The translations under genes and the position numbers were made by a program. From Thermotomaculum hydrothermale (GTDB lineage: Bacteria; Acidobacteriota; Holophagae; Thermotomaculales; Thermotomaculaceae), in contig NZ_AP017470.1 of NCBI RefSeq assembly GCF_016592575.1, positions 1,622,501 through 1,686,500 on the forward strand: 64,000 nt of DNA, given 5' to 3'. Below, piece by piece: positions 1 through 64,000 of the stretch (positions are counted from its first letter, which is position 1; every line of letters begins with the position of its first letter). Below the pieces are notes generated by a model. That model saw nothing but the letters and a program-made list of their open reading frames with translations, did not search any database and was not told where the DNA came from.

Positions 1-1406
1 AACCTTTCAATCTCCCCTTTTACAATATTGATCATATCTTTCTCTGAATCAGATAATTTTTTTGAAAATGCCACCTGCTGAATAATCATTGAAATTGTAT
101 TTAAGGGGTTTCTAACCTCGTGAGCAAAGGATGAGGCAAGCTTACCCATTGAAAATATCTTTTTTTCCCTTTCCTTTGACTCTTTTGATGCCTCTTCTAT
201 TGTTACATCCCTGATAATAAATACCTCTCCAAAAGGGTATGTTTTTTTCGCCACCATTATCTTTTTCCCTTTTATATCAAATGTTTTAACCCCATCAGAC
301 ATACTCAAAACACTATTTTTTTTATCGCCAATCAATCTGGATACAGCATCATTTTGAAAAACGCTTCCATCCAATTGCCTAATCACTATTCCGTCTTCAA
401 TCTGATTCAAAACAGAGTTAAATTTTGAGCTTTCTCTGTATAATCTTTCACTTTTATTTAAAGCATAGAAGTAAAAAGCATCCATTAAAACAACAAGAAC
501 AAACAGAATAAATGCTAAAACTAAAAATCCTTTATCAAGGAGTTGAAGATAACTTAACGAGAGCCCCAACCTTAAACACCCCTGCCATTCTCCATCAAGA
601 AATACATTACTTGATACAAGTAAAAACCTGGTATCACCAATGCTTACTACCTTTGTTTGAATAACTTCCCCATTTTTTTCTGTCACCGGAGAGTAGATTA
701 GCTTTTTAGCAATATTCTGGTTACGGTATTTTTCAAAAATCACCTGGTCAAATTTTTCAAATCTTACTAATTCTATATCTTTATATTTAGCAATATTATC
801 CAACACATGGAGAAATGATATTTTGTCAAACATCTCTTTAAGATAGGTTGCATCTACCAATAATAAAATTGCTCCGCCTGTTTTAAGGTTTTTTGCCAAC
901 CCGAACCTGTACCCAATTCTCCTGTAACTCTGTTTAAGACCAATAACATAGTGGTCTTCTTTCCCCTGACAAACACTTTTTATGTTAGCCTTTAAAAATC
1001 CACCTCGTCCAAACCTTCCCCGTGACACATATTTAACTTCACAGTCTTTATCAAAAACAACAAGCTTATAGATTTTGAATTTTCTTGATAGGGAAATTAG
1101 CCTCTCTAAATTTAATTTTCCATTTTTAACAGCTTCTTCAGAAAAGTAAGAAGCAAGGGAAAGGAGATTTCCTCTTAACTGTTCTTTCAATTTTTTCTCG
1201 CTTCTTAGAGAGTATTCAAGGTTGTGGCTTACAGAAGTCATAAGAGCCTTTCCAGCTTCTCTTCTCAGGGAAAAATATGCGTTTCTCTCATAAAAAACAA
1301 GGTAGGCAAGCACAACAAATAAACCTATATTAGTCAAAAGTATCATTGCCGACGAAATTTTTTTCTTTACACCTGCCCCAAACTTGTTTTTCAAATTGTT
1401 CTCCAT
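1..1406 (-). CDS. Sensor histidine kinase, C-terminus cut by the window edge
   Basis: Membrane-bound two-component sensor kinase. It reads open from an ATG at 1406 to the left edge, so only the N-terminal ~468 residues are visible. A first membrane helix lies near residues 21-42 and a second near 275-300. The roughly 230 residues between them form an extracytoplasmic sensor region, probably PDC/CACHE-like. A PAS-like segment follows (about 310-390). The dimerisation/phospho-acceptor box FAHEVRNPLN is visible with His near residue 428. The ATPase domain must lie off the left edge. The start is 4 bases after the stop of the DUF4405 gene and has no strong ribosome site, which suggests translational coupling and a shared transcript. 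The response regulator is not in the window. Kinase assignment is firm; the stimulus is unknown. Confidence 0.93.
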   Translation of the reverse strand, partial: MENNLKNKFGAGVKKKISSAMILLTNIGLFVVLAYLVFYERNAYFSLRREAGKALMTSVSHNLEYSLRSEKKLKEQLRGNLLSLASYFSEEAVKNGKLNLERLISLSRKFKIYKLVVFDKDCEVKYVSRGRFGRGGFLKANIKSVCQGKEDHYVIGLKQSYRRIGYRFGLAKNLKTGGAILLLVDATYLKEMFDKISFLHVLDNIAKYKDIELVRFEKFDQVIFEKYRNQNIAKKLIYSPVTEKNGEVIQTKVVSIGDTRFLLVSSNVFLDGEWQGCLRLGLSLSYLQLLDKGFLVLAFILFVLVVLMDAFYFYALNKSERLYRESSKFNSVLNQIEDGIVIRQLDGSVFQNDAVSRLIGDKKNSVLSMSDGVKTFDIKGKKIMVAKKTYPFGEVFIIRDVTIEEASKESKEREKKIFSMGKLASSFAHEVRNPLNTISMIIQQVAFSKKLSDSEKDMINIVKGEIER

Positions 1407-1410
1407 TCAA

Positions 1411-2349
1411 TTATTTATCTTTTTCTTTGAGAGTATATAACATCTCGCCTAACTCCCTCGGGATTAAACCGTTATCCCTTGCAATATCCCTGAGGGTCTT
1501 AGTTTCGTCAATTCCTTCAAAACCCCTTTTCTTCAGCAATTCCTTGGCCCTTGAAATATCAATATTTAATTTATAGCAAAAGTCTTTCAAACTCATCTTT
1601 CCTATATATCTTACTCCATCAAAACTTCCGTTTTGTGGTTGTCTTCCCATTCTACCCTGGTATTCATCCTCAACCTGATTATTTTGATGAATATTTTGAT
1701 TTTCATTAGCAGTAGATTTGGAAGATTCGCTTTTTGCCGAAAATTTATAGCTTAACATCTCCCCTATGTTTTTCGGGGCAACATTATTTTCTTCTGCTAT
1801 CTCTTTAATAGTTTTATCAGGAGACACCCCTTTAATATTTAAAATCTGGAGCCTTTGTATAGCCTTATCAAGAGGAATATTTAATTTTTCGCAAAATTCT
1901 TTCAATGTTAGTAGTTCAGCATGCGGAATAACCGGTACTGTATCTCTTTTTTCCCATGAATGAGTGAGATAATCGCCAAAATCCATAACATAAGAGATAG
2001 GTGGGATTGAATATATTGAAAAAACGGAAATTAAAATTGTAATAATAATTGACCAGGCAAACTCTTTCACGGTGAAATTAATGTTATTTACCTTATCCTT
2101 CATATAATTTACAAAAGGCTTCCAGTTTAATATTAAATGCCATATTACAAAAACAGCTAAAAAGAAACTCGTAATAGTATGGAAAGCATTCCATTGGGAT
2201 TTTGATAAGCCTAAAAAACGCCAATCAATCCAATATGCCACTCTACCCACGGGGGCAAAGTACAAAACTATCCCGGAAACTATAGACAATAACCCTGTCC
2301 ATGCAATAAATAGAGATACAAAATTTCTTATTTTAAATCCTTTTTTCAT
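1411..2349 (-). CDS. DUF4405-type membrane protein with two C-terminal helical repeats
   Basis: 312-residue membrane protein. Residues ~10-125 hold four hydrophobic helices in the DUF4405/cytochrome b-like pattern, including NAFHTITS and IWHLILNWKPF, whose histidines could bind haem. The second half is soluble and contains a duplicated ~57-residue unit. Copy 1 begins LTLKEFCEKLNI and ends IGEMLSYKF. Copy 2 begins MSLKDFCYKLNI and ends LGEMLYTL. A Ser/Asn/Gln-rich linker joins them. The ATG has a good AAGGAGG ribosome site. The histidine kinase follows after 4 bases, so this protein may be a redox or membrane partner of the sensor (inference). The domain name rests on the helix pattern and the family's usual layout; the function of the repeat is not known to me. 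Confidence 0.75.
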   Translation of the reverse strand: MKKGFKIRNFVSLFIAWTGLLSIVSGIVLYFAPVGRVAYWIDWRFLGLSKSQWNAFHTITSFFLAVFVIWHLILNWKPFVNYMKDKVNNINFTVKEFAWSIIITILISVFSIYSIPPISYVMDFGDYLTHSWEKRDTVPVIPHAELLTLKEFCEKLNIPLDKAIQRLQILNIKGVSPDKTIKEIAEENNVAPKNIGEMLSYKFSAKSESSKSTANENQNIHQNNQVEDEYQGRMGRQPQNGSFDGVRYIGKMSLKDFCYKLNIDISRAKELLKKRGFEGIDETKTLRDIARDNGLIPRELGEMLYTLKEKDK

Positions 2350-2370
2350 TTTACCTCCTTAGGTTTTCAA

Positions 2371-2379
2371 ATTATAACA
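2371..2379 (-). promoter_or_regulatory. Extended -10 promoter candidate for the DUF4405/kinase operon
   Basis: The minus strand reads TGTTATAAT, an extended -10 element (TGn-TATAAT). It begins in the T tract of the terminator that closes the DUF2202 gene and lies about 22 bases before the DUF4405 start codon. No good -35 is present because that position falls in the terminator hairpin. It would let the kinase operon restart immediately after termination. Confidence 0.45.
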
Positions 2380-2407
2380 AAAAAATCGGGGGTTTTAGCC
2401 CCCGATT
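2379..2407 (-). terminator. Rho-independent terminator after the DUF2202 gene
   Basis: Perfect hairpin AATCGGGGG / CCCCCGATT with a 6-base loop, followed on the minus strand by a run of T. It separates the DUF2202 transcript from the DUF4405/kinase genes only ~30 bases downstream. Confidence 0.9.
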
Positions 2408-2435
2408 AGCTAAAGAGTTTATGGGAGGTCACATT

Positions 2436-3539
2436 TTAGTTATTCACCCTACCACAAGTGGAATAAACATTACCATCTGCGTCTAAAACAACTCCTCTTT
2501 CCATCGGAGAGTTTACTATTGAGTCAAATTCTTCCTGAGAGATGAATTGAGGTTCATATGTTTCACCATTTGCAACAACCAGCCTATAAAAACTTCTCAA
2601 ATGGTTTCTTGAACCTTTCATCAAGTTCTGGAATACCATTTTAATGTCTTCGTTGTTGGTTAAAGCAATCTCGTCTTCCAAATCTTTAATGTCAAGGTCC
2701 TCAATTGTAGCCCCTACTTTCAATGCCTCAGTAAGAGACACACTGCCCTTTTCAACAAGGCTGTTATATAAGTCCGTGAACGCCTGGTCTGTAAAAACTC
2801 CGATTACATTATTTGTTGCAGGGTCTTCCAAACCATATTTATCCAATAAAACCTTTACGGCATCCATATGAGTTTGCTCACTTTGTGCAATATTAGAAAA
2901 AATCCTCAATCCCCACTTCTCATACAAAGTAAGGTAAACATCTCTTGCAAGCTTTTCTTCCTGTCTCATTTTTTCAAGCATATCAACTTCCACATCATTT
3001 AAATCCTGAACAGGCAAGGATGAAATAATTGTTGCGAGATTGCCGCAAGGGCTAATATTACCATATGCCGCTGCTCCATAACCACCTCTTCCGCCTCTTC
3101 TGCCTTTTCTACCTGCCATTCCTCTTGTAGATATCCATAAAGGAATTCCATTTGCATCTCTGAACTCGTAAAGAGAATCTCCTGAAATTACCTGCCTTGC
3201 AATAATTCCATCTGTGCTATCAGAAAAAGTAGTCAAAACACCTATAATTGTTATAACCTGTCCCTCAGTAAAGGTGATATTCTGTTGAGCAAGATACCAT
3301 TTCGGCGCCATAAAAACCGCAAGCTGCCTGGAATCTTCCATCGTTACAATAAGCCTTGAAGGATAAACAGTATCAAACCCTATTACCGTTGCATTAATTG
3401 TTGTTTCCTGGCTCACATCATAATAAGTTGACCCTAACGCACTTCCTCCTCCATTACCACAGGCTCCTCTACCGTTCCCTGCCATAGCGGGAACTGCCAA
3501 TAAAATTGCAATTGTTAAAATTGATAAAATCTTTTTCAT
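2436..3539 (-). CDS. Secreted DUF2202 ferritin-like protein
   Basis: About 367 residues. A Sec signal peptide (MKKILSILTIAILL...AMA) leads into a Gly-rich stretch. An OB/beta-type segment follows (about 40-120, containing ATVIGFDTVYPSRLIV), then an Arg/Gly-rich linker (RKGRRGGRGG). The C-terminal half is a DUF2202 ferritin-like helical domain. MRQEEKLARDVYLTLYEKWG and QSEQTHMDAVKVLLDKYGL supply the Glu/His residues expected of a di-iron site, and the SRNHLRSFYR motif follows. The longer ORF start at 3551 overlaps the ribosome site GGAGGAAATT; the ATG at 3539 is correctly spaced from it. The YKG-repeat gene lies 27 bases upstream and is probably co-transcribed. A metal or redox role in the envelope is inferred from the family. 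Confidence 0.9.
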   Translation of the reverse strand: MKKILSILTIAILLAVPAMAGNGRGACGNGGGSALGSTYYDVSQETTINATVIGFDTVYPSRLIVTMEDSRQLAVFMAPKWYLAQQNITFTEGQVITIIGVLTTFSDSTDGIIARQVISGDSLYEFRDANGIPLWISTRGMAGRKGRRGGRGGYGAAAYGNISPCGNLATIISSLPVQDLNDVEVDMLEKMRQEEKLARDVYLTLYEKWGLRIFSNIAQSEQTHMDAVKVLLDKYGLEDPATNNVIGVFTDQAFTDLYNSLVEKGSVSLTEALKVGATIEDLDIKDLEDEIALTNNEDIKMVFQNLMKGSRNHLRSFYRLVVANGETYEPQFISQEEFDSIVNSPMERGVVLDADGNVYSTCGRVNN

Positions 3540-3566
3540 AATTTCCTCCATTTAATTTTTTTTAAT

Positions 3567-4031
3567 TTAAGATGTTGTTGTTGAATCAGTTGCGGTGGTA
3601 GCCCCACTGCTTCTTTTACCTTTTGAGCCTTTGTATTGGTTTTTCTTTTGCTGTCCGCTTCCACTTCCGTCTTTAAGCCTCTGGCCTTTCCCCTGCCCTT
3701 TTGAGCCTTTGTACTGGTACTTGTTAGAATTCTGAATTGTCGTAGCTGTAGTTGATGCAGTTAAAGTATTATTATTCTGGCCTTTTCCTTTGCTTCCCTT
3801 GTACTGACGCTTGGCTTGACCACCTGAACCTGAACCATCTCTCAACATCTGCCCCTGCCCTTTTAACCCTTTGTAGTGATACTTTTTAGAACTCTGGGTT
3901 TTTGTTGTTATTTGTGAAGAATACCTGCATGAACCGTTTTTTCTCCCTTTACCTTTGCCACCTCTTGCCATAACCGAAGAACCGAATACAAGCATTGATA
4001 CAATAATCAAAAATGTTAATACCTTTTTCAT
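3567..4031 (-). CDS. Secreted basic YKGxKG-repeat protein
   Basis: 154 residues that I cannot assign to a named family. A clear signal peptide (MKKVLTFLIIVSMLVFGSSVMA) is followed by a Lys/Gly/Ser/Gln-rich low-complexity body. The body holds two tandem units of ~43 residues. Each has the order KY(H/Q)YKGxKGQG - LRDGSGSG or LKDGSGSG - QYKGSKGK, so YKGxKGxG-type motifs occur four times. The protein is strongly basic and probably disordered. It precedes the DUF2202 ferritin-like gene by 27 bases and has a sigma-54-type promoter ~45 bases upstream, so it is the first gene of that transcript. Binding of an anionic or metal ligand is speculation. Confidence 0.8.
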   Translation of the reverse strand: MKKVLTFLIIVSMLVFGSSVMARGGKGKGRKNGSCRYSSQITTKTQSSKKYHYKGLKGQGQMLRDGSGSGGQAKRQYKGSKGKGQNNNTLTASTTATTIQNSNKYQYKGSKGQGKGQRLKDGSGSGQQKKNQYKGSKGKRSSGATTATDSTTTS

Positions 4032-4073
4032 TTTTCCCTCCCTTGATTAAATTTTCAAAGACATACTTATAAT

Positions 4074-4089
4074 TGCCAGTATGGTGCCA
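4074..4089 (-). promoter_or_regulatory. Sigma-54-type -24/-12 promoter
   Basis: The minus strand reads TGGCACCATACTGGCA. GG and GC are separated by exactly ten bases, as in the sigma-54 consensus TGGCAC-N5-TTGCA. Transcription would start near 4064, giving a leader of ~33 bases before the YKG-repeat ATG at 4031. No enhancer-binding protein gene is visible in the window. Confidence 0.6.
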
Positions 4090-4297
4090 AACTTAAAAAA
4101 CAAATTGTCAAAATTAAATTTAAGAATTTAATTATCTGAAAAATAAGAAGATAATTTTTCAAAAGAAAAAATTCAGAGATAATAATTTATAAGACAACAA
4201 AAATTCAAAAGGCAATTTTGCCGAACAAAAGGCTATGATTCGACAAAATTGACGAACAAGAAAAATAAGATACCGTAATAAATTCAAAGTTTTGCTT

Positions 4298-4303
4298 TAT
4301 AAT
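4298..4303 (+). promoter_or_regulatory. -10-like TATAAT upstream of the GlcD-type gene (weak)
   Basis: An exact TATAAT lies in the 288-base divergent gap, but only ~7 bases before the AGGAGG ribosome site at 4310. The transcript would therefore start on the ribosome site. A TTGACG at 4249-4254 is too far away to pair with it. The rest of the gap is AT-rich with no other structure I can name beyond the sigma-54 site. Confidence 0.25.
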
Positions 4304-4319
4304 TAATTCAGGAGGCAAA

Positions 4320-5693
4320 ATGTTAAATAAAAACTTTGAAAAAGAAATGAATGAAATATTTAAAAATAAATTTTCATCCTCTTTCGAAAAGAGGGTTTTA
4401 AATTCATATGATGCAACAAATAAAAACATTCTGCCTGACTATGTCCTCTATGCAGAAAACGAACAGGATGTTATTCAATGCTGTAAGATTTGCTCAAAGT
4501 ATAAAATTCCAGTGATTCCACGAGGTGCAGGATGTGGCTTTTCCGGTGGTGCACTTGCTGTCAACGGGGGATTATCCCTTGTCCTTGACAAAATGAACAG
4601 CATTGAAATAGACAATGAAAACCTGATTGCCATTGTTGAACCTGGGGCAACCACATACTCAATTCAAAAAAAGGCAGAAAAATTCAACCTCTTTTATCCT
4701 CCAGACCCGTCTTCTTTAAAGATAAGTACAATAGGGGGAAATATTGCAGAAAATGCAGGGGGGCCAAGAGCGGTAAAGTACGGAGTTACAAAGGATTGGG
4801 TTATTGCACTTGAGGTTATACTGATAAATGGGGAAAAACTTTATATAGGAAAACCTTTAAAAAAAGATGTTGCAGGATACAACCTGACAGGGCTTTTTGT
4901 TGGAAGTGAAGGAACTCTTGGAATTATTACAAAGGCATACCTTAAATTAATCCCAAAACCTGAAGGGTTTTTAAGCGGTATATTTATGTTTGATTCAATT
5001 AAAAATGCAGCAAAGGCAATATCAAAGATTATTGCAGAGGGATTTCAGCCGTCAAAGCTTGAGTTTATGGATAAATTCTCCCTGAATGCTTTAAGAAAAG
5101 CGGGGAAGGATGTCCCTGAAAAGGCAGAGGCTGTGGTTTTAATTGAGGTTGACGGAGAAAAAAAATCACTTTTTGAAAAGCTTGAAAGGATAAGGAAAAA
5201 AGTTGAAGAAATAGGATTAATTGACTTTGCTATAGCAAAAAACGAAGGGGAAAATGAAAGGATATGGGAATTGAGAAGAAGCCTATCCCCTATAATCAAC
5301 CTTTACGGAAATACAAAGATGAACGAAGATGTTGTTGTACCAAGGAGTGAAATTCCAAATCTCCTTGATTATGTTGAAAACCTTATTCAACAGTTTAACC
5401 TTACAATTGTTTGCTTTGGTCATGCTGGAGATGGAAATATTCATGTAAACTTTATGTTTAATAAAGAAGATACTGAAACCGTTAAAAAGGTTGAAACTGC
5501 CCTTGATTTACTCTTTAAAAAGGTAATTGAGTTGGGAGGCTCAATTTCGGGAGAACACGGAATAGGGATTGCAAAAAAGAAGTTTATGAAATACCAGTTT
5601 TCAGAAAAGGAAATTGAGTTGTTTAGAGAAATAAAAAATGTATTTGACCCTGACAACCTTTTAAACCCAGGAAAAATATTTGATATGGAGTAA
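4320..5693 (+). CDS. glcD: FAD-linked oxidase, GlcD/D-lactate dehydrogenase type
   Basis: 457-residue flavoprotein of the VAO/PCMH family that oxidises a 2-hydroxyacid such as glycolate or D-lactate. The FAD-binding N-terminal half contains IPRGAGCGFSGGAL and the DPSSLKISTIGGNIAENAGG signature. The C-terminal FAD-oxidase cap has FGHAGDGNIHVNF and SGEHGIGIAKKKF, with the conserved histidines of the family. Length is normal for GlcD. The ATG at 4320 has AGGAGG five bases upstream. The next gene, a flavin reductase, starts 2 bases after the stop, so the two are co-transcribed. The matching Fe-S subunit type (GlcF-like) is encoded 7 kb away at 12619-13809. Substrate cannot be told from sequence. 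Confidence 0.9.
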   Translation: MLNKNFEKEMNEIFKNKFSSSFEKRVLNSYDATNKNILPDYVLYAENEQDVIQCCKICSKYKIPVIPRGAGCGFSGGALAVNGGLSLVLDKMNSIEIDNENLIAIVEPGATTYSIQKKAEKFNLFYPPDPSSLKISTIGGNIAENAGGPRAVKYGVTKDWVIALEVILINGEKLYIGKPLKKDVAGYNLTGLFVGSEGTLGIITKAYLKLIPKPEGFLSGIFMFDSIKNAAKAISKIIAEGFQPSKLEFMDKFSLNALRKAGKDVPEKAEAVVLIEVDGEKKSLFEKLERIRKKVEEIGLIDFAIAKNEGENERIWELRRSLSPIINLYGNTKMNEDVVVPRSEIPNLLDYVENLIQQFNLTIVCFGHAGDGNIHVNFMFNKEDTETVKKVETALDLLFKKVIELGGSISGEHGIGIAKKKFMKYQFSEKEIELFREIKNVFDPDNLLNPGKIFDME

Positions 5694-5695
5694 TT

Positions 5696-6193
5696 ATGTT
5701 TAGAGAAGTTAAAATTGAGGATTTAAAAATTAATCCATTTACACTAATTGGAAAGGAATGGATGTTAATAACAGCGGGAAAGGAAAACAACTTCAACACA
5801 ATGACAGCAAGCTGGGGATTTTTAGGATACATCTGGGAGAGAAATGTCGCTGCCACATTTATAAGGCCAACAAGGTACACATATCAATTTTCAGAAAAAT
5901 ACAATGAATTTACCCTATGCTTTTTTGAAGAAAAGCACAAAGAGGCACTTACCTTATTAGGCACTGTCTCTGGAAGAGACAGAGACAAGGTAAAAGAATC
6001 AGGGCTCACCCCTGTTTTTGACGGAGACTTTACATACTTTAAAGAGGCTAAACTTGTATTTTCTTGCAAAAAGCTCTATTTTGGAGACCTTGACAATTCA
6101 AATTTTTTAGATAAATCTATTGAAAAGTTTTATCCAAAAAAGGATTACCATAGAATGTATTTTGGAGAAATAATAAAGGTGTTAACAAAATAA
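5696..6193 (+). CDS. Flavin reductase-like FMN-binding protein
   Basis: 165 residues matching the flavin-reductase-like split-barrel fold. An N-terminal LIGKEWMLITAG strand leads into FNTMTASWGFLGYIW and RNVAATFIRPTRYT, the FMN-phosphate contact region. A central FTLCFFEEKHKEAL and an interface strand near the C-terminus follow. It is a single-domain protein of typical length. It sits between the GlcD-type oxidase (2-base gap) and polA (10-base gap), so it may supply or use reduced FMN in the same redox context. The specific electron acceptor is unknown. Confidence 0.8.
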   Translation: MFREVKIEDLKINPFTLIGKEWMLITAGKENNFNTMTASWGFLGYIWERNVAATFIRPTRYTYQFSEKYNEFTLCFFEEKHKEALTLLGTVSGRDRDKVKESGLTPVFDGDFTYFKEAKLVFSCKKLYFGDLDNSNFLDKSIEKFYPKKDYHRMYFGEIIKVLTK

Positions 6194-6203
6194 GGGGAAA
6201 AGA

Positions 6204-8855
6204 ATGGAAAAGAGTTTTTACATTATTGACGCTTACGCACACATTTTCAGAAGTTACTATGCAATAAGGAATATTGACAACAATGCAATTTACGGATTTA
6301 CAAGGATTTTAATTAAACTTTTTAAAGATTACAATCCTGAATACGCTGTCTGTGTTTTTGATACTGGAAAACCAACATTCAGGCATGAGATGTTTGAAGA
6401 TTACAAAGCAACAAGGAAGAAAATGCCGGAAGATTTGGCAATGCAAATACCTAAAATTAAGGAAATTGTTGATGCATTTAATATAGAAAGGCTTGAAATT
6501 GAGGGGCTTGAGGCTGACGATTTAATTGCAACCCTATCTTACAAAGCCTCTCAAGAGGGCTTCAAGGTTTACATAGTTTCAAGCGACAAGGATTTGTTTC
6601 AACTGGTAAACGACAATGTTTTTATTTTAGACCCTAAAAAAGATTACAAAATTTATGATTCAAAGGGAATTGAAGAATTCTTTGGAGTGTCCCCAGATCA
6701 GGTTGCTGATGTTCTTGCTTTAATGGGCGATGCATCAGACAATATCCCGGGGGCAAAAGGAATTGGCGAAAAGACTGCAAAAAAACTCATAAAAGAGTTT
6801 GGAAGCCTGGACAGGCTTTACAACAACCTTTACCTTGTAAAGGGGAAGACAAAAGAAAAACTTGAAAAAAGCAGAGAAAATGTTTTTCTTTCAAAAAAAT
6901 TAGTAGAACTTGATATACACAGGAATTTAAACATTGATATTGAAAGTTTTAGGGTAAAACAGCCTGATTTTGAGAAGCTTTATTCAATTTTCAGGGAATT
7001 AAAGTTTAATTCATTAATAAAAGAATTGGAATTGGAAGGCAAAACAGCTCACAAAGAAGAAGAGAAAGAATATGTTTTAATAGATACAATAGAAAAACTA
7101 AAAGAGTTTATAAAAATACTTCAAAAGCAAAAGTTTGTTGCCTTTGACACAGAAACCTGCAACCTTGATATTGTATCGCCAAAACTTGCAGGAATTTCCT
7201 TCTCTTTTGAAAAAAACAAAGGATACTATATCCCCCTGATTTCAGAAAACAAAGAGATTTTACCAACACAAACTGTTATTTCTCTTTTAAAACCTGTTTT
7301 AGAAAACGAAAAAATAAAAAAATGCGGACACAATTTAAAGTATGATTACCAGGTCTTAAAGGGACACGGAATTGAGGTTAAGGGGATTGAAGACGATTCA
7401 ATGATTCTCTCTTACCTTTTAAACTCAAACCTGAGACAACACAATTTAGACGATGCTGCAAGGGATTACCTTGATTACACCACAATAAAATACAAAGAGT
7501 TAACAGAGGATAAAAAACTCTCGTTTTGCGATTTGCCTGCTGAAAAGGTTTACAAATACTCCTCCGAAGACTCGGATGTTGCACTTCAACTTACAAACCT
7601 TTTAAAAAACAAGGTTAAAGAGTTAAATATGGAGGATTTGTATAAAAATATTGAAATGCCACTTGTTAAAATTCTTGCTGAAATGGAATTAAACGGAGTG
7701 CTTGTTGATAGAGATTTTCTTGAAAAATTGTCAAAAGAGTTTGAGGAAAAACTTAAAAAGCTTGAAATGGAAATATTTGAAGAGGCAGGCTGTCAGTTTA
7801 ACATAAACTCTCCAAAGCAGTTAGGAGAGGTGCTTTTTGAAAAACTTCAGCTTCCTGTTTTGAAAAAGACTAAAAAAACCAAATCATACTCAACAAGCCA
7901 CGAAATATTAGAACAGCTTGCAAATGATTTCAAAATTGCAAGGCTTATAGTTGATTACAGAAAATTTGGAAAGCTTAAATCAACCTATGTTGATGCACTT
8001 CCCAAGCTGATTCACCCTAAAACAGGAAGGATTCACACAAGTTACAATCAGACTGTAACTGCAACAGGCAGGCTTTCTTCATCAAACCCCAACCTTCAAA
8101 ACATCCCTGCAAGAACAGAAGAGGGGAAAAGAATAAGGGAAGCATTTATTGCACCAGAAGGTTATAAACTTATTTCAGCAGACTATTCCCAGATTGAGTT
8201 AAGGGTATTAGCCCACCTTTCTGGTGATAAAACACTTATAGAGGCTTTCAAAAAGGGTGCTGATATCCATAGCGAAACAGCATCTCAACTATTCGGGGTT
8301 AGCGCAGACAAGGTTACCTCTGAGTTAAGGGCAAAGGCAAAGGCAATAAACTTTGGAATAATTTACGGGAAAAAGGAGTACTCACTATCGCAGGAATTGG
8401 GAATAACTCCCAAAGAGGCAAAGGATTTTATTCAGTCTTACTTTGAAAAAATGCCTTCAGTTAAAGAATTTATAGAAAACACAATTGAAAACGCAAAAAA
8501 GGAAGGGTTTGTAAAAACAATGTTTGGAAGGATAAGGTATGTGCCTGAATTTAAATCAAACAACTTTAACATAAGGCAACACGGGGAAAGAATTGCAATA
8601 AACACGGTAATTCAGGGAACTGCCGCAGACATAATAAAAATTGCAATGATAAACCTTGATAAAAGATTAAGGGATTTAAAAGAAAGTGCAAAACTTATTA
8701 TGCAGGTACACGATGAATTGATTTTTGAAGTAAAAGAAGAGAACATAGAAAAAATTTCAAAAATAGTAAAAGAAGAGATGGAAAATGCCGCAGATTTAAC
8801 CGTGCCTTTAACTGTCAACATATCAATTGGAAACAATTGGGCTGAAGCAAAGTAG
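6204..8855 (+). CDS. polA: DNA polymerase I
   Basis: 883 residues with all three domains. The 5'-nuclease occupies ~1-280 (YIIDAYAHIFRSYYA, EADDLIATLSY, GDASDNIPGAKGIGEKTA). The 3'-5' exonuclease is at ~300-480, with motifs VAFDTETCNLD, CGHNLKYDY and YSSEDSD all keeping their acidic residues, so proofreading is probably active. The family A polymerase is at ~500-883 (YNQTVTATGRLSSSNPNLQN, SADYSQIELRVLAHLS, AKAINFGIIYG, MQVHDELIFEV). It repairs DNA and removes Okazaki primers. A GGGGAAA site precedes the ATG at 6204, ten bases after the flavin reductase stop. The gene ends in TAG. Confidence 0.98.
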   Translation: MEKSFYIIDAYAHIFRSYYAIRNIDNNAIYGFTRILIKLFKDYNPEYAVCVFDTGKPTFRHEMFEDYKATRKKMPEDLAMQIPKIKEIVDAFNIERLEIEGLEADDLIATLSYKASQEGFKVYIVSSDKDLFQLVNDNVFILDPKKDYKIYDSKGIEEFFGVSPDQVADVLALMGDASDNIPGAKGIGEKTAKKLIKEFGSLDRLYNNLYLVKGKTKEKLEKSRENVFLSKKLVELDIHRNLNIDIESFRVKQPDFEKLYSIFRELKFNSLIKELELEGKTAHKEEEKEYVLIDTIEKLKEFIKILQKQKFVAFDTETCNLDIVSPKLAGISFSFEKNKGYYIPLISENKEILPTQTVISLLKPVLENEKIKKCGHNLKYDYQVLKGHGIEVKGIEDDSMILSYLLNSNLRQHNLDDAARDYLDYTTIKYKELTEDKKLSFCDLPAEKVYKYSSEDSDVALQLTNLLKNKVKELNMEDLYKNIEMPLVKILAEMELNGVLVDRDFLEKLSKEFEEKLKKLEMEIFEEAGCQFNINSPKQLGEVLFEKLQLPVLKKTKKTKSYSTSHEILEQLANDFKIARLIVDYRKFGKLKSTYVDALPKLIHPKTGRIHTSYNQTVTATGRLSSSNPNLQNIPARTEEGKRIREAFIAPEGYKLISADYSQIELRVLAHLSGDKTLIEAFKKGADIHSETASQLFGVSADKVTSELRAKAKAINFGIIYGKKEYSLSQELGITPKEAKDFIQSYFEKMPSVKEFIENTIENAKKEGFVKTMFGRIRYVPEFKSNNFNIRQHGERIAINTVIQGTAADIIKIAMINLDKRLRDLKESAKLIMQVHDELIFEVKEENIEKISKIVKEEMENAADLTVPLTVNISIGNNWAEAK

Positions 8856-8951
8856 AAAAGAATCTTTCAGAATTTTACAAAAAAATTCGAATAGTGTTAT
8901 TTTTCATCAGATAATATTTCACCATAGTCTTAGAATTTCAATTTATAAAAT

Positions 8952-8973
8952 CGAGTTAAATTATACTAACTCG
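8952..8973. repeat. Inverted repeat CGAGTTA...TAACTCG
   Basis: A 7-base perfect inverted repeat with an 8-base AT spacer lies in the 240-base gap between polA and the TPR gene. No T tract follows, so it is more likely an operator or chance than a terminator. Confidence 0.35.
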
Positions 8974-9029
8974 TAACAAACTTATAAAAAATTATTAAAC
9001 ATCAAGAAAATTAGAGGCAAGTATAGGAT

Positions 9030-9059
9030 TTGACGATATTAAAATCAATACTGTAAAAT
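9030..9059 (+). promoter_or_regulatory. Sigma-70 promoter for the TPR gene
   Basis: TTGACG at 9030-9035 and TAAAAT at 9054-9059 are separated by 18 bases. The start site would be near 9066, giving a leader of ~36 bases to the ATG at 9102. Confidence 0.6.
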
Positions 9060-9101
9060 GAGAATAGATTAGTAATAGAATTTTCAAAAAAGGAGTTGAA
9101 A

Positions 9102-10040
9102 ATGAAAAATATCGCTAAAAAAATTTTTGGTGGATTTTTAATATTAATTCTAATTTTTCTTTTTTATAATTATATATGTAAACCATATATAGCAAATTTC
9201 TATTTGCAAAAAGGAAATTTTTACGCCAAAAATCACAAATATAAAGATGCAATTATAAAATATAAAAAAGCCATTAATTTTTATCCAAAATGTGTTGAAG
9301 CCTATCTGGAGTTAGGAAACGTTTTCTATGAAATAAATTTGTTAGACAAATCAATAGAATATTACAAAAAAGTCATAAAATTGGAACCAGATAATATAAC
9401 CGCTCATAATAAACTAGGAAAGATATTTTTAAAAAGGAAAAATAACAAAAAAGCCGAAAAAGAATTCAAAAAAGTAATTGAAATTAATCCAAATTTTTCA
9501 GAACCTTACTGTTCTCTATCAATAATTTATGCGAGAAATAATCAATTTGATAAATCAATTAAATACCTAAATAAAGCCATCCAATTAGATCCTAAAAATG
9601 CTGAAGCATATAGTCTTCTCTGCATCTTATACTCATATTTAAAACAATATGATACTGCACTACAAATTTGCAAAAAAGCTATAAAAAAAATCCCTAATAA
9701 TAACCAATTACATTTTATTCTAGCAAAAATTTACACCGAGTTAAAACAATATAAAAGTGCAATTAAAGAATGTAATTACATATTAAATAAAAATCCAAAG
9801 GAAATAGGAGTTTATTATCAATTAGGGGAAATTTTTTATGCTTTAAATAAATATAATAATGCAATCACAAATTTTAAAAAATATTTGAAAGAAAAACCTT
9901 ATGACCAAGAAGCACATTTTATTTTAGGTTCCATTTACATCAAATTAAAACAATATAATAAAGCAAAACAAGAATTATCTATTCTGCAAACATTAAAAAG
10001 TAATTATGCCTATCAATTAGAAAATCAACTTGACAAATAA
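9102..10040 (+). CDS. Membrane-anchored TPR-repeat protein
   Basis: 312 residues. An N-terminal membrane helix (about residues 7-27, IFGGFLILILIFLFYNYI) anchors a run of about eight tetratricopeptide repeats that fill the rest of the protein. Representative repeats are YKDAIIKYKKAINFYPKCVE, LDKSIEYYKKVIKLEPDN and FDKSIKYLNKAIQLDPKNAE. Such repeats mediate protein contacts, and the partner is unknown. The ATG at 9102 sits after AGGAG; the longer TTG start at 9096 would overlap that site. The gene is visibly more A/T-rich and more Lys/Asn/Ile-rich than polA and the genes beyond it. This could reflect transfer or a fast-evolving accessory gene. Confidence 0.85.
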   Translation: MKNIAKKIFGGFLILILIFLFYNYICKPYIANFYLQKGNFYAKNHKYKDAIIKYKKAINFYPKCVEAYLELGNVFYEINLLDKSIEYYKKVIKLEPDNITAHNKLGKIFLKRKNNKKAEKEFKKVIEINPNFSEPYCSLSIIYARNNQFDKSIKYLNKAIQLDPKNAEAYSLLCILYSYLKQYDTALQICKKAIKKIPNNNQLHFILAKIYTELKQYKSAIKECNYILNKNPKEIGVYYQLGEIFYALNKYNNAITNFKKYLKEKPYDQEAHFILGSIYIKLKQYNKAKQELSILQTLKSNYAYQLENQLDK

Positions 10041-10062
10041 CAAAATTAAGCAGGAGGGTTTT

Positions 10063-10317
10063 ATGGTTGTCAGGCTTTGCCTTATTTTAATTGACAACAG
10101 AAAGAAAAACGCAATTACAGTTCAAAAGATTTTAACCGAATGGGGGTGCTTAATTAAAACAAGGTTGGGAATTCACCCTGGAACATTAGAAAAATGCACA
10201 GACAATGGCCTTATTTTCCTTGAACTTGTTGGGGAAAAAGAAAAGCACGAGGAATTGGTTCGAAAACTAAATCTGCTTTCAGGAGTAGATGCTAAACTTA
10301 TTGAACTTTCTGTTTAA
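10063..10317 (+). CDS. Small ACT/NikR-C-like protein, TM1266 type
   Basis: 84 residues from the ATG at 10063, which follows AGGAGGG. A longer frame from 10030 would overlap the TPR gene and the ribosome site. The sequence alternates beta and alpha as beta-alpha-beta-beta-alpha-beta: VVRLCLILIDNR, TVQKILTEWG, IKTRLGI, GLIFLELVG, HEELVRKLNLL, VDAKLIEL. This matches the small ferredoxin-fold TM1266-like family, annotated as a putative regulator linked to iron-only hydrogenase systems. A ferredoxin gene follows after 86 bases, which fits a redox setting. Function is inferred only. Confidence 0.55.
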   Translation: MVVRLCLILIDNRKKNAITVQKILTEWGCLIKTRLGIHPGTLEKCTDNGLIFLELVGEKEKHEELVRKLNLLSGVDAKLIELSV

Positions 10318-10345
10318 TTTTTTTTAAAAATAGCATATATTAGTT

Positions 10346-10580
<235 letters not shown>

Positions 10581-10604
10581 TTTCTATAACCATAACAAAA
10601 AATT

Positions 10605-10630
10605 AAAGCGGGGAAATATCCCCGCTTTTT
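10605..10630. terminator. Bidirectional terminator between ferredoxin and thioredoxin genes
   Basis: AAAGCGGGG / CCCCGCTTT hairpin with a short AT loop, followed by a T run on the plus strand and preceded by A-rich sequence that serves the minus strand. The thioredoxin stop is 2 bases beyond it. Confidence 0.85.
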
Positions 10631-10631
10631 T

Positions 10632-10955
10632 TTATGCTTCAAGCATCGCCTTAATCTTTAGCCTTAGTGTTTCCTCAGGGTATAATCCAATCACTTCGCT
10701 CTGAAGCTGGCCGTTTTTAAAAAAGAGTATGCAGGGAACAGAAAAAATGCCAAACTCTTTCATCACTTTGTAATTTTCAACAACATCAATCCTGTAAAAC
10801 TGGGCATCAGGAAATTCGTCAGCAAACTTCTCCATAATAGGCTCTAACACCTTACAGGGTGCACACTTAGGTGAATAGCAGTCAACAATTACTAACTTTT
10901 CTGAATTTTTAATAGTCTCAAAGAAACTTTCATCATTTAATTCTTTTACTTTCAT
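10632..10955 (-). CDS. Thioredoxin-family protein with a CAPC active site
   Basis: 107-residue single-domain thioredoxin fold. The redox motif is KCAPCK in place of WCGPCK, preceded by VIVDCYSP and followed by the cis-proline region FSVPCILFFKNG, which carries an additional Cys. No signal peptide is present, so it is cytoplasmic. Its ATG overlaps the dsbD stop by four bases (ATGA). It may be the electron donor for DsbD, or it may recycle a partner of the upstream Fe-S protein (inference). The altered active site means it may not be the general thioredoxin of the cell. Confidence 0.88.
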   Translation of the reverse strand: MKVKELNDESFFETIKNSEKLVIVDCYSPKCAPCKVLEPIMEKFADEFPDAQFYRIDVVENYKVMKEFGIFSVPCILFFKNGQLQSEVIGLYPEETLRLKIKAMLEA

Positions 10956-12617
10956 TTTAAACCCTCTGCAGTTTTTAAGAATTTTTCAGGCTTAACAAAG
11001 CCAAAAAACCTTTTTAACTCTTTACCATCTCCGTTAATAAAAATAACGGTGGGATAGCCAATAACATTATACTTCTTTAAAATCTCCTGTGATTCCTTTG
11101 TTTTTGCAGTCATATTCAGTTTTAGAAACACTGCATTTTTATCAAGGTAATTTTCTACATCATCATTACTCCAGGTGTATTTTTCAAGCTCCTCACAGGC
11201 AGAGCACCAGTCTGTAAAAAAGTCTATTACCACGATTTTATTCTCGCTTTTTGCCTTTTCAATTGCCTTTGATATGTGAGTTGCATAGTTTGAGGTTATG
11301 CCGCTTTCCTTCTTTGCTGTTAAAAAGTTAACCCCTATAAGTGGAATTGTTATTAAAATTAAAAGTATAAGCCCTGTCTTTTTAGAAACTGCCTTATGAT
11401 AAAACATTGCAATTAACGCCGGAAGGAAAAACAAAACGGCAAAGAGATAGAAGTATTTTCCTAAAATAGGCTTTGTAAAAAGTAAAGCTGCAACTATGAA
11501 GAGTATGCCGAAAATGTATTTAACTTTTTCCATCCAGCCTCCAGCTTTGGGAAGGGAGGCGAGCACCCCTGAAAATGTTCCAATGAGTACAAACAAAACA
11601 CCCATTCCAAGGGCAAAATCAAATAGATAAACAAAGCCCTTAACAAGAGATCCTGTCTTTGCAACCCAGGTTAAAAGAACAACAATTATTGGGCCAACGC
11701 AGGGGGCGGCAAGTATTCCTGTTGCCATTCCCATTAAAAATGCCCCTATTAAACCCTTCTTTTTAGGCTGAAGCTTTGTATTCCAGGTGTATGGCAATTG
11801 TATGTCATAGTATCCAAACATGCTTAATCCCATTGCAATAAAAATAAAACCAAGAAAAACAATAAATATTGGAGATTGGGTAAATGAGCCAAAGGCACTT
11901 CCTGTTGTTGCAGATATTATCCCTAAAATTGAATAAGTTGTTGCAATCCCTAAAACAAGTGCAATTGATATTATAAATCCCTTTAATTTGTTCCCCTCAC
12001 TCTTTGCGCCAACATAGGCCATTGTCAAAGGTATTACAGGGTAAACGCAGGGGGTAAAGGAAGCAAGAATTCCGCCTATAAAGATTAAAATGAGGGCAAG
12101 CATAACGCTTGAGTCAAGCGCCCCTGCAACCCTCTGGTCAAGGGTAAGTTTCCCCTTTTCAACCTTTACCCCTGTCTTAATCTCCTGTGTCACAGGGGGA
12201 AAGCACATTGCATTTTCCCCCTCGGTGCAGGCCTGATATCCCACCTCAATAACAGGGTTTTTCACAGTTTTCACAAACTTACCGTTTATAGTAACATTAA
12301 CTTTACCGCCAACAATTTCCCCTAAACTTGTCTTTTTACCTTCTGGAGTTAGCATTTTGTCTATTTTAAAGGTATCGTTTTTAAACTTAACAGTTAAAAA
12401 CTCTTTTGTTATGTGGTAACCGTGAGGCACATCAATTATCAGGTTAAACAATACAGGTTCACCTGTTTTTGTTTTTGCAGGCAATCCCTCAACACTTACT
12501 TTAATATCTGTTTTAGGGTCAAAGGAAGGTACATTATTAGGTAAACCTTGCGGTAAAAACTGGGCAAAAGACAATGTTGTTAAAATTAAAAAGGTAAATA
12601 AAACTAATTTTTTTCAT
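10952..12617 (-). CDS. dsbD: Thiol:disulfide interchange protein DsbD, start region frameshifted
   Basis: Cytoplasmic-membrane electron conduit to the periplasm. Domains in order: N-terminal DsbD-alpha-like domain with a CTEGENAMCFPP Cys pair; eight-helix transmembrane domain with FTPCVYPVIPL and ILAAPCVGPII, each carrying one catalytic Cys; C-terminal thioredoxin domain with FFTDWCSACEEL. The continuous frame begins only at a TTG at 12574 and lacks a leader. An ATG at 12617 with GGAGG at 12624-12628 lies one base after the upstream stop. Reading from it fails because of an A7 run (12608-12614, minus strand). With six A the product begins MKKLVLFTFLILTTLSFAQ, a classic signal peptide, and totals 554 residues. 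This is a sequencing error, a mutation or transcriptional slippage. Confidence 0.88.
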
Positions 12618-12618
12618 A

Positions 12619-13809
12619 TTATTCCTCCATCTCGCTATAAATAAGGTCTATTATGTGAACGGTTTTTATAGGTAAATTGTTTCGTTTTAACGAATCGTTT
12701 AACTGCATTATGCACCCCGGACACGATGTAACAACAACACTCTTATCAATATTGCCATTTATTGACTTTTTTATCAAATCAATCTTTTTATCTCCAATTT
12801 TCTTTGATTTTTCTGCCTCAAATATTGAAAAACTCCCACCAAAACCGCAGCAAAAGTCTTCCCCCTCAAGCTTTTTCCTGTTTGAAACAGAATCAAGCAG
12901 TTTTTCAGGTTGATTTTTCACCCCCTGATGCTTCATTAAATGGCATGGATGATGGAAATATGTGTCAATATCCAGTTTTTTCTGTGGCTTATAGTTTAAA
13001 ACATCAAAAAGCAAAGGGTTTATGTCAATAAATTCAATCGGCAACTCGTAATTTCTTGATAAATTTGAGCCACAGGTGGCACACCCTGAAACAATGTATT
13101 TAACTTTTTCTTTATACTTTTCAAATATCTTTAAATTAAAACTTTTTAACTCTTCAAATGTATCCTTATCCCCTGCTGTTAAATGGGGGAAACCGCAGCA
13201 CTTTAAACTCTCTTCAAAATAAACCCCAACACCTGATTTATTCAGCACTTTTATAAGTTTCATTCCTGTATCAGAAAAAATAAACCTTGTTGCACAACCG
13301 GGAAAAAACAAAACATCAAACTTTTTTTCTCCCTCTGGCTTGTTGTATTGCAAAACCTTTTTATCAAGGGGCTTTTCAGGCAAAGGAAAATGCCTCTCTA
13401 TTTTCGGCAATTTAAAAACAAGCCCGCTTTTTCTTGAAAAAAGGTTTTTTGCAAAAGAGGCAAGTTTAAGGTTTTTGTTTGATTTTAAAAATGAGAGAAA
13501 AGCCTTTTTAAGCCTTGAAATTTGATTGTCTTTAACAGCCTTTGCCCTTGCAAATTCAATAATACTTAAATAATCAACATCCCTCGGGCAAATACACTGA
13601 CAACTTCCACAAACAACGCAGGAGTCAAGATAGTAAAGTGTTTCTTCTGAAAATTTTTCATCCTCTTTTAACAGCAATTGCAATAGGCTTATTTTACCCC
13701 TTGCAACCCCGCCTTCATCAAGGGTTGTTTGAAAAACAGGGCAGTTATAGCGACAATTCCCGCATTTTACACACAAATCCAATTGTTGTTTTATATAGTT
13801 ACGGGACAT
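12619..13809 (-). CDS. GlcF-like Fe-S oxidoreductase (2[4Fe-4S] plus two CCG domains)
   Basis: 396 residues from the ATG at 13809. This start follows an AAAGGAA site and lies one base after the rsmB stop; the longer frame would overlap rsmB. Two ferredoxin motifs, CVKCGNCRYNCP and CVVCGSCQCICP, are followed by two CCG domains: CCGFPHLTAGD with SGCATCGSN, then HHPCHLMKHQG with FCCGFGGSFSIFE and SCPGC. This is the layout of the GlcF or heterodisulfide-reductase-D-like subunit. It passes electrons from a flavoprotein to a quinone or disulfide. The GlcD-type subunit in the window is in a different operon; here the neighbours are dsbD and thioredoxin, so a thiol/disulfide role is also possible. 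Confidence 0.85.
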   Translation of the reverse strand: MSRNYIKQQLDLCVKCGNCRYNCPVFQTTLDEGGVARGKISLLQLLLKEDEKFSEETLYYLDSCVVCGSCQCICPRDVDYLSIIEFARAKAVKDNQISRLKKAFLSFLKSNKNLKLASFAKNLFSRKSGLVFKLPKIERHFPLPEKPLDKKVLQYNKPEGEKKFDVLFFPGCATRFIFSDTGMKLIKVLNKSGVGVYFEESLKCCGFPHLTAGDKDTFEELKSFNLKIFEKYKEKVKYIVSGCATCGSNLSRNYELPIEFIDINPLLFDVLNYKPQKKLDIDTYFHHPCHLMKHQGVKNQPEKLLDSVSNRKKLEGEDFCCGFGGSFSIFEAEKSKKIGDKKIDLIKKSINGNIDKSVVVTSCPGCIMQLNDSLKRNNLPIKTVHIIDLIYSEMEE

Positions 13810-13810
13810 T

Positions 13811-15100
13811 TTATTCCTTTCTAATTGCAGCAACAAAAAATCCGTCAAGGAATTTATCCGGCAAAATTCTCAATCCCAATCCCTCTTTGTAAAATTTTGA
13901 AAAAGATCTCCTTATATTTTCAGTAGAATACTCAAACGGCTCAAAAATCTTTGCGTTTTCAACTGATGACACAAAGTCAGAGACAATTGCCTCTCCTTCT
14001 TCCTTTTCCATTGAACATACCGAGTAAACTACAACACCGCCCTTTTTTACAACATCAAAGGCATTTTTAAGCATTTTTTTCTGCACTGAAGTTTTGGATT
14101 TTAGATTTTGCGGGGTTCTTATCCACTTTATTTCAGGATGGCCTGATATTGTACCTGTGCCTGAGCAGGGTGCATCTAAAATAACAGCATCAACAGAGTT
14201 TTCCTTAAAAGCAGGTTTTGTAAAGTCAGACATTGTAATTGCTGAAACATTTAAAAGCAATTCCCTTGAGTTTTCCAGTATTTTTTCAAGCCTATCCACA
14301 CTAACATCGTTGAAAACAACCTCATCAAAGTTTCCAAAGGATTTAAGAAGAAAACCCTTTCCCCCTGGTGAAGATGCGGCATCCAATGCAAAGCGCCCCT
14401 TAAAATTTCTCAAAAGTTCAGGGGCAAGCTGGGAAGCCTCATTCATTATATAGCACTCGGCAGCCCTTATCATAAAAACAGGGATATTGCCGTGATACGA
14501 ACCTTCAATATAAGGGGTTTTGTGGACAATATAGTCTTTTTTCAACGGTGAAACATCTTTAAAACAGCGGAAAACAACAGGCTTTTTTAGGTTTAAAGAT
14601 TTCATTATTTTTAAAGCCTTTTCCTCTCCATAGTCTGCAACCCATTTCATTCCTAAAAAAAGAGGGAATGACAGGGTGTATTGAATGTAATCGCTTAAAT
14701 TTTCCTTTGAGGGAAAAGAGATACTGTTTTTACTCCTTGACACACTTTTTAAAACAGCGTTAACAAAACCTGAAACCTTAGGATTTATCTTTTTTGCAAC
14801 CTCAACAGTTTGATGGATTACAGCATAAGCAGGAGTCCTCGTTAAAAAAAGCAATTGGTAAACGCCTGTTAGCATTAAAAGCCATATATCGGCTTCGGTT
14901 CTATTTTTGTTTGCAAACTTAGACAACACATATTCAAGCCTTCCCTTAAACCTGTTTACCCCGTAAACTATTTCAAGGGTAAGCCTTTTATCCCTTTCAT
15001 CTTCAAGCTTTTCTAAAAAAGATGGATAAACCTCTGTTGCAAGTTTTTTCTCTATATAAATTTTCTTTAAAATGGCAAATGCTGTTTCTCTTACATTCAT
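13811..15100 (-). CDS. rsmB: 16S rRNA (cytosine-967-C5)-methyltransferase
   Basis: 429 residues from the ATG at 15100, chosen because AGGAGTGATT precedes it. The N-terminal NusB-like RNA-binding domain covers ~1-140 (ILKKIYIEKK, YGVNRFKGRLEYVL). The C-terminal Rossmann methyltransferase has the AdoMet motif LDAASSPGGKG, motif IV DAPCSGTGTISGHPEIKW with the release cysteine, and motif VI VYSVCSMEKEE with the catalytic cysteine. It modifies 16S rRNA in the small-subunit head. It is first in a tightly packed operon with the GlcF-like gene, dsbD and thioredoxin. Length is normal. Confidence 0.93.
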   Translation of the reverse strand: MNVRETAFAILKKIYIEKKLATEVYPSFLEKLEDERDKRLTLEIVYGVNRFKGRLEYVLSKFANKNRTEADIWLLMLTGVYQLLFLTRTPAYAVIHQTVEVAKKINPKVSGFVNAVLKSVSRSKNSISFPSKENLSDYIQYTLSFPLFLGMKWVADYGEEKALKIMKSLNLKKPVVFRCFKDVSPLKKDYIVHKTPYIEGSYHGNIPVFMIRAAECYIMNEASQLAPELLRNFKGRFALDAASSPGGKGFLLKSFGNFDEVVFNDVSVDRLEKILENSRELLLNVSAITMSDFTKPAFKENSVDAVILDAPCSGTGTISGHPEIKWIRTPQNLKSKTSVQKKMLKNAFDVVKKGGVVVYSVCSMEKEEGEAIVSDFVSSVENAKIFEPFEYSTENIRRSFSKFYKEGLGLRILPDKFLDGFFVAAIRKE

Positions 15101-15155
15101 AATCACTCCTTCAAAAAACAAGTTGATTTTAACACAAAACAAAGGCTTTTACCTG

Positions 15156-15185
15156 TTTACTTTTCAAATTATTATGTGCTATATT
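15156..15185 (+). promoter_or_regulatory. Candidate promoter for the CDF transporter gene
   Basis: TTTACT (15156-15161) and TATATT (15180-15185) are spaced by 18 bases in the divergent gap with rsmB. The -35 is weak. The start would be near 15192, 25 bases before the TTG start codon. Confidence 0.4.
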
Positions 15186-15216
15186 GCAAAGGAATAAGTC
15201 AATAAGGAGAAATAAA

Positions 15217-16125
15217 TTGTCTCACAACAACTCAAAATCAGTTGTTATAGTTGCCCTTTTAGCAAACCTTTTAATCGCTGCATCAAAGTTTGTTGTTTTC
15301 CTTTTTACAGGCTCATCTTCAATGTTTTCAGAAGCAATACACTCAACCGCAGATACAGGAAATCAAATTTTACTCCTTCTTGGAATGGAAAGGGCAAAGA
15401 AAAAGGCTGATTCAACCCATCAATTTGGCTATGGACAGGAGCAATTTTTCTGGGCATTTATGGTTGCAATACTTCTTTTTACATTGGGAGGAATTTACTC
15501 AATATACGAGGGAATTCATAGAATTTTGCACAAAAATACAATAGAAAACATTTACCTTGCAATTGGGCTTCTTCTGTTTTCAATTGCAATGGAATCAATA
15601 TCATTTCTAAAAGCAAACAAAGAGTTAAAAAAGATAAAGGGAGAAGAAAGCATCTTTGAATTCTTAAACAAAAGCTATCAGGTTGAACTAATTGTCGTCT
15701 TTTTTGAGGATTTAGCCGCCATATTAGGGTTAATTATAGCCCTTATTTTTATTTTAATCTCTCATTTCAGCGGCAATACCCTTTTTGACGGTATAGGCTC
15801 AATCTTAATAGGGATACTTCTCTGCACAATTGCCTTTGTTTTAGGAAAAAAAATGAAGTCTCTAATGATTGGGGAATCAATACCAAAAGAAATCTCTGAC
15901 TTTATAAAAAAGACATTTTTAGAGAAAGATGGAATTATAGGGATAGTCGATCTTAAATCAATGGTTTTAGGGGAAAAATCAATGCTTGCAGCATTAGAGG
16001 TTGAATTTAAAAAAGAAATGACTGCTGAAAAAATCAGAGAGATTATTGACTTATGCGAAAAAGAGATTACAAAAAAATTCCCTGAAGTGAAAAACATCTA
16101 TGTTGAAGTAAGGGTTAGGGAGTAA
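15217..16125 (+). CDS. Cation diffusion facilitator transporter (SLC30A9-like)
   Basis: 302 residues. The TTG at 15217 is preferred over the upstream TTG at 15184 because AAGGAG sits just before it and family similarity starts at its NNSKSVVIVALLANLL. Membrane helices carry the CDF zinc-site pattern: MFSEAIHSTADTGNQ in helix 2 and FFEDLAAILGLI in helix 5. HQFGYGQEQFFWAFMVA resembles the ZnT9-type subgroup. A cytoplasmic ferredoxin-like C-terminal domain ends MVLGEKSMLAALEVEF...VKNIYVEVRV. It would export Zn2+ or a similar divalent cation. Its 3' end was copied in the tandem duplication described below. Confidence 0.9.
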   Translation: MSHNNSKSVVIVALLANLLIAASKFVVFLFTGSSSMFSEAIHSTADTGNQILLLLGMERAKKKADSTHQFGYGQEQFFWAFMVAILLFTLGGIYSIYEGIHRILHKNTIENIYLAIGLLLFSIAMESISFLKANKELKKIKGEESIFEFLNKSYQVELIVVFFEDLAAILGLIIALIFILISHFSGNTLFDGIGSILIGILLCTIAFVLGKKMKSLMIGESIPKEISDFIKKTFLEKDGIIGIVDLKSMVLGEKSMLAALEVEFKKEMTAEKIREIIDLCEKEITKKFPEVKNIYVEVRVRE

Positions 16126-16127
16126 AT

Positions 16128-16577
16128 ATGTTTTTAAATCTTGCAATAATAACAGGTTTTTTATTTTTCACTTTTTACTTTGTTTATAAATTTGTAAGAA
16201 ATGATTTTAAAGGTTTGGATGTTGCCGACGAAGAAAAAAACAAAACAGATAAACTTTTCAAAATTCTAAACGAAATCATTGACAGGCTTCCTGAAAAAGA
16301 CAGGGACTTTGTGGTAAAAAACGGGGAAGACTTTGCCCTGCAATACTTTGATTTAAAGGCAAAAGAACTTGAAAAAGAAAGAAAAAGGGAAAACAAACTT
16401 AAAAACTTTTACTTTTTTTCAGCAATAAAACTTGAAGGGGAATTAATTTTTCTCATTAACTATTTTAAGGTTAAAAAAGATTTAATTGAAAAAATGAAAG
16501 GAATTCAAATCCCCGACGAATATTATTCAATTGCAAGTGAGTGGGAGAATAGTTGCAAAAAATATTTTAGCCATTAA
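16128..16577 (+). CDS. Small membrane-anchored protein of unknown function, copy 1
   Basis: 149 residues, family not recognised. One N-terminal membrane helix (IITGFLFFTFYFVYKFV) is followed by a charged cytoplasmic helical region. Conserved blocks shared with the second copy are DKLFKILNEIIDRLPEKDRDF, ALQYFDLKAKE, KLEGELIFLINYFK and IPDEYYSIASEWENSC. It starts 2 bases after the CDF transporter stop, so it is co-transcribed and may act with the transporter (inference). It is the ancestral copy of the duplicated pair because it keeps the intact transporter neighbour. Confidence 0.75.
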   Translation: MFLNLAIITGFLFFTFYFVYKFVRNDFKGLDVADEEKNKTDKLFKILNEIIDRLPEKDRDFVVKNGEDFALQYFDLKAKELEKERKRENKLKNFYFFSAIKLEGELIFLINYFKVKKDLIEKMKGIQIPDEYYSIASEWENSCKKYFSH

Positions 16578-16604
16578 TATAAAATTTATCAGGGCTTTTT
16601 AAAT

Positions 16605-16765
16605 TAAATCAAGGATAACAGGTTTGAATCAATGGTTCTTAGGAAAAATCAATGCTTACAGAGTTAGAAGCTCAATTTAAAAAGAATAACTGGTAAAAAA
16701 TGAGAAAGATTATTTATTTGTACAATAAAGAAATTGAGAAAAAAAACAATAGAAAGAAATATTAA
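16605..16765 (+). pseudogene. Decayed fragment of the CDF transporter 3' end
   Basis: This stretch aligns with 15935-16095 of the CDF gene: 'tcaatggttcttaggaaa' here against 'tcaatggttttaggggaa' there, then 'aatcaatgctt', 'agaaagattatt', 'aagaaattgagaa'. It carries indels and in-frame stops (for example TGGTAA) and encodes nothing continuous. It fills most of the 209-base gap between the two small membrane genes. Confidence 0.8.
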
Positions 16766-16786
16766 AATAAATTTGCTGGAGAATTT

Positions 16787-17230
16787 ATGGATTTAAGTCT
16801 CGTAATAATAATTATTCTTGTCATCTTACTAAGTTACATTTCTGCCTTTTTTGAAACAAAACTTTATGACAAGTCAACAAGCGCAGAAGAGGAAGAAAAA
16901 AAAGCAATTGAACTGGTTAAACTAATCGCTGAAATTTTCAAAAGGCTTAATGATGAGGATAGAGAATTTATTAATAAATATAGAGAAGACTTTTCCAACA
17001 AATATTTTGATGCAAAAAACAAAACAGTGCATACAAGTGCAAATTCAAAAAAAATCTATTATCTTTTTGTATCATTAAGACTGGAAGGAGTATTGATTTT
17101 TTTAATTAATTACGCAAAGTTTAAAAGAAATCTATTTTTGCTGGACGGAATTAATATTCCAGATGAATATTATTCGCTTGCAACTGAATGGGAAAATAAA
17201 TGTTTAACTTATTTCTCCACTAACATATAA
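16787..17230 (+). CDS. Small membrane-anchored protein of unknown function, copy 2
   Basis: 147 residues, paralogous to the protein at 16128-16577. It has the same N-terminal helix (VIIIILVILLSYISAFF), then IELVKLIAEIFKRLNDEDREF, SNKYFDAKNK, RLEGVLIFLINYAK and IPDEYYSLATEWENKC. The ATG follows CTGGAG. The reading frame is intact despite decay of the adjacent transporter fragment, so the protein is probably still under selection. Its 3' end overlaps the convergent acyltransferase gene by 11 bases. Confidence 0.72.
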   Translation: MDLSLVIIIILVILLSYISAFFETKLYDKSTSAEEEEKKAIELVKLIAEIFKRLNDEDREFINKYREDFSNKYFDAKNKTVHTSANSKKIYYLFVSLRLEGVLIFLINYAKFKRNLFLLDGINIPDEYYSLATEWENKCLTYFSTNI

Positions 17231-17782
17231 ATTTTTCAGGGTATTTTGCATTAAATCTTGAAAAAAGTTTTTTAACCGTACCAATTGCCTCTTCTTTTGA
17301 TGTTTTTTCATCAAAATAAATCGGGAAAAGAAAGTTTATTGTTTTTTCTTTGTAATCAAGCCCCAACAAGACAACAGGTAAATTCAGAGTTTTTGCAATA
17401 AAGTAAAACCCACTCTTCCAATTCTTAACAGGCTTTCTCGTTCCTTCAGGCGATAGAGCAAGTATAAATTTGTCCCTTTTTTCAAACTCTTTAATCATTT
17501 TTTCAACAAAACTGTGGTGCTTGCTTCTATCAACAGGGACACCGCCTAAATACCTGAAAAGCCTTCCAAACGGCCATTTAAAGATGGTATGCTTGCCAAA
17601 CCAGCTAACCTTAACCTCAACCAAAAATGAAAAAAACATTAAGTGTACAAAATCCCAATTAGAGGTATGAGGTGCAACAAGCACTATTCCTTTTTTAAAG
17701 TCAGGAAGTTGGCCACTTACACTCCATCTGAAAAAGAAAAATAAACCTTTGCAATTAACTTTAAAAAGGCATTTTTTCTCAT
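17220..17782 (-). CDS. Lysophospholipid acyltransferase-like protein, probable frameshift
   Basis: The continuous frame (17220-17684, 154 residues) holds the PlsC-like core: APHTSNWDFV (HX4D catalytic box), YLGGVPVDRSKHH, LALSPEGTRK and a PVVLLGLDY strand. It starts right at the catalytic box. In-frame codons upstream read RWSVSGQLPDFKKGIVLV, as expected for this family. A further start, ATG at 17782 (MRKNAFLKLIAKVYFSF), lies one frame away. Adding one base in the A-rich run at 17731-17741 joins them into a normal ~187-residue protein. So the gene is either broken by a one-base deletion or mis-sequenced. It would acylate a glycerolipid or related substrate at the membrane. Confidence 0.75.
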
Positions 17783-17816
17783 TGGAAGGTTTTTGTAAGA
17801 ATTTAGATAAGATACA

Positions 17817-18785
17817 TCAATCATTTACAATACTTTCAAGTTTTTCCCCGTTTAAAAATTTTCTCAAATTTTTAACGAAAAAATCAAACTGCTTTTCCCA
17901 GAAATCAGGCTCTAACGCAGAGATGTGGGGGGAAATAATAACATTGTCAAAACCCCACAACAGAAAGTTTTCATCTGGTGGTTCAATCTCACAAACATCA
18001 GTTGCGTAACCGTTAATTTTTCCTTTTTTCAATCCTTCTGCAATATCTTTTTCATTTACAACCTTTCCCCTTCCCACATTTACAATGTAGGGGCAATTTT
18101 TAAAACTTTCAATTTTTTCATAATTAAAAAAATGGCTGGTTGTTTTATCGGCAGGAATAGCAATGAAGACAGCGTCTGAATCAGGAAGGTAGTCCATCCA
18201 CTCATCTAAAGTATAAACCTTGAAGGGAATGTCTTCTTTTTTTCTCTTAATAATCCTCACTTCCTTAACAACAGAGGATAACATTTCAGCAATAACCTTT
18301 CCTATTCCGCCATATCCAAGCACAACCGCTATCATATCCTTTAAAGGCTTTCTTTTTTTATCTAAAAAGAAATCCCCTATTTCTTTTCTTGCCCATTTTC
18401 TTTCAAGGTAATTTTTTATAATCTTGCTATGACCAAAGTGAAGAGCTAAAAATAGGGAAAAGGCAAACTCTCCTATCTGCCTTCTATCAACAGGGGAAGC
18501 ATTTGTGAGAATTACCCTATCAAGCAATCCTTCAACTGAAAAAAATTTCCCCACACCAATCTGTGGAGTATGAATCCATTTTAAATTTCTTGCATAAGTA
18601 AAACAATCTTTTCCGCAGTACCAGCCAAAATAAATATCTGTATCTTTAATTTCTTTAATTAGATTTTCTTTTGATTTCAGATAAACAACTTTAATTTGAG
18701 GAAACTCTTTTTGTAATCTTATAGCGTATTTTTCAGGTATATTCCAGACATCAACAGGGTGAAGGGTATTTATCAATACCTTCAT
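17817..18785 (-). CDS. D-isomer 2-hydroxyacid dehydrogenase family protein
   Basis: 322 residues, NAD(P)-dependent. The Rossmann nucleotide-binding motif VLGYGGIGKVIAEML lies near residue 155. The catalytic Arg is in NVGRGKVVNEKDI, the Glu in DVCEIEPP, and the His in VIISPHISA. The N-terminal substrate-domain half is divergent (KDTDIYFGWYCGKDCF). Length is normal. It overlaps the preceding methyltransferase-like gene by 4 bases, so they share a transcript. Substrate is undetermined; candidates include glyoxylate/hydroxypyruvate or phosphoglycerate-type acids. Confidence 0.85.
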   Translation of the reverse strand: MKVLINTLHPVDVWNIPEKYAIRLQKEFPQIKVVYLKSKENLIKEIKDTDIYFGWYCGKDCFTYARNLKWIHTPQIGVGKFFSVEGLLDRVILTNASPVDRRQIGEFAFSLFLALHFGHSKIIKNYLERKWARKEIGDFFLDKKRKPLKDMIAVVLGYGGIGKVIAEMLSSVVKEVRIIKRKKEDIPFKVYTLDEWMDYLPDSDAVFIAIPADKTTSHFFNYEKIESFKNCPYIVNVGRGKVVNEKDIAEGLKKGKINGYATDVCEIEPPDENFLLWGFDNVIISPHISALEPDFWEKQFDFFVKNLRKFLNGEKLESIVND

Positions 18786-19237
18786 TTTTTCTCAGCGACA
18801 ACCTTCCTTGTACCGTCCATCATTGTTCTTATATGTTGAATCTTGAACAATTCATCAAACATTGTTTCCACATCCCTGTTGTTTACAAATTCAGCATCTT
18901 CCTTCTCACAGTCTTTTTCTGAAAAGAAAAAGGTAACAAGTAAGCCTCCGTCTTCCATTATTGAAGCAGCTTTGGACAGGTACTCAGGCATCTTATCTGT
19001 TTTTACTTTATTAAAAAGATTTTCCACAACAACAACATTGTAACTGCCTTTTTCAAGAGACATAAAATCCTGATTTGAAATATTAGTAACCTCAAATCCC
19101 TTTTCTTTGAAAAACATAGCCACGTCATCGTTTCCCTGATATTCGGAAACAATAAGTACAGAACCGTCTAAGTCTGCTAACTGCTCAATGTTTTCAATGT
19201 ATTTACGCTGGAAAAAGTAATCTTTCTCAAGTTCCAT
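18782..19237 (-). CDS. Small Rossmann-like protein, possibly a degenerate methyltransferase
   Basis: 151 residues. The pattern VLIVSEYQGNDDVAMFFKEKGFEVTNIS, then YNVVVVENLF, then EYLSKAASIMEDGGLLVTFFF resembles motifs I, II, IV and V of class I methyltransferases. The glycine-rich AdoMet loop is not canonical, and the protein is short. It may therefore be inactive or bind another ligand. It overlaps the hydroxyacid dehydrogenase start by 4 bases. AAGGGG precedes the ATG. Confidence 0.5.
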   Translation of the reverse strand: MELEKDYFFQRKYIENIEQLADLDGSVLIVSEYQGNDDVAMFFKEKGFEVTNISNQDFMSLEKGSYNVVVVENLFNKVKTDKMPEYLSKAASIMEDGGLLVTFFFSEKDCEKEDAEFVNNRDVETMFDELFKIQHIRTMMDGTRKVVAEKK

Positions 19238-19252
19238 GGCTATTACCCCTTA

Positions 19253-20500
19253 TTATTTTAAGATAATATTTAAATAATTATTAATATCTAAATAATCTCT
19301 TCCACATAACCTATTTATTCTCGCTTTTTTTACAGCTTTGTCAAGAACATTTTTATTGTAAGCAAAATTTCCGGTAAGTGTGTAAAGTGCATTAAAAAAG
19401 GACTTATTAACATTTGGGAGGGTTTTTAAAGTATCTGAAAAAACAATGCTATTTTTGATTTTGGTCAAATTTTCTTCCTCAAAAACCACCGGTGAAAGCA
19501 TCAATTTTTTAACCATACCGCTGATTTTTTTTGCAACATAATTGGCCTTTTCAGGATTTGTCCCACAGTATGCAACAAAAAAGGTATGACCGCCTTTATA
19601 GGTTAAATAACAACCTATTGAGTATGCCAATCCTTCCTTTTCCCTTATCTGAAAAGCAATTTTGTCTGAAGCATTGGCAGTTAAAAGTTTTAATTTTGCG
19701 TATTCATCAACTGGCAGATTGTCTTTCACTGGATAAATAAGATATACATACGCCTGCTTAGAGTTTAAATTTATAACTTTGTTGTGATTCTTTACCTTTG
19801 CAACTGGCAAATTGTTAACTATTTTTGTTTTGTTTTTTGAATAAAACCTATCCTTCAAAACAGATTTAACCCTCTCTTCGTTAAAGTTTCCGTATATTGA
19901 AACAAGTATATTTGAAGTATCAAGGTATTCCTTTAAGAATTCCCTCAAATCATTCTCACTTAACTTTGGAGAAAAATTATAATCCGGGAGAGAAACAAAG
20001 CCATCAGGAAAATATGTTTTCCATATCTCTTCCTTTGCCCTCTCCTTCGCCTTGTTTCTCATTATGTTTGAACCAAAGGTTGACTTTGTAGCAATAACAA
20101 AGTCTGGGTTGTTGAAATTTTTTACCTCTTCAATTAATTGAGATGCAAGAATTAGTGCCCTATCTGTGTTTTCAGGTAAAACCTTTATTCTTACAAATCC
20201 GAAGTAATCGTTTGTATAGTAATCATCAAAAGGAATGAATGGGTAATCATAAAACTGTACTTCAGCACCTAAAAGTTTGAATTTGTCATCAAATTTTTTT
20301 TCTTTAACCTGAAACAAATGCCCCACAAAATCTGAAACCGCTGGTAAACTATGTTTTTTTTCTAAAAACTTTTTATTTTTAAAGCAGATTGTTATCCCTG
20401 TTGCAACTGATTTAGCGTCTTTTTTCAAAATAAAATTTCCTCCAAATACAAAACTTGTGAAAACCAAAAACATTAAAGCAATATTAATTTTTTTTATCAT
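19253..20500 (-). CDS. M16-family peptidase homologue lacking the zinc motif
   Basis: 415 residues with an N-terminal signal sequence (INIALMFLVFTSFVFG). The two-domain M16 pattern is present (LREFLKEYLDTSNILVSIYGNF, VYLIYPVKDNLPVDEYAKLKLL, FQIREKEGLAYSIGCYLTYKGG), but no HxxEH motif is. It overlaps the start of the zinc-bearing partner's 3' end by 17 bases. Such pairs form heterodimers of an active and an inactive subunit, by analogy with processing peptidase-type M16 enzymes. It probably acts in the periplasm. Confidence 0.82.
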   Translation of the reverse strand: MIKKINIALMFLVFTSFVFGGNFILKKDAKSVATGITICFKNKKFLEKKHSLPAVSDFVGHLFQVKEKKFDDKFKLLGAEVQFYDYPFIPFDDYYTNDYFGFVRIKVLPENTDRALILASQLIEEVKNFNNPDFVIATKSTFGSNIMRNKAKERAKEEIWKTYFPDGFVSLPDYNFSPKLSENDLREFLKEYLDTSNILVSIYGNFNEERVKSVLKDRFYSKNKTKIVNNLPVAKVKNHNKVINLNSKQAYVYLIYPVKDNLPVDEYAKLKLLTANASDKIAFQIREKEGLAYSIGCYLTYKGGHTFFVAYCGTNPEKANYVAKKISGMVKKLMLSPVVFEEENLTKIKNSIVFSDTLKTLPNVNKSFFNALYTLTGNFAYNKNVLDKAVKKARINRLCGRDYLDINNYLNIILK

Positions 20501-21737
20501 TTTTCTTTCCCTCTATAAAAACCGATTTCTTATCAAAGTTTTTAACTTTTTCCGCAAATGCTTTAACATCATTATAATTAACCTTCTTATAGTAAATTAA
20601 ATCAGTACACCCTGCTGCAAGATAAGGTGCCATCAACATACCGTAAAAATGTGGCCTTTCAAGGGCAAAAAGGGTGTCTGCTTTACTGGAAATTTTAAAC
20701 TCTTTAATTTTCCCATCGGTGATAAAATCAGGATTTTTTATTGCAGATTTTACTATCTTTTCCACCTTTTTGGCTTCTTCATCACTCTTAACCTTAACCC
20801 TTACCTTAATCAAACCGTAATCATCAGTATAATCTGTTGAAATAGATGCTTGAGGGTCTATCTCGGTTAATTTTTTATTCAAGAAAGAGTTTAACAAGTC
20901 TGTATAACACTCCTGCAAAGGGAAATCTTTAGAATTTGCTTTAACCCCTTTTATCACAAAGTAAAAAACATTATAGGGTAGTGAAGGTACATTAATTTTT
21001 TCAAAATCCTTTTCCCATTTTATCTCCCAGTTTTTCCCTTCAACCTCAACAGGCTTAACATTACCAAAATACTCATTCAAATAATCCATAACCTTCTGTT
21101 TTTCGAAATCACCTGAAATCAAAATAACCATATTTTTAGGAGAGTAGTATCTCTTGTAAAAATTCCATATTGTTGCCCTTTTCAAAGACTTTACGCTTTT
21201 CTCGTCTCCAATAACCTTCATCTCATACGGTGTCCCCATAAAAATAGCCTTTCTAAAAGCCTTTTCCTCTTCAAACTGCGGAGACATTCTGTCTTTTCTT
21301 ATCTCTTCAATAACAATGCCTTTTTCTTTACCTATTTTATCCGCAGGAATAATTGAGTGTAAAAGCATATCAGATTGAATTTCAATCCCCTTTTCAAAGT
21401 ATTCTTTTGAGGTAAGCAAGTAATAAGCAGTGTAATGGTCTGAGGTAGAAGCATTGTTGTAGCAGCCTATTGCATCAAAATCGTTGTACAACTGCCTCTG
21501 TGTTCTCTTTTCAGTACCGTTAAACATTAAGTGTTCAAGTAAATGGGAAATTCCATTTATCTCTTTTGTTTCATGCTTTAAACCAACCTTTACAACAACG
21601 GTTGATGAAATTACCGGGTTTTCTGCAACCTTAACAAAAACAACTTTTATGCCGTTATTTAATGTAGCATACTCGCATCTTGGAGAAGAAGCAAAAAGCA
21701 ATACAGGAAAGAATAATATAAAAAACAAATACTTCAA
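20484..21737 (-). CDS. Zinc metallopeptidase, M16 family (active subunit)
   Basis: 417 residues with a signal peptide (MKYLFFILFFPVLLFASS). The inverted zinc motif HLLEHLMFNGT gives HxxEH, and the distal Glu lies in KGIVIEEIRKDRMSPQFEEE. YYSPKNMVILISGDF closes the first domain. The start is TTG at 21737, with GGAGG correctly spaced. It degrades or processes peptides in the periplasm together with the overlapping inactive partner. An extended -10 (TGCTAAAAT) lies in the 79-base gap upstream. Confidence 0.88.
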   Translation of the reverse strand: MKYLFFILFFPVLLFASSPRCEYATLNNGIKVVFVKVAENPVISSTVVVKVGLKHETKEINGISHLLEHLMFNGTEKRTQRQLYNDFDAIGCYNNASTSDHYTAYYLLTSKEYFEKGIEIQSDMLLHSIIPADKIGKEKGIVIEEIRKDRMSPQFEEEKAFRKAIFMGTPYEMKVIGDEKSVKSLKRATIWNFYKRYYSPKNMVILISGDFEKQKVMDYLNEYFGNVKPVEVEGKNWEIKWEKDFEKINVPSLPYNVFYFVIKGVKANSKDFPLQECYTDLLNSFLNKKLTEIDPQASISTDYTDDYGLIKVRVKVKSDEEAKKVEKIVKSAIKNPDFITDGKIKEFKISSKADTLFALERPHFYGMLMAPYLAAGCTDLIYYKKVNYNDVKAFAEKVKNFDKKSVFIEGKKNDKKN

Positions 21738-21816
21738 ATTTACCTCCGCTTACTTTTTCAAATTTATTTTAATATTTTAGCATAAAATAAAAAATTATAC
21801 AGTTTAAAAACACCAA

Positions 21817-22575
21817 TTAAAATTGAGTATCTATAACTATATGTCTTCCCTGTTCTTTAATTAACTTTTCAAGAGAGAATTGTATTTTAGCTCCTTTGGT
21901 CTCAATATAAATATAATTTACGGTTGTTTCAACAATCAAAGGCTTGTGTAATTTTTTTATCTCCCCTATTGTGCCTACGAAAGTGTCATCAAGATAAACT
22001 TTTGCGTTTAAATCTCTAACATTAAACCTCACAAATACTTTGTCCACTTTATTTTCCTCTTTTTTTACCTTTGGACTTTCAAAGTTATTATTTACCAATT
22101 CTTTGTTTTCAGAATAAACAGGCGCAGGCTCAAGGTGTTTGTTTAAGTTTATCTGCTCTCCTGGATTGATTGAAACCCTCACAGTATAGGTTTTGTATCC
22201 AGGCTTTTTGGCAGTGATAGTATGGGTCCCTGGTTTTACCACAAGGAATTTAGGAGAGCCGTCAAAATCGTCAGCCTTTCCTACATACAAACCATCAAGG
22301 TAAATGTCTGCGTCTTTCGGTTTTATGTTTATATCATACGCAGACAATCCCTTTTCACGGTATGAATGGACATCATTGTAGATAGCTGAGCCTATCAAAA
22401 TCCCCAATAATGATGCAGCAACAATTGCAGCGCCGCTATCATCAGTATCAACAGAGCCACCGACACTAACATATCCATTACCTGTTGGATATGCCGCTCC
22501 TCCTCCAACATAAACCCTGTGACATGAAACCATAGTAAGGGCTATTATAGTCATTATAGAAATTATCTTTTTCAT
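21817..22575 (-). CDS. PEGA-domain envelope protein, likely lipoprotein
   Basis: 252 residues. The leader MKKIISIMTIIALTMVSC ends in a lipobox-like MVSC, then a Gly-rich segment and a hydrophobic stretch (GAAIVAASLLGILIGSAIYN) resembling a glycine-zipper. A PEGA domain at ~100-165 has IKPKDADIYLDGLYVG, LVVKPGTHTITAKKPGYKTY and INPGEQINLN. A second, weaker copy follows near the C-terminus (FNVRDLNAKVYLDDTFVG). PEGA domains are surface beta-sandwiches found in envelope proteins. The role is otherwise unknown. Confidence 0.75.
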   Translation of the reverse strand: MKKIISIMTIIALTMVSCHRVYVGGGAAYPTGNGYVSVGGSVDTDDSGAAIVAASLLGILIGSAIYNDVHSYREKGLSAYDINIKPKDADIYLDGLYVGKADDFDGSPKFLVVKPGTHTITAKKPGYKTYTVRVSINPGEQINLNKHLEPAPVYSENKELVNNNFESPKVKKEENKVDKVFVRFNVRDLNAKVYLDDTFVGTIGEIKKLHKPLIVETTVNYIYIETKGAKIQFSLEKLIKEQGRHIVIDTQF

Positions 22576-22633
22576 ACAATCCTCCGTAATAAATCATTTC
22601 AAAAAATTTGGATTCAATTTTTATGCCACATTT

Positions 22634-23452
22634 CTATTCTTTTTTAAGGAAAAACCTGTATTTACCAGAGAAGTAATCTACCTTTTTCCAGTATTCATCG
22701 TTGTTATACTTTTTTTCAAGATAGGTTCTTAAAGGGAGTATTTGCATTGCAGGCTCCCATTTATACGGTTTATCATCCCCCTCTTTAAATATCTTTCCCT
22801 CTTCCATAGCCCATGAAAACTCTGCAAGACTCATATTTTCGCTTTTCATTAGCCTTTCTAAGGCTTTTAGTTTTCCAAAATCTTCAGGGTTGTCAAAGTA
22901 AAAAGCAATTGAATAAATATAGGCATTGTGAAAATGCTCAGGGTTATTTAAGAGTGCATGGAATTTTAACCTTATTCCCATAAGCATTATTAATTGTAAA
23001 GCCTCTTTCCCCAGCCCTAAGCCAGGGTAATTTTGCCCGGGCAGCCTTGGCTTTTCTTTTGTAAAACTTCCTTTTATGTTTTGAAGGCATAACCACTCAA
23101 TTTTCATTACAGGAAAAATATTCTTAAAAGAGGTTTTTCGGACAACAAGCTCTGCAATAAATTTATTTTTTCTAAAAGGCGGTTCAAATACCACAAGGTA
23201 GTCAGAGCCGTCTTCCCTCTTGCCAATTTTAACATCAATCTCATTAAAGCCCTTTTCACGCAGGAGATTTACCATTCCGTACTTTTTAAGGGCAAGCTTA
23301 ATACCGCTTTTAGTATAAAAATCAAGGAATCTCTCCTCTTTTTTTTCGCTTAAAATATCACCAAGAGATAAATCATAAGCACAACCAGATGTCAATTCTG
23401 CTCTTGTTAAATGCTTGTAAACCCACCTGAATTTGAGAGGAATATTAAACAT
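22634..23452 (-). CDS. Conserved protein of unknown function next to the HDAC-like gene
   Basis: 272 soluble residues, family not recognised. A Gly-rich segment PGQNYPGLGLGKEALQLIMLM could be an acyl-CoA/pyrophosphate loop of the GNAT type (R/QxxGxG), but this is weak. The C-terminus is rich in Lys, Tyr and Trp (KPYKWEPAMQILPLRTYLEKKY). Its ATG follows directly on the TAA of the HDAC-like gene, and AAGGGAG inside that gene serves as the ribosome site, so the two are tightly coupled. An acylation/deacylation pair would be attractive but is unproven. Confidence 0.55.
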   Translation of the reverse strand: MFNIPLKFRWVYKHLTRAELTSGCAYDLSLGDILSEKKEERFLDFYTKSGIKLALKKYGMVNLLREKGFNEIDVKIGKREDGSDYLVVFEPPFRKNKFIAELVVRKTSFKNIFPVMKIEWLCLQNIKGSFTKEKPRLPGQNYPGLGLGKEALQLIMLMGIRLKFHALLNNPEHFHNAYIYSIAFYFDNPEDFGKLKALERLMKSENMSLAEFSWAMEEGKIFKEGDDKPYKWEPAMQILPLRTYLEKKYNNDEYWKKVDYFSGKYRFFLKKE

Positions 23453-24373
23453 TTAGTCTCCCTTATATACCCATTTTATAAAGTTATAGTAAAGCTTCCA
23501 GGAGTCTTTTCCGTACCCTCCCCCTGCAACAACACCCATTGGCAAATTTTGCTGTTTTACAAAATTATACACAAATTTGTCCCTTTCAAGCACCCCTTCT
23601 GTAGAAATATTAAAAGTGCCAAAGCTATCATCTATATGAATATCTGAGCCTGCAATATAAACCACGAAATCAGGATTAAACTTATCAAAAACCTCAGGAA
23701 GATAGTATTTTAATTGAAGAAGATATTCGCTGTCTTCAGTTCCGTCTGGAAGAAGTATATCCATATTATTTTTCTTATTTATAGTATCCCAGTTATCTCT
23801 ATGAATAGAAAAGGTAAACACATTCTCATTTTTCTCAAAAATTGTAGCTGTACCATTGCCGTGGTGATAATCAAGGTCTATTACCAACACTTTCATCTCT
23901 CCGTACTTTTTAAATAGCTTAACAATAGCTATGGCAACATCGTTTACAGGGCAAAATCCCTCGCCCTTGTCTTTTTTTGCGTGGTGATAACCTCCCCCTA
24001 AATTAAAACAAACTGTTTTATCCTGGTAAGCAGAAAAAAATGTTTGAATTGTGCCCCCTGTAACATACTTAAAAAAATCTATAATGTCTGTATCAAAGGG
24101 ATTGGCATAGTCAAGAAATAGAATTTTTGCAAGAAACATAGGGTCTTTTAATTTTTCAACATAATTTTTTGAATGCACCAAGCGAAAATCATCCCAGGTG
24201 GCCGGTTCCGGTTCCTTTATGTAAGATGGCTTTACAATCTTTTCTTCAAGCAGTTTATCCCTTATCTTTCTATATTTATTGCAGTCAAAAGAACTTCTCG
24301 GCCCTTTTTCACATAACCCTAAAAAATACTCTGTTGAAAAGTACAAACAGGGTTTAGGTTTGAAAAGTCTCAT
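23453..24373 (-). CDS. Histone deacetylase-like amidohydrolase
   Basis: 306 residues from the ATG at 24373; AAGGAG precedes it, and the longer frame would run further into coaE. Zinc deacetylase motifs are intact: LGGGYHHAKKDKGEGFCPVND (His pair), VIDLDYHHGNGTATIF (metal ligands), SIHRDNWD, YIAGSDIHIDD and VAGGGYGKDSW (transition-state Tyr). The family removes acyl groups from lysine, polyamines or acetoin-related compounds. It overlaps the coaE 3' end by 20 bases. Substrate is unknown. Confidence 0.85.
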   Translation of the reverse strand: MRLFKPKPCLYFSTEYFLGLCEKGPRSSFDCNKYRKIRDKLLEEKIVKPSYIKEPEPATWDDFRLVHSKNYVEKLKDPMFLAKILFLDYANPFDTDIIDFFKYVTGGTIQTFFSAYQDKTVCFNLGGGYHHAKKDKGEGFCPVNDVAIAIVKLFKKYGEMKVLVIDLDYHHGNGTATIFEKNENVFTFSIHRDNWDTINKKNNMDILLPDGTEDSEYLLQLKYYLPEVFDKFNPDFVVYIAGSDIHIDDSFGTFNISTEGVLERDKFVYNFVKQQNLPMGVVAGGGYGKDSWKLYYNFIKWVYKGD

Positions 24374-24953
24374 ACAACTCCTTAACCTGTTTTCTTGTAT
24401 ATTCAATGCCGTCAGAATTATCAATAATATAGGTTGCGTACTTTTTTTTCTCCTCAATATCCATTTGAGTTTTTATAAACCTCTCAGCATCTTCCCTGCT
24501 CATTTTATCCCTCTCCATAAGCCTTTTTAACTGCACTTCAAAGGGGGCATACACAACTATAATCTCTTTAAATCTTTTATGACTGCCACTTTCAATTAGT
24601 AATGCAGCATCAACAATTATCAAATTTGAATCAGCCTGATTTACAAGCTCATTTTCCCTCTCAATAATTGCAGGGTGGGTAATTGAGTTAAGCAGTTCTC
24701 TCTTTTCCTTATCTGAAATAATTATTTCTCTCAGTTTTTTTCTATTTAAATTACCGTCAGGAAGAATGACATCTTTTCCAAAATATTTTTCTATCTCTTT
24801 TAAAACAGGGCTACCCTTTGAAACAACTTCCCTTGCAACCCTGTCTGCATCAATTACAAATGCCCCTAACTGCTCAAACATTGAAGAGACAAGGCTTTTT
24901 CCCGTTGCAATACCGCCTGTTAGTCCCACAATCCTTTTTTCTTTTATTTGCAT
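24354..24953 (-). CDS. coaE: Dephospho-CoA kinase
   Basis: 199 residues. It performs the last step of coenzyme A synthesis. The P-loop GLTGGIATGKSLVSSMF is at the N-terminus. It is followed by IDADRVAREVV, LNSITHPAIIERE, VDAALLIESG and RLMERDKMSREDAERFIKTQ, all standard CoaE blocks. It overlaps meaB by 10 bases and the HDAC-like gene by 20, so it belongs to the acyl-CoA gene run. Normal length. Confidence 0.93.
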   Translation of the reverse strand: MQIKEKRIVGLTGGIATGKSLVSSMFEQLGAFVIDADRVAREVVSKGSPVLKEIEKYFGKDVILPDGNLNRKKLREIIISDKEKRELLNSITHPAIIERENELVNQADSNLIIVDAALLIESGSHKRFKEIIVVYAPFEVQLKRLMERDKMSREDAERFIKTQMDIEEKKKYATYIIDNSDGIEYTRKQVKELYETFQT

Positions 24954-25870
24954 AGCAATTCCATTAACTTTTCCACCAGTTGATAGGGTGTATTCTCTCT
25001 TAATAACACTTTGTTTAAACCAATTTCCATTGAATCCTTTGACTTTTTCAGAACCTCATCTACAGCCTTTTCCTGAATTATTTTCAACACTCTGTACCTC
25101 AACCTTTCCAGCCTTCTCTCCTCAACACTTTTTTGAGCATTCTTTTCAACACCAATTAACATATAGTCAACTAACTCTTCCACCCCTTTTCCCGTGGTTG
25201 CAATTGTTTGAAAGATAGGCGTGTCTTTTTCGGAAAGGGTATTGAAGTGGTTTAAAATAGTTAATAGTTTATCAACACCCTCTCTATCCGATTTATTGAC
25301 AACAAAAACATCTGCAATTTCCATAATCCCGGCCTTTAAAGCCTGAATATCATCTCCCATACCCGGCACAAGCACAACAGCGTTCATATCGCTTACTTTC
25401 ACTATGTCAACCTCATCCTGCCCAACCCCCACAGTTTCAACAATAATATAGTCAAAGTGAGCCGCATCAAGAATATCAATTGCATCAAGGCAGGCTCTAT
25501 TTAATCCCCCTAACATCCCTCTTGTTGCCATTGAGCGAATGTAAATACCATCAACTGTTGAAAGTGTATTCATTCTAATTCTGTCTCCCAATATTGCCCC
25601 ACCTGTAAAGGGAGAGGACGGGTCAATAGCTATAATTCCAACCTTATAACCTTTTTTGTTTATACTTTTGGCTATTTTATCTGTTAAGGTGGATTTACCT
25701 GCCCCTGGAGAACCTGTTATTCCAAAGATTTTTGCATTGCCTGTTCTCCCAAATATGGGATTGATAATTAAGTCTGCGCTTGAAGGATTGTTTTCCACAA
25801 AGGTTATAGCCTTTGCAATACTCCTTATATTTTGTTGTAAAATCCCCTCAACTATCTTTTCTATATCCAT
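24944..25870 (-). CDS. meaB: MeaB/ArgK-type GTPase chaperone of a B12 acyl-CoA mutase
   Basis: 308-residue G3E GTPase. Walker A is GSPGAGKSTLTDKIA. The family signature DPSSPFTGGAILGDRIRM and the base-specificity motif NKSD are visible, with VETVGVGQDEVDIVKV and LVPGMGDDIQALKAG in between. It protects and reloads the adenosylcobalamin of methylmalonyl-CoA (or a related) mutase. That mutase is not in the window. The neighbours, acyl-CoA dehydrogenase and thiolase, support propionyl-CoA or branched acyl-CoA breakdown. Confidence 0.92.
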   Translation of the reverse strand: MDIEKIVEGILQQNIRSIAKAITFVENNPSSADLIINPIFGRTGNAKIFGITGSPGAGKSTLTDKIAKSINKKGYKVGIIAIDPSSPFTGGAILGDRIRMNTLSTVDGIYIRSMATRGMLGGLNRACLDAIDILDAAHFDYIIVETVGVGQDEVDIVKVSDMNAVVLVPGMGDDIQALKAGIMEIADVFVVNKSDREGVDKLLTILNHFNTLSEKDTPIFQTIATTGKGVEELVDYMLIGVEKNAQKSVEERRLERLRYRVLKIIQEKAVDEVLKKSKDSMEIGLNKVLLRENTPYQLVEKLMELLCK

Positions 25871-25899
25871 AATTTATTTTCAAAAACTAAAAAACAGCT

Positions 25900-27042
25900 T
25901 TAGTCTCTCAACAAGCTTCTTGCAATAACAAGCCTCTGGATTTCAGAAGTACCTTCTCCAATGGTACCTAATTTAGCATCTCTATAAAACTTTTCAGCAG
26001 GATACTCTTTAACATAGCCATATCCCCCTAATATCTGGACAGCCTCGTTTGCAACCCAGACAGTAGCCTCAGATGCGTATAGCTTTGCCATAGCAGAGAT
26101 CTTGTTTACATTCTGCCCTGCATCCTTTAATGCTGCAGCCTGATAGACGAGAAGCCTCGCTGCTTCAACCTTTGTTGCCATATCGGCAAGTTTAAATTGA
26201 ATTGCCTGAAAAGCGGAGATAGGTTTACCAAAGGCATACCTTTCCTTTGAATACCTCAAAGCAACCTCATATGCCCCTTGAGCCATTCCAAGGCAATAGG
26301 CCGCAATTGATATCCTTCCCCCATCAAGTATTGCAAGTGCATTTTTAAAACCTTCTCCCTCTTTTCCCAACAATCTGTCTGCCGGCACTTTGGCATCTTC
26401 AAAAATCAATTCAGAGGTATCACTTGCCCTCATTCCACATTTATTTTCTTTCTTACCCGGCCTGAACCCTTCAATTGATTTATCAAGGATAAAGGCAGAA
26501 ATACCATGTTTCCCTGCCTCAGGGTTTGTTCTTGCCATTACCACATAAATATCCCCGTATGTACCATGGGTTATAAACTGCTTGGTACCGTTTAATATGT
26601 AATAATCCCCCTGTTTTTTTGCAGTTGACTTTAAAGCCCCTGCATCAGAGCCACTTCCCGGTTCAGTCAATCCCCAGGCTCCTATAGCCTCTCCCTTTGC
26701 CAACGGCACTAAAAATTTCCTCTTCTGCTCTTCATTTCCAAACATATAAATGTGGCTTGTGCAAAGGGAATTGTGAGCAGCAACCCCTAAACCAATTGAT
26801 CCATCAATCCTTGATAATTCTTCAACAATTATTGCATATTCCACATAACCGTATCCGGCACCACCGTACTCTTCGGGGATAACAACCCCCAAAAAACCTA
26901 ACTCACCCATTTTATGAAAAAGGTCTTTGGGGAAAATCTGCGCCTCATCCCACTCCATCACATGGGGTTTTATCTCTTTTTCTGCAAAATCCCTCACCAT
27001 TTTTTTTAGCATTTTTTGCTCTTGAGTAAATTCAAAATCCAT
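25900..27042 (-). CDS. Acyl-CoA dehydrogenase
   Basis: 380 residues from the ATG at 27042; the upstream TTG at 27054 lies in the GGGAGGGG ribosome site. FAD motifs [15 protein letters not shown] and [14 protein letters not shown] are present. The C-terminal [30 protein letters not shown] and [11 protein letters not shown] keep the catalytic Glu of the short/medium-chain type. It oxidises an acyl-CoA to the 2-enoyl-CoA in beta-oxidation and passes electrons to ETF. It follows ctpA by 21 bases in the thiolase operon. Confidence 0.93.
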
Positions 27043-27063
27043 ATCCCCTCCCAAAAATGCGCT

Positions 27064-28599
27064 CTATTTTTTCTTTGTTTTTTGAGCCTTTTTGTAAAGG
27101 GCTTCTGCTTCAGGAAACAATTCAAGGGCTTTCTGAAACTGCTTATCTACTTCAAGAAACCTTTTTGTTCCCTCTGCCAGCCCGAATTTAATGTTTAAAA
27201 CTTCTTGCTCAATCAATACCTTAATAAGTTTTAAATTATCTTTAATATCCTTTTCAGTAAAATCTATCCCGTTTTTCTTTAAAAAGGATTTAAAATCATC
27301 TAAAACAGAGTCATCTGCAACAAAAGATTTTTTAATATCTTTGTGCTTATTTGTATATTCCACTGCAAACCTGAAGAATGCTGAATCCCTGAATCTCAAC
27401 TTAACAAGAAAGTCACTTAATTTGCCGGAATCAACGGTATAATCAGGGGTAATGCCCCCTCCACCGTAAACCGTTCTCTTCAATTTTGTTGTTTTAAAGA
27501 CAGGTTTATTTTCATTCTTTTCCTCTTCAGTTTGCAATTGTGGATTAAAATAATCTCCAAAAGAGGTTTTGTAATCCCTTTGAATACACCTTCCAGATGG
27601 GGTATAGTATTTCGCAGTTGTTAAAGCAAGAGCCATCTTTTTCTCTATCTCAAACACTGTTTGAACAAGCCCCTTACCCCAGGAGGTTTTTCCCACAATC
27701 AGGCCTCTGTCATTGTCCTGAATTGAACCAGCAACAATTTCCGAACCTGAAGCACTTCCCCTGTTTATTAAAACAACAAGGGGGATATTTTCAAATCCAA
27801 AGTTGTTTCTTGCATAGTAATCAGACCTCTCTTCTTTAGTTCTTCCCTTTATATATACGACCAAATCTCCCTTTGGCAAAAACAAATCAGAAACAATAAC
27901 AGCAGAACTTAATAATCCACCGGGGTTATTTCTCAAATCAAGAATAAGTTTTTTCATCCCCTGCTTTTGCAATTTTTTAAGGGCATCATAAACCTCTTTG
28001 CCGGTTTTTTCACCAAAGCTTTTTACAAGAATATACCCTGTATCTTTGTTTACCATAAATGCATATTCAACAGTCCTTTCAGGTATTTCTGCACGCATTA
28101 TGGTAAAGGTAAGGAGTTTTTTATACCCTGGCCTTTTAATTGTTATAACAACCTTTGTCCCTTTCTTACCTCTCAGCTTTGATACTGCGTCATTTACATT
28201 CATCCCCTCTGTCGGCTCACCGTTAATTGCGTAAATTATATCGCCGGAACGAATTCCAGCCTTTGCAGCAGGGGTATTTGCAATTGGAGCAATTACAGTT
28301 ATTTTCCCGTTTCTCTGGGAGATAATCATTCCAACCCCGTAAAACTTACCCCTTTGTTCCTCAGTCATTCTTCTATACGCTTCTTCATTTAAAAAGGTGG
28401 AGTGGGGATCAAGGGTTGAAAGCATTCCGTCTATTGAGCCTTCAACAAACTTTTTATAGGTAAATTCGTTAACTGAATTTTTCTTTAAAAAATCTCCTAA
28501 ATCAACTAATGATGCAACCTTTTTGCTGTACTCAACAGCAAATATACCTACAAAAACAGTTAAAAGTAATACTACAGGAAACAGTATCTTCTTTTTCAT
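27064..28599 (-). CDS. ctpA: Carboxy-terminal processing peptidase (S41)
   Basis: 511 residues, anchored or exported by an N-terminal helix (ILFPVVLLLTVFVGIFA). The N-terminal cap carries GSIDGMLSTLDPHSTFLN. The PDZ domain (about 85-165) has VIAPIANTPAAKAGIRSGD. The catalytic domain has LILDLRNNPGG, the Ser in NRGSASGSEIVAGSIQD, and the Lys in GKTSWGKGLVQ. It trims periplasmic proteins. It sits 5 bases after the thiolase stop and before the acyl-CoA dehydrogenase, so it is an unrelated housekeeping gene inside a metabolic operon. The C-terminus extends ~100 residues beyond the peptidase core. Confidence 0.92.
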   Translation of the reverse strand: MKKKILFPVVLLLTVFVGIFAVEYSKKVASLVDLGDFLKKNSVNEFTYKKFVEGSIDGMLSTLDPHSTFLNEEAYRRMTEEQRGKFYGVGMIISQRNGKITVIAPIANTPAAKAGIRSGDIIYAINGEPTEGMNVNDAVSKLRGKKGTKVVITIKRPGYKKLLTFTIMRAEIPERTVEYAFMVNKDTGYILVKSFGEKTGKEVYDALKKLQKQGMKKLILDLRNNPGGLLSSAVIVSDLFLPKGDLVVYIKGRTKEERSDYYARNNFGFENIPLVVLINRGSASGSEIVAGSIQDNDRGLIVGKTSWGKGLVQTVFEIEKKMALALTTAKYYTPSGRCIQRDYKTSFGDYFNPQLQTEEEKNENKPVFKTTKLKRTVYGGGGITPDYTVDSGKLSDFLVKLRFRDSAFFRFAVEYTNKHKDIKKSFVADDSVLDDFKSFLKKNGIDFTEKDIKDNLKLIKVLIEQEVLNIKFGLAEGTKRFLEVDKQFQKALELFPEAEALYKKAQKTKKK

Positions 28600-28604
28600 A
28601 AAGG

Positions 28605-29786
28605 TTATACCCTCTCAATTGCCATTGCAACTGCATTTCCACCACCAAGGCAGAGAGCCACAATCCCTCTCTTTAAGTTTCTTTTTTCAAGGGCATTTAA
28701 CATGGTTACCATAAGCCTTGCTCCTGATGCCCCAATAGGATGTCCCAATGCAACTGCACCGCCGTTAACATTTACCTTTGCAGGGTCAAGCTTTAATTCG
28801 TCAATAACTGCAACAAGCTGAACAGCAAAGGCTTCGTTTATTTCATAAAGGTCCACATCTTCATTTTTCCATCCAGTTTTTTCCCAGAGCATCTTTATGG
28901 CAGGGATTGGGGTAAGCATTACCCATTGAGGCTCCAACCCTGAAACAGCATAGTCAACTATCCTTGCTCTGATTGGAAGGTTATTCTCTTTGGCATAATC
29001 CTCATCTGCAACTACGCAAACAGCTGCACCATCGTTAATTGTTGATGCGTTTCCAGCGGTTACAGTTCCGTCTTTTTTGAATGCAGGTCTTAGTTTTGCC
29101 AATTTTTCCATCGTTGTGTCTGCCCTTGGTCCTTCATCAGTATCAATCACAACAGGGTCTCCCTTTCTCTGCGGCACTTCAACCGGGACAATTTCATCTT
29201 TGAAAGCACCACTCTTAATTGCATTTACAGCCTTCATCTGGGAATTATATGCGTATTCATCCTGTTGCTCTCTTGTAATTCCATATTTTTCAGCAACAAG
29301 TTCAGCAGTAATTCCCATATGGTAATCGTTGTATATATCCCATAAACCATCGTGTACCATTGAGTCAATTAAAACACCGTTGCCAAGCCTGTACCCTATT
29401 CTTGCTTTATCAAGAAGGTAGGGACAATTTGACATACTCTCCATACCGCCTGCTATGGAAAGTTTTGTATCCCCGGCCTTTATTGTTTGGGCAGCAAGCA
29501 TAATTGCCCTTAACCCTGAACCGCAAACCTTGTTAACTGTTAGTGAAGGGATTTTAACAGGTAAGCCTGCAAAAATTGCAGCCTGCCTTGCAGGGTTTTG
29601 TCCAATTCCTGCCTGAACAACATTCCCCATTACAACTTCATCTATCTCTTCCACATTAATACCAGTTCTTTTTACAGCCTCTTTTATCACAATAGAGCCT
29701 AATTCAGGCGCTCTTAAAGATGACAATCCTCCCATAAATCTTCCAATAGGAGTTCTTACTGCTCCAACAATTACCGGTTTTCCCAT
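28605..29786 (-). CDS. Acetyl-CoA acetyltransferase (thiolase)
   Basis: 393 residues, normal thiolase length. The acyl-accepting Cys is in [12 protein letters not shown] near residue 88. The C-terminal motifs [20 protein letters not shown] (His) and [18 protein letters not shown] (second Cys) are intact. It condenses or cleaves acetoacetyl-CoA/3-ketoacyl-CoA at the end of beta-oxidation. It leads the operon with ctpA, acyl-CoA dehydrogenase, meaB, coaE and the HDAC-like gene. GAGAGGTG precedes the ATG. A sigma-54-like element and a terminator lie upstream. Confidence 0.94.
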
Positions 29787-29823
29787 AATTCACCTCTCAA
29801 TAGTTTTATATTTAGAGTATATC

Positions 29824-29850
29824 AAAAAAAAATCCCCCGGTTAAGGGGGA
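29824..29850 (-). terminator. Rho-independent terminator upstream of the thiolase gene
   Basis: TCCCCC / GGGGGA hairpin with a 6-base loop, followed on the minus strand by T9. It ends the outer-membrane-protein transcript, or acts as an attenuator for a transcript begun at 29880. Confidence 0.8.
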
Positions 29851-29889
29851 AAGTTTATATCTGAAAAGGAGGTCACCATAAATAATTAA

Positions 29890-29905
29890 TGCAACATTTA
29901 TGCCA
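29890..29905 (-). promoter_or_regulatory. Second sigma-54-like element
   Basis: The minus strand reads TGGCATAAATGTTGCA. GG and GC are separated by exactly ten bases and the -12 half is a perfect TTGCA. A start near 29880 would give only ~50 bases before the terminator at 29824-29850. It would then make a short RNA or an attenuated transcript of the thiolase operon. Confidence 0.45.
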
Positions 29906-29940
29906 GAAAAATTACAGAGTTTAATGCCATTCTGACACAT

Positions 29941-30621
29941 TTAGAATTTTACCGAAGCATTAATCCTGTAAACAGTGGCCTCCCCTTTTACAACCTGTGC
30001 GTTTAAGTTTAAAACCGGAAGAAGGGACATTCTTACCCCACCCATTATTAAAACCTGACTTTCTGAGTTTGAAAAATGAGGGAGTAAATCCCCTTTATAT
30101 TTAACATGGGATTTTAAATAAGATACCCCACCGTATGGAGTAAAAAACAAAATTCCTTTAGATGCAAATAATCCTGCTGAATATGAATAGGCATCCATGT
30201 AAGAATTTCCAGTTAAATTTGAATAAGTTACCCTTGCAACAACAGATGGAAATAATGCATTTCCGTGGATAAGCCTGTAATTTGCTGAAATACCCCAGGA
30301 ATTTGAGTTAATGTCAGAGTAGTCTCTTAAAGTTATCCCAACAGCCAAATCGTCTGTTAACCCTTTTCTCAAAGAAACTTCGGTAAAGGTTATTGTATTA
30401 TCAAGAGAAGGGATAGCACTGTTCCAGGTTGATTGGGAAATATCAACAATTCCTGCTGAAACAGAAAGGTTAAATCCAAATACCCCGAAGCCAGAAGAAA
30501 CGCTTACCGGATTAAAGTAAAGCATTGTGCCTGTTTCTTTAACAAACTTTGAAGAATTAAAATTCTGGGAAAATGATAAAAAAGAAAAACAAAGCATCAA
30601 CAAAACAATTAGCTTTTTCAT
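29941..30621 (-). CDS. Predicted outer-membrane beta-barrel protein
   Basis: 226 residues with a signal peptide (MKKLIVLLMLCFSFLSFSQ). The body alternates polar and hydrophobic residues in ~10 amphipathic strands, such as GVFGFNLSVSAGIVDIS, LAVGITLRDYS and SVVARVTYSNL. It ends in Phe (RINASVKF), the usual barrel C-terminus. No named family is recognised. TAAGGAG precedes the ATG, and the DsrE-like gene ends 13 bases upstream. Confidence 0.72.
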   Translation of the reverse strand: MKKLIVLLMLCFSFLSFSQNFNSSKFVKETGTMLYFNPVSVSSGFGVFGFNLSVSAGIVDISQSTWNSAIPSLDNTITFTEVSLRKGLTDDLAVGITLRDYSDINSNSWGISANYRLIHGNALFPSVVARVTYSNLTGNSYMDAYSYSAGLFASKGILFFTPYGGVSYLKSHVKYKGDLLPHFSNSESQVLIMGGVRMSLLPVLNLNAQVVKGEATVYRINASVKF

Positions 30622-30633
30622 ATATTTAACTCC

Positions 30634-30984
30634 TTAAAATTCAAGCACTTTGTCGCATTCAACAACCCAGGTGGAAAACTCTTTCATATTGCTCCTCTTT
30701 ACCCCTTCAATTAGTTGAAGATGGGCAATGCCCCTTGCATCCATACAGCTTCCGCAAGCCTTAATTTCTCCCCCTTTGTTAATAACCGCTTTAACCATTT
30801 TTTCAATATTGTAATAACCCTCAGGGGTTTTTTGCCCTGGTAAACCACAGAATACCCCATCTGCAAGGAGAAAAATTTTCACATCAACATTGTGCTCCCT
30901 CTGTAAAGTCATGGCCATTCTAAATGCGTTGTAAGCCTTTTCTGTTCCATATGGTGCATCATTGACTATTATCAACACTTTCAT
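30634..30984 (-). CDS. DsrE-family protein
   Basis: 116 residues with the DsrE/YchN fold. An N-terminal VLIIVNDAPYGTEKAYNAFRMA is followed by VKIFLLADGVFCGLPGQKTPEGYYN and IKACGSCMDARGI, the last with a Cys pair like that of sulfur-handling members. It is cytoplasmic and may relay sulfur. AGGAGGAGAT precedes the ATG. It follows a TatD gene by 8 bases. Confidence 0.88.
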   Translation of the reverse strand: MKVLIIVNDAPYGTEKAYNAFRMAMTLQREHNVDVKIFLLADGVFCGLPGQKTPEGYYNIEKMVKAVINKGGEIKACGSCMDARGIAHLQLIEGVKRSNMKEFSTWVVECDKVLEF

Positions 30985-30992
30985 ATCTCCTC

Positions 30993-31763
30993 CTAAAAAG
31001 AATTTTTACCAAACAGGTTAAAAAAGTTTTGATTTGCTATGTTTGATAAATTTTCAACATTCATCCCTTTAATTTCAGCAGCCTTTTCAATTGTATATTT
31101 CACCCTTAACGGCTCATTCCTCTTCCCCCTGTATGGCACAGGGGAGAGGTATGGAGAATCTGTCTCAAAGAACACTCTGTCTATTGGTGTTTTTTTTACC
31201 AATTGCCTTAATTCCTCAGCCTTAGGAAAGGTTATTATCCCGCTGAATGAAATGTAAAAGTCAAGCTGAACAGCTGTATTAAAAAAATCCTCCCCTGATG
31301 TAAAGCAGTGTATAACCCCTTTTATTCCTTTATGCTTTTTTAGAATTGATGCAGTCTCTTTATCTGCATCCCTTGTGTGAATAATAACAGGAAGGTTAAA
31401 CTTTTTTGCTATTTTTAACTGAATTTCAAAAGCCCTAATCTGCTCTTCCCTTGGAGAATTGTCATAGTAAAAATCAAGGCCTATCTCTCCAATTGCAGTT
31501 ATAAGCCTTTTCTCAGCAACATTTTTTAAGAAATCTTCTTCATTTTTACCAAAAATTTTTGCATCGTGGGGATGCCAGCCTAAAGAGGTGTAAATCCCTG
31601 AATACTTTTCGCAAAGCTCTTTGTTTAAATAAAATTCATCAATATTCGTTGATACACTTAAAAGAGAAATTCCCCCTTCTTCAAAAAACCGCTCTATAAC
31701 TTCATTTCTATCATCGTTAAATGAATCCATTGCAAGGTGGCAATGGGAATCTATAAACTCCAT
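30993..31763 (-). CDS. TatD-family metal-dependent hydrolase, copy 1
   Basis: 256 residues with TIM-barrel metal motifs FIDSHCHLAMDSF, LGWHPHDA, AIGEIGLDFYYD, LPVIIHTRDAD, GVIHCFTSG and FFETDSPYLSPVPYRGKRNEP. The family includes DNases with 3'-5' activity and tRNA-linked hydrolases. It starts 20 bases after uppP. A second TatD-family protein is encoded at 61773-62531; the two are clearly diverged. Confidence 0.9.
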   Translation of the reverse strand: MEFIDSHCHLAMDSFNDDRNEVIERFFEEGGISLLSVSTNIDEFYLNKELCEKYSGIYTSLGWHPHDAKIFGKNEEDFLKNVAEKRLITAIGEIGLDFYYDNSPREEQIRAFEIQLKIAKKFNLPVIIHTRDADKETASILKKHKGIKGVIHCFTSGEDFFNTAVQLDFYISFSGIITFPKAEELRQLVKKTPIDRVFFETDSPYLSPVPYRGKRNEPLRVKYTIEKAAEIKGMNVENLSNIANQNFFNLFGKNSF

Positions 31764-31783
31764 TTACTCCCCCTTTAATCTTT

Positions 31784-32590
31784 TTACCCGATTAAAAATG
31801 ATATCACTGCAAGAACAAAAAGGTAAAAGGAAAAGTAATGAAGTTTAAGTTTTTTTACCACTATTTCAACAAGTTTTATTGAATAAACTCCAACAATTAA
31901 AGCAACAAAAAAGCCTAAAATATATGGCATTGTAAAACCTGTATGTGAAATATCCTTAAATTCAAGGATAAATGCTCCTAAAATTGCTGGAATTGAAAGC
32001 AAAAAGGAAAATTCAGCACTATCTTCGGCACATACTCCAAAAATCAATGCTGCTGTAATTGTTGCACCGCTTCTTGAAATTCCAGGCATAATAGCTATCC
32101 CCTGGGCAATTCCTATTAAAATAGGAAGCCACAGGCCATAGTTTAAAAGGGGATTAGAGTTTCCCTTCTGCTGAATTTTCCAGGCCACAAAAAGAAAAAT
32201 TGCAGTAATAAAAAAACATAATCCAACAATGTGAAGGTTTGAGTGGAAAGATTCAACTTTATCTTTTAAAAAAAGCCCAATTATTCCAGTCGGTATTGTC
32301 GCCAATATCCCGAATAAAAGAAACCTGTACGGCCTTTCTGCAAAGTTTGAAAACTTTTCTTCTTCTGGTTTTTTCCCAAAAAGGCTTAAAATTATGGCAA
32401 TAATATCTTTTCTGTAATAGATAAGTACAGCAAACAGGGTTGCAAGGTGAATAACTACATCAAAGGCAATATCAGGTTTTTTTAAGCCAATTATTTTCCC
32501 AAAAAGTGCAAGGTGGCCTGAAGAGGATACAGGCAGAAATTCCGTAAGCCCCTGAATAAGGGCAAGAATAAAAGCCTGTACCCAGCTCAT
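31784..32590 (-). CDS. uppP: Undecaprenyl-diphosphatase
   Basis: 268-residue polytopic membrane enzyme (BacA type). The catalytic blocks are ALIQGLTEFLPVSSSGHLALFG near the N-terminus and IMPGISRSGATITAAL in the second half. About eight helices are visible. It dephosphorylates undecaprenyl-PP to recycle the lipid carrier for peptidoglycan. Its ATG overlaps the stop of the DUF4412-like gene (TAATG). Confidence 0.94.
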   Translation of the reverse strand: MSWVQAFILALIQGLTEFLPVSSSGHLALFGKIIGLKKPDIAFDVVIHLATLFAVLIYYRKDIIAIILSLFGKKPEEEKFSNFAERPYRFLLFGILATIPTGIIGLFLKDKVESFHSNLHIVGLCFFITAIFLFVAWKIQQKGNSNPLLNYGLWLPILIGIAQGIAIMPGISRSGATITAALIFGVCAEDSAEFSFLLSIPAILGAFILEFKDISHTGFTMPYILGFFVALIVGVYSIKLVEIVVKKLKLHYFSFYLFVLAVISFLIG

Positions 32591-33504
32591 TAGAATAAGT
32601 CCTTAAAATTAAATTTTTTCTTGCTCTTTCCCTCTTCAGGGCTGTTTTCTGAATCAGGGCTTTGCCCCTGATTTACTCCCTGTCCCCCCATCATTTTTGC
32701 AAAAGGGCTTGGCTCTTCTGTGTAACCCTTAGGCAACTCAAACAGAGAATTCGAAACAGAGTCTTTCTTTAAGCTTAAAATCTCAAAGGTTGTTATTTGC
32801 TGCAATTTTCCATTTTCATCGTATTTGTAGGTAACAGTTTTTAAAGGGAAGCCTATTTTATTTACATTGAGTTTAACCTGAGCGTCAACCTCTGGGATTC
32901 CTGTGCTGAAAGTGTTGTTGAAAGAGTAAACATCAAAATCAGAAATACTAAAATCTTTTGTTGCATAAATTTCTGTTTCCTCTTTGTGTTTGTGCTCAAT
33001 TTTTTTAAACAATACTTTCATTTCAACAGCATACTTTACCAGCATTTTATACTTATTTGTATTATATCCTGCAATCTTTCCACCGTTTCCCAGTTCTACA
33101 ACATTTACATATATGTCTTTATATCTCATCTTTGCAAATTTCTTCATCATCTTCATTGCGCTTTCGCCTGTTTTTTGCAATTCATCAAGATTCATCTTCC
33201 AGTATGTTTTCTTTGACGGATTTAAAAAATAAGCCATTTTGCCATCACTTGAAATAACAACTGTTCCCTTTGGTGTAAAAGTGTTGCCCCCTTCAATAAT
33301 CTCAACCCTGAACTTTTTGCCATTTTCGGCATAGCATTTCATAGTAACAGGTTGACTCATATCCCCATAGGGCGAGTTTGCCATCTGTTCTTTAACCTTT
33401 GGATCGGTAATTTCTGTTGTAACCTTTGATGTATAAACAACACCTGCAAGGGATACAGTTGCGTAAAGCAAAATTATTCCTAAAATTGAAAAAACTCTCT
33501 TCAT
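32590..33504 (-). CDS. Periplasmic DUF4412/LolA-like protein
   Basis: 304 residues with a signal peptide (VFSILGIILLYATVSLAG). The body is beta-rich with KKFRVEIIEGG, GTVVISSDGKMAYFLNPSKKTYWKM and KIAGYNTNKYKM, a pattern seen in DUF4412 proteins related to LolA. The C-terminal tail is Gly/Gln/Ser/Glu-rich and low in complexity, ending KKKFNFKDLF. It may bind a lipid or lipoprotein in the periplasm. AGGAGGAAAAAAAA precedes the ATG. It is coupled to uppP by a one-base overlap. Confidence 0.62.
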   Translation of the reverse strand: MKRVFSILGIILLYATVSLAGVVYTSKVTTEITDPKVKEQMANSPYGDMSQPVTMKCYAENGKKFRVEIIEGGNTFTPKGTVVISSDGKMAYFLNPSKKTYWKMNLDELQKTGESAMKMMKKFAKMRYKDIYVNVVELGNGGKIAGYNTNKYKMLVKYAVEMKVLFKKIEHKHKEETEIYATKDFSISDFDVYSFNNTFSTGIPEVDAQVKLNVNKIGFPLKTVTYKYDENGKLQQITTFEILSLKKDSVSNSLFELPKGYTEEPSPFAKMMGGQGVNQGQSPDSENSPEEGKSKKKFNFKDLF

Positions 33505-33561
33505 TTTTTTTCCTCCTAATTAAACTCCTCTACAAGAATACACGGTTAAAGTATAAATTGT

Positions 33562-34386
33562 CTATAATTTTTTGTATTTCTCCATTAAATCACGGTAATA
33601 TTGAGCTACATCACTTTTGCTGTGTTTTGAGTAACCCTTTACAAGTATTTCACACTTTTTAATTAACTCTTCAATTGCCAGTTTTCTATAATCTCCCTTT
33701 AAATTGGGGTTGTTAATTATCTTTTCAAGGGCGTAAACCCTAAACCTGTCCATACCAATAAATGATTTTGAAAGCTGGTCTTCGTGCCCACCTCTTTTTA
33801 TTATCAGTTTTTCTTCAAGCAATCCTATTGGTTCAAAAGCTGAAATTCTAAGCCACATATCGTAATCCTCACATGCAGGCATTGATTCATCAAAGTATCC
33901 GTAGTCTTCAAAAACACTTTTTTCAATAATAACCGCTGAAGGACTTACAATGCACAAAGGAAGGCACTTTTCAAAAATATAACCACCGTATTTTTTATGC
34001 TTCTTCATTGGATTTACAAATTTGCCTCTTCTAATCCAAACCTCGTCTGTTTGTGAAACCCTGAAATGAGGGTTTTGCTTTATAAATTCTATGTGTTTTT
34101 TTAGTTTGTTTTTCTTCCATAAGTCATCTGAATCTAAAAGCGCGATATAATCCCCATTTGCTTCTTTAATCCCCCTATTCCTTGCGGCAGATACCCCGTT
34201 GTTTTCCTGATAGATATAGACTATGTCGGGAAAAGCTTTCTTTAAAATTTCACCTGTACCATCTTGAGAACCATCGTCAACAACAATAATCTCGTATGGG
34301 GATACGCTTTGTTCAACAACTGATTTTATAGCTTCTATTACGAAATTTTTTCTGTTAAAAGTTGGAATTACAACCGATACCCTCAT
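33562..34386 (-). CDS. Family 2 glycosyltransferase
   Basis: 274 residues from the ATG at 34386, which overlaps the guaA stop as TAATG. GT-A motifs are clear: VSVVIPTFNRKNFVIEAIKS, EIIVVDDGSQDGT, NNGVSAARNRGIKEANGDYIALLDSDDLWKKNK (DxD) and CEDYDMWLRIS. It transfers a sugar from a nucleotide donor to an envelope or polysaccharide acceptor. No membrane helix is seen. Acceptor is unknown; no polysaccharide cluster surrounds it. Confidence 0.9.
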   Translation of the reverse strand: MRVSVVIPTFNRKNFVIEAIKSVVEQSVSPYEIIVVDDGSQDGTGEILKKAFPDIVYIYQENNGVSAARNRGIKEANGDYIALLDSDDLWKKNKLKKHIEFIKQNPHFRVSQTDEVWIRRGKFVNPMKKHKKYGGYIFEKCLPLCIVSPSAVIIEKSVFEDYGYFDESMPACEDYDMWLRISAFEPIGLLEEKLIIKRGGHEDQLSKSFIGMDRFRVYALEKIINNPNLKGDYRKLAIEELIKKCEILVKGYSKHSKSDVAQYYRDLMEKYKKL

Positions 34387-35924
34387 TATTCCCATTCAAC
34401 TGTTGCAGGTGGTTTTGAGGTTACATCGTAAACCACCCTGTTTATCCCTTTAACCTTGTTGATAATTCTTGAGGATACCTTCTTCAATAAATTGTACGGC
34501 ATCTCATACCAGTCTGCAGTCATAAAGTCTTCTGTTTTAACAGCCCTTAAGGCTAAAACATACTCGTAAGTTCTGTAATCTCCCATAACCCCAACAGTTT
34601 TAACAGGGGTTAACACTGCAAAGGCCTGAGATATGTCGTTGTAAAGCCCAACTTTTCTCAACTCCTCAATAAAAATGTGGTCTGCTTCCTGTAAAATCCT
34701 TATCTTGTCCTCTGTTATCTCTCCAATAATTCTCACTGCAAGCCCAGGGCCGGGGAATGGGTGTCTTGATACAATCTCCTCAGGAAGCCCCAATATTCTC
34801 CCAATCTCCCTAACCTCGTCTTTAAACAAATCCCTTAACGGCTCAAGGAGTTTTAAATTCATCTTTTCAGGCAAACCACCAACATTGTGGTGGGTTTTTA
34901 TTGTAACCGAGGTGCCACCGTGTGCTGAAGACTCTATAACATCAGGGTAAAGAGTACCCTGCGCAAGAAATTCAGCATCTTTAAACAAAGATGCCTCTTT
35001 TTCAAAAACCTCAACAAAGGTTTTACCTATTATCTTTCTCTTTTCCTCAGGGTCTATTACCCCCTTAAGCCTTTCCAAAAACATTTTAGATGCGTCAACC
35101 ATTTTTAGATTAAAACCAAACCTTTCTTTAAAGGTTTTATAAACTATTTCACCTTCGTTTTTCCTCAACAAACCGTGGTCAACAAAAATGCAGTAAAGGT
35201 TATCCCCTATTGCCTTATGAATTAAAGCGGCTGCAACAGATGAATCCACTCCCCCGGATAAACCTAAAATTACCTTTTTATTTCCAACAATTTCTTTTAT
35301 CTCTCTGACCTTTTCATCTATGAATGAACCCATTTGCCAGTCTGGTTTAATTTTCGCAATTTCAAAAAGGAAGTTTTTTAATATAATCTTTCCAGATTCA
35401 GTGTGGCTTACCTCAGGGTGAAATTGCACTGCATATAGTTTCTTTTTGTCATTGCCCATTGCTGCAATCTTTGTATCCTCAGTTGAGGCAATTATCTCAA
35501 ATCCCTCAGGCACTTCCATAACCTTATCCCCGTGAGACATCCATACAACTGACGGGGATTTAACCCCTTTAAAAAGGGGGGAATCTGTTTTAAATTCAGC
35601 ATCAGCCCTTCCATACTCCCTTGTGTCAGAGGGTTCAACCCTGCCACCTAAAAGGTGTGCCATTAACTGCATACCATAGCATATTCCAAGCACTGGGATA
35701 CCTGCCTCAAAAATCCTCTTATCTATTGTCAAAGCATCTTTGTCGTAAACAGAGCGGGGGCCGCCTGAAAGAATAATTGCTGAAGGGTTTATTTCAACAA
35801 TCTTTTCATAAAGTGTATTAACAGGGACAATTTCGCTGTAAATATGATTCTCCCTGATTCTCCTTAAAATCAATTTGGTATATTGCGAACCGTAATCAAT
35901 TACTATAACGGCATTTTTTCTCAT
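34386..35924 (-). CDS. guaA: GMP synthase (glutamine-hydrolysing)
   Basis: 512 residues, full length. The glutamine amidotransferase domain has [31 protein letters not shown] (nucleophile Cys) and [12 protein letters not shown]. The ATP pyrophosphatase domain has [19 protein letters not shown]. The dimerisation domain ends KPPATVEWE. It makes GMP from XMP. It lies between the TIGR02757 gene (12 bases upstream) and the glycosyltransferase. Confidence 0.97.
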
Positions 35925-35936
35925 TTACTCCTCCAA

Positions 35937-36773
35937 TTATATTTTCTCTTTCATTTTACCTTCAATGCAAAAAGGTTGCAAACTGCAAAGGTTACACTTT
36001 GCCTTTGAAACATCTGCATTACATATCCCCTGAATACCGGTGTGGCACAGGGAAAAATCGTACCTTATCGGGTCTTGCGGATTAAACTTTTTTAAAGAAT
36101 TACTAATATCCAGCGCTGTTTTTAAAGATGAGTCTCTTCTATCTGTTAAACCAAGCCTTTTTGAAATCCTTAAAATATGGGTATCAAGGGGAATAATCAA
36201 TTGGGAAGGTTTTATTTTATCTCTCCACAATCCGAAATCAACATTGTCTTTTCTTACCATCCACCTGAAAAAAAGGTTAAGCCTTTTGCAGGGGGATTTT
36301 TTTCTAATATCAGGAAGAAGATTGCTCTTTTTTATCAAATCTGGGTAGTCAGCAAATGAGTTTATTTCAAGAAAAATATTCTCTGCTGTTTGAATAATAT
36401 TTTTTTCAGCCAGGTCTATAAGCCTTCCCTTTCTTTTCAAAACACTTGAGAGGGAATTTAAGAATTCAATAATTGAATTTTCGTCAACAAAACGATAGAC
36501 AAAACCTCTAAAATCCTCTTTAATTCCTTTTTTATCGATGTTTTTAAGGTAATGGTATGGCTCAAAATTCATTGTTTTAAAGATTTTATCCAGTGTTTCA
36601 AGTATTTTTTTCACACTTCCAAAGGCAAAGCATGCGGAAATAAAGGCTGAAACCTCAATGTCTTTTTCATCTTTAAACTTGTGCGGGAATGAAACAGGGT
36701 CGTTTTTCACCTTTTCAATTGAATTCATCTCATTGTAAAGTTTATCTAAAACAACCTTAAATTCCTTATTCAT
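35937..36773 (-). CDS. TIGR02757-family protein with a C-terminal Cys cluster
   Basis: 278 residues. The start DPVSFPHKFKDEKDIEVSAFISACFAFGSVKKI and FEPYHYLKNI match the TIGR02757/DUF2400 family. KPSQLIIPLDTHILRISKRLGL resembles the HhH-GPD glycosylase core. The tail has CHTGIQGIC...CNLCSLQPFC, four spaced cysteines that could hold an Fe-S cluster as in endonuclease III. A DNA-repair role is plausible but unproven. The ATG at 36773 is preferred over the TTG at 36782; neither has a strong ribosome site. Confidence 0.78.
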   Translation of the reverse strand: MNKEFKVVLDKLYNEMNSIEKVKNDPVSFPHKFKDEKDIEVSAFISACFAFGSVKKILETLDKIFKTMNFEPYHYLKNIDKKGIKEDFRGFVYRFVDENSIIEFLNSLSSVLKRKGRLIDLAEKNIIQTAENIFLEINSFADYPDLIKKSNLLPDIRKKSPCKRLNLFFRWMVRKDNVDFGLWRDKIKPSQLIIPLDTHILRISKRLGLTDRRDSSLKTALDISNSLKKFNPQDPIRYDFSLCHTGIQGICNADVSKAKCNLCSLQPFCIEGKMKEKI

Positions 36774-36836
36774 AACATTCAAGATTATCCGATAAAAAAC
36801 TTTGAAATAAAAGTTAAAAATTGATAAAGTGGAATT

Positions 36837-37895
36837 ATGAAAATAAAGACATTTATTTTTAGCACTATAATTTTATTCCTTGTGGCATTAAACTTAATTT
36901 TGTTTAATGTTGTAAAAAGAGCAAGCAGTAATATACTAAAAAACTATTCTGTAAAAAAAATCAAAGTTGAAGACATATCTTTAAACATTCCTATTGGCTT
37001 CAAACAGTTAAAAATAAAAGAGAGTAATAACTGGAAGATTTACCCCTTTAAATCTGGAAAGACATTTTTTAGAGTTTCAGTGACACCAGGGAATGAGGAA
37101 AATTTAGTGAGAATTGTAAAGAATGCTTTAAAGATTAAAAGCCTTCCAAGAAAAGAGAAGTTTATTTTATCAAAACTTTGTTTTATAAAGAGAATGGATA
37201 ATCCAGAGGGAAGTTTTTACTTTTTAAATCACAAAAACAAAAAAAATAGATATGTTTTTGTTTCCCATTTAAATGGGAAAGTCTATTATGTGGATTTTTT
37301 TGCTCCCTCAACAATTTTAAAGTATAAAGAGTTGTTTGATAAAACAATTCTTTCAATTGGAATAAATAAAGGGTCTCTATTTTCTGATAAACAAAAAACT
37401 GAAATTGAATTAAAAGGTATTTGTAAAAAAACATATTACATACTCTGTCAACCTGAAAAAATTCTAATATTTGGTATACCTTCAATTGTTGGGATTATTA
37501 TCCTTTTTGTTTTAATGCTTACCATTTCAGGAATGGGGAAACTTCCTGAAAATTTCATGGATTTAGGGATTGTTCCTGTTTACTATGAAGAGAATGTTGA
37601 CACTATTTTCAGGATTTTTACAAAAAGGCAATGGTTTTTAACCGCCTTTGTGGTTGATGCAAATGGAATTCACATATTTTACAGAAAAAAGGAAATGGTT
37701 TTTATAAGCAAGGATAGGGCAAAAGAAGAATTAAAAAATAATAAATCCTTTTTCGGTAATTACCTTGAGATAGAATTAAACAAAAAGGAATTAAAAAATC
37801 CACCAATTGACATTAAGTATGCTTTGATATATAACATCAACTTTCACTTCTATTTAAAAGACACTGATAGAGTATTATCTTTTATTAAATATTAA
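36837..37895 (+). CDS. Two-helix membrane protein of unknown function
   Basis: 352 residues, not recognised. One helix is N-terminal (IFSTIILFLVALNLILFNVV). A second at ~215-240 (ILIFGIPSIVGIIILFVLML) divides an extracytoplasmic domain from a cytoplasmic C-terminal domain. The C-terminal part reads DLGIVPVYYEENVDTIFRIF and AFVVDANGIHIFYRKKEM. The ribosome site is weak (GTGGAATT), and the gene is a lone plus-strand unit converging on mreB with a 4-base gap. No partner can be inferred. Confidence 0.6.
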   Translation: MKIKTFIFSTIILFLVALNLILFNVVKRASSNILKNYSVKKIKVEDISLNIPIGFKQLKIKESNNWKIYPFKSGKTFFRVSVTPGNEENLVRIVKNALKIKSLPRKEKFILSKLCFIKRMDNPEGSFYFLNHKNKKNRYVFVSHLNGKVYYVDFFAPSTILKYKELFDKTILSIGINKGSLFSDKQKTEIELKGICKKTYYILCQPEKILIFGIPSIVGIIILFVLMLTISGMGKLPENFMDLGIVPVYYEENVDTIFRIFTKRQWFLTAFVVDANGIHIFYRKKEMVFISKDRAKEELKNNKSFFGNYLEIELNKKELKNPPIDIKYALIYNINFHFYLKDTDRVLSFIKY

Positions 37896-37899
37896 GAAA

Positions 37900-38937
37900 T
37901 TACTCTTCTAAAGAAATCTTCCTTAACAAATCAATATTCGTAAGCATCATACCTGTTCCCATAACAACACAGGTTAAAGGGTCTTCGGCAAGGGACACAG
38001 GCAATCCTGTTTCTTCCCTTAATTTTTTGTCAAGGTTTCTTAAAAGTGCTCCCCCACCTGCAAGAACAATCCCTCTATCTACAATATCTGCAGCAAGGGC
38101 TGGTGGAGTTTTTTCAAGGGTTATTCTTATTGTTTCAACAATTTTATCAACAACAGGCTTTAAAGCTTCTCTTGCTTCTTCGTCAGTCAAAATAATGCTT
38201 TTCGGTAATCCAGAATCAAGGTCTCTTCCTTTAACCTCCATTTCAAGAGGTTTATCAAGCGGGTAGGCAGAGCCTATATTTATCTTAACCTCTTCTGCTG
38301 TCCTTTCCCCTAAAAGCAATCTGTACTTTTTCTTCACATAGTTTATTATTGCCTCATCCATTGCATTGCCCGCCTCTCTCAGAGATTTGCTGTACACAAT
38401 GCCTGCAAGAGAGATAACTGCAACATCTGTTGTGCCTCCACCTATGTCAACAATCATATTTCCTACAGGCTCAACTATGGGAAGCCCAGCCCCAATTGCA
38501 GCAACCATTGCCTGTTCAACAAGGTAAACCTCGCTTGCTCCAGCTTTTAATGCGCTTTCTTTTACTGCCTTTCTTTCCACCTGAGTAATCTCTGAAGGAA
38601 CTGAAATAATTATTCTTGGTCTTAAAAAAAAGTTTCTATTATGGGCTTTTTTAATAAAGTAATCTAACATTCTCTCTGCAATTTCAAAATCTGCTATAAC
38701 CCCATCTTTCATAGGTCTTATAGCAACTATGTTTGCGGGAGTTTTTCCCAACATTTCCTTAGCATCTTTGCCTACTGCCTCAACCTTGTTGTTTCTCTTG
38801 TTAATTGCAACAATAGAAGGCTCTCTAACAACTATTCCCTTACTCTTAACATAAACAAGGGTGTTTGCAGTACCTAAATCTATAGCTAAGTCGTTTGAAA
38901 ATAGAGTTAACCAGCTGGAAGGATTGAATATACTCAT
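37900..38937 (-). CDS. mreB: Rod shape-determining protein MreB
   Basis: 345 residues. This actin-like ATPase guides elongation of the side wall. Phosphate-1 motif [58 protein letters not shown] and [18 protein letters not shown] are all typical. The ATG at 38937 has GGAGA six bases upstream. The longer frame starting at 38964 coincides with the predicted transcription start and has no ribosome site, so it is rejected. mreC/mreD do not follow in the usual way. Confidence 0.95.
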
Positions 38938-38969
38938 ACCGTTCTCCAAATTTTTCTTTTTCATTTATT

Positions 38970-38999
38970 ATCATAAGGTAAAACGCAGTCTATTTGCAA
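38970..38999 (-). promoter_or_regulatory. Promoter of mreB
   Basis: On the minus strand, TTGCAA (38994-38999) and TATGAT (38970-38975) are spaced by 18 bases. The start falls near 38963, 26 bases before the ATG at 38937. This supports the shorter MreB start. Confidence 0.5.
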
Positions 39000-39049
39000 C
39001 AATTATTTAAGATTTTTTCAAATTTGTATAACATTTTGTCTATTATTTA

Positions 39050-40441
39050 TCAGTCAACGGTAATTACTGCATATTTTGTAATTTTTGTCTCATTTCCAGC
39101 TGCATCTCTGGCTATTATGTTGATGGCATTTTTCCCTTTTTGATACATTTTCTGGATAAAAGAGAATTTTCCATCTTTGCCAACTTCCACAAGATGATTG
39201 TTAATTATCAAAGTTGCTCCAGGTTCTGTTCTCCCTGAAACAATTACAACGGAACCAAAGACATTAATCTTTTCTATATTTACTTCAGGCGGGGTATTAT
39301 CTATAAAATTATTGGTACTTCCTGAAATTACAGTAAATTTTATAATTTCAGAAAACTGTCCCCTCTCATTTACACTGTTTATAGCCGCAACTCTCCAGTA
39401 ATATGTGCCAGGGTCAAGCATAGGTAAAATCAAAGTTGTACCGCTATATCCAAATTTTTCAACTATAACATTAGCAAACATATGGTCTTTAGAGAGCTGA
39501 AAATAATATCCCGTAACATTAAAAGAAGGAGCCCATTTAAATACAATATTAGTCCTTGTATTTCTATCTATTGTAGAAAGATTAATAGGCTCTTCAGCCC
39601 TTGGGGCAGGAGGAATTTTATACTTTGCAACTGTTTCAGTATCAATATTTATTCTACACATTAACCTTGTTGTTAAATCAAAAATCTGGTCTCCTCCATT
39701 TACCATAACTCTTACAGTTCCATCATAACAGAATACAGCAACCTCTTTCCCAGCATTTCTTAATTCAATTTCAGCTGAAGTATTCCCTTTAAATTTAACA
39801 ATTGTACCCTTCACATTTATTGAAAAATCCTGGTCAAAATCCCTTAACCCCAGAGTTTCAACAGAAATTTTTCCTTTTAATAATTTTATGGATATTTCAA
39901 GGAGGTTTTGTTTTTTATTTTCATTTATTTTTTCAAAAACTATTGTAGAGTTGCTTTTTATAGTAAAAATAGAACCGTCAATAAAACCTATTTTACAGCC
40001 ACTTTTTTCCCCACATTTAATTACATCTTTTTCCCGTATTTTAGTATCAATTTCAGCCTTTAAAAGGGTGTTTCCTCCTCCTAAAATATGTACATCCCCA
40101 ACAAAATCAGCGATATGTGCTTCTGAAATATATGAGCTTTTCCTTTTTGTAACAATTTCTTTTGCAAATTTTTCTATTTCAGAAATCTCTTTTTCTGCTT
40201 TGCTTAATCTGTAAGTTAATATATCCTTGTAAACTTCATCTGCTTTATCCAGCATTTTAAAATAATCATTTCTACTGGAAGAAAAAGATATAAAGGGATA
40301 TGCTTTTTGCATTAAGTTTAAAGAATTATAGAAATGTTTAATAACCTTTTTTTGCCTTGTTTTTTGAACAGTATAAACACTAATAATGGCAACAGGAATT
40401 AATACTAACAAAAAAAGGAAAGTATACTTTAAAAATTTCAT
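39050..40441 (-). CDS. FecR-domain envelope protein with FnIII/Ig-like domains
   Basis: 463 residues from the ATG at 40441 (GAGGGGATTAATT upstream). An N-terminal membrane helix (LKYTFLFLLVLIPVAIISVY) precedes a helical stalk. A FecR-type domain covers ~105-265 (DVHILGGGNTLLKAE, DVIKCGEKSGCKIGFIDGSIFTI, LLKGKISVET). An FnIII-like domain follows (FKWAPSFNVTGYYFQLSKD, GTYYWRVAAINS). A C-terminal Ig-like domain of the glucodextranase/Big type closes it (VVIVSGRTEPGATLIINNHLV). The conserved parts suggest an extracytoplasmic structural or signalling protein. No partner sigma factor is nearby. Confidence 0.78.
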   Translation of the reverse strand: MKFLKYTFLFLLVLIPVAIISVYTVQKTRQKKVIKHFYNSLNLMQKAYPFISFSSSRNDYFKMLDKADEVYKDILTYRLSKAEKEISEIEKFAKEIVTKRKSSYISEAHIADFVGDVHILGGGNTLLKAEIDTKIREKDVIKCGEKSGCKIGFIDGSIFTIKSNSTIVFEKINENKKQNLLEISIKLLKGKISVETLGLRDFDQDFSINVKGTIVKFKGNTSAEIELRNAGKEVAVFCYDGTVRVMVNGGDQIFDLTTRLMCRINIDTETVAKYKIPPAPRAEEPINLSTIDRNTRTNIVFKWAPSFNVTGYYFQLSKDHMFANVIVEKFGYSGTTLILPMLDPGTYYWRVAAINSVNERGQFSEIIKFTVISGSTNNFIDNTPPEVNIEKINVFGSVVIVSGRTEPGATLIINNHLVEVGKDGKFSFIQKMYQKGKNAINIIARDAAGNETKITKYAVITVD

Positions 40442-40536
40442 AATTAATCCCCTCAATTTCTTATTTATTCTATTTTTAACTAAAATTAAAACATTTTCAA
40501 GCGATAAAAGGTTTTTTTATAAAAAGCAAATGAGAA

Positions 40537-42399
40537 TTATTTAATAACTTTTCTTTTCTCTCCAATTTTAACTGTTATACTCTCTCCGTCTAAATGCTCC
40601 AGCAATGCCACAAGGTACCTTCTGGAGATATTGAAAACAGGCTTAATCTCCTGTAATGAAAATTCTGTTTTCTTTTTAGCAAAACTTCTAAATTTATTTA
40701 AAAATTCATTATAAAACCCTGTTGCAAGGTAAAAATCAGCATTTATTCTTACTATTTTATTCTCTTCAACTCCTCTTTTTAGCAAATCCTTCAACAGCGC
40801 TTTATCTTTAAACTCAGCAGAAAGCACATTCATCATTGGAGGGGTTAATCCCCCTTTTTCAAGTAAAGAAATAAGTTTGTCAAACTCTCTATTTTCATCA
40901 ACAGATAATTTACTCTTAAAATCAGGGGTATGGATAACTTCTCCATTTTTAATTAACTTCTTTTTGGCTATCAAACTATCTAAAACATACTTTTCAGAAT
41001 CTGAAAAATAGGCATATGGAATCCCCTGCTTTCTGGGGTTGTTTTCCTGAAACTCCCTCACCCTTTGAGTCAGCTTTTCAGTTAAAATAGAATAATAATC
41101 AAAAGAAAGAACTGCCTCAGCGTTTTTTAAAACAATTATCCTGCCGCTATTTTTCAATTTATTTATTAGATTTTTAAAGTGGTTTTCATTAATAAAAAGC
41201 CTTTCCCTTAACTCTTTTAAACCTACCATTCCCTCTTCTTTTACAATTGCCAGTAAAATTTTCTCAAAATCTTCTGAATCTTTTTCTTTTAAAAAGTCTA
41301 CCCCTTTGTATCCCTTCCTCTTTCCTGGTTTATTATCCAGCACTACCCCACCCCCAACTGTAAAAAGTGGTGAAAAGTGCCTTAAAATAAATTTCTCTCC
41401 AGTATAACAGGCAATAGGTTCCTCAAACCTCAACTGGCAGTATGTCTCAAAGGGAACTTTTTTCTCTTTGCCATCTAAAAGCTTAACCCTTGCTATTGCG
41501 TCTTCAGTTCCTATACTTACCCTTACCCTTGTTAAATCTTTAAAACTTGAATACCCGCCAATGACTTTTATTTTCGCATCAATTATTTGAGTTGTAATGT
41601 CAATATTATCTTTAATTGCAATATTACCCCTTTTTATCTCTTCTTTTTTAAAGTCAGGAAGATTTAATGCTGCCCTCTTTTTGGCTGAAATAATTTCAGT
41701 TTTCTCTCCGTGGGTATTTATGTTCCTTATTTTTCCTGACTTTCTTAAAGGCAAAATAGTTATCTCATCATTAACCCTAAACTCTCCTGCCATTAAGGTG
41801 CCTGTTATAACCGTTCCGTAGCCTTTTATAATAAAACTCCTGTCAATATTAATAAAAGCAGGCCTTATACTATTAAAGTTTTCTATCTTTCTTGCAAAAT
41901 TAAAAAGAAAGTTTTTAAATTCATCTATACCATCTCCCCTGACAGAACTAACTTTAAACAATCTTTCAATCTTTCTATCTGCCTTCTCAAACAATTCCTC
42001 TACCTCAAGTTGAACAAGGGAAAGCATATCCTCATCAACAAGGTCTATCTTTGTTATAACGGGGAAAATGTGCTCAATTCCAAGAAGATTTAATATATCA
42101 AAATGTTCTTTAGTCTGAGGCATAACAGATTCATCAGCAGCAATCACAAGTATAGCAAAATCAATCGAATGCACCCCTGCAAGCATATTTGTAACAAAGT
42201 CTTTGTGCCCAGGCACATCAATAAAACTAACTGATATATCTTCTGCATCCATATGGGCAAAACCAATATCAATTGTAATACCTCTTAGTTTTTCCTCTTT
42301 CCACCTATCTGCATCTATACCTGTTAGTTTATAAACAAGAGAGGTCTTACCGTGGTCAACGTGCCCTGCTGTACCAACAATTACCTGTTTTTTAGGCAT
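40537..42399 (-). CDS. selB: Selenocysteine-specific elongation factor
   Basis: 620 residues. The GTPase domain has [42 protein letters not shown] and [14 protein letters not shown], the SelB form of the EF-Tu motifs, with TKIDLVD as the NKxD variant. Beta-barrel domains and C-terminal winged-helix repeats (about 380-620) bind the SECIS hairpin. It delivers Sec-tRNA to UGA codons. It overlaps cysE by 8 bases. No selA, selC, selD or recognisable UGA-containing selenoprotein gene is in the window. Confidence 0.95.
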
Positions 42400-43009
42400 C
42401 TTTTTCTTCTATCTCCTCAGTTACAACCTTATGTTCTATAGATTTTCTGTGCCTTAATTTACAGTAATTATCAATCTTTTTGCCATTCAATTTTATTACA
42501 ACTGCCGGGTGGCCTACAGCAGTAGCATTTGAAGGGATAGAATCAAGGACAACAGAATCTGCACCAATTTTTGTATTTTCCCCTATTTCTACAGGTCCTA
42601 AAATTTTTGCCCCTGCTCCAACAAAAACATTATTTTTAAGGGTGGGATGCCTTTTTTTACCTTTTTCGTTTCCCCTGCCTCCCAAAGTAACCTGATGAAA
42701 GAGGACACAATAATCGCCTATTTCAGCCGTTTCGCCTATAACAGTACCCATTCCATGATCAATAAAGACACCTTTACCTATTTTTGCACCTGGGTGAATC
42801 TCAATTCCTGTTAAAAACCTATTTATGTGGGATAGAAGCCTTGGCAAAACAGGAATTTTTAACTTCCACAAAAAGTGAATAAATCTATGAAATGTAATTG
42901 CATGTAACCCTGGATAGGTCAACAAAACTTCCAGAATATTAGTTGCTGCAGGGTCATTTTTAAAAACAGCTTTTACATCTTCTTTAAAGGTGTGAAAAAA
43001 CGAAAGCAT
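42392..43009 (-). CDS. cysE: Serine O-acetyltransferase
   Basis: 205 residues. The N-terminal helical part ([20 protein letters not shown]) precedes a left-handed beta-helix of hexapeptide repeats: [41 protein letters not shown], then [23 protein letters not shown]. This is the short EpsC/CysE type. It makes O-acetylserine for cysteine synthesis. Placed between mglA and selB, it may connect serine/cysteine supply with selenocysteine formation (inference). Confidence 0.94.
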
Positions 43010-43011
43010 TT

Positions 43012-43590
43012 TTATTTAAGCGTCTGTAAAACCTGTTTTGCACAGGCCTTAAATGTCTCAAAAACTCCCAACCCTTGAATGGCAACCGCCTCAAAGTAAG
43101 GTTCACCTTTGTATCTTAATTCCTTAACCAGTTCTTCAACAGGAACAACATTAGGCAAATCCCTTTTATTTAACTGCAAAACATAGGGTATGGTATCAAG
43201 ACTTAAATTATTCTCTATTAAATTTTCCTGTAAATTTTCCAGAGACTCAATATTTGCCTCAAATCTCTCCTCCTGGGAATCTGCAACAAAAATTACCCCA
43301 TCAGCCCCTTTTAGAATAAGTTTTCTTGAAGCATTGTAAAATACCTGTCCTGGAACTGTATATAATTGGAATTTTACCTTAAAACCATGGATAGTACCTA
43401 TATCAATCGGAAGAAAGTCAAAGTAAAGGGTTCTGTCTGTTTCTGTTGCAAGGGATATCATTTTCCCTTTTCTTTCTTCCGCAGTTTTTGTATATATATA
43501 TTGCAGGTTAGTGGTTTTGCCACATAACCCTGGCCCATAGTATACAATTTTACAATTTATCTCTTTTGCCGCATGATTTATAAAAGCCAT
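43012..43590 (-). CDS. mglA: MglA-type small GTPase
   Basis: 192 residues. The P-loop is [17 protein letters not shown], with Cys where many MglA proteins have Ser. The family signature continues with [48 protein letters not shown] and LQLNKRDLP. MglA sets front-rear polarity in gliding bacteria and has conserved roles in non-gliders. It lies 2 bases after its GAP mglB and 2 bases before cysE. Confidence 0.94.
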
Positions 43591-43592
43591 AA

Positions 43593-44093
43593 TTAGATAT
43601 CACCAAAAAGTTTATCAATATCCTCTTCAGTTATTTCAGCAAATGGCGATTCATACTTTTCTTCATCGCCAGCCTGTTTTTTAACCTTTTCTTCAATCAT
43701 ATCAAAAATCTTTTCAAGCTCCTGAGAAGCCTTTTTCACCCTTAACCTTACAAGGCCAAGTGTGGCCTTATTGTCAAAAATAACAACTAAAATTCCTCTC
43801 TTCCCTACAATTGAAATGTGCAGATTGTCCCTTTCACCTTCATGAAACAGCAAAGAAAATTCTTTCTCTCCTATAAGTTTAGCAAGCCCATCTGTCGCTG
43901 CAACATTGCCTGCTGTAAGAGAAGCAAGAGAGGTAGCATCAATATTTCCAAGCTCTCCTGCACCTGCTATCTGCTGACCATTTTTATCCACGAGAAAAAC
44001 AATTTTGGAACCACTCTCCTCTTTTAATCTCTCAAGAATCTCTTTTAATTTTTTGTATTCTTCTTCATACATTACAAAATCTGGTAACGCCAT
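43593..44093 (-). CDS. mglB: Roadblock/LC7 protein, MglB-type GTPase-activating protein
   Basis: 166 residues with the roadblock fold: IVFLVDKNGQQIAGAGELGNIDATSLASLTAGNVAATDGLAKLIGE, then SLLFHEGERDNLHISIVGKRGILVVIFD. A charged C-terminal tail follows. It is the cognate GAP of the adjacent MglA. AGGGGAT precedes the ATG at 44093, and an overlapping out-of-frame ATG lies at 44100. It is first in the mglB-mglA-cysE-selB operon. Confidence 0.9.
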   Translation of the reverse strand: MALPDFVMYEEEYKKLKEILERLKEESGSKIVFLVDKNGQQIAGAGELGNIDATSLASLTAGNVAATDGLAKLIGEKEFSLLFHEGERDNLHISIVGKRGILVVIFDNKATLGLVRLRVKKASQELEKIFDMIEEKVKKQAGDEEKYESPFAEITEEDIDKLFGDI

Positions 44094-44122
44094 ATGCCAT
44101 CCCCTTTTTCTAACTGTTGATT

Positions 44123-44128
44123 ATTATA
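44123..44128 (-). promoter_or_regulatory. -10 TATAAT before mglB (weak -35)
   Basis: An exact TATAAT lies on the minus strand ~30 bases before mglB in the 64-base gap after holA. The -35 region is only a T/A run. Confidence 0.35.
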
Positions 44129-44157
44129 ATACAATTCACAACAAAAAAAAACACTTT

Positions 44158-45114
44158 TTATTTCCCTCTATCCGCAATCCTTTGCAAAAAAGCAAACAGA
44201 TAAGTAATATACACCGTTTCAGGCAAAGTGCCTTTTCTTGACAAACTTAGCACCTTGTAAATTAAAATTAAAGCTCTTTCAATTCCTTCTTTTTTGTAAA
44301 TCCCTGCAAGAGACAAAAGCTTTCTTTGATAGTACGAAAGATTTGATGGCTTTTCTTCAAATGCAAGTGTATAAGACTTTTTAAATGTTGACTCTAAAAA
44401 CCCAGATATTGAAGCGAAGGAAGTACCTCCTTCAATTAAAGCAGTTCCAACCCTTAAAGCTTTTTGCAGGTTTTTCTCTATCAAAGCATCCTGAATATCA
44501 AAAAAGGTATATTCTTTCGCCGGGAATAATACTTCTTTTATATCATTTAATGTTATTTTCTTATCCTCTTTTTTATAGGCAAAAAGCTTGTCTAACTCAG
44601 AATACAATGTCATTAAATCTGAAAAAGAGGATGCAATAAAATCAACACCGTCTCTATCAATTAAATAACCTTTTGAATTAGCGTACTCAACAATCTTTTG
44701 CGGGAATTCCCATTCCCTAACCTTTTTAAATGAAAATATTTCTGCACTTCTTGCAATCTCTTTGTTAAATGCAGCTCTTTTGTCAAAGCTTTCACATTCA
44801 AGAATTAAAAAACTCTTCTTTATATTTCCCGACTTTACAGCACTCAAAAACATTTCATAAACTTTTTTATCAGAGGATTTTACTTTAACCTTCTCAAAGT
44901 TTTCAACATGAACCACCCTTCTTGGTGCGCCAAAGGGCAACTCTTCCCATGAAGATAAAATTTCCCTCAACGAAACCCTTTTCCCGTCAAGTTTTAGATA
45001 ATTAAAATCTGAAAAAGAATCTGGCAAAAGTGTTGATACAATTTCCTCAAGCTTTTTCTTTCTTAAATAATACTCTTCCCCTTCAATAATTATTACATTA
45101 TTTTTGTAATCCAT
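44158..45114 (-). CDS. holA: DNA polymerase III delta subunit
   Basis: 318 residues. N-terminal IIIEGEEYYLRKKKLEEIV, then ELPFGAPRRVVHVENFEKV, the central VEYANSKGYLIDRDGVDFIA and LSYYQRKLLSLAG helices match the clamp-loader delta subunit. It opens the beta clamp. It overlaps lptE by 22 bases and completes the conserved leuS-lptE-holA order known from proteobacteria. Confidence 0.87.
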   Translation of the reverse strand: MDYKNNVIIIEGEEYYLRKKKLEEIVSTLLPDSFSDFNYLKLDGKRVSLREILSSWEELPFGAPRRVVHVENFEKVKVKSSDKKVYEMFLSAVKSGNIKKSFLILECESFDKRAAFNKEIARSAEIFSFKKVREWEFPQKIVEYANSKGYLIDRDGVDFIASSFSDLMTLYSELDKLFAYKKEDKKITLNDIKEVLFPAKEYTFFDIQDALIEKNLQKALRVGTALIEGGTSFASISGFLESTFKKSYTLAFEEKPSNLSYYQRKLLSLAGIYKKEGIERALILIYKVLSLSRKGTLPETVYITYLFAFLQRIADRGK

Positions 45115-45572
45115 GAATTTACCCTTAATGCTATCTCTTCAGCAAGTTGCCCAGCAAGTTCTTTTCTCTTATCCACAAAGTATTTGGATTTTACGGGAAA
45201 TTTCTGATAAAGCTTGATTGTATCTTTAAAAACAAAGGTCTTGCCATTTCTGATAAAAGTACATTCAACTTTATATCTCAACTCCTTTGCAGTCTGCCTG
45301 TTATCACTTCCACTTTGCACTGTAAAGGATTTAAAATTGTTAACATTAAGATAAACCTGAAAATCAGGATTTGCATCTTTACTTTCTGTGTATCCTGATA
45401 AATAGAGATTGTCTTTTATCTTCCACTCAATATCTTTCTTAAATTGAAGCAACAAAGGGTCATTAAAGTTAAATGCTTTTAGAATAAATGTATGCTGCGG
45501 GTAAGTGTTAACCTTATACCCGCAGGAAATGAACAAAATTGTCAGAACAAAAATTATCAATAGTTTTTTCAT
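45093..45572 (-). CDS. lptE: LPS-assembly lipoprotein LptE
   Basis: 159 residues. The leader KKLLIIFVLTILFISCGYKV has an FISC lipobox followed by GYK, characteristic of LptE. The body has the expected beta-alpha pattern (LYLSGYTESKDANPDFQVYLNV, AKELRYKVECTF). It plugs LptD in the outer membrane during LPS insertion. Position between leuS and holA supports the call. It overlaps the leuS stop by one base. Confidence 0.85.
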   Translation of the reverse strand: MKKLLIIFVLTILFISCGYKVNTYPQHTFILKAFNFNDPLLLQFKKDIEWKIKDNLYLSGYTESKDANPDFQVYLNVNNFKSFTVQSGSDNRQTAKELRYKVECTFIRNGKTFVFKDTIKLYQKFPVKSKYFVDKRKELAGQLAEEIALRVNSWITKIM

Positions 45573-48025
45573 TATTTAACCACAATATTTAAAAGCCTGT
45601 TTGGAATATAAATCTTTTTAACAACAGCTTTTCCTTCAATTGCCTTTGCAACCTTGCTATCTTTAATTGCCAGTTCAAAAGCGGTATCTCCATCAATTCC
45701 TGCATCAACTTCAACTCTTCCTTTAACCTTACCATTAATCTGAACAATAAGGGTGAATGTTTCATCCTTCGCAAGTTCTTTATTAAATTCAGGCCACTTT
45801 GCAATATCAATTCCGTAAATCTCTCCCATTTCAGAGCAAATATGGGGAGCAAACGGCATAAGCATTTTTACAAGCCCGTGAAAAACCCCTTTAACTGCAA
45901 TTTCATCCATCTTGTTTTCAGGCTTAAATGAGGAAAGGGAATTAAACAACTCCATTAGAGAAGCAATTGCAGTGTTTAAATGTATCCTTTTTTCAATATC
46001 CTCTGAAACCTTTTTTATTGTTTTGTGAAGTTTTTTAAGAAGCTCTTTCCCTGAAGAAGATAGTTCATTTATCTTTAAAGAAGTTTCTGCCTTAATAAGT
46101 TCAGCGTTTTCTTCTCCAAAATTCCAGATTCTTGTTAAAAACCTTAAAGCACCTTCTGCCCCCTGATCCTGCCAGTCAATTTCTTTTTCAGGTGGTGCAG
46201 CGAAAAGCATAAATACCCTAACAGCATCAGCACCGTACTTCTTTATCATCTCATCAGGGTCAACAACATTGCCTAAAGACTTTGACATCTTTCTTCCGTC
46301 TTTAATTACCATTCCCTGGGTTAAAAGCCTTACCACAGGCTCTTCAACAGGGACAAGCCCTAAATCGTGAAGAAACATTGTAAAAAACCTTGTGTATATA
46401 AGGTGCATTGTTGCATGCTCAATACCGCCTATGTATAAATCAACCGGAGACCAGTACTCAACCTTCTCTTTTGAAAAAGGCTCATTGTTATTTTTAGGAT
46501 CAATGTACCTGAAATAGTACCAGCTGGAATCTACAAAGGTATCCATTGTGTCTGTTTCCCTTCTCGCCTCTCCACCGCATTTTGGACATTTGGTTTTTAG
46601 AAATGTTTTTGAAGTTAGAAGCGGTGAACCTCCTTCACCTGTAAATTCCACATCGTCCGGGAGTTCAACAGGTAAATCCTCATAGGGAACAGGCACAATA
46701 CCACATTTATCGCAGTAAATTATAGGGATAGGTGTTCCCCAATACCTCTGTCTTGAAATGCCCCAGTCTTTTAATTTATAGGTTATTGCTGCTCTTCCCA
46801 GACCATTTTTTTCAAGCCATTGATTCATCTTCTTTTTTGCTTCTTCTGTTTTTAACCCTGAAAATTCCCCTGAATTTATAAGGTAACCATACTCTGTAAA
46901 CGCTTTTTCAAGCTCTCCCTTATAAACAAAATCCTTTTCTGGCGCAATTACAGGGACAATCTCAAGCCCATACTTCTTTGCGAATTCAAAATCCCTTTCA
47001 TCGTGAGCAGGAACACTCATAACTGCCCCTGTGCCATACTCTGCAAGAACAAAGTTAGCAAGGTAAATAGGAACCTCTTTGCCATTAAATGGGTTTACTG
47101 CGTAAAACCCTGTAAACTGCCCCAACTTCTCAGATGTCTGGAGCCTCTCTTCCCTTGACATTTTGTTAATCTTTTCAACAAACACCTTAACTTCGTCTGC
47201 CTTATCTCCTTTTTTAATAAAGGTTTTCACTATTTCATGGTTGGGAGCAACGCACACAAAGGTACAGCCAAAGATTGTGTCAACCCTTGTTGTAAATACT
47301 TCAATATCTTCATCAATCCCTTTCACCTTAAACTTAACAATGCTCCCTTCACTTCTCCCTATCCAGTTTTTCTGCATCTCTTTTACATTTTCAGGCCAGC
47401 CTTCAAGCTTATCAAGGTTATCAAGCAATCTGTCAGCATAATCTGTTATCCTTATAAACCACTGCTCTAACTCCCTCTGTTCAACCTCGGAATCACATCT
47501 CCAGCACTTTCCCCCCTCAGCCTGCTCGTTTGCAAGAACTGTATTGCAGGAAGGACACCAGTTAACAGACCTTTTGCTTCTGTATGCAAGCCCTTTTTCA
47601 TACATTTTCAGGAAAAACCACTGATTCCACTTATAGTATTCAGGGAAACAGGTTGCTATCTCCCTATCCCAATCGTAAGAAAATCCAAGATTTTTCAACT
47701 GCTTTCTCATCATTTCAATATGGTTTACTGTGTGCACTCTCGGATGATCTCCCCTCTTTATTGCAGCATTTTCAGCAGGCAAACCGAAAGCATCCCAGCC
47801 CATTGGGTGAAGAACATTATAACCATTCATTGTGAGATAGCGGGCAACAACATCGCCTATGCTATAATTCCTCACATGCCCCATGTGAATTCTGCCAGAA
47901 GGATAGGGAAGCATCTCAAGGCAGTAAAATTTTTTCTTGTTTTTATCAACATCAACTTTATAAGGGTTTTCCTTTTCCCATTTTTCGCGCCACTTTGTTT
48001 CCACACTCTCAAAATTGTAAGCCAT
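45572..48025 (-). CDS. leuS: Leucyl-tRNA synthetase
   Basis: 817 residues, full length. The HIGH motif appears as PYPSGRIHMGHVRNY and the KMSKS loop as DGRKMSKSLGN. Zinc-type CPSC/CWRC cysteines, the CP1 editing domain (FTTRVDTIFGCTFV, VPAHDERDFEFA) and the C-terminal VQINGKVKGRVEVD are all present. It charges tRNA-Leu. It starts 9 bases after hemL. Confidence 0.98.
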   Translation of the reverse strand: MAYNFESVETKWREKWEKENPYKVDVDKNKKKFYCLEMLPYPSGRIHMGHVRNYSIGDVVARYLTMNGYNVLHPMGWDAFGLPAENAAIKRGDHPRVHTVNHIEMMRKQLKNLGFSYDWDREIATCFPEYYKWNQWFFLKMYEKGLAYRSKRSVNWCPSCNTVLANEQAEGGKCWRCDSEVEQRELEQWFIRITDYADRLLDNLDKLEGWPENVKEMQKNWIGRSEGSIVKFKVKGIDEDIEVFTTRVDTIFGCTFVCVAPNHEIVKTFIKKGDKADEVKVFVEKINKMSREERLQTSEKLGQFTGFYAVNPFNGKEVPIYLANFVLAEYGTGAVMSVPAHDERDFEFAKKYGLEIVPVIAPEKDFVYKGELEKAFTEYGYLINSGEFSGLKTEEAKKKMNQWLEKNGLGRAAITYKLKDWGISRQRYWGTPIPIIYCDKCGIVPVPYEDLPVELPDDVEFTGEGGSPLLTSKTFLKTKCPKCGGEARRETDTMDTFVDSSWYYFRYIDPKNNNEPFSKEKVEYWSPVDLYIGGIEHATMHLIYTRFFTMFLHDLGLVPVEEPVVRLLTQGMVIKDGRKMSKSLGNVVDPDEMIKKYGADAVRVFMLFAAPPEKEIDWQDQGAEGALRFLTRIWNFGEENAELIKAETSLKINELSSSGKELLKKLHKTIKKVSEDIEKRIHLNTAIASLMELFNSLSSFKPENKMDEIAVKGVFHGLVKMLMPFAPHICSEMGEIYGIDIAKWPEFNKELAKDETFTLIVQINGKVKGRVEVDAGIDGDTAFELAIKDSKVAKAIEGKAVVKKIYIPNRLLNIVVK

Positions 48026-48034
48026 TATACCCTC

Positions 48035-49312
48035 CTACATCCCCTCTATTTTTAAAAACTCTTTCAGCAATTCAATATAGCGGTTTAAATCTTCTTCCAT
48101 ATGTTTTAGGGAAAGAAAATTTGCCTCATACTGTGAAGGTGGAAGCAAGACACCGTTATCAAGCATAAACTTGAAAAATCTTGAAAATCTATCAAAATCA
48201 CACTCATTTACCTCTATCAGATTTTTAGGCGCTTTATCCCTGAAAAACAGGGTAAACATTGTTCCAGCGTAGTTAAAAGAAATATCCTCTGTGTTTTCAC
48301 ACAATTCGGTTAAATTTGAGTAAAACCTTTCAGCTTTTTCCATAATTGAGTTAAAGACATTGTCCCTTTCGTAAATCTCAAGGGTTTTTAACCCGCACGC
48401 CATTGCAACAGGGTTGCCAGAAAGGGTACCTGCCTGATAGACAGGGCCTTCAGGCGCAAGGTAATCCATAATATCCTTTTTGCCGCCTACTGCCCCAACA
48501 GGCATTCCTCCGCCTATAACCTTACCAAATGTTGCTAAATCAGGGGTAATTCCAAAGAGGCCGTATGCTCCCTGTGAGTGAATTCTAAAGCCTGTCATAA
48601 CCTCGTCAAAAATAAGAAGAGTACCTGTTTGAGAGCAAATTTCCCTCAGCCCTTCAAGAAAACCCTTTTCAGGTTTTACAACCCCCATATTGCCAGCAAC
48701 AGGTTCAACAATCACACAGGCCACATCATTATTTGAAAGAAGTTTTCTTACACAATCAATATCATTATACTCACAGGTTAAGGTTGTTTTCACAGTATCT
48801 TGAGGAATTCCCGGGGTAGAAGGAATGCCAAATGTTGCAACTCCTGAGCCTGCCTGAACAAGCAATGCATCGTGATGGCCATGATAACAACCGTTGAACT
48901 TCAACACCTTATCCCTTTTTGTATATCCCCTTGCAAGCCTTATTGCAGTCATGGTTGCCTCTGTTCCAGAGTTTACAAACCTTACCTTATCCACAAATGG
49001 AAGCATTCTCTTTACCTTTTCAGCAAGGCTCACTTCAAGGGGGGACGGCATACCAAAAGAAATGCCATTTTCGGCAACCTTTTTTATCTCTTCAATAACC
49101 TCTCTATTTGAGTGGCCTAAAATGGCAGGGCCCCAGGTAAGCACAAAGTCAAGGTATTTGTTCCCGTCAACATCGTATATAAACTGGTCTAAAGCCTTCT
49201 CAATAAAAATAGGTGTCAAGCCAACAGATTTAAAAGCCCTTACAGGGGAATCAACACCACCGGGTATTGATTTAACTGCAGATTGAAAAAGATTATTTGA
49301 TTTTTCCCTCAT
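48035..49312 (-). CDS. hemL: Glutamate-1-semialdehyde 2,1-aminomutase
   Basis: 425 residues from the ATG at 49312. AAGGAG is correctly spaced for this start and too close for the GTG at 49318. PLP aminotransferase fold with SIPGGVDSPVRAFKSVG, RFVNSGTEATMTAIRLAR, FNGCYHGHHDALLVQAGSG, IFDEVMTGFR and the Lys-bearing FGKVIGGGMPVGAVGG. It makes 5-aminolevulinate by the C5 pathway of haem/B12 synthesis. It leads the leuS-lptE-holA run. Confidence 0.96.
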   Translation of the reverse strand: MREKSNNLFQSAVKSIPGGVDSPVRAFKSVGLTPIFIEKALDQFIYDVDGNKYLDFVLTWGPAILGHSNREVIEEIKKVAENGISFGMPSPLEVSLAEKVKRMLPFVDKVRFVNSGTEATMTAIRLARGYTKRDKVLKFNGCYHGHHDALLVQAGSGVATFGIPSTPGIPQDTVKTTLTCEYNDIDCVRKLLSNNDVACVIVEPVAGNMGVVKPEKGFLEGLREICSQTGTLLIFDEVMTGFRIHSQGAYGLFGITPDLATFGKVIGGGMPVGAVGGKKDIMDYLAPEGPVYQAGTLSGNPVAMACGLKTLEIYERDNVFNSIMEKAERFYSNLTELCENTEDISFNYAGTMFTLFFRDKAPKNLIEVNECDFDRFSRFFKFMLDNGVLLPPSQYEANFLSLKHMEEDLNRYIELLKEFLKIEGM

Positions 49313-49385
49313 ATACACATCTCCTTAACTCTGATTGGATAATTATAACAGATTTTAAAAGGTGAAAACAATAAAGGAAGGCAAT

Positions 49386-49410
49386 AAAAAAAGCCCCCAT
49401 AAGGGGGCTT
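49386..49410 (-). terminator. Rho-independent terminator after the amber-split secreted protein gene
   Basis: AAGCCCCC / GGGGGCTT perfect 8-base stem with a 4-base loop, followed by a T run on the minus strand. It lies 23 bases after the stop at 49433. Confidence 0.9.
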
Positions 49411-49432
49411 AGGTTATTAAATTTAATGTTAA

Positions 49433-50422
49433 TTATTTGTTATTCAACATTCCGTTGGATTCACTAAATGTAGCATCAACAAAGGTCGGAATTCTCGGTA
49501 AGAAGCCCTGAGCCTGAGTTCCGTCTCCAAGCATTCCGAAACCGTCAAGAACGATTGGAGTATCGCCAACTGTTGCTGTACCAACTGCAACTACCCAGAA
49601 CTTCTCATCACCGAATGCATCATCGGTGTAACCGTTCATAAGAACAGGTGAGAATGAAGGGTCTGAGAGTAATACAGTTAAGATACCGGATTTTGGAAGT
49701 GTACCAGCATCGTAAACGTAAACATCACCGTCTTCTTCAATGAGGTAAAGAGTTACATTGATATCCTGGTCAACACCGAGGAAACCATAACCAAAACCAC
49801 CGTAGTAAGTGTTAATTGTTGGAAGAAGTGTTCCATAGTAGTAGTTTACGTTTGTAATTGCAAGGCCAGACCACCAGTAACCTGAGTTCGGGAAGTATGG
49901 GAAGTAAAGTGCATCCTGGTAGTATGTTGGCTGATATTCAGTTTCATCAGGGCAATCAACAAACTTCAATGACTTCAAAATTACCTTGCTATTTCCAGTT
50001 CCGCAAGGTACAGGATACCAGGAAACTTTAAGGTATGCTTCAACAGGACCGTCTGAAGTAAGCCTTCCGAGCTTGAAGTTATCAAGGTAAATAATACCTT
50101 CAGAAGCAGTTGATGCAGCCTGAACAGTATACTGAACAGTTTCAAACAAATCATATGTATCTACACATGAATCATAGTTGTCAGGACATCCAGCCAATCC
50201 ATCATAAAGGGTTGTGTTATTATCATCAGAATATGCACCAGTACCAGCAGCATCTACAGAGGTTACATAATTAGGACCTGTAATTGTTAGTCCGCTTCCT
50301 GTGTCTGTAGTTAATGTTGGAGCGTCAGCGAAGTATACATCAATAGGATTACCGCTTGCGTCAACTACTGAGAACTCAATAATTGAGCCGGCAGGAAGCA
50401 TACCAATTGAATCTTCCTTCAA
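49433..50422 (-). CDS. Secreted YFP-WW-module protein, downstream part after an in-frame amber
   Basis: 329 codons that continue the frame of 50429-51280; only TAG GCA TAC lies between the two frames. It has no signal peptide, and its nominal TTG start at 50422 has no ribosome site, so it is not a separate gene. It begins inside a beta domain (IEFSVVDASGNPIDVYFADAP). From ~residue 165 it holds the module ALYFPYFPNSGYWWSGLAITN...DINVTLYLIEEDG, ending FLPRIPTFVDATF. This module recurs in the 1953-residue protein at 55201. It is unlikely to be made unless the amber is read through or is an error. Confidence 0.7.
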   Translation of the reverse strand: MKEDSIGMLPAGSIIEFSVVDASGNPIDVYFADAPTLTTDTGSGLTITGPNYVTSVDAAGTGAYSDDNNTTLYDGLAGCPDNYDSCVDTYDLFETVQYTVQAASTASEGIIYLDNFKLGRLTSDGPVEAYLKVSWYPVPCGTGNSKVILKSLKFVDCPDETEYQPTYYQDALYFPYFPNSGYWWSGLAITNVNYYYGTLLPTINTYYGGFGYGFLGVDQDINVTLYLIEEDGDVYVYDAGTLPKSGILTVLLSDPSFSPVLMNGYTDDAFGDEKFWVVAVGTATVGDTPIVLDGFGMLGDGTQAQGFLPRIPTFVDATFSESNGMLNNK

Positions 50423-50428
50423 GTATGC

Positions 50429-51280
50429 CTAGCAGGTTCCATCGTTTAGAACAAGAGTACCTATCCTGTAAAGGTCATGACATTCATAAGTATCATCTTC
50501 TCCCTGTCCACCAGGAGTGTAAACATAACACTGGCAGAGATCAACATCTTCTGAAGGAGCAATTGCAGAAAGGTCTGCATCCTGAGTACCGTTTTTAACG
50601 GTGCAGGTTGTTCCAATAATAAAGTTGTGAACGCTTTCAGGCTGACCATAAGCAATAGCCGGGTTAGCCGGGCTGTATGAAGTACCTAACAGGTTACCAA
50701 CCATATTTCTTGGGTCAAGAGTGTCATCCAAGCAGTCAGCAGAAACTGTGTAATCAGTAATTGACACAAGGAAGAACTCGTTTAAACCAAAGGTTGAGCC
50801 CTGGAAGTTAACACAGATAGCGTGTGGAGTCAAACCATCGCCACCACCGATAGCCTGGGTGTTACCTAACACAAACCACGCCTGGCTATTAGCATTAGGG
50901 AGAGCCCCAGCATTGTTAGGAGCAGCACAAATTTTTACATAAATAGTATCATCACCGGCTGCACCAAAAGCCTTTACATCTCCACCTGTCCAGTAAGTTC
51001 CATCAACTTCAAGAGTTCCCCATGTAGAGTCCCCATTTGCATCAGAAAAGAGGTTCTTACAAAGGGTTGCACCATCTGTTAACTGGATTTTAACAAGAAT
51101 AAAATCCTGAGAAGTTGCGCTCTGGTAGTCCTGATCATTGGCAACAATGAATCTCATTGTACCAACACGCTCACAAGCGCCCTGATAATAAACATTTGGT
51201 GTAATAGTTTCTACATTCACAGTAGCGAATGCGGAAACTACCACAAACACCGCAAACAAGGTTGTTAATAACTTTTTCAT
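50429..51280 (-). CDS. Secreted Cys-containing protein, upstream part ending at an in-frame amber
   Basis: 283 residues from the ATG at 51280 (GAGGAGGTAAGTTTG upstream). A signal peptide (KKLLTTLFAVFVVVSAFATVNV) leads into a beta-rich domain with many regularly spaced cysteines: YYQGACERVG, GATLCKNLF, VKICAAP, ADCLDD, DLCQCY, YECHDLY. The frame stops at TAG (50429-50431) directly after GTC. Translation would otherwise run on without any frame change for 331 more codons, giving ~616 in all. It is a nonsense mutation, a sequencing error or a readthrough site. The whole is probably a surface-exposed protein of unknown role. Confidence 0.75.
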   Translation of the reverse strand: MKKLLTTLFAVFVVVSAFATVNVETITPNVYYQGACERVGTMRFIVANDQDYQSATSQDFILVKIQLTDGATLCKNLFSDANGDSTWGTLEVDGTYWTGGDVKAFGAAGDDTIYVKICAAPNNAGALPNANSQAWFVLGNTQAIGGGDGLTPHAICVNFQGSTFGLNEFFLVSITDYTVSADCLDDTLDPRNMVGNLLGTSYSPANPAIAYGQPESVHNFIIGTTCTVKNGTQDADLSAIAPSEDVDLCQCYVYTPGGQGEDDTYECHDLYRIGTLVLNDGTC

Positions 51281-51356
51281 CAAACTTACCTCCTCATAGT
51301 AATTTTAGTTATACAAAAAACCTTAAATTTCTCTTTTTCAATACCTTAATTCCAGC

Positions 51357-51368
51357 TATCACCTCCCC
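51357..51368 (-). promoter_or_regulatory. Perfect extended Shine-Dalgarno sequence without a start codon
   Basis: The leader of the secreted-protein gene contains GGGGAGGTGAT, complementary to the 16S 3' end over about nine bases, ~75 bases before the real start. No ATG, GTG or TTG follows at proper spacing. The remaining leader down to 51281 shows no other clear element. Confidence 0.35.
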
Positions 51369-51445
51369 TAATTCCCTAAAATTTGTGTTAATAACAAAAT
51401 TTACCTATTTTCCTTTTTCCTTTCATTCCCATCATAACTGTCATA

Positions 51446-51474
51446 AATATAATCTATTGATTTTGCAAAGTCAA
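51446..51474 (-). promoter_or_regulatory. Sigma-70 promoter of the secreted-protein gene
   Basis: On the minus strand, TTGACT (51469-51474) and TATATT (51446-51451) are separated by 17 bases. The start would be near 51439, giving a ~160-base leader before the ATG at 51280. Confidence 0.65.
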
Positions 51475-51512
51475 CAAAAAATTAAAAAAAAATGTTGTTT
51501 TTTGACATTTAA

Positions 51513-51528
51513 AGTGATTTTAATCACT
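51513..51528. promoter_or_regulatory. AGTGA-N6-TCACT palindrome, site 1
   Basis: AGTGATTTTAATCACT is a perfect palindrome. It is centred ~81 bases upstream of the predicted start of the secreted-protein gene. The half-sites resemble those of CRP/FNR-family regulators. A matching site lies at 55112-55127. Confidence 0.5.
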
Positions 51529-51575
51529 CAATATTTTTTTAAAACTTATCAAAGAACCAGATTGAAAAATATATG

Positions 51576-52043
51576 CTATTTTTCATTAACCCTTTCTGGG
51601 TTTGTTAACTTTACCCTTTCTATCCCAGCTTCGTCAAGGAGTTTTTTTCCCAACTCATCAGGGTAACCTTCAACATAGTAAATCTTTTTTATACCTGCAT
51701 TTATTATCATTTTAGCACAGATTGAACAGGGGTGGGTGGTGCAATAGATAACTGCATCTTTTATTGCAATTCCGTGATATGCAGCCTGAATTATAGCATT
51801 CTGCTCTGCATGGGAAGCCATACATATCTCATGCCTTGTCCCTGACGGTATGCCAAGCTTATCCCTTAAACACCCTGTGTCAAGGCAATGAGCTATTCCT
51901 TTGGGCGCACCATTATAGCCAGTGGCAAGTATATGCTTGTCTTTAACAATTACAGCGCCTACCTGCCTTCTTGTGCAGGTAGAACGCCTTGCAACAAAAT
52001 AGGCTAACTCTATAAAATACTCGTCCCAGCCTGGTCTTGACAT
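51576..52043 (-). CDS. dCMP deaminase / ComEB-type cytidine deaminase
   Basis: 155 residues. The zinc signature is [16 protein letters not shown] (His-Ala-Glu) and [17 protein letters not shown] (Cys-x2-Cys). [13 protein letters not shown] and [10 protein letters not shown] bind the substrate. It deaminates dCMP to dUMP for thymidylate supply. It follows glyA by one base and is last in the arcA-rpiB-glyA operon. Confidence 0.93.
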
Positions 52044-52044
52044 A

Positions 52045-53307
52045 TTAATCTATTCCAACAATTTTTTTATAACCCATAGGAAATCTGTCTGTTAAAGAAA
52101 TAACCTTTTCTTTAATCTTTGCAAGGAACTCATCATCCTCGGTGTGCTTTAACGCATCAACAATGTACTCTGCAACCTCTTCCATTTCTTTCTCTTTCAT
52201 TCCCCTTGTGGTTACAGCAGGAGTACCTATCCTTATTCCGCTTGCAATAAGAGGTTTATTTTTATCAAATGGAATGGTGTTTTTGTTTACAGTAATTCCG
52301 GCTTTATCAAGTGCCTTTTCTGCTTCTTTACCTGTTAAACCAATAGAGGTTACATCAACAAGCATTAAATGGTTGTCCGTACCGCCTGAAACAATCCTTA
52401 AACCCCTATTTGCAAGTTCATTAGCAAGTTTTTTTGCATTTGCCTTAACCTGCCTCTGATACTCTTTAAATTCTTCTGTCATTGCCTCTTTTAGGGCAAC
52501 CGCCTTTGCAGCAACAATGTGGACAAGAGGCCCTCCCTGGATACCAGGGAAAAGATTTCTATTTAAATCCTTTTTATACTCTTCCTTACACAAAATCAAT
52601 CCACCCCTTGGCCCTCTTAAAGTTTTATGGGTTGTTGTTGTAACAAAATCAGCATATGGTACCGGAGATGGGTGTTCGCCTGCTGCGACCAATCCAGCAA
52701 TGTGAGCCATATCAACAACAAGATATGCCCCAACAGAATCTGCTATCTCTCTGAATTTTTTAAAATCTAAAATTCTTGGATATGCGCTTGCCCCGGCAAT
52801 TATAAGCTTTGGCTTTTCTCTCTCAGCAGTTTCCATTAACTCGTCGTAATCTATCATTTCTGTTTCTTTATTTACCGTATAAGATGCAACCTCAAAAAAT
52901 CTTCCGGAAAAACTCAAAGGGTGTCCGTGTGTTAAGTGGCCTCCATGGGATAAATCCATTCCTAAAATCTTGTCTCCAGGATTTAACACAGTAAAATAAA
53001 CAGCCATATTTGCCTGTGAACCTGAGTGGGGCTGAACATTTGCATGGTCAGCACCAAACAACTCCTTTGCCCTTTCCCTTGCAAGCCTCTCAACAACATC
53101 TGTAAATTCGCAGCCTCCATAATACCTTCTTCCTGGATAGCCTTCAGCATACTTGTTTGTAAAAATTGAACCTGCCATCTCTAATACTGCTTCGGAAACA
53201 TAGTTTTCTGAAGCAATTAATTCAAGGTTGTTTTCCTGTCTCAAAGTTTCCCCAACAAGCGCCTCAAATGCTTCCGGGTCAACCTTTTTCAATGCTTCAA
53301 TCTTCAT
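52045..53307 (-). CDS. glyA: Serine hydroxymethyltransferase
   Basis: 420 residues, PLP-dependent. [68 protein letters not shown] and the Lys motif [18 protein letters not shown] are intact. It interconverts serine and glycine, loading one-carbon units on folate. AAGGAGTGTAAT precedes the ATG. Normal length. Confidence 0.98.
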
Positions 53308-53321
53308 ATTACACTCCTTAT

Positions 53322-53762
53322 TTAAGAATTTTCCATATCCTTTATTTTATTTATTCTTCTTAAATGCCTTCCACCTTCAAACTCTGAAGAGAGAAAATTA
53401 TCAATTATATCCTTTGCAGTTTCAACTCCTGTTGTCCTACCCCCCATGCAGATTATATTGGCATTATTGTGTTGCTTAGCAAGCCTTGCCGTTAAGCCGT
53501 CATGGCATAAGGCAGCCCTTATTCCCTTAACCTTGTTGGCCGCTATGGAAATCCCTATCCCTGTACCGCACATTAAAACTCCTAAATTGAAATCTCCACC
53601 TGCAACAGCCTTTGCCACCTTTTCTGCAAAATCAGGGTAATCAACGCTTTCTTCTGAATAGCATCCTAAATCGTCAACCTGATAGCCCTTGTCTATCAAA
53701 TAATTTTTAATAACTTCTTTTAATTTAAAACCTCCGTGGTCAGAGCCTATGGCTATTTTCAT
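53322..53762 (-). CDS. rpiB: Ribose-5-phosphate isomerase B
   Basis: 146 residues. The RpiB signature [16 protein letters not shown] is followed by [47 protein letters not shown] (catalytic Cys) and [15 protein letters not shown]. It interconverts ribose-5-P and ribulose-5-P. It lies 4 bases after arcA and 14 before glyA; rpiB-glyA adjacency is common in bacteria. Confidence 0.95.
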
Positions 53763-53766
53763 TGCT

Positions 53767-55026
53767 TTAACTCCTTATCTTTATAGGTTTTCTCTTTACA
53801 GGCATTGTCATACACCTTACTCCTCCACCGCCTCTTGCCAGTTCTGCTCCCTCTATACCAACAGCCACCTTTTCATAATCGTCTAAATTAACCTTATCTT
53901 TTACTATATCATTGACATGAACAATTTTAAACCCTGCTTTTTCCAACTCTTTAAAGGTATTATAATTGCAGGCATATCCTATAATTTTTCCGGGGGCAAA
54001 TGCAAAGAAATTTGTACCTGAAAGCCACTGCTCCCTCTTCTGATTAACAGGGTTAGAGCCGCCACAAATTATAGGTTCAAGTTTAATCCCCACTTTTTTA
54101 AGGGCATCAAGCAAGGATTCTTCCTCTTCTAAAGATACCTTTCCAGATGGCATTATATTTATATGGATAACCCTCAGTTTTTCCTTTCCTAATAGGTACG
54201 GGTAATGACAAACACACTTATCTTTGTCAACCATTGTGAATACCATGTCAAGGTGGATTGTGCTTCTTTCCTTGGGTAGAACCACAGCAAATACATGAAA
54301 TTCCTCATTAACAACCTCTTTTTTCATCCTCTCAACAAAAATATCAATGCTTGAAGGAGTTGTTCTCTCACTCACCCCTATAGCGACAACATTTTTATCA
54401 AGCACAAGAAAATCTCCACCTTCAATTGTTACCTTTTCATTCCCTTCAAGTATTCCATCAAAGATAAAGCCCTCACTTTTAAATTCAGGGTGGTGTTTGT
54501 ATATAAACCTTGCTATTACCGCTTCACCTATTCTCACCTTGTTTGCCATAGAACCAGTTATTACCTTCCCACGGAAAACAACAGAAATGTCCCTTGTGAA
54601 GTAAAGGTTAGGCAAAGGAGGAAGCGCATAGTTTCTGTTTGATAAAAACTTCTCAAGGCTATCCCTTCTCTCTTCAACTCCACAAACAACGGCATCTGCC
54701 AATTCTTCAGGGGGAAGGGACATCAAGTAATCCGCAATATCTGCCCTTCTTTCAAGTGCAGTAATTGTTATTACAAAATCTCTTTTAACCTCTTCGTTTT
54801 TTAAAATATCCTTTAATAAATCTTTTAATTCGTAAACCCTGGTAACTTTTTTTAAAACATTTTTTAATCCTTTATGGTCTTCGGCAACAACAGGCAAGGT
54901 TAAAATATCGTTATATAAAACCTCCTGAGCTGTTTCCGGGGTCATTACCTCTATTTCTTTCCCCGGGGAATGAATTACAACCTTTTCAAGAACACCTACC
55001 TCTGAACAAACCCTCACATTGGTCAT
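53767..55026 (-). CDS. arcA: Arginine deiminase
   Basis: 419 residues from the ATG at 55026 (AAGGAG upstream). Motifs: VVIHSPGKEIEVMTPE, LPNLYFTRDISVVF, VTIEGGDFLVL, STIHLDMVFTMVDKDKCVCHYP and the C-terminal catalytic Cys in RGGGGVRCMTMPVKR. It hydrolyses arginine to citrulline and ammonia, for energy or acid protection. arcB/arcC are not adjacent. With arginine decarboxylase at the right edge, two arginine-consuming enzymes lie in this region. Confidence 0.95.
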   Translation of the reverse strand: MTNVRVCSEVGVLEKVVIHSPGKEIEVMTPETAQEVLYNDILTLPVVAEDHKGLKNVLKKVTRVYELKDLLKDILKNEEVKRDFVITITALERRADIADYLMSLPPEELADAVVCGVEERRDSLEKFLSNRNYALPPLPNLYFTRDISVVFRGKVITGSMANKVRIGEAVIARFIYKHHPEFKSEGFIFDGILEGNEKVTIEGGDFLVLDKNVVAIGVSERTTPSSIDIFVERMKKEVVNEEFHVFAVVLPKERSTIHLDMVFTMVDKDKCVCHYPYLLGKEKLRVIHINIMPSGKVSLEEEESLLDALKKVGIKLEPIICGGSNPVNQKREQWLSGTNFFAFAPGKIIGYACNYNTFKELEKAGFKIVHVNDIVKDKVNLDDYEKVAVGIEGAELARGGGGVRCMTMPVKRKPIKIRS

Positions 55027-55111
55027 CAAACTACTCCTTATCGTTTTTCTTTCTGATTGTAGAAAAAAACAAATAAAAGGGCAACTCTAATATTTTTTAT
55101 TAAAATTTCAA

Positions 55112-55127
55112 AGTGAGTTTTATCACT
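55112..55127. promoter_or_regulatory. AGTGA-N6-TCACT palindrome, site 2
   Basis: AGTGAGTTTTATCACT shares half-sites and a near-identical spacer with site 1. It lies between arcA (minus) and the 1953-residue secreted protein (plus), centred ~58 bases before the predicted start of the latter. Confidence 0.5.
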
Positions 55128-55142
55128 CTTTCTAAGTTTAAC

Positions 55143-55171
55143 TGGCAATTTTCCACTATATCTTTTATATT
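55143..55171 (+). promoter_or_regulatory. Promoter candidate for the giant secreted protein
   Basis: TATATT at 55166-55171 has TGGCAA 17 bases upstream as a poor -35, consistent with activator dependence through the palindrome at 55112. Confidence 0.4.
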
Positions 55172-55200
55172 TAATAATGAAAAAAAATTTGGAGGGATGA

Positions 55201-58200
55201 ATGTATAAGAAGCTATTTTTTTACTTATTAATCATTTTGTCTATCTCGGTTACAAATGGATATGGACAAACCTTTTCTCAAGCCACTTTAACTTTTAACA
55301 ACAACACTATTACAATTCAGGATACGGGATATAAAAACACCCACCCGTGTATGGCCGATTTTGATGGAGACGGCGACCTGGATTTAATAGTGGGGACAAA
55401 CAAAACATCATTAGTTTACTATAGAAATGACGATATAGACACTAATGTAGGAGGAACAGACTCCACCCTGGATGGGACAAGATTAACACTTGTCTCAAGA
55501 GCATTAATCCCTGAAATAAGAGATATAAACAACAATGTTCTTTATAACTTTGTACCTGCAGCTGGAGACCTTGATGGAGATGGGCTTATTGACCTGATTA
55601 TAGGGGCATATGATGGAACGGTTTATTTTTTAAAAAACAATGGTGTTATAAACGGAGTTCCAGATTTTGCAGATCCTCAAATATTAATCCCTGATGATAA
55701 TAAAACGGCAGCCGCCCCTGCCCTTGCAGATATTGATGGAGATGGTGATTTAGACCTTTTTGTTGGGTATTCTAATGGAGTTGTTGACTATTACGAAAAT
55801 ACAGGAGACAGTAACAATTACAACTATACATTAAATACATCAGATATCCTAGGAACATACAACACCTATCAATATGTAATTCCCTTTCTCTATGATATAA
55901 ATGGGGATGGGATATACGATATTTTACTTGGAAGAAAATATAACACACTTGTTTACTATACTGGAGATAACTCAAGTGGAAGCATAACATTTACACACCA
56001 AACAGATAAATGGAATAATCTTTCATTTGATTCTTTTACAAGCCCTGTGCTTGTTGATTTAAAGAATGATGGAAACATAGAGCTGGTAGTTGGACAGTAC
56101 AATGGAGAAATATATCTTTACACAGATGCATTAACAACACCATCTTTATTAACCAAATCGTTTGGTTCTATTGATTTAGGGTATTTAGCTACTCCTCTGC
56201 TAATTGATATGGACAATGACGGAGATTTAGACTTGCTTGTTGCTCATAACAACCAGATTGCATACATTGAAAACACCAGTTCCGACTCAAGTTTGAACTT
56301 CAACCTTAACAATATTTCTTTGATAATTACAACTTATGCAATTAAAAGCCTTGATGTCTGGGATTACGATAATGATGGAGACCTTGATATCTTTTTTGGT
56401 ACTGCTTCTGGAGGAATAGGTCTGCTTAAAAATAACGGGATTTCTGGAGGTATTTTTTCTTTTACAGAAGAAGTTATTGGAAATGGATATAGCCCATCAA
56501 CGGAGAGTTTTGATGGGATGTACACCCCCAACCCTGATGCTGCTGTTTGTATTGCAGACCTTGACGGTGATGGAGATATGGATTTCCTTATTGCAAACCA
56601 ATACGGCACATCAACCTTCTATAGAAACGACGATATAAATACAAATGCCGGTGGCAATGACCAAACCTTAGATGGATGGCAGGCCGGGAATTTTGTAAGG
56701 GTTAAAGACGGATATGGAACAGGTGATTCTTACTTCCCATTTGCTTTATCTTCATACTGTTCAATAAAAGCAAGGGATTTAGACGGAGATGGAGATTATG
56801 ACTTTCTTATAACTGGCACAGATGGAAAAGTTTATAAAATAACCAATACTGGAACAACCACAAACCCTAATTATGAAAAAGATTCAAATCCTTTATCAAG
56901 CGTACCTCAATTTGACGATCAATCAACCTATTTAATAAACACAAAACTTGATATCAGAGACTTTAACGGTGACGGCTGGTATGACCTTGTATTGGGCGGA
57001 GCAGATGGTGGGCTAAAATTCTATGTAAATACTGCATCTCAGGACACAACACCCCCAACAGAGCCTGGGAATTTTGCAGGACAGGCTCTAAGTGAAAGCA
57101 AAATAAGATTAACATGGGATATTTCAACCGATTTAAACGGCACAGGAGTAAAAGAATATGTGTTGAAAAGATACAACGCGGGAAATCTTGAAAAAACAGT
57201 AATTATCCAAGACCCTGTAGCATCGATGTATGTAGACACAGGATTAACAGAGGAAACAACATACGATTACGAAATCTATGCTGTTGATTACGCAGGGAAC
57301 CAGAGCACAACAGCAACAGTAACTGAGGCAACTGGCCCTGCACCATACTTAGACCACTATGCTATTTCAATACCAAGTGGCACTGTTGGAAGTAATTTTT
57401 CTGTTTCATTTCAGGCTATATCAAACTATGGCTTTATTATGGACTCCTACAATGAAACAGCGAATATAACTGTAAGCGAAGGCTCAATTTCTCCTACGCA
57501 GGTTACCTTTGCAGACGGAGAGGCACAGGTTACATTTTCATATACTAACGACTCTGCAACTGACAACATCCAGTTAATTTTAACTATTTCAAATTCAGAT
57601 AACTCTGTTTCAAACAACTCAGACCCCATATCAGTTGACTTAATACCACCTTCAACCCCTGTGTTTACAGAGGTTACACCTCAATCATCCACAAGTGTTT
57701 CTTTAAAATGGGGAGAAGTTACAGACACAGGAGGCGCATCCAACTATTACATTGATATTTACAGAAATGGGACAAAAATAATTACAGTAAGTGGAACTTC
57801 AACATCATACACAGACAACAGTTGCTCACCAAATACTGAATACACTTATTACTTAAAATCGAGGGATTCTGTGGGAAATGTATCTCCAGCTTCAAGTTCT
57901 ATAACAGTCACCACTCCAGAATCTGAACAGGATACAGTTCCTCCTTCAATTCCAACTGGATTAACTGTTGTTAGCACAGGAGAAAATTTTATAGCAATAA
58001 AATGGGATCCATCAACAGATACAGGGGGGTCAGGATTAGGAGGCTATAAAATTTACAGAGGCCCGTCAGAAATTGCGACCGTAGGGCCCAACACAACCAC
58101 ATACACTGATGAGGGGCTTCAACCTGACACCGAATATACCTACCATGTCCGCGCTTTTGACAACGCTGGTAACTATTCAGATTTCAGTGATGGATTGACT

Positions 58201-61062
58201 GTAAGAACAAGACCTCATGAGGAGGATACTACTCCGCCAACTACCCCTCAAAACCTCCAGGCACAAACTGTAGATGATAATTCAATAAGATTAACATGGG
58301 AAGCGTCCTCTGACAGTGGTGGCTCTGGTTTAGCAGGATACAGAATTTATAGAGAAGATGTTGACAACTATGGCACAGCAATAGCTGTTGTTGATGCATC
58401 TACAACTGAATATACAAATACTGGATTACAGGCAGGGACAACTTATAGATACAAAGTAAAAGCAGTGGACAACGCAGGAAATATGTCTGATTTTTCAAAT
58501 GTAGCAGAGGCAACCACAACAGATAGCAGCGCAGATACTGAAAGTCCTTCTGTTCCAACAAATATCCAACTAACTGCCCTATCTCCTTCAGATGCAAGGA
58601 TTAGCTGGGATGCTTCAACTGACAATGTGGCGGTTGCAGGGTACGAAATATTTCAGGTAACCCCAAGTAATAACCCATTCCAGAATTATGATTACACTTT
58701 AATAGGACAGACTTCTGAAACCACCTATGTAATAAGCGGATTAAACCCGGGAGAAACTTATAACTTTTGCGTAAGGGCAATTGATACCTCTGGTAACAAA
58801 TCAAGATACTCTGAAATAAAAGAAATAACAATGCCCAATGCTTCAGATGACCATAATCCGCCTACACCACCTCAGAATTTAAGGTTTGTATCTGTTTCAA
58901 GCTCAAGTGTTATTATTGAATTTGACCCTGCTACCGACAATGAAAGTGGAGTAAAGCTATATCACATATTCAGAAATGATAGCGAGATTGCTCAAACAGA
59001 CACTTTAAGTTTTGAAGACTCCGATGTTCAGGTTAACGAGACATACGAATATTATGTTACTGCGGAAGATTGGAATGGAAATGTTTCTGAGCCATCAAAC
59101 ACAATCTCAACAATAATTCCAATGGAGGATAACGACCCACCTTCAACCCCATCAAACCTTACTTACACTGCAACACCTGATTATGTAACTTTAACCTGGG
59201 GAATGAGTTATGATGAAATTTCAGGGGTTGACCACTATGAAGTTCAAAAGGTAAATTCACCTTTTAAAGCAAAAGCAGAACCTTACGCTGTAACCACAGA
59301 AACAACATTTACAGATGAAAATGTTGTTGCAGGCTCTAAATACATCTACTATGTTTTTGCAGTTGACAGGGCAGGAAATAAATCAGTTCCCGCTTCTATT
59401 TCAGTTGTTGTTCCTGATAGCGGGGAAGAAGATCACACTCTTTACTTCCCGCATATTGATGTCAGTGATTTCTGGTGGACAGGTTTTGCTGTTGTAAATA
59501 CAGAAGATAGTGATGCAAATGTAACATTCAGATTTTACGACAACAATGGAAATGAAGTGGCATCTCTGGATAAAACAATTCCTGCAAAGGGTAAAATAGT
59601 TTCCACCATAAGAAACCTGTTTAATGACAATGTGCCTGAAGGTGCTTCATGGTACAAGATAGAAACAGATAAAAAATTAGACGGCTTTGAGCTTTTCGGA
59701 ACAACAGACTGGCATGAGCTTGTTGGAGTAAAAATATTCAGTAAACCTGCAAACAAAATAATATACCCTGAAATTAAAGTTGATGACACATACTGGACAG
59801 GAATTGCTTTGATTAACATTTCAAGCGAGCAGGCTAATGTAATATTTAAAGCGTATGATTCATCAGGGAATGAATTAACATCTTCAAATACAATAAATAT
59901 TCCATCATACGGCAAAGATGTAGCGTTGGTTGAAGACCTCTTTGATAGCTTCCCTGCTGAAACAGCCTATGTGGTTGCTGAAAGCAACCAGAATTTAATA
60001 GGGTTTGAGCTTTTTGGATACAAATCACATGTTGGGCTTGCTGGACTTTCTGCAATTCCTTTTGAACAGCAAGACTCTGACAACCAAACAAAAACACTTA
60101 AAACAAAAGGAGATAACTCCAAAGTTCTCTCTGCAATAGTTGTAAGTTCAACAGAAGTTCAATTAACCTGGGATGCTCTTGAACCAGCTCCAGATTCTTA
60201 TAGAATTTACGAAGTTAACGAAATATCCACTCCATTTGGGACATCACTGGATAAAATTAAGTTATGGGGAGAAACAACTGATACTCAGTATCTTGTAACA
60301 GGACTTACCCCTGACACAGATTACAAGTTTGCAGTTTACCCAGTTTATGGAGAAAATGAAGGTGACCCAACCAATGTTGTAAGTGTTCATACATTGGCAG
60401 GGGAAGCAAACTCTCTCTACACCTATGTTTGTCCGAGAATTGAAGAAAACTTCGGTGGGACAACAGCAATTGCAATGGTTAATTTAGGATCTAATAATGC
60501 AGAGATAAAAATTCAACTTTTAGGGGAAGGTGCCTCCGTTCTTGAAGAACAAACCATTTCACTTAATGCTTTAAACAAAACTGAAACACAGTTAACATCT
60601 CTGTTTTCGGATATTCCGGATACAGCAAAAGCGGTTAGAATTATTTCTAATCAGAAACTCATAGCTTGGGAAAACTTTGAAAACAACTGTGACAATGGTA
60701 ATAATGACGGATACTATGACACACTTTACGCTTTTGACAGAGCATTAAATGTAGTCAATTTCACCCATATTGCTCCAGAAACCTATATGTGGGACTCTTA
60801 TGTTTGCGTATGGAATTTATCAGAGAATGGCAACAATACCAACTTTACAGCATACGGGACTGACGGTACGGTACTTGGAGTTTACCCTCACAGCATACTT
60901 CCTGGAGATGTTATCTCTGATGAAATTCATGGTTTTATTCCTGATGATAGCTTACTCCAGAATATAGGCTGGGTTCAGGTAACAGGCCAAGGACCTATGA
61001 ATGGGTACTTTGCCTTCAGCAATAAAGAGCATACCTTAATGGGAGCAATTGAAGGGCAATAG
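55201..61062 (+). CDS. Giant secreted FG-GAP/FnIII multidomain protein
   Basis: 1953 residues with a signal peptide (KKLFFYLLIILSISVTNGYG). Residues ~50-600 hold ten FG-GAP/VCBS calcium-loop repeats (DFDGDGDLDLIVG, DINGDGIYDILLG, DFNGDGWYDLVLG), probably a beta-propeller. An FnIII domain (615-710) and an invasin-like beta domain (717-815) follow. Six more FnIII domains (about 817-1400), each opening near PPSxP, come next. Two 'YFPHIDVSDFWWTGFAVVN'-type modules lie at 1413-1620, an eighth FnIII at ~1640-1735, and two more such modules at ~1740-1953. GGAGGG precedes the ATG. No LPXTG or other sorting tail is seen. It is likely a surface adhesin or scaffold; ligand unknown. The gene ends in TAG. 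Confidence 0.88.
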   Translation: MYKKLFFYLLIILSISVTNGYGQTFSQATLTFNNNTITIQDTGYKNTHPCMADFDGDGDLDLIVGTNKTSLVYYRNDDIDTNVGGTDSTLDGTRLTLVSRALIPEIRDINNNVLYNFVPAAGDLDGDGLIDLIIGAYDGTVYFLKNNGVINGVPDFADPQILIPDDNKTAAAPALADIDGDGDLDLFVGYSNGVVDYYENTGDSNNYNYTLNTSDILGTYNTYQYVIPFLYDINGDGIYDILLGRKYNTLVYYTGDNSSGSITFTHQTDKWNNLSFDSFTSPVLVDLKNDGNIELVVGQYNGEIYLYTDALTTPSLLTKSFGSIDLGYLATPLLIDMDNDGDLDLLVAHNNQIAYIENTSSDSSLNFNLNNISLIITTYAIKSLDVWDYDNDGDLDIFFGTASGGIGLLKNNGISGGIFSFTEEVIGNGYSPSTESFDGMYTPNPDAAVCIADLDGDGDMDFLIANQYGTSTFYRNDDINTNAGGNDQTLDGWQAGNFVRVKDGYGTGDSYFPFALSSYCSIKARDLDGDGDYDFLITGTDGKVYKITNTGTTTNPNYEKDSNPLSSVPQFDDQSTYLINTKLDIRDFNGDGWYDLVLGGADGGLKFYVNTASQDTTPPTEPGNFAGQALSESKIRLTWDISTDLNGTGVKEYVLKRYNAGNLEKTVIIQDPVASMYVDTGLTEETTYDYEIYAVDYAGNQSTTATVTEATGPAPYLDHYAISIPSGTVGSNFSVSFQAISNYGFIMDSYNETANITVSEGSISPTQVTFADGEAQVTFSYTNDSATDNIQLILTISNSDNSVSNNSDPISVDLIPPSTPVFTEVTPQSSTSVSLKWGEVTDTGGASNYYIDIYRNGTKIITVSGTSTSYTDNSCSPNTEYTYYLKSRDSVGNVSPASSSITVTTPESEQDTVPPSIPTGLTVVSTGENFIAIKWDPSTDTGGSGLGGYKIYRGPSEIATVGPNTTTYTDEGLQPDTEYTYHVRAFDNAGNYSDFSDGLTVRTRPHEEDTTPPTTPQNLQAQTVDDNSIRLTWEASSDSGGSGLAGYRIYREDVDNYGTAIAVVDASTTEYTNTGLQAGTTYRYKVKAVDNAGNMSDFSNVAEATTTDSSADTESPSVPTNIQLTALSPSDARISWDASTDNVAVAGYEIFQVTPSNNPFQNYDYTLIGQTSETTYVISGLNPGETYNFCVRAIDTSGNKSRYSEIKEITMPNASDDHNPPTPPQNLRFVSVSSSSVIIEFDPATDNESGVKLYHIFRNDSEIAQTDTLSFEDSDVQVNETYEYYVTAEDWNGNVSEPSNTISTIIPMEDNDPPSTPSNLTYTATPDYVTLTWGMSYDEISGVDHYEVQKVNSPFKAKAEPYAVTTETTFTDENVVAGSKYIYYVFAVDRAGNKSVPASISVVVPDSGEEDHTLYFPHIDVSDFWWTGFAVVNTEDSDANVTFRFYDNNGNEVASLDKTIPAKGKIVSTIRNLFNDNVPEGASWYKIETDKKLDGFELFGTTDWHELVGVKIFSKPANKIIYPEIKVDDTYWTGIALINISSEQANVIFKAYDSSGNELTSSNTINIPSYGKDVALVEDLFDSFPAETAYVVAESNQNLIGFELFGYKSHVGLAGLSAIPFEQQDSDNQTKTLKTKGDNSKVLSAIVVSSTEVQLTWDALEPAPDSYRIYEVNEISTPFGTSLDKIKLWGETTDTQYLVTGLTPDTDYKFAVYPVYGENEGDPTNVVSVHTLAGEANSLYTYVCPRIEENFGGTTAIAMVNLGSNNAEIKIQLLGEGASVLEEQTISLNALNKTETQLTSLFSDIPDTAKAVRIISNQKLIAWENFENNCDNGNNDGYYDTLYAFDRALNVVNFTHIAPETYMWDSYVCVWNLSENGNNTNFTAYGTDGTVLGVYPHSILPGDVISDEIHGFIPDDSLLQNIGWVQVTGQGPMNGYFAFSNKEHTLMGAIEGQ

Positions 61063-61083
61063 TTTTAGCCTTACATAAAATTT

Positions 61084-61109
61084 AAGGGGGATTTAATCCC
61101 CCTTTTTTT
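61084..61109. terminator. Bidirectional terminator between the giant gene and tcdA
   Basis: AAGGGGGATT / AATCCCCCTT palindrome with a T run on the plus side and an A run on the other. The last codons and stop of tcdA (61093) lie within the hairpin. Confidence 0.88.
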
Positions 61110-61791
61110 GTTTATTATCTATTATTTTCTCAATAACCTTCTGGGCTATTAATAAGCCAAAGGTAGCAGTAACAGTCATAATAGAGCCCACTACCTCTCC
61201 CTTTACCTCTGACTTTTCAAGTGAATAAACCACAGTAAAATCCCTATCTCCATACCCCCATTGCCTTAACTTCTTTCTCATCCTGTATGCAAGGGGGTCA
61301 TTTTTTGTCTCCCATATAGAGCCAGACTTAACCATTTCTGGATTTATTTTAAAACCTGAACCTGTTGACGCAATAACGGGAATATCTTTTTCAAGGCATT
61401 TTATTATAAGGTTCAGTTTTGGGATAAGGGAATCTATACAGTCTGCTACAACTTTATAACTTTCAAGCGGCACATTGTCAAAGGTATCTTTATTGATAAA
61501 ATACGGGTATTTATCCACTTTTATTTCTGGATTAATATCCTTTGCCCTCTTTTCAAAAACTTCTGTTTTGTTAATACCAATTGTTGAATGAAATGCAAGT
61601 ATCTGCCTGTTTAGATTACTCTCTTCAACACAATCCCCATCAATAACTCCTATATGCCCAACTCCGCTTCTAACAAGTGCTTCGGCACAAATACCCCCCA
61701 CTCCGCCTAAACCTGCAACAAGTACTTTTGATTTTTTTAGTTTTTCAATGCCCTCTTTTCCGTAAAGAATCTCTAACCTTGAAAGGAACAA
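61093..61791 (-). CDS. tcdA: ThiF/E1-like tRNA threonylcarbamoyladenosine dehydratase
   Basis: 232 residues. The ATP-binding Rossmann motif VLVAGLGGVGGICAEALVRSGVGHIGVID and the ESNLNRQ motif are typical of E1-like enzymes. RRLEILYG-like N-terminus, VADCIDSLIPKLNLI and RMRKKLRQWGYGDRDFTVVYS fit TcdA (YgdL). It cyclises t6A to ct6A at tRNA position 37. The TTG start at 61791 has GAGG 7 bases upstream and lies inside the 3' end of the TatD gene, a 19-base overlap. Confidence 0.88.
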   Translation of the reverse strand: MFLSRLEILYGKEGIEKLKKSKVLVAGLGGVGGICAEALVRSGVGHIGVIDGDCVEESNLNRQILAFHSTIGINKTEVFEKRAKDINPEIKVDKYPYFINKDTFDNVPLESYKVVADCIDSLIPKLNLIIKCLEKDIPVIASTGSGFKINPEMVKSGSIWETKNDPLAYRMRKKLRQWGYGDRDFTVVYSLEKSEVKGEVVGSIMTVTATFGLLIAQKVIEKIIDNKQKKGD

Positions 61792-62531
61792 TTAAAAGCC
61801 TCTTCAGTGTTTTTAAAGGTTAATTCAAAAAACTCTCTTTTTGTTTTATTTAAAATCTTTGCTATTTTTTCACCAATATATGGCAAATTTGACGGCACAT
61901 TAGGGTATCTAAAACCCTCTGGTGGCAAATCAGGGGAATCAGTCTCAACAAGTATTCTGTCTTCTGGAATCCCTTTTAAAACCTCAATAGCCTTCTTTGC
62001 ATTGCTTCTAATTGCAGGTGCACCAAAAGAGAAGTAAACCCTTTCAAATCTTTTTAGCAACGCCTTTGCAAAATCAAGCTTTCCTGAAAACATGTGCATA
62101 ATATAGGTTAATTCTTTAAAGTTATCTGTTATTTCAAGGAATTCTTTAAAACCTTTTCGCAAATGAATTATTACAGGCTTTTTGGTTTCCCTTGCAATCT
62201 CAAGCTGCTTTTCAAAGAAATGCGCCTGTAAATCTTTATCAATGTTTTTTTCAAAAAAATCAAGCCCAATTTCTCCAATTGCAATACAGTTTGGGTTTTC
62301 AGATGCAACATCTAAAATAGTTTTTAGCGCTGTTTTTGGTGCTTCGTTAATGTATAGAGGGTGCACCCCGACAGCATAGAAAACACTTTGGTATTTTTCA
62401 GCCAATTGATTTGCTATGTATGAGTATCCCTTAATGCCGGGAATAACAAACCCCTTTACTCCTAAATCAATTGCCTTTTCTATCTCTCTTTCTTTTAAAA
62501 AATCAAGGTGGCAATGGGAATCTATTAGCAC
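61773..62531 (-). CDS. TatD-family metal-dependent hydrolase, copy 2
   Basis: 252 residues. Metal motifs LIDSHCHLDFLKE, VGVHPLYINEAP, AIGEIGLDFFEKN, KPVIIHLRKGF, YIMHMFSGK and LVETDSPDLPPEGFRYPNVPS are present. It differs clearly from the copy at 30993-31763 and more closely resembles the YjjV branch. The start is GTG at 62531, directly after the speA TAA, with AAGGAG inside the speA end. Confidence 0.88.
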   Translation of the reverse strand: MLIDSHCHLDFLKEREIEKAIDLGVKGFVIPGIKGYSYIANQLAEKYQSVFYAVGVHPLYINEAPKTALKTILDVASENPNCIAIGEIGLDFFEKNIDKDLQAHFFEKQLEIARETKKPVIIHLRKGFKEFLEITDNFKELTYIMHMFSGKLDFAKALLKRFERVYFSFGAPAIRSNAKKAIEVLKGIPEDRILVETDSPDLPPEGFRYPNVPSNLPYIGEKIAKILNKTKREFFELTFKNTEEAFNCSFQG

Positions 62532-64000
62532 TTAAATCTCCTTAAAAGAAAACCCATTTTTAACAAGCAATTCTTCAAAAACAGGCTTTGCCTCCTGAGA
62601 TTCAAGGGTTATCTCAACAATTTCCTTATCCTTATCCACCCGGAAAGAGCTAACGATAGATGCATCGCTTACAAGTGAAATCAACTCCCCTCTGCATCTT
62701 GGGCAACTCAGGTTTTCAACATTGTATGCCAAGGTAATACTTTTCTGTTTTTCTACAGCAAAAACCTTTCCTGTAGTTTTAAGGTAAGAAGTCTTACCAA
62801 TAATTGAAGAAATAAAATCTCTATCTTTTATTCTTTCCTTTACAGTATCAACATTATAGCCTTTCAATTTTAGCAACTCTTCAACACTTTTACCTTGCGA
62901 AACAGAGTCAAACTCAAATTGATTTTCTCCATTTACACTTACCCATACCTCTCCTGTTTCTCCAAAAAGGTTATGTATATTCCCTAATGTTTTCTGGTAA
63001 GCACCTGTAAGAAAAACCCCTAAAAGATACTCCCCGTCGTTTAACTTGTGAAGTTTTATTGTGTCGCTGTACTTTGCAAAATCAACAAACCTGTCTATCT
63101 TGCCGTCTGAATCACAGGTTATATCAACCAAAGTTGCATTTACAACAGGTATTTCATTAAGTCTCTCTATTGGACAAACAGGGAACAATTGCTTTATTGC
63201 CCAGAAATCCGGAATTGAATTAAATATTGAAAAATTGCTTACATACTTGACTGCAAGAAGGGAATCAAGATTTTCCAACTCCTCTGGCAAATCCTGCATT
63301 TTTCTTGAAATAATGGAAGCCTTTTTGACAATATTCCAGAATAAGACCTCGCCAACAGCCTTTTCTTCAAGAGTTAACAGCCCTTCATTAAACAAAGTGT
63401 GAAGCCTGTTTTTAAAATGTACTGCATCGTGAAAGTACTCTCTTAAATTTTGTGAGTTAATAACATCGAATGTTTCTTTAAGGTTTAAAAGAATCTCATT
63501 TTTTGAATAATCGTACCTTTCAGGCAAGTCCCTCTGTTTAAAGAGGGAGGTGTATTCAAACACATTAAAAACAGTAAAAGAGTGGTATGCCACCATTGCC
63601 CTGCCGCTTTCAGTTAAAACAAAGGGGACTTCAACATTTTTGGCATCGCAAACCTCTTTTAAGTGGAAGATTATATTGTTTGCATACTCGGTTATTGTAT
63701 AGTTTGCGCTGGAAGGGGTTGCAGATTTGCTTCCATCATAGTCAACAGCAAGCCCACCGCCAAAATCAATATACTTTATATCAACCCCCAATTTTTTCAA
63801 TTCACAGTATAAAACTCCCGCCTCATACACCATCTCCTTGATTTTAACCGTGTGAGTTATCTGAGAGCCTATATGTGCATGGAGAAGTTTTACCCTATCA
63901 AGAAGGTTTTTATTTTTCAAAAAGTCAATCGCCTTTAAAATCTCCATTGCAGTGAGGCCAAACTTAGCGTAATCCCCCCCCGACATCTCCCATTTCCCAG
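62532..64000 (-). CDS. speA: Biosynthetic arginine decarboxylase (N-terminus off the edge) with an HMA-like C-terminal domain
   Basis: 489 residues are visible and the frame is open to the right edge. KWEMSGGDYAKFGL, LLHAHIGSQITHTVKIKEM, YIDFGGGLAVDYDGSKS and LTESGRAMVAYHS are signatures of SpeA; the PLP Lys lies off the edge. The SpeA core ends near SSIIGKTSYLKT. About 70 extra residues follow: SITLAYNVENLSCPRCRGELISLV...VEITLES...LVKNGFSF. This is the beta-alpha-beta pattern of a heavy-metal-associated domain with a CPRC metal motif. The core makes agmatine for polyamines. The added domain is unusual and could bind Cu, Zn or another metal. Confidence 0.9.
   Translation of the reverse strand, partial: GKWEMSGGDYAKFGLTAMEILKAIDFLKNKNLLDRVKLLHAHIGSQITHTVKIKEMVYEAGVLYCELKKLGVDIKYIDFGGGLAVDYDGSKSATPSSANYTITEYANNIIFHLKEVCDAKNVEVPFVLTESGRAMVAYHSFTVFNVFEYTSLFKQRDLPERYDYSKNEILLNLKETFDVINSQNLREYFHDAVHFKNRLHTLFNEGLLTLEEKAVGEVLFWNIVKKASIISRKMQDLPEELENLDSLLAVKYVSNFSIFNSIPDFWAIKQLFPVCPIERLNEIPVVNATLVDITCDSDGKIDRFVDFAKYSDTIKLHKLNDGEYLLGVFLTGAYQKTLGNIHNLFGETGEVWVSVNGENQFEFDSVSQGKSVEELLKLKGYNVDTVKERIKDRDFISSIIGKTSYLKTTGKVFAVEKQKSITLAYNVENLSCPRCRGELISLVSDASIVSSFRVDKDKEIVEITLESQEAKPVFEELLVKNGFSFKEI

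Follow-up and report, generated by a model that had tools for sequence, protein, structure and literature searches.

A cluster of minus-strand genes at the left edge of the window (the whole 64 kb of DNA analyzed here, G000:C1:1622501-1686500, from a 2.32 Mb genome in a single contig) is, on balance, best explained as an envelope module for iron/redox handling that is switched by a two-component system through sigma-54. The genes encode, in order, a secreted basic protein with YKG repeats, an exported protein that joins an OB-fold domain to a DUF2202 ferritin-like domain, a DUF4405 membrane protein, and a sensor histidine kinase (HK) (Table 1). Gene order, promoter, dyads, domains, and their conservation were established by computation, and the combination of a ferritin-like domain, a MamS-type OB domain, and a membrane heme b domain suggests iron/redox handling outside the inner membrane. 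The first-pass annotation of this DNA had proposed a sigma-54-controlled envelope stress or metal system; sigma-54 control, envelope location, and co-occurrence of the genes have stood, whereas the MamS/MamX-like OB domain had been overlooked.

Table 1 Features of the cluster, with positions in the window.
Feature	Position	Strand	Details
Sensor histidine kinase, N-terminal 468 codons	1..1406	-	HisKA PF00512 E=7.1e-5
DUF4405 cytochrome b-like membrane protein	1411..2349	-	PF14358 E=3.2e-15, PF01794 E=3.5e-5, PF04760 E=1.6e-6
Extended -10 element TGTTATAAT, putative sigma-70-type promoter of DUF4405-HK	2371..2379	-	TGNTATAAT conserved
Intrinsic terminator, DUF2202/DUF4405 gap	2384..2407	-	9-bp stem, 6 GC pairs, T run
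Secreted OB-domain + DUF2202 ferritin-like protein	2436..3551	-	PF09968 E=1.3e-66, residues 188-348
MamS/MamX-like OB-fold domain	3072..3446	-	Residues 36-160 counted from ATG 3551
YKG protein, secreted (Sec-type), 154 aa	3567..4031	-	Lys/Gly/Ser/Gln-rich, two YKG/DGSG repeat units
Sigma-54 -24/-12 element TTGGCACCATACTGGCA	4074..4090	-	11/13 consensus positions, GG/GC 12 nt apart
Upstream dyad 2 TTCGGCAAAATTGCC, imperfect	4211..4225	-	31 bp from dyad 1
Upstream dyad 1 TTCGTCAATTTTGTCGAA	4239..4256	-	Candidate binding site, NtrC-type regulator

Gene order and transcription units

The YKG and DUF2202 genes are only 15 nt apart and the terminator listing contains no minus-strand terminator in this gap, in agreement with the earlier proposal that YKG is first in a transcript with DUF2202. 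For the DUF2202 gene, ATG 3539 is a likelier start than the listed ATG 3551, because the latter overlaps the Shine-Dalgarno sequence. The terminator that follows this gene is kept in L003 and L004, two Acidobacteria MAGs that provide the nearest named matches of the window DUF2202 protein, and TGNTATAAT, positioned 3' of the terminator, is conserved in the window, L003, and L004. Given that both elements are kept in the two MAGs, a separately promoted DUF4405-HK unit is a reasonable reading, and the own promoter that had been suggested for these two genes on the same strand is plausible. The kinase reading frame passes beyond the left edge of the window.

On the other side of the cluster, the YKG promoter region is flanked by a divergent gene for a FAD-linked oxidase (PF02913, PF01565; 4320-5693, plus strand). 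This gene probably lies outside the module, because G005 and G007, two genomes of the same family, have DUF4405-HK on that side. Mobile-element cargo was rejected as an explanation of the cluster, as no mobile-element genes were seen adjoining it.

Sigma-54 promoter and paired upstream dyads

The -24/-12 element lies 59 nt ahead of the YKG ATG and was equaled in 0/200 mononucleotide shuffles, which preserve base composition only. Across the whole 64 kb, eight sites with at least 11 matches (GG required) exist on both strands, so that a chance site in the YKG upstream gap would be about a 2% event. Related sites stand ahead of the orthologous operon in G005 and G007 (CTGGCATGAAGCTTGCA, 12/13, at 59 nt and 58 nt, respectively) and 57 nt ahead of DUF2202 in L004 (TTGGCACGTTTTAAGCA, 11/13). 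A chance promoter was rejected because the orthologues keep the site, and the sigma-54 control put forward in the first-pass annotation is upheld by its match to the consensus, by the shuffles, and by its recurrence in relatives. The element predicts a transcription start at about 4063-4064, and RpoN is encoded in the same genome (PF04552 E=1.5e-67).

Among 32 upstream regions tested, 13 have a sigma-54 site unmatched by any of 200 shuffles, including those of DUF2202 in G096, G307, G136, G292, and the deltaproteobacterial MAG L007; no such site was found in the tested regions of L112, L119, L005, L006, L010-L012, and others. Counted by gene in 40 loci, 14/51 module genes and 13/383 other genes of the same loci had a GG/GC site scoring 11/13 or better in the interval from 200 nt before the start to 60 nt past it (Fisher p=1e-7), after an overlap filter that removed the YKG gene of G007 and some DUF2202 and OB genes (including those of L117, L120, L168, L171, and L176). 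A sigma-54-like site also precedes DUF4405 itself in G005 (11/13), G096 (12/13), and G342 (12/13); the site in G007 is weaker (10/13; 7/200 shuffles equally good), and none was present in the scanned region upstream of DUF4405 in the window or L004.

Paired dyads (TCGKCA-N4-TGMC type) are located upstream of the sigma-54 site in 4/4 genomes, with start-to-start spacings of 31 (window), 30 (L004), 31 (G005), and 32 bp (G007), i.e., about three helical turns. The half-site is TCGGCA in L004 and TCGTCA in G005 and G007, where the pair sits between two divergent units. Upstream of the -24 element, some 120-165 bp separate it from the window dyads, and TTCGNCANNNNTGNCGA with zero mismatches occurs at a single place in the 2.3 Mb genome, namely dyad 1 (both strands of one dyad). 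NtrC-type activators use paired upstream sites of such layout, and the dyads would accordingly suit binding by a regulator of this type.

The window kinase contains two TM helices, a periplasmic domain, a linker, and HisKA, and it scores 677 bits against a profile of orthologous kinases. In L004, G005, and G007, a histidine kinase and a receiver-AAA+-Fis (NtrC-type) regulator are encoded downstream of DUF4405. In G005, this regulator combines a receiver with sigma-54 interaction and Fis domains, and its NCBIfam models rank as AtoC, then NtrC, then ZraR; for the G005 kinase, the top model is AtoS and ZraS is second. Judged from sequence, sigma-54 control is well supported, with an NtrC-type two-component pair like that of these relatives as the probable controller in the window genome.

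Features of the encoded proteins

The mature YKG protein has a pI of 10.65 and a charge of +25.8. It showed zero Pfam matches up to E=1, and NCBIfam returned AuxB alone, at chance level (E=0.029; 13 bits, cut-off 300), so that its description as a secreted, basic protein of no recognized family holds. The two repeat copies reported earlier are present, but the unit (YKGxKG...[RK]DGSGSG...YKGSKGK) has ~38 residues and the ~43 given before was approximate; at the DNA level, the copies are 162 nt apart and share 81% identity over 54 nt. Homologues with E<1e-5 were found in 2/99 other genomes searched (G005 and G007), and the weak matches in 29 further genomes (up to E=1) most plausibly reflect composition. 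YKG was rejected as an essential core component: in L004 the sigma-54 promoter directly precedes DUF2202 with no YKG gene between them, and we therefore regard YKG as accessory.

The DUF2202 domain scores 223.8 bits against PF09968 (gathering threshold 22 bits), is a relative of the solved structure MJ0754 (PDB 3q4n, E=6e-66), and is weakly related to rubrerythrin. Six residues (E174, E175, E201, H204, E260, and H293; first-row numbering) are invariant in 14 aligned members, and these carboxylates and histidines are candidate metal ligands of what is probably a ferritin-like, di-metal protein. The N-terminal third of the protein is the OB domain, and residues 36-160 of the ORF are unmatched in Pfam. 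Its AlphaFold2 model (mean pLDDT 83.5, core >90) is a beta barrel, and the best matches in a Foldseek comparison with the PDB are OB folds. When 17 aligned OB members were compared to NCBIfam, 14 matched MamS (best 1.3e-6), four MamX (best 6.6e-6), and one YgiW; the window OB domain alone matches MamS weakly (E=0.063), and a doubled-OB protein of G007 reaches 2e-8. Because all score below the MamS cut-off, the OB proteins are relatives of MamS and not MamS itself. Stand-alone or doubled OB domains adjoin the module in G005, G007, G096, G210, G342, G307, and G136. The mature OB-DUF2202 protein is acidic (pI 4.62, charge -16), and the opposite charges of this protein and YKG suggest that the two may bind each other.

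The DUF4405 protein scores 56.8 bits against PF14358 (gathering threshold 26.7 bits). Its hydropathy profile has three hydrophobic segments, i.e., three TM helices, the second of which contains H57 and H71, and this H-x13-H pair is invariant among 17 aligned members. The same H-x13-H spacing is that of cytochrome b heme ligands. The C-terminal half comprises two similar helical domains in tandem (PF04760-like), which also appear in the structural model (mean pLDDT 77.5); Foldseek with this model returned nothing at E<=0.001. We consider the protein a candidate membrane heme-b electron carrier, probably with a dimer of H-x13-H helices.

Conservation and distribution of the module

Co-occurrence in related genomes, the comparison named in the first-pass annotation as decisive for its proposal, was found: G005 and G007 keep all of the genes and L004 all but YKG. 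In G005 and G007, YKG is followed by OB-DUF2202, with DUF4405-HK-NtrC regulator-OB (149 aa) in divergent orientation; the order is DUF2202-DUF4405-HK-NtrC regulator in L004, and DUF2202-DUF4405-HK as far as the contig end in L003. Neither YKG (E<=1e-5) nor DUF2202 was found in G004 (same genus) or G006 (same family). Of 297 genomes sampled from the phylum, including that of the window, 22 contain DUF2202, 226 contain DUF4405, and 70 match the OB profile. More distant arrangements include NtrC-HK-OB-OB-DUF4405 with divergent DUF2202 (G096), OB-HK-NtrC with DUF2202 nearby (G307 and G136), NtrC-HK-OB-barrel-like-OB-DUF4405 (G210, and likewise G342, with no regulator visible at the contig edge), and DUF2202-HK-NtrC without an adjoining OB gene (G196 and G269).

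An HK-NtrC pair adjoins OB in 9/20 further OB loci, and partly in one more at a contig edge; these loci are the best-scoring ones from 20 of the 70 OB genomes, mostly on contigs new to the analysis. For comparison, an NtrC-type regulator was found in 3/19 loci centered on strong DUF4405 matches, and two of these three also contain OB. By genome, OB was present in 11/18 genomes with DUF2202 versus 59/279 others (p=0.0005) when the source genomes of the profile were included, and in 5/12 versus 57/277 (p=0.09, not significant) without them; four genomes with weak DUF2202 matches (E above 1e-5) were left out of the test. Beyond the phylum, DUF4405 of the deltaproteobacterial MAG G359 adjoins an OB protein that carries a DGTGP motif, and a second OB gene of this MAG lies ~0.6 kb from an NtrC regulator.

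Other occurrences of DUF2202 count against the module reading. In several of the 22 DUF2202 genomes, no sigma-54 site or NtrC pair was found near this gene (L112, L117, L119, and L120), and the domain also exists without module parts in L005, L006, and L010-L012 and on plasmids. Module neighbors were absent beside DUF2202 in Thiomicrorhabdus L005, Flavobacteriales L010, Bacteroidales L011, and Firmicutes L012, as well as beside the plasmid matches, whereas L006, L008, and L009 were surveyed by profile scan only.

Several other secreted proteins are encoded near module or OB loci. DGSG/DGTG-rich proteins exist in G150, G142, G267, G232, G328, and G286, including two GPGDGTG-rich ones, which adjoin DUF2202 in G150 (L117 2431-2898) and lie between DUF4405 and the HK-NtrC pair in G142 (L108 8292-8648). 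Homology of YKG to such DGTG-rich proteins is a lead only, unproven because the common motif is short and of low complexity. In G107, a DGTG/DGSG-rich N-terminus is fused to two OB domains beside an HK-NtrC pair (L168 6728-7648), so that a single chain joins the two types of secreted protein. Calcium-type loops (DxDGDGxxD...DGDGIPN) are present in secreted proteins encoded near OB-HK-NtrC clusters (L114 7610-8263, L164 3065-3565, L165 21-605, L171 5013-5411, and L176 5245-5703), and those of L164, L165, L171, and L176 carry a C-terminal CDGTGPKG motif. Finally, a protein of 365-460 residues, beta-barrel-like by eye, adjoins OB genes in five loci (L094 4755-5861, L101 1854-2951, L106 857-2089, L113 8346-9725, and L114 8136-9344); the two copies scanned (L094 and L106) match no Pfam family, and the protein could be a module component located in the outer membrane.

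Proposed function and alternative explanations

In the proposed mechanism, for which we infer the signal, metal, chemistry, ligand, and YKG-DUF2202 contact, the extended -10 promoter would provide basal expression of the kinase and DUF4405. The kinase would sense a periplasmic signal and phosphorylate the NtrC-family regulator, which would bind the two dyads three helical turns apart and drive sigma-54 polymerase at 4074-4090, filling the periplasm with basic YKG and acidic OB-DUF2202 proteins. Under metal/redox stress, the module parts together would most likely act on iron, by oxidizing, sequestering, or re-reducing it, or else remove peroxide, on the outer side of the inner membrane.

An unlikely but serious alternative is a general envelope-stress response like that of ZraP/ZraSR, in which the secreted proteins would be chaperones or metal buffers, the sensor would respond to misfolding or metal, and feedback on it would come from the periplasmic product. 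The layout is the same as that of zraP/zraSR (PMC4987338), in that a periplasmic protein expressed from a sigma-54 promoter accompanies a pair of the NtrC type, with divergent orientation in G005 and G007 as in zraP/zraSR. The ZraS and ZraR models rank second and third for the G005 kinase and regulator, respectively. However, these two proteins fall below the ZraS and ZraR equivalog cut-offs (152.6 against 479 bits and 424.8 against 760 bits), neither the YKG nor the DUF2202 protein has a ZraP-type match in Pfam or NCBIfam (YKG being unmatched in Pfam altogether), and a heme-b membrane protein next to a di-metal-type protein favors redox over chaperone work.

An extension of the iron/redox reading, which we consider rather unlikely, is that the cluster represents an inducible type of periplasmic module that is widespread and handles iron redox, possibly also iron minerals. 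Its parts would be of the same kinds as MamX-MamZ-MamS (a MamS/MamX-like OB domain and a ferric-reductase-like cytochrome b with H-x13-H), combined with a secreted ferritin-like protein and controlled by a sigma-54 two-component system outside any recognized magnetosome island. Envelope systems of this sort could be the source of magnetosome redox proteins.

We regard as improbable a cell-surface or matrix system, in which the YKG/DGSG protein would bind polyanions (LPS, polysaccharide, or DNA), DUF2202 would be a cell-wall partner, and the metal link would be incidental. The contrasting pI values of the mature YKG and DUF2202 proteins are consistent with such a system, as is the recurrence beside the module of DGSG/DGTG-rich secreted proteins (in some cases containing calcium-type DxDGDG loops) and of the barrel-like protein, but L004 lacks YKG and keeps the rest. 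To our knowledge, neither DUF4405 nor the ferritin-like fold has a structural-matrix role, which also counts against it. Lastly, it is very improbable that DUF4405-HK is an unrelated unit placed by chance behind a YKG-DUF2202 operon: the two are separate transcripts in the window with a terminator between them, and DUF4405 is common in the phylum, but the same neighbors are found in L003, L004, G005, and G007 despite the inversion to divergent order, and similar sets exist in G096, G307, and G136.

DUF2202, the three-TM DUF4405, and the MamS/MamX OB domain now have a shared, regulated context. If, as in the preferred iron/redox module, the parts act on envelope iron/redox stress, the magnetosome OB proteins gain non-magnetosome relatives, and sigma-54 two-component control would reach a new kind of output in Acidobacteriota.

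Comparison with known systems

Neither DUF2202 nor MJ0754 was named in any paper found (the only matches were to the PDB-code strings, in papers with unrelated titles), and no description of such a cluster was found in a literature coverage that largely excludes subscription journals. The closest regulatory parallel, ZraP/ZraSR of enterobacteria (PMC4987338), likewise has a histidine kinase with an NtrC-type regulator, a sigma-54 promoter, and a periplasmic protein; zraSR and zraP are expressed from divergent promoters of the sigma-54 type, both activated by ZraR. This divergent layout is mirrored in G005 and G007, whereas the window genes run in one direction, encode other secreted proteins, and include an extra membrane cytochrome.

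The resemblance to MamS and MamX lies in the OB fold of the window type, with sequence kinship to MamS and the MamX C-terminus, and in the placement of an OB domain alongside a ferric-reductase-like membrane protein, as described for MamX-MamZ in parts of PMC3905215 and PMC3847676. In contrast, the OB proteins score far below the equivalog cut-offs (best 34.6 of 200 bits for MamS and 22.8 of 400 bits for MamX), those examined contain no CXXCH, and the window OB domain is fused to a ferritin-like domain and controlled by sigma-54. No mam genes were recognized by eye in the examined loci.

Heme b has been shown for a DUF4405 protein and for the ferrosome protein FezC, according to sections of PMC11334425, and the window protein has the DUF4405 domain and conserved histidines in common with these cytochromes. 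The DUF4405 proteins described in the same sections have six TM helices and four central histidines, whereas the window type has three TM helices, two histidines, and tandem C-terminal helical domains; with only three TM helices it would need dimerization, as proposed there for FezC. MJ0754 (PDB 3q4n, 3q4o, 3q4q, and 3q4r) has the same DUF2202 domain, aligned over residues 175-354, but its solved chains of 193-196 residues consist of the ferritin-like domain alone, whereas the window protein is exported and fused to an OB domain.
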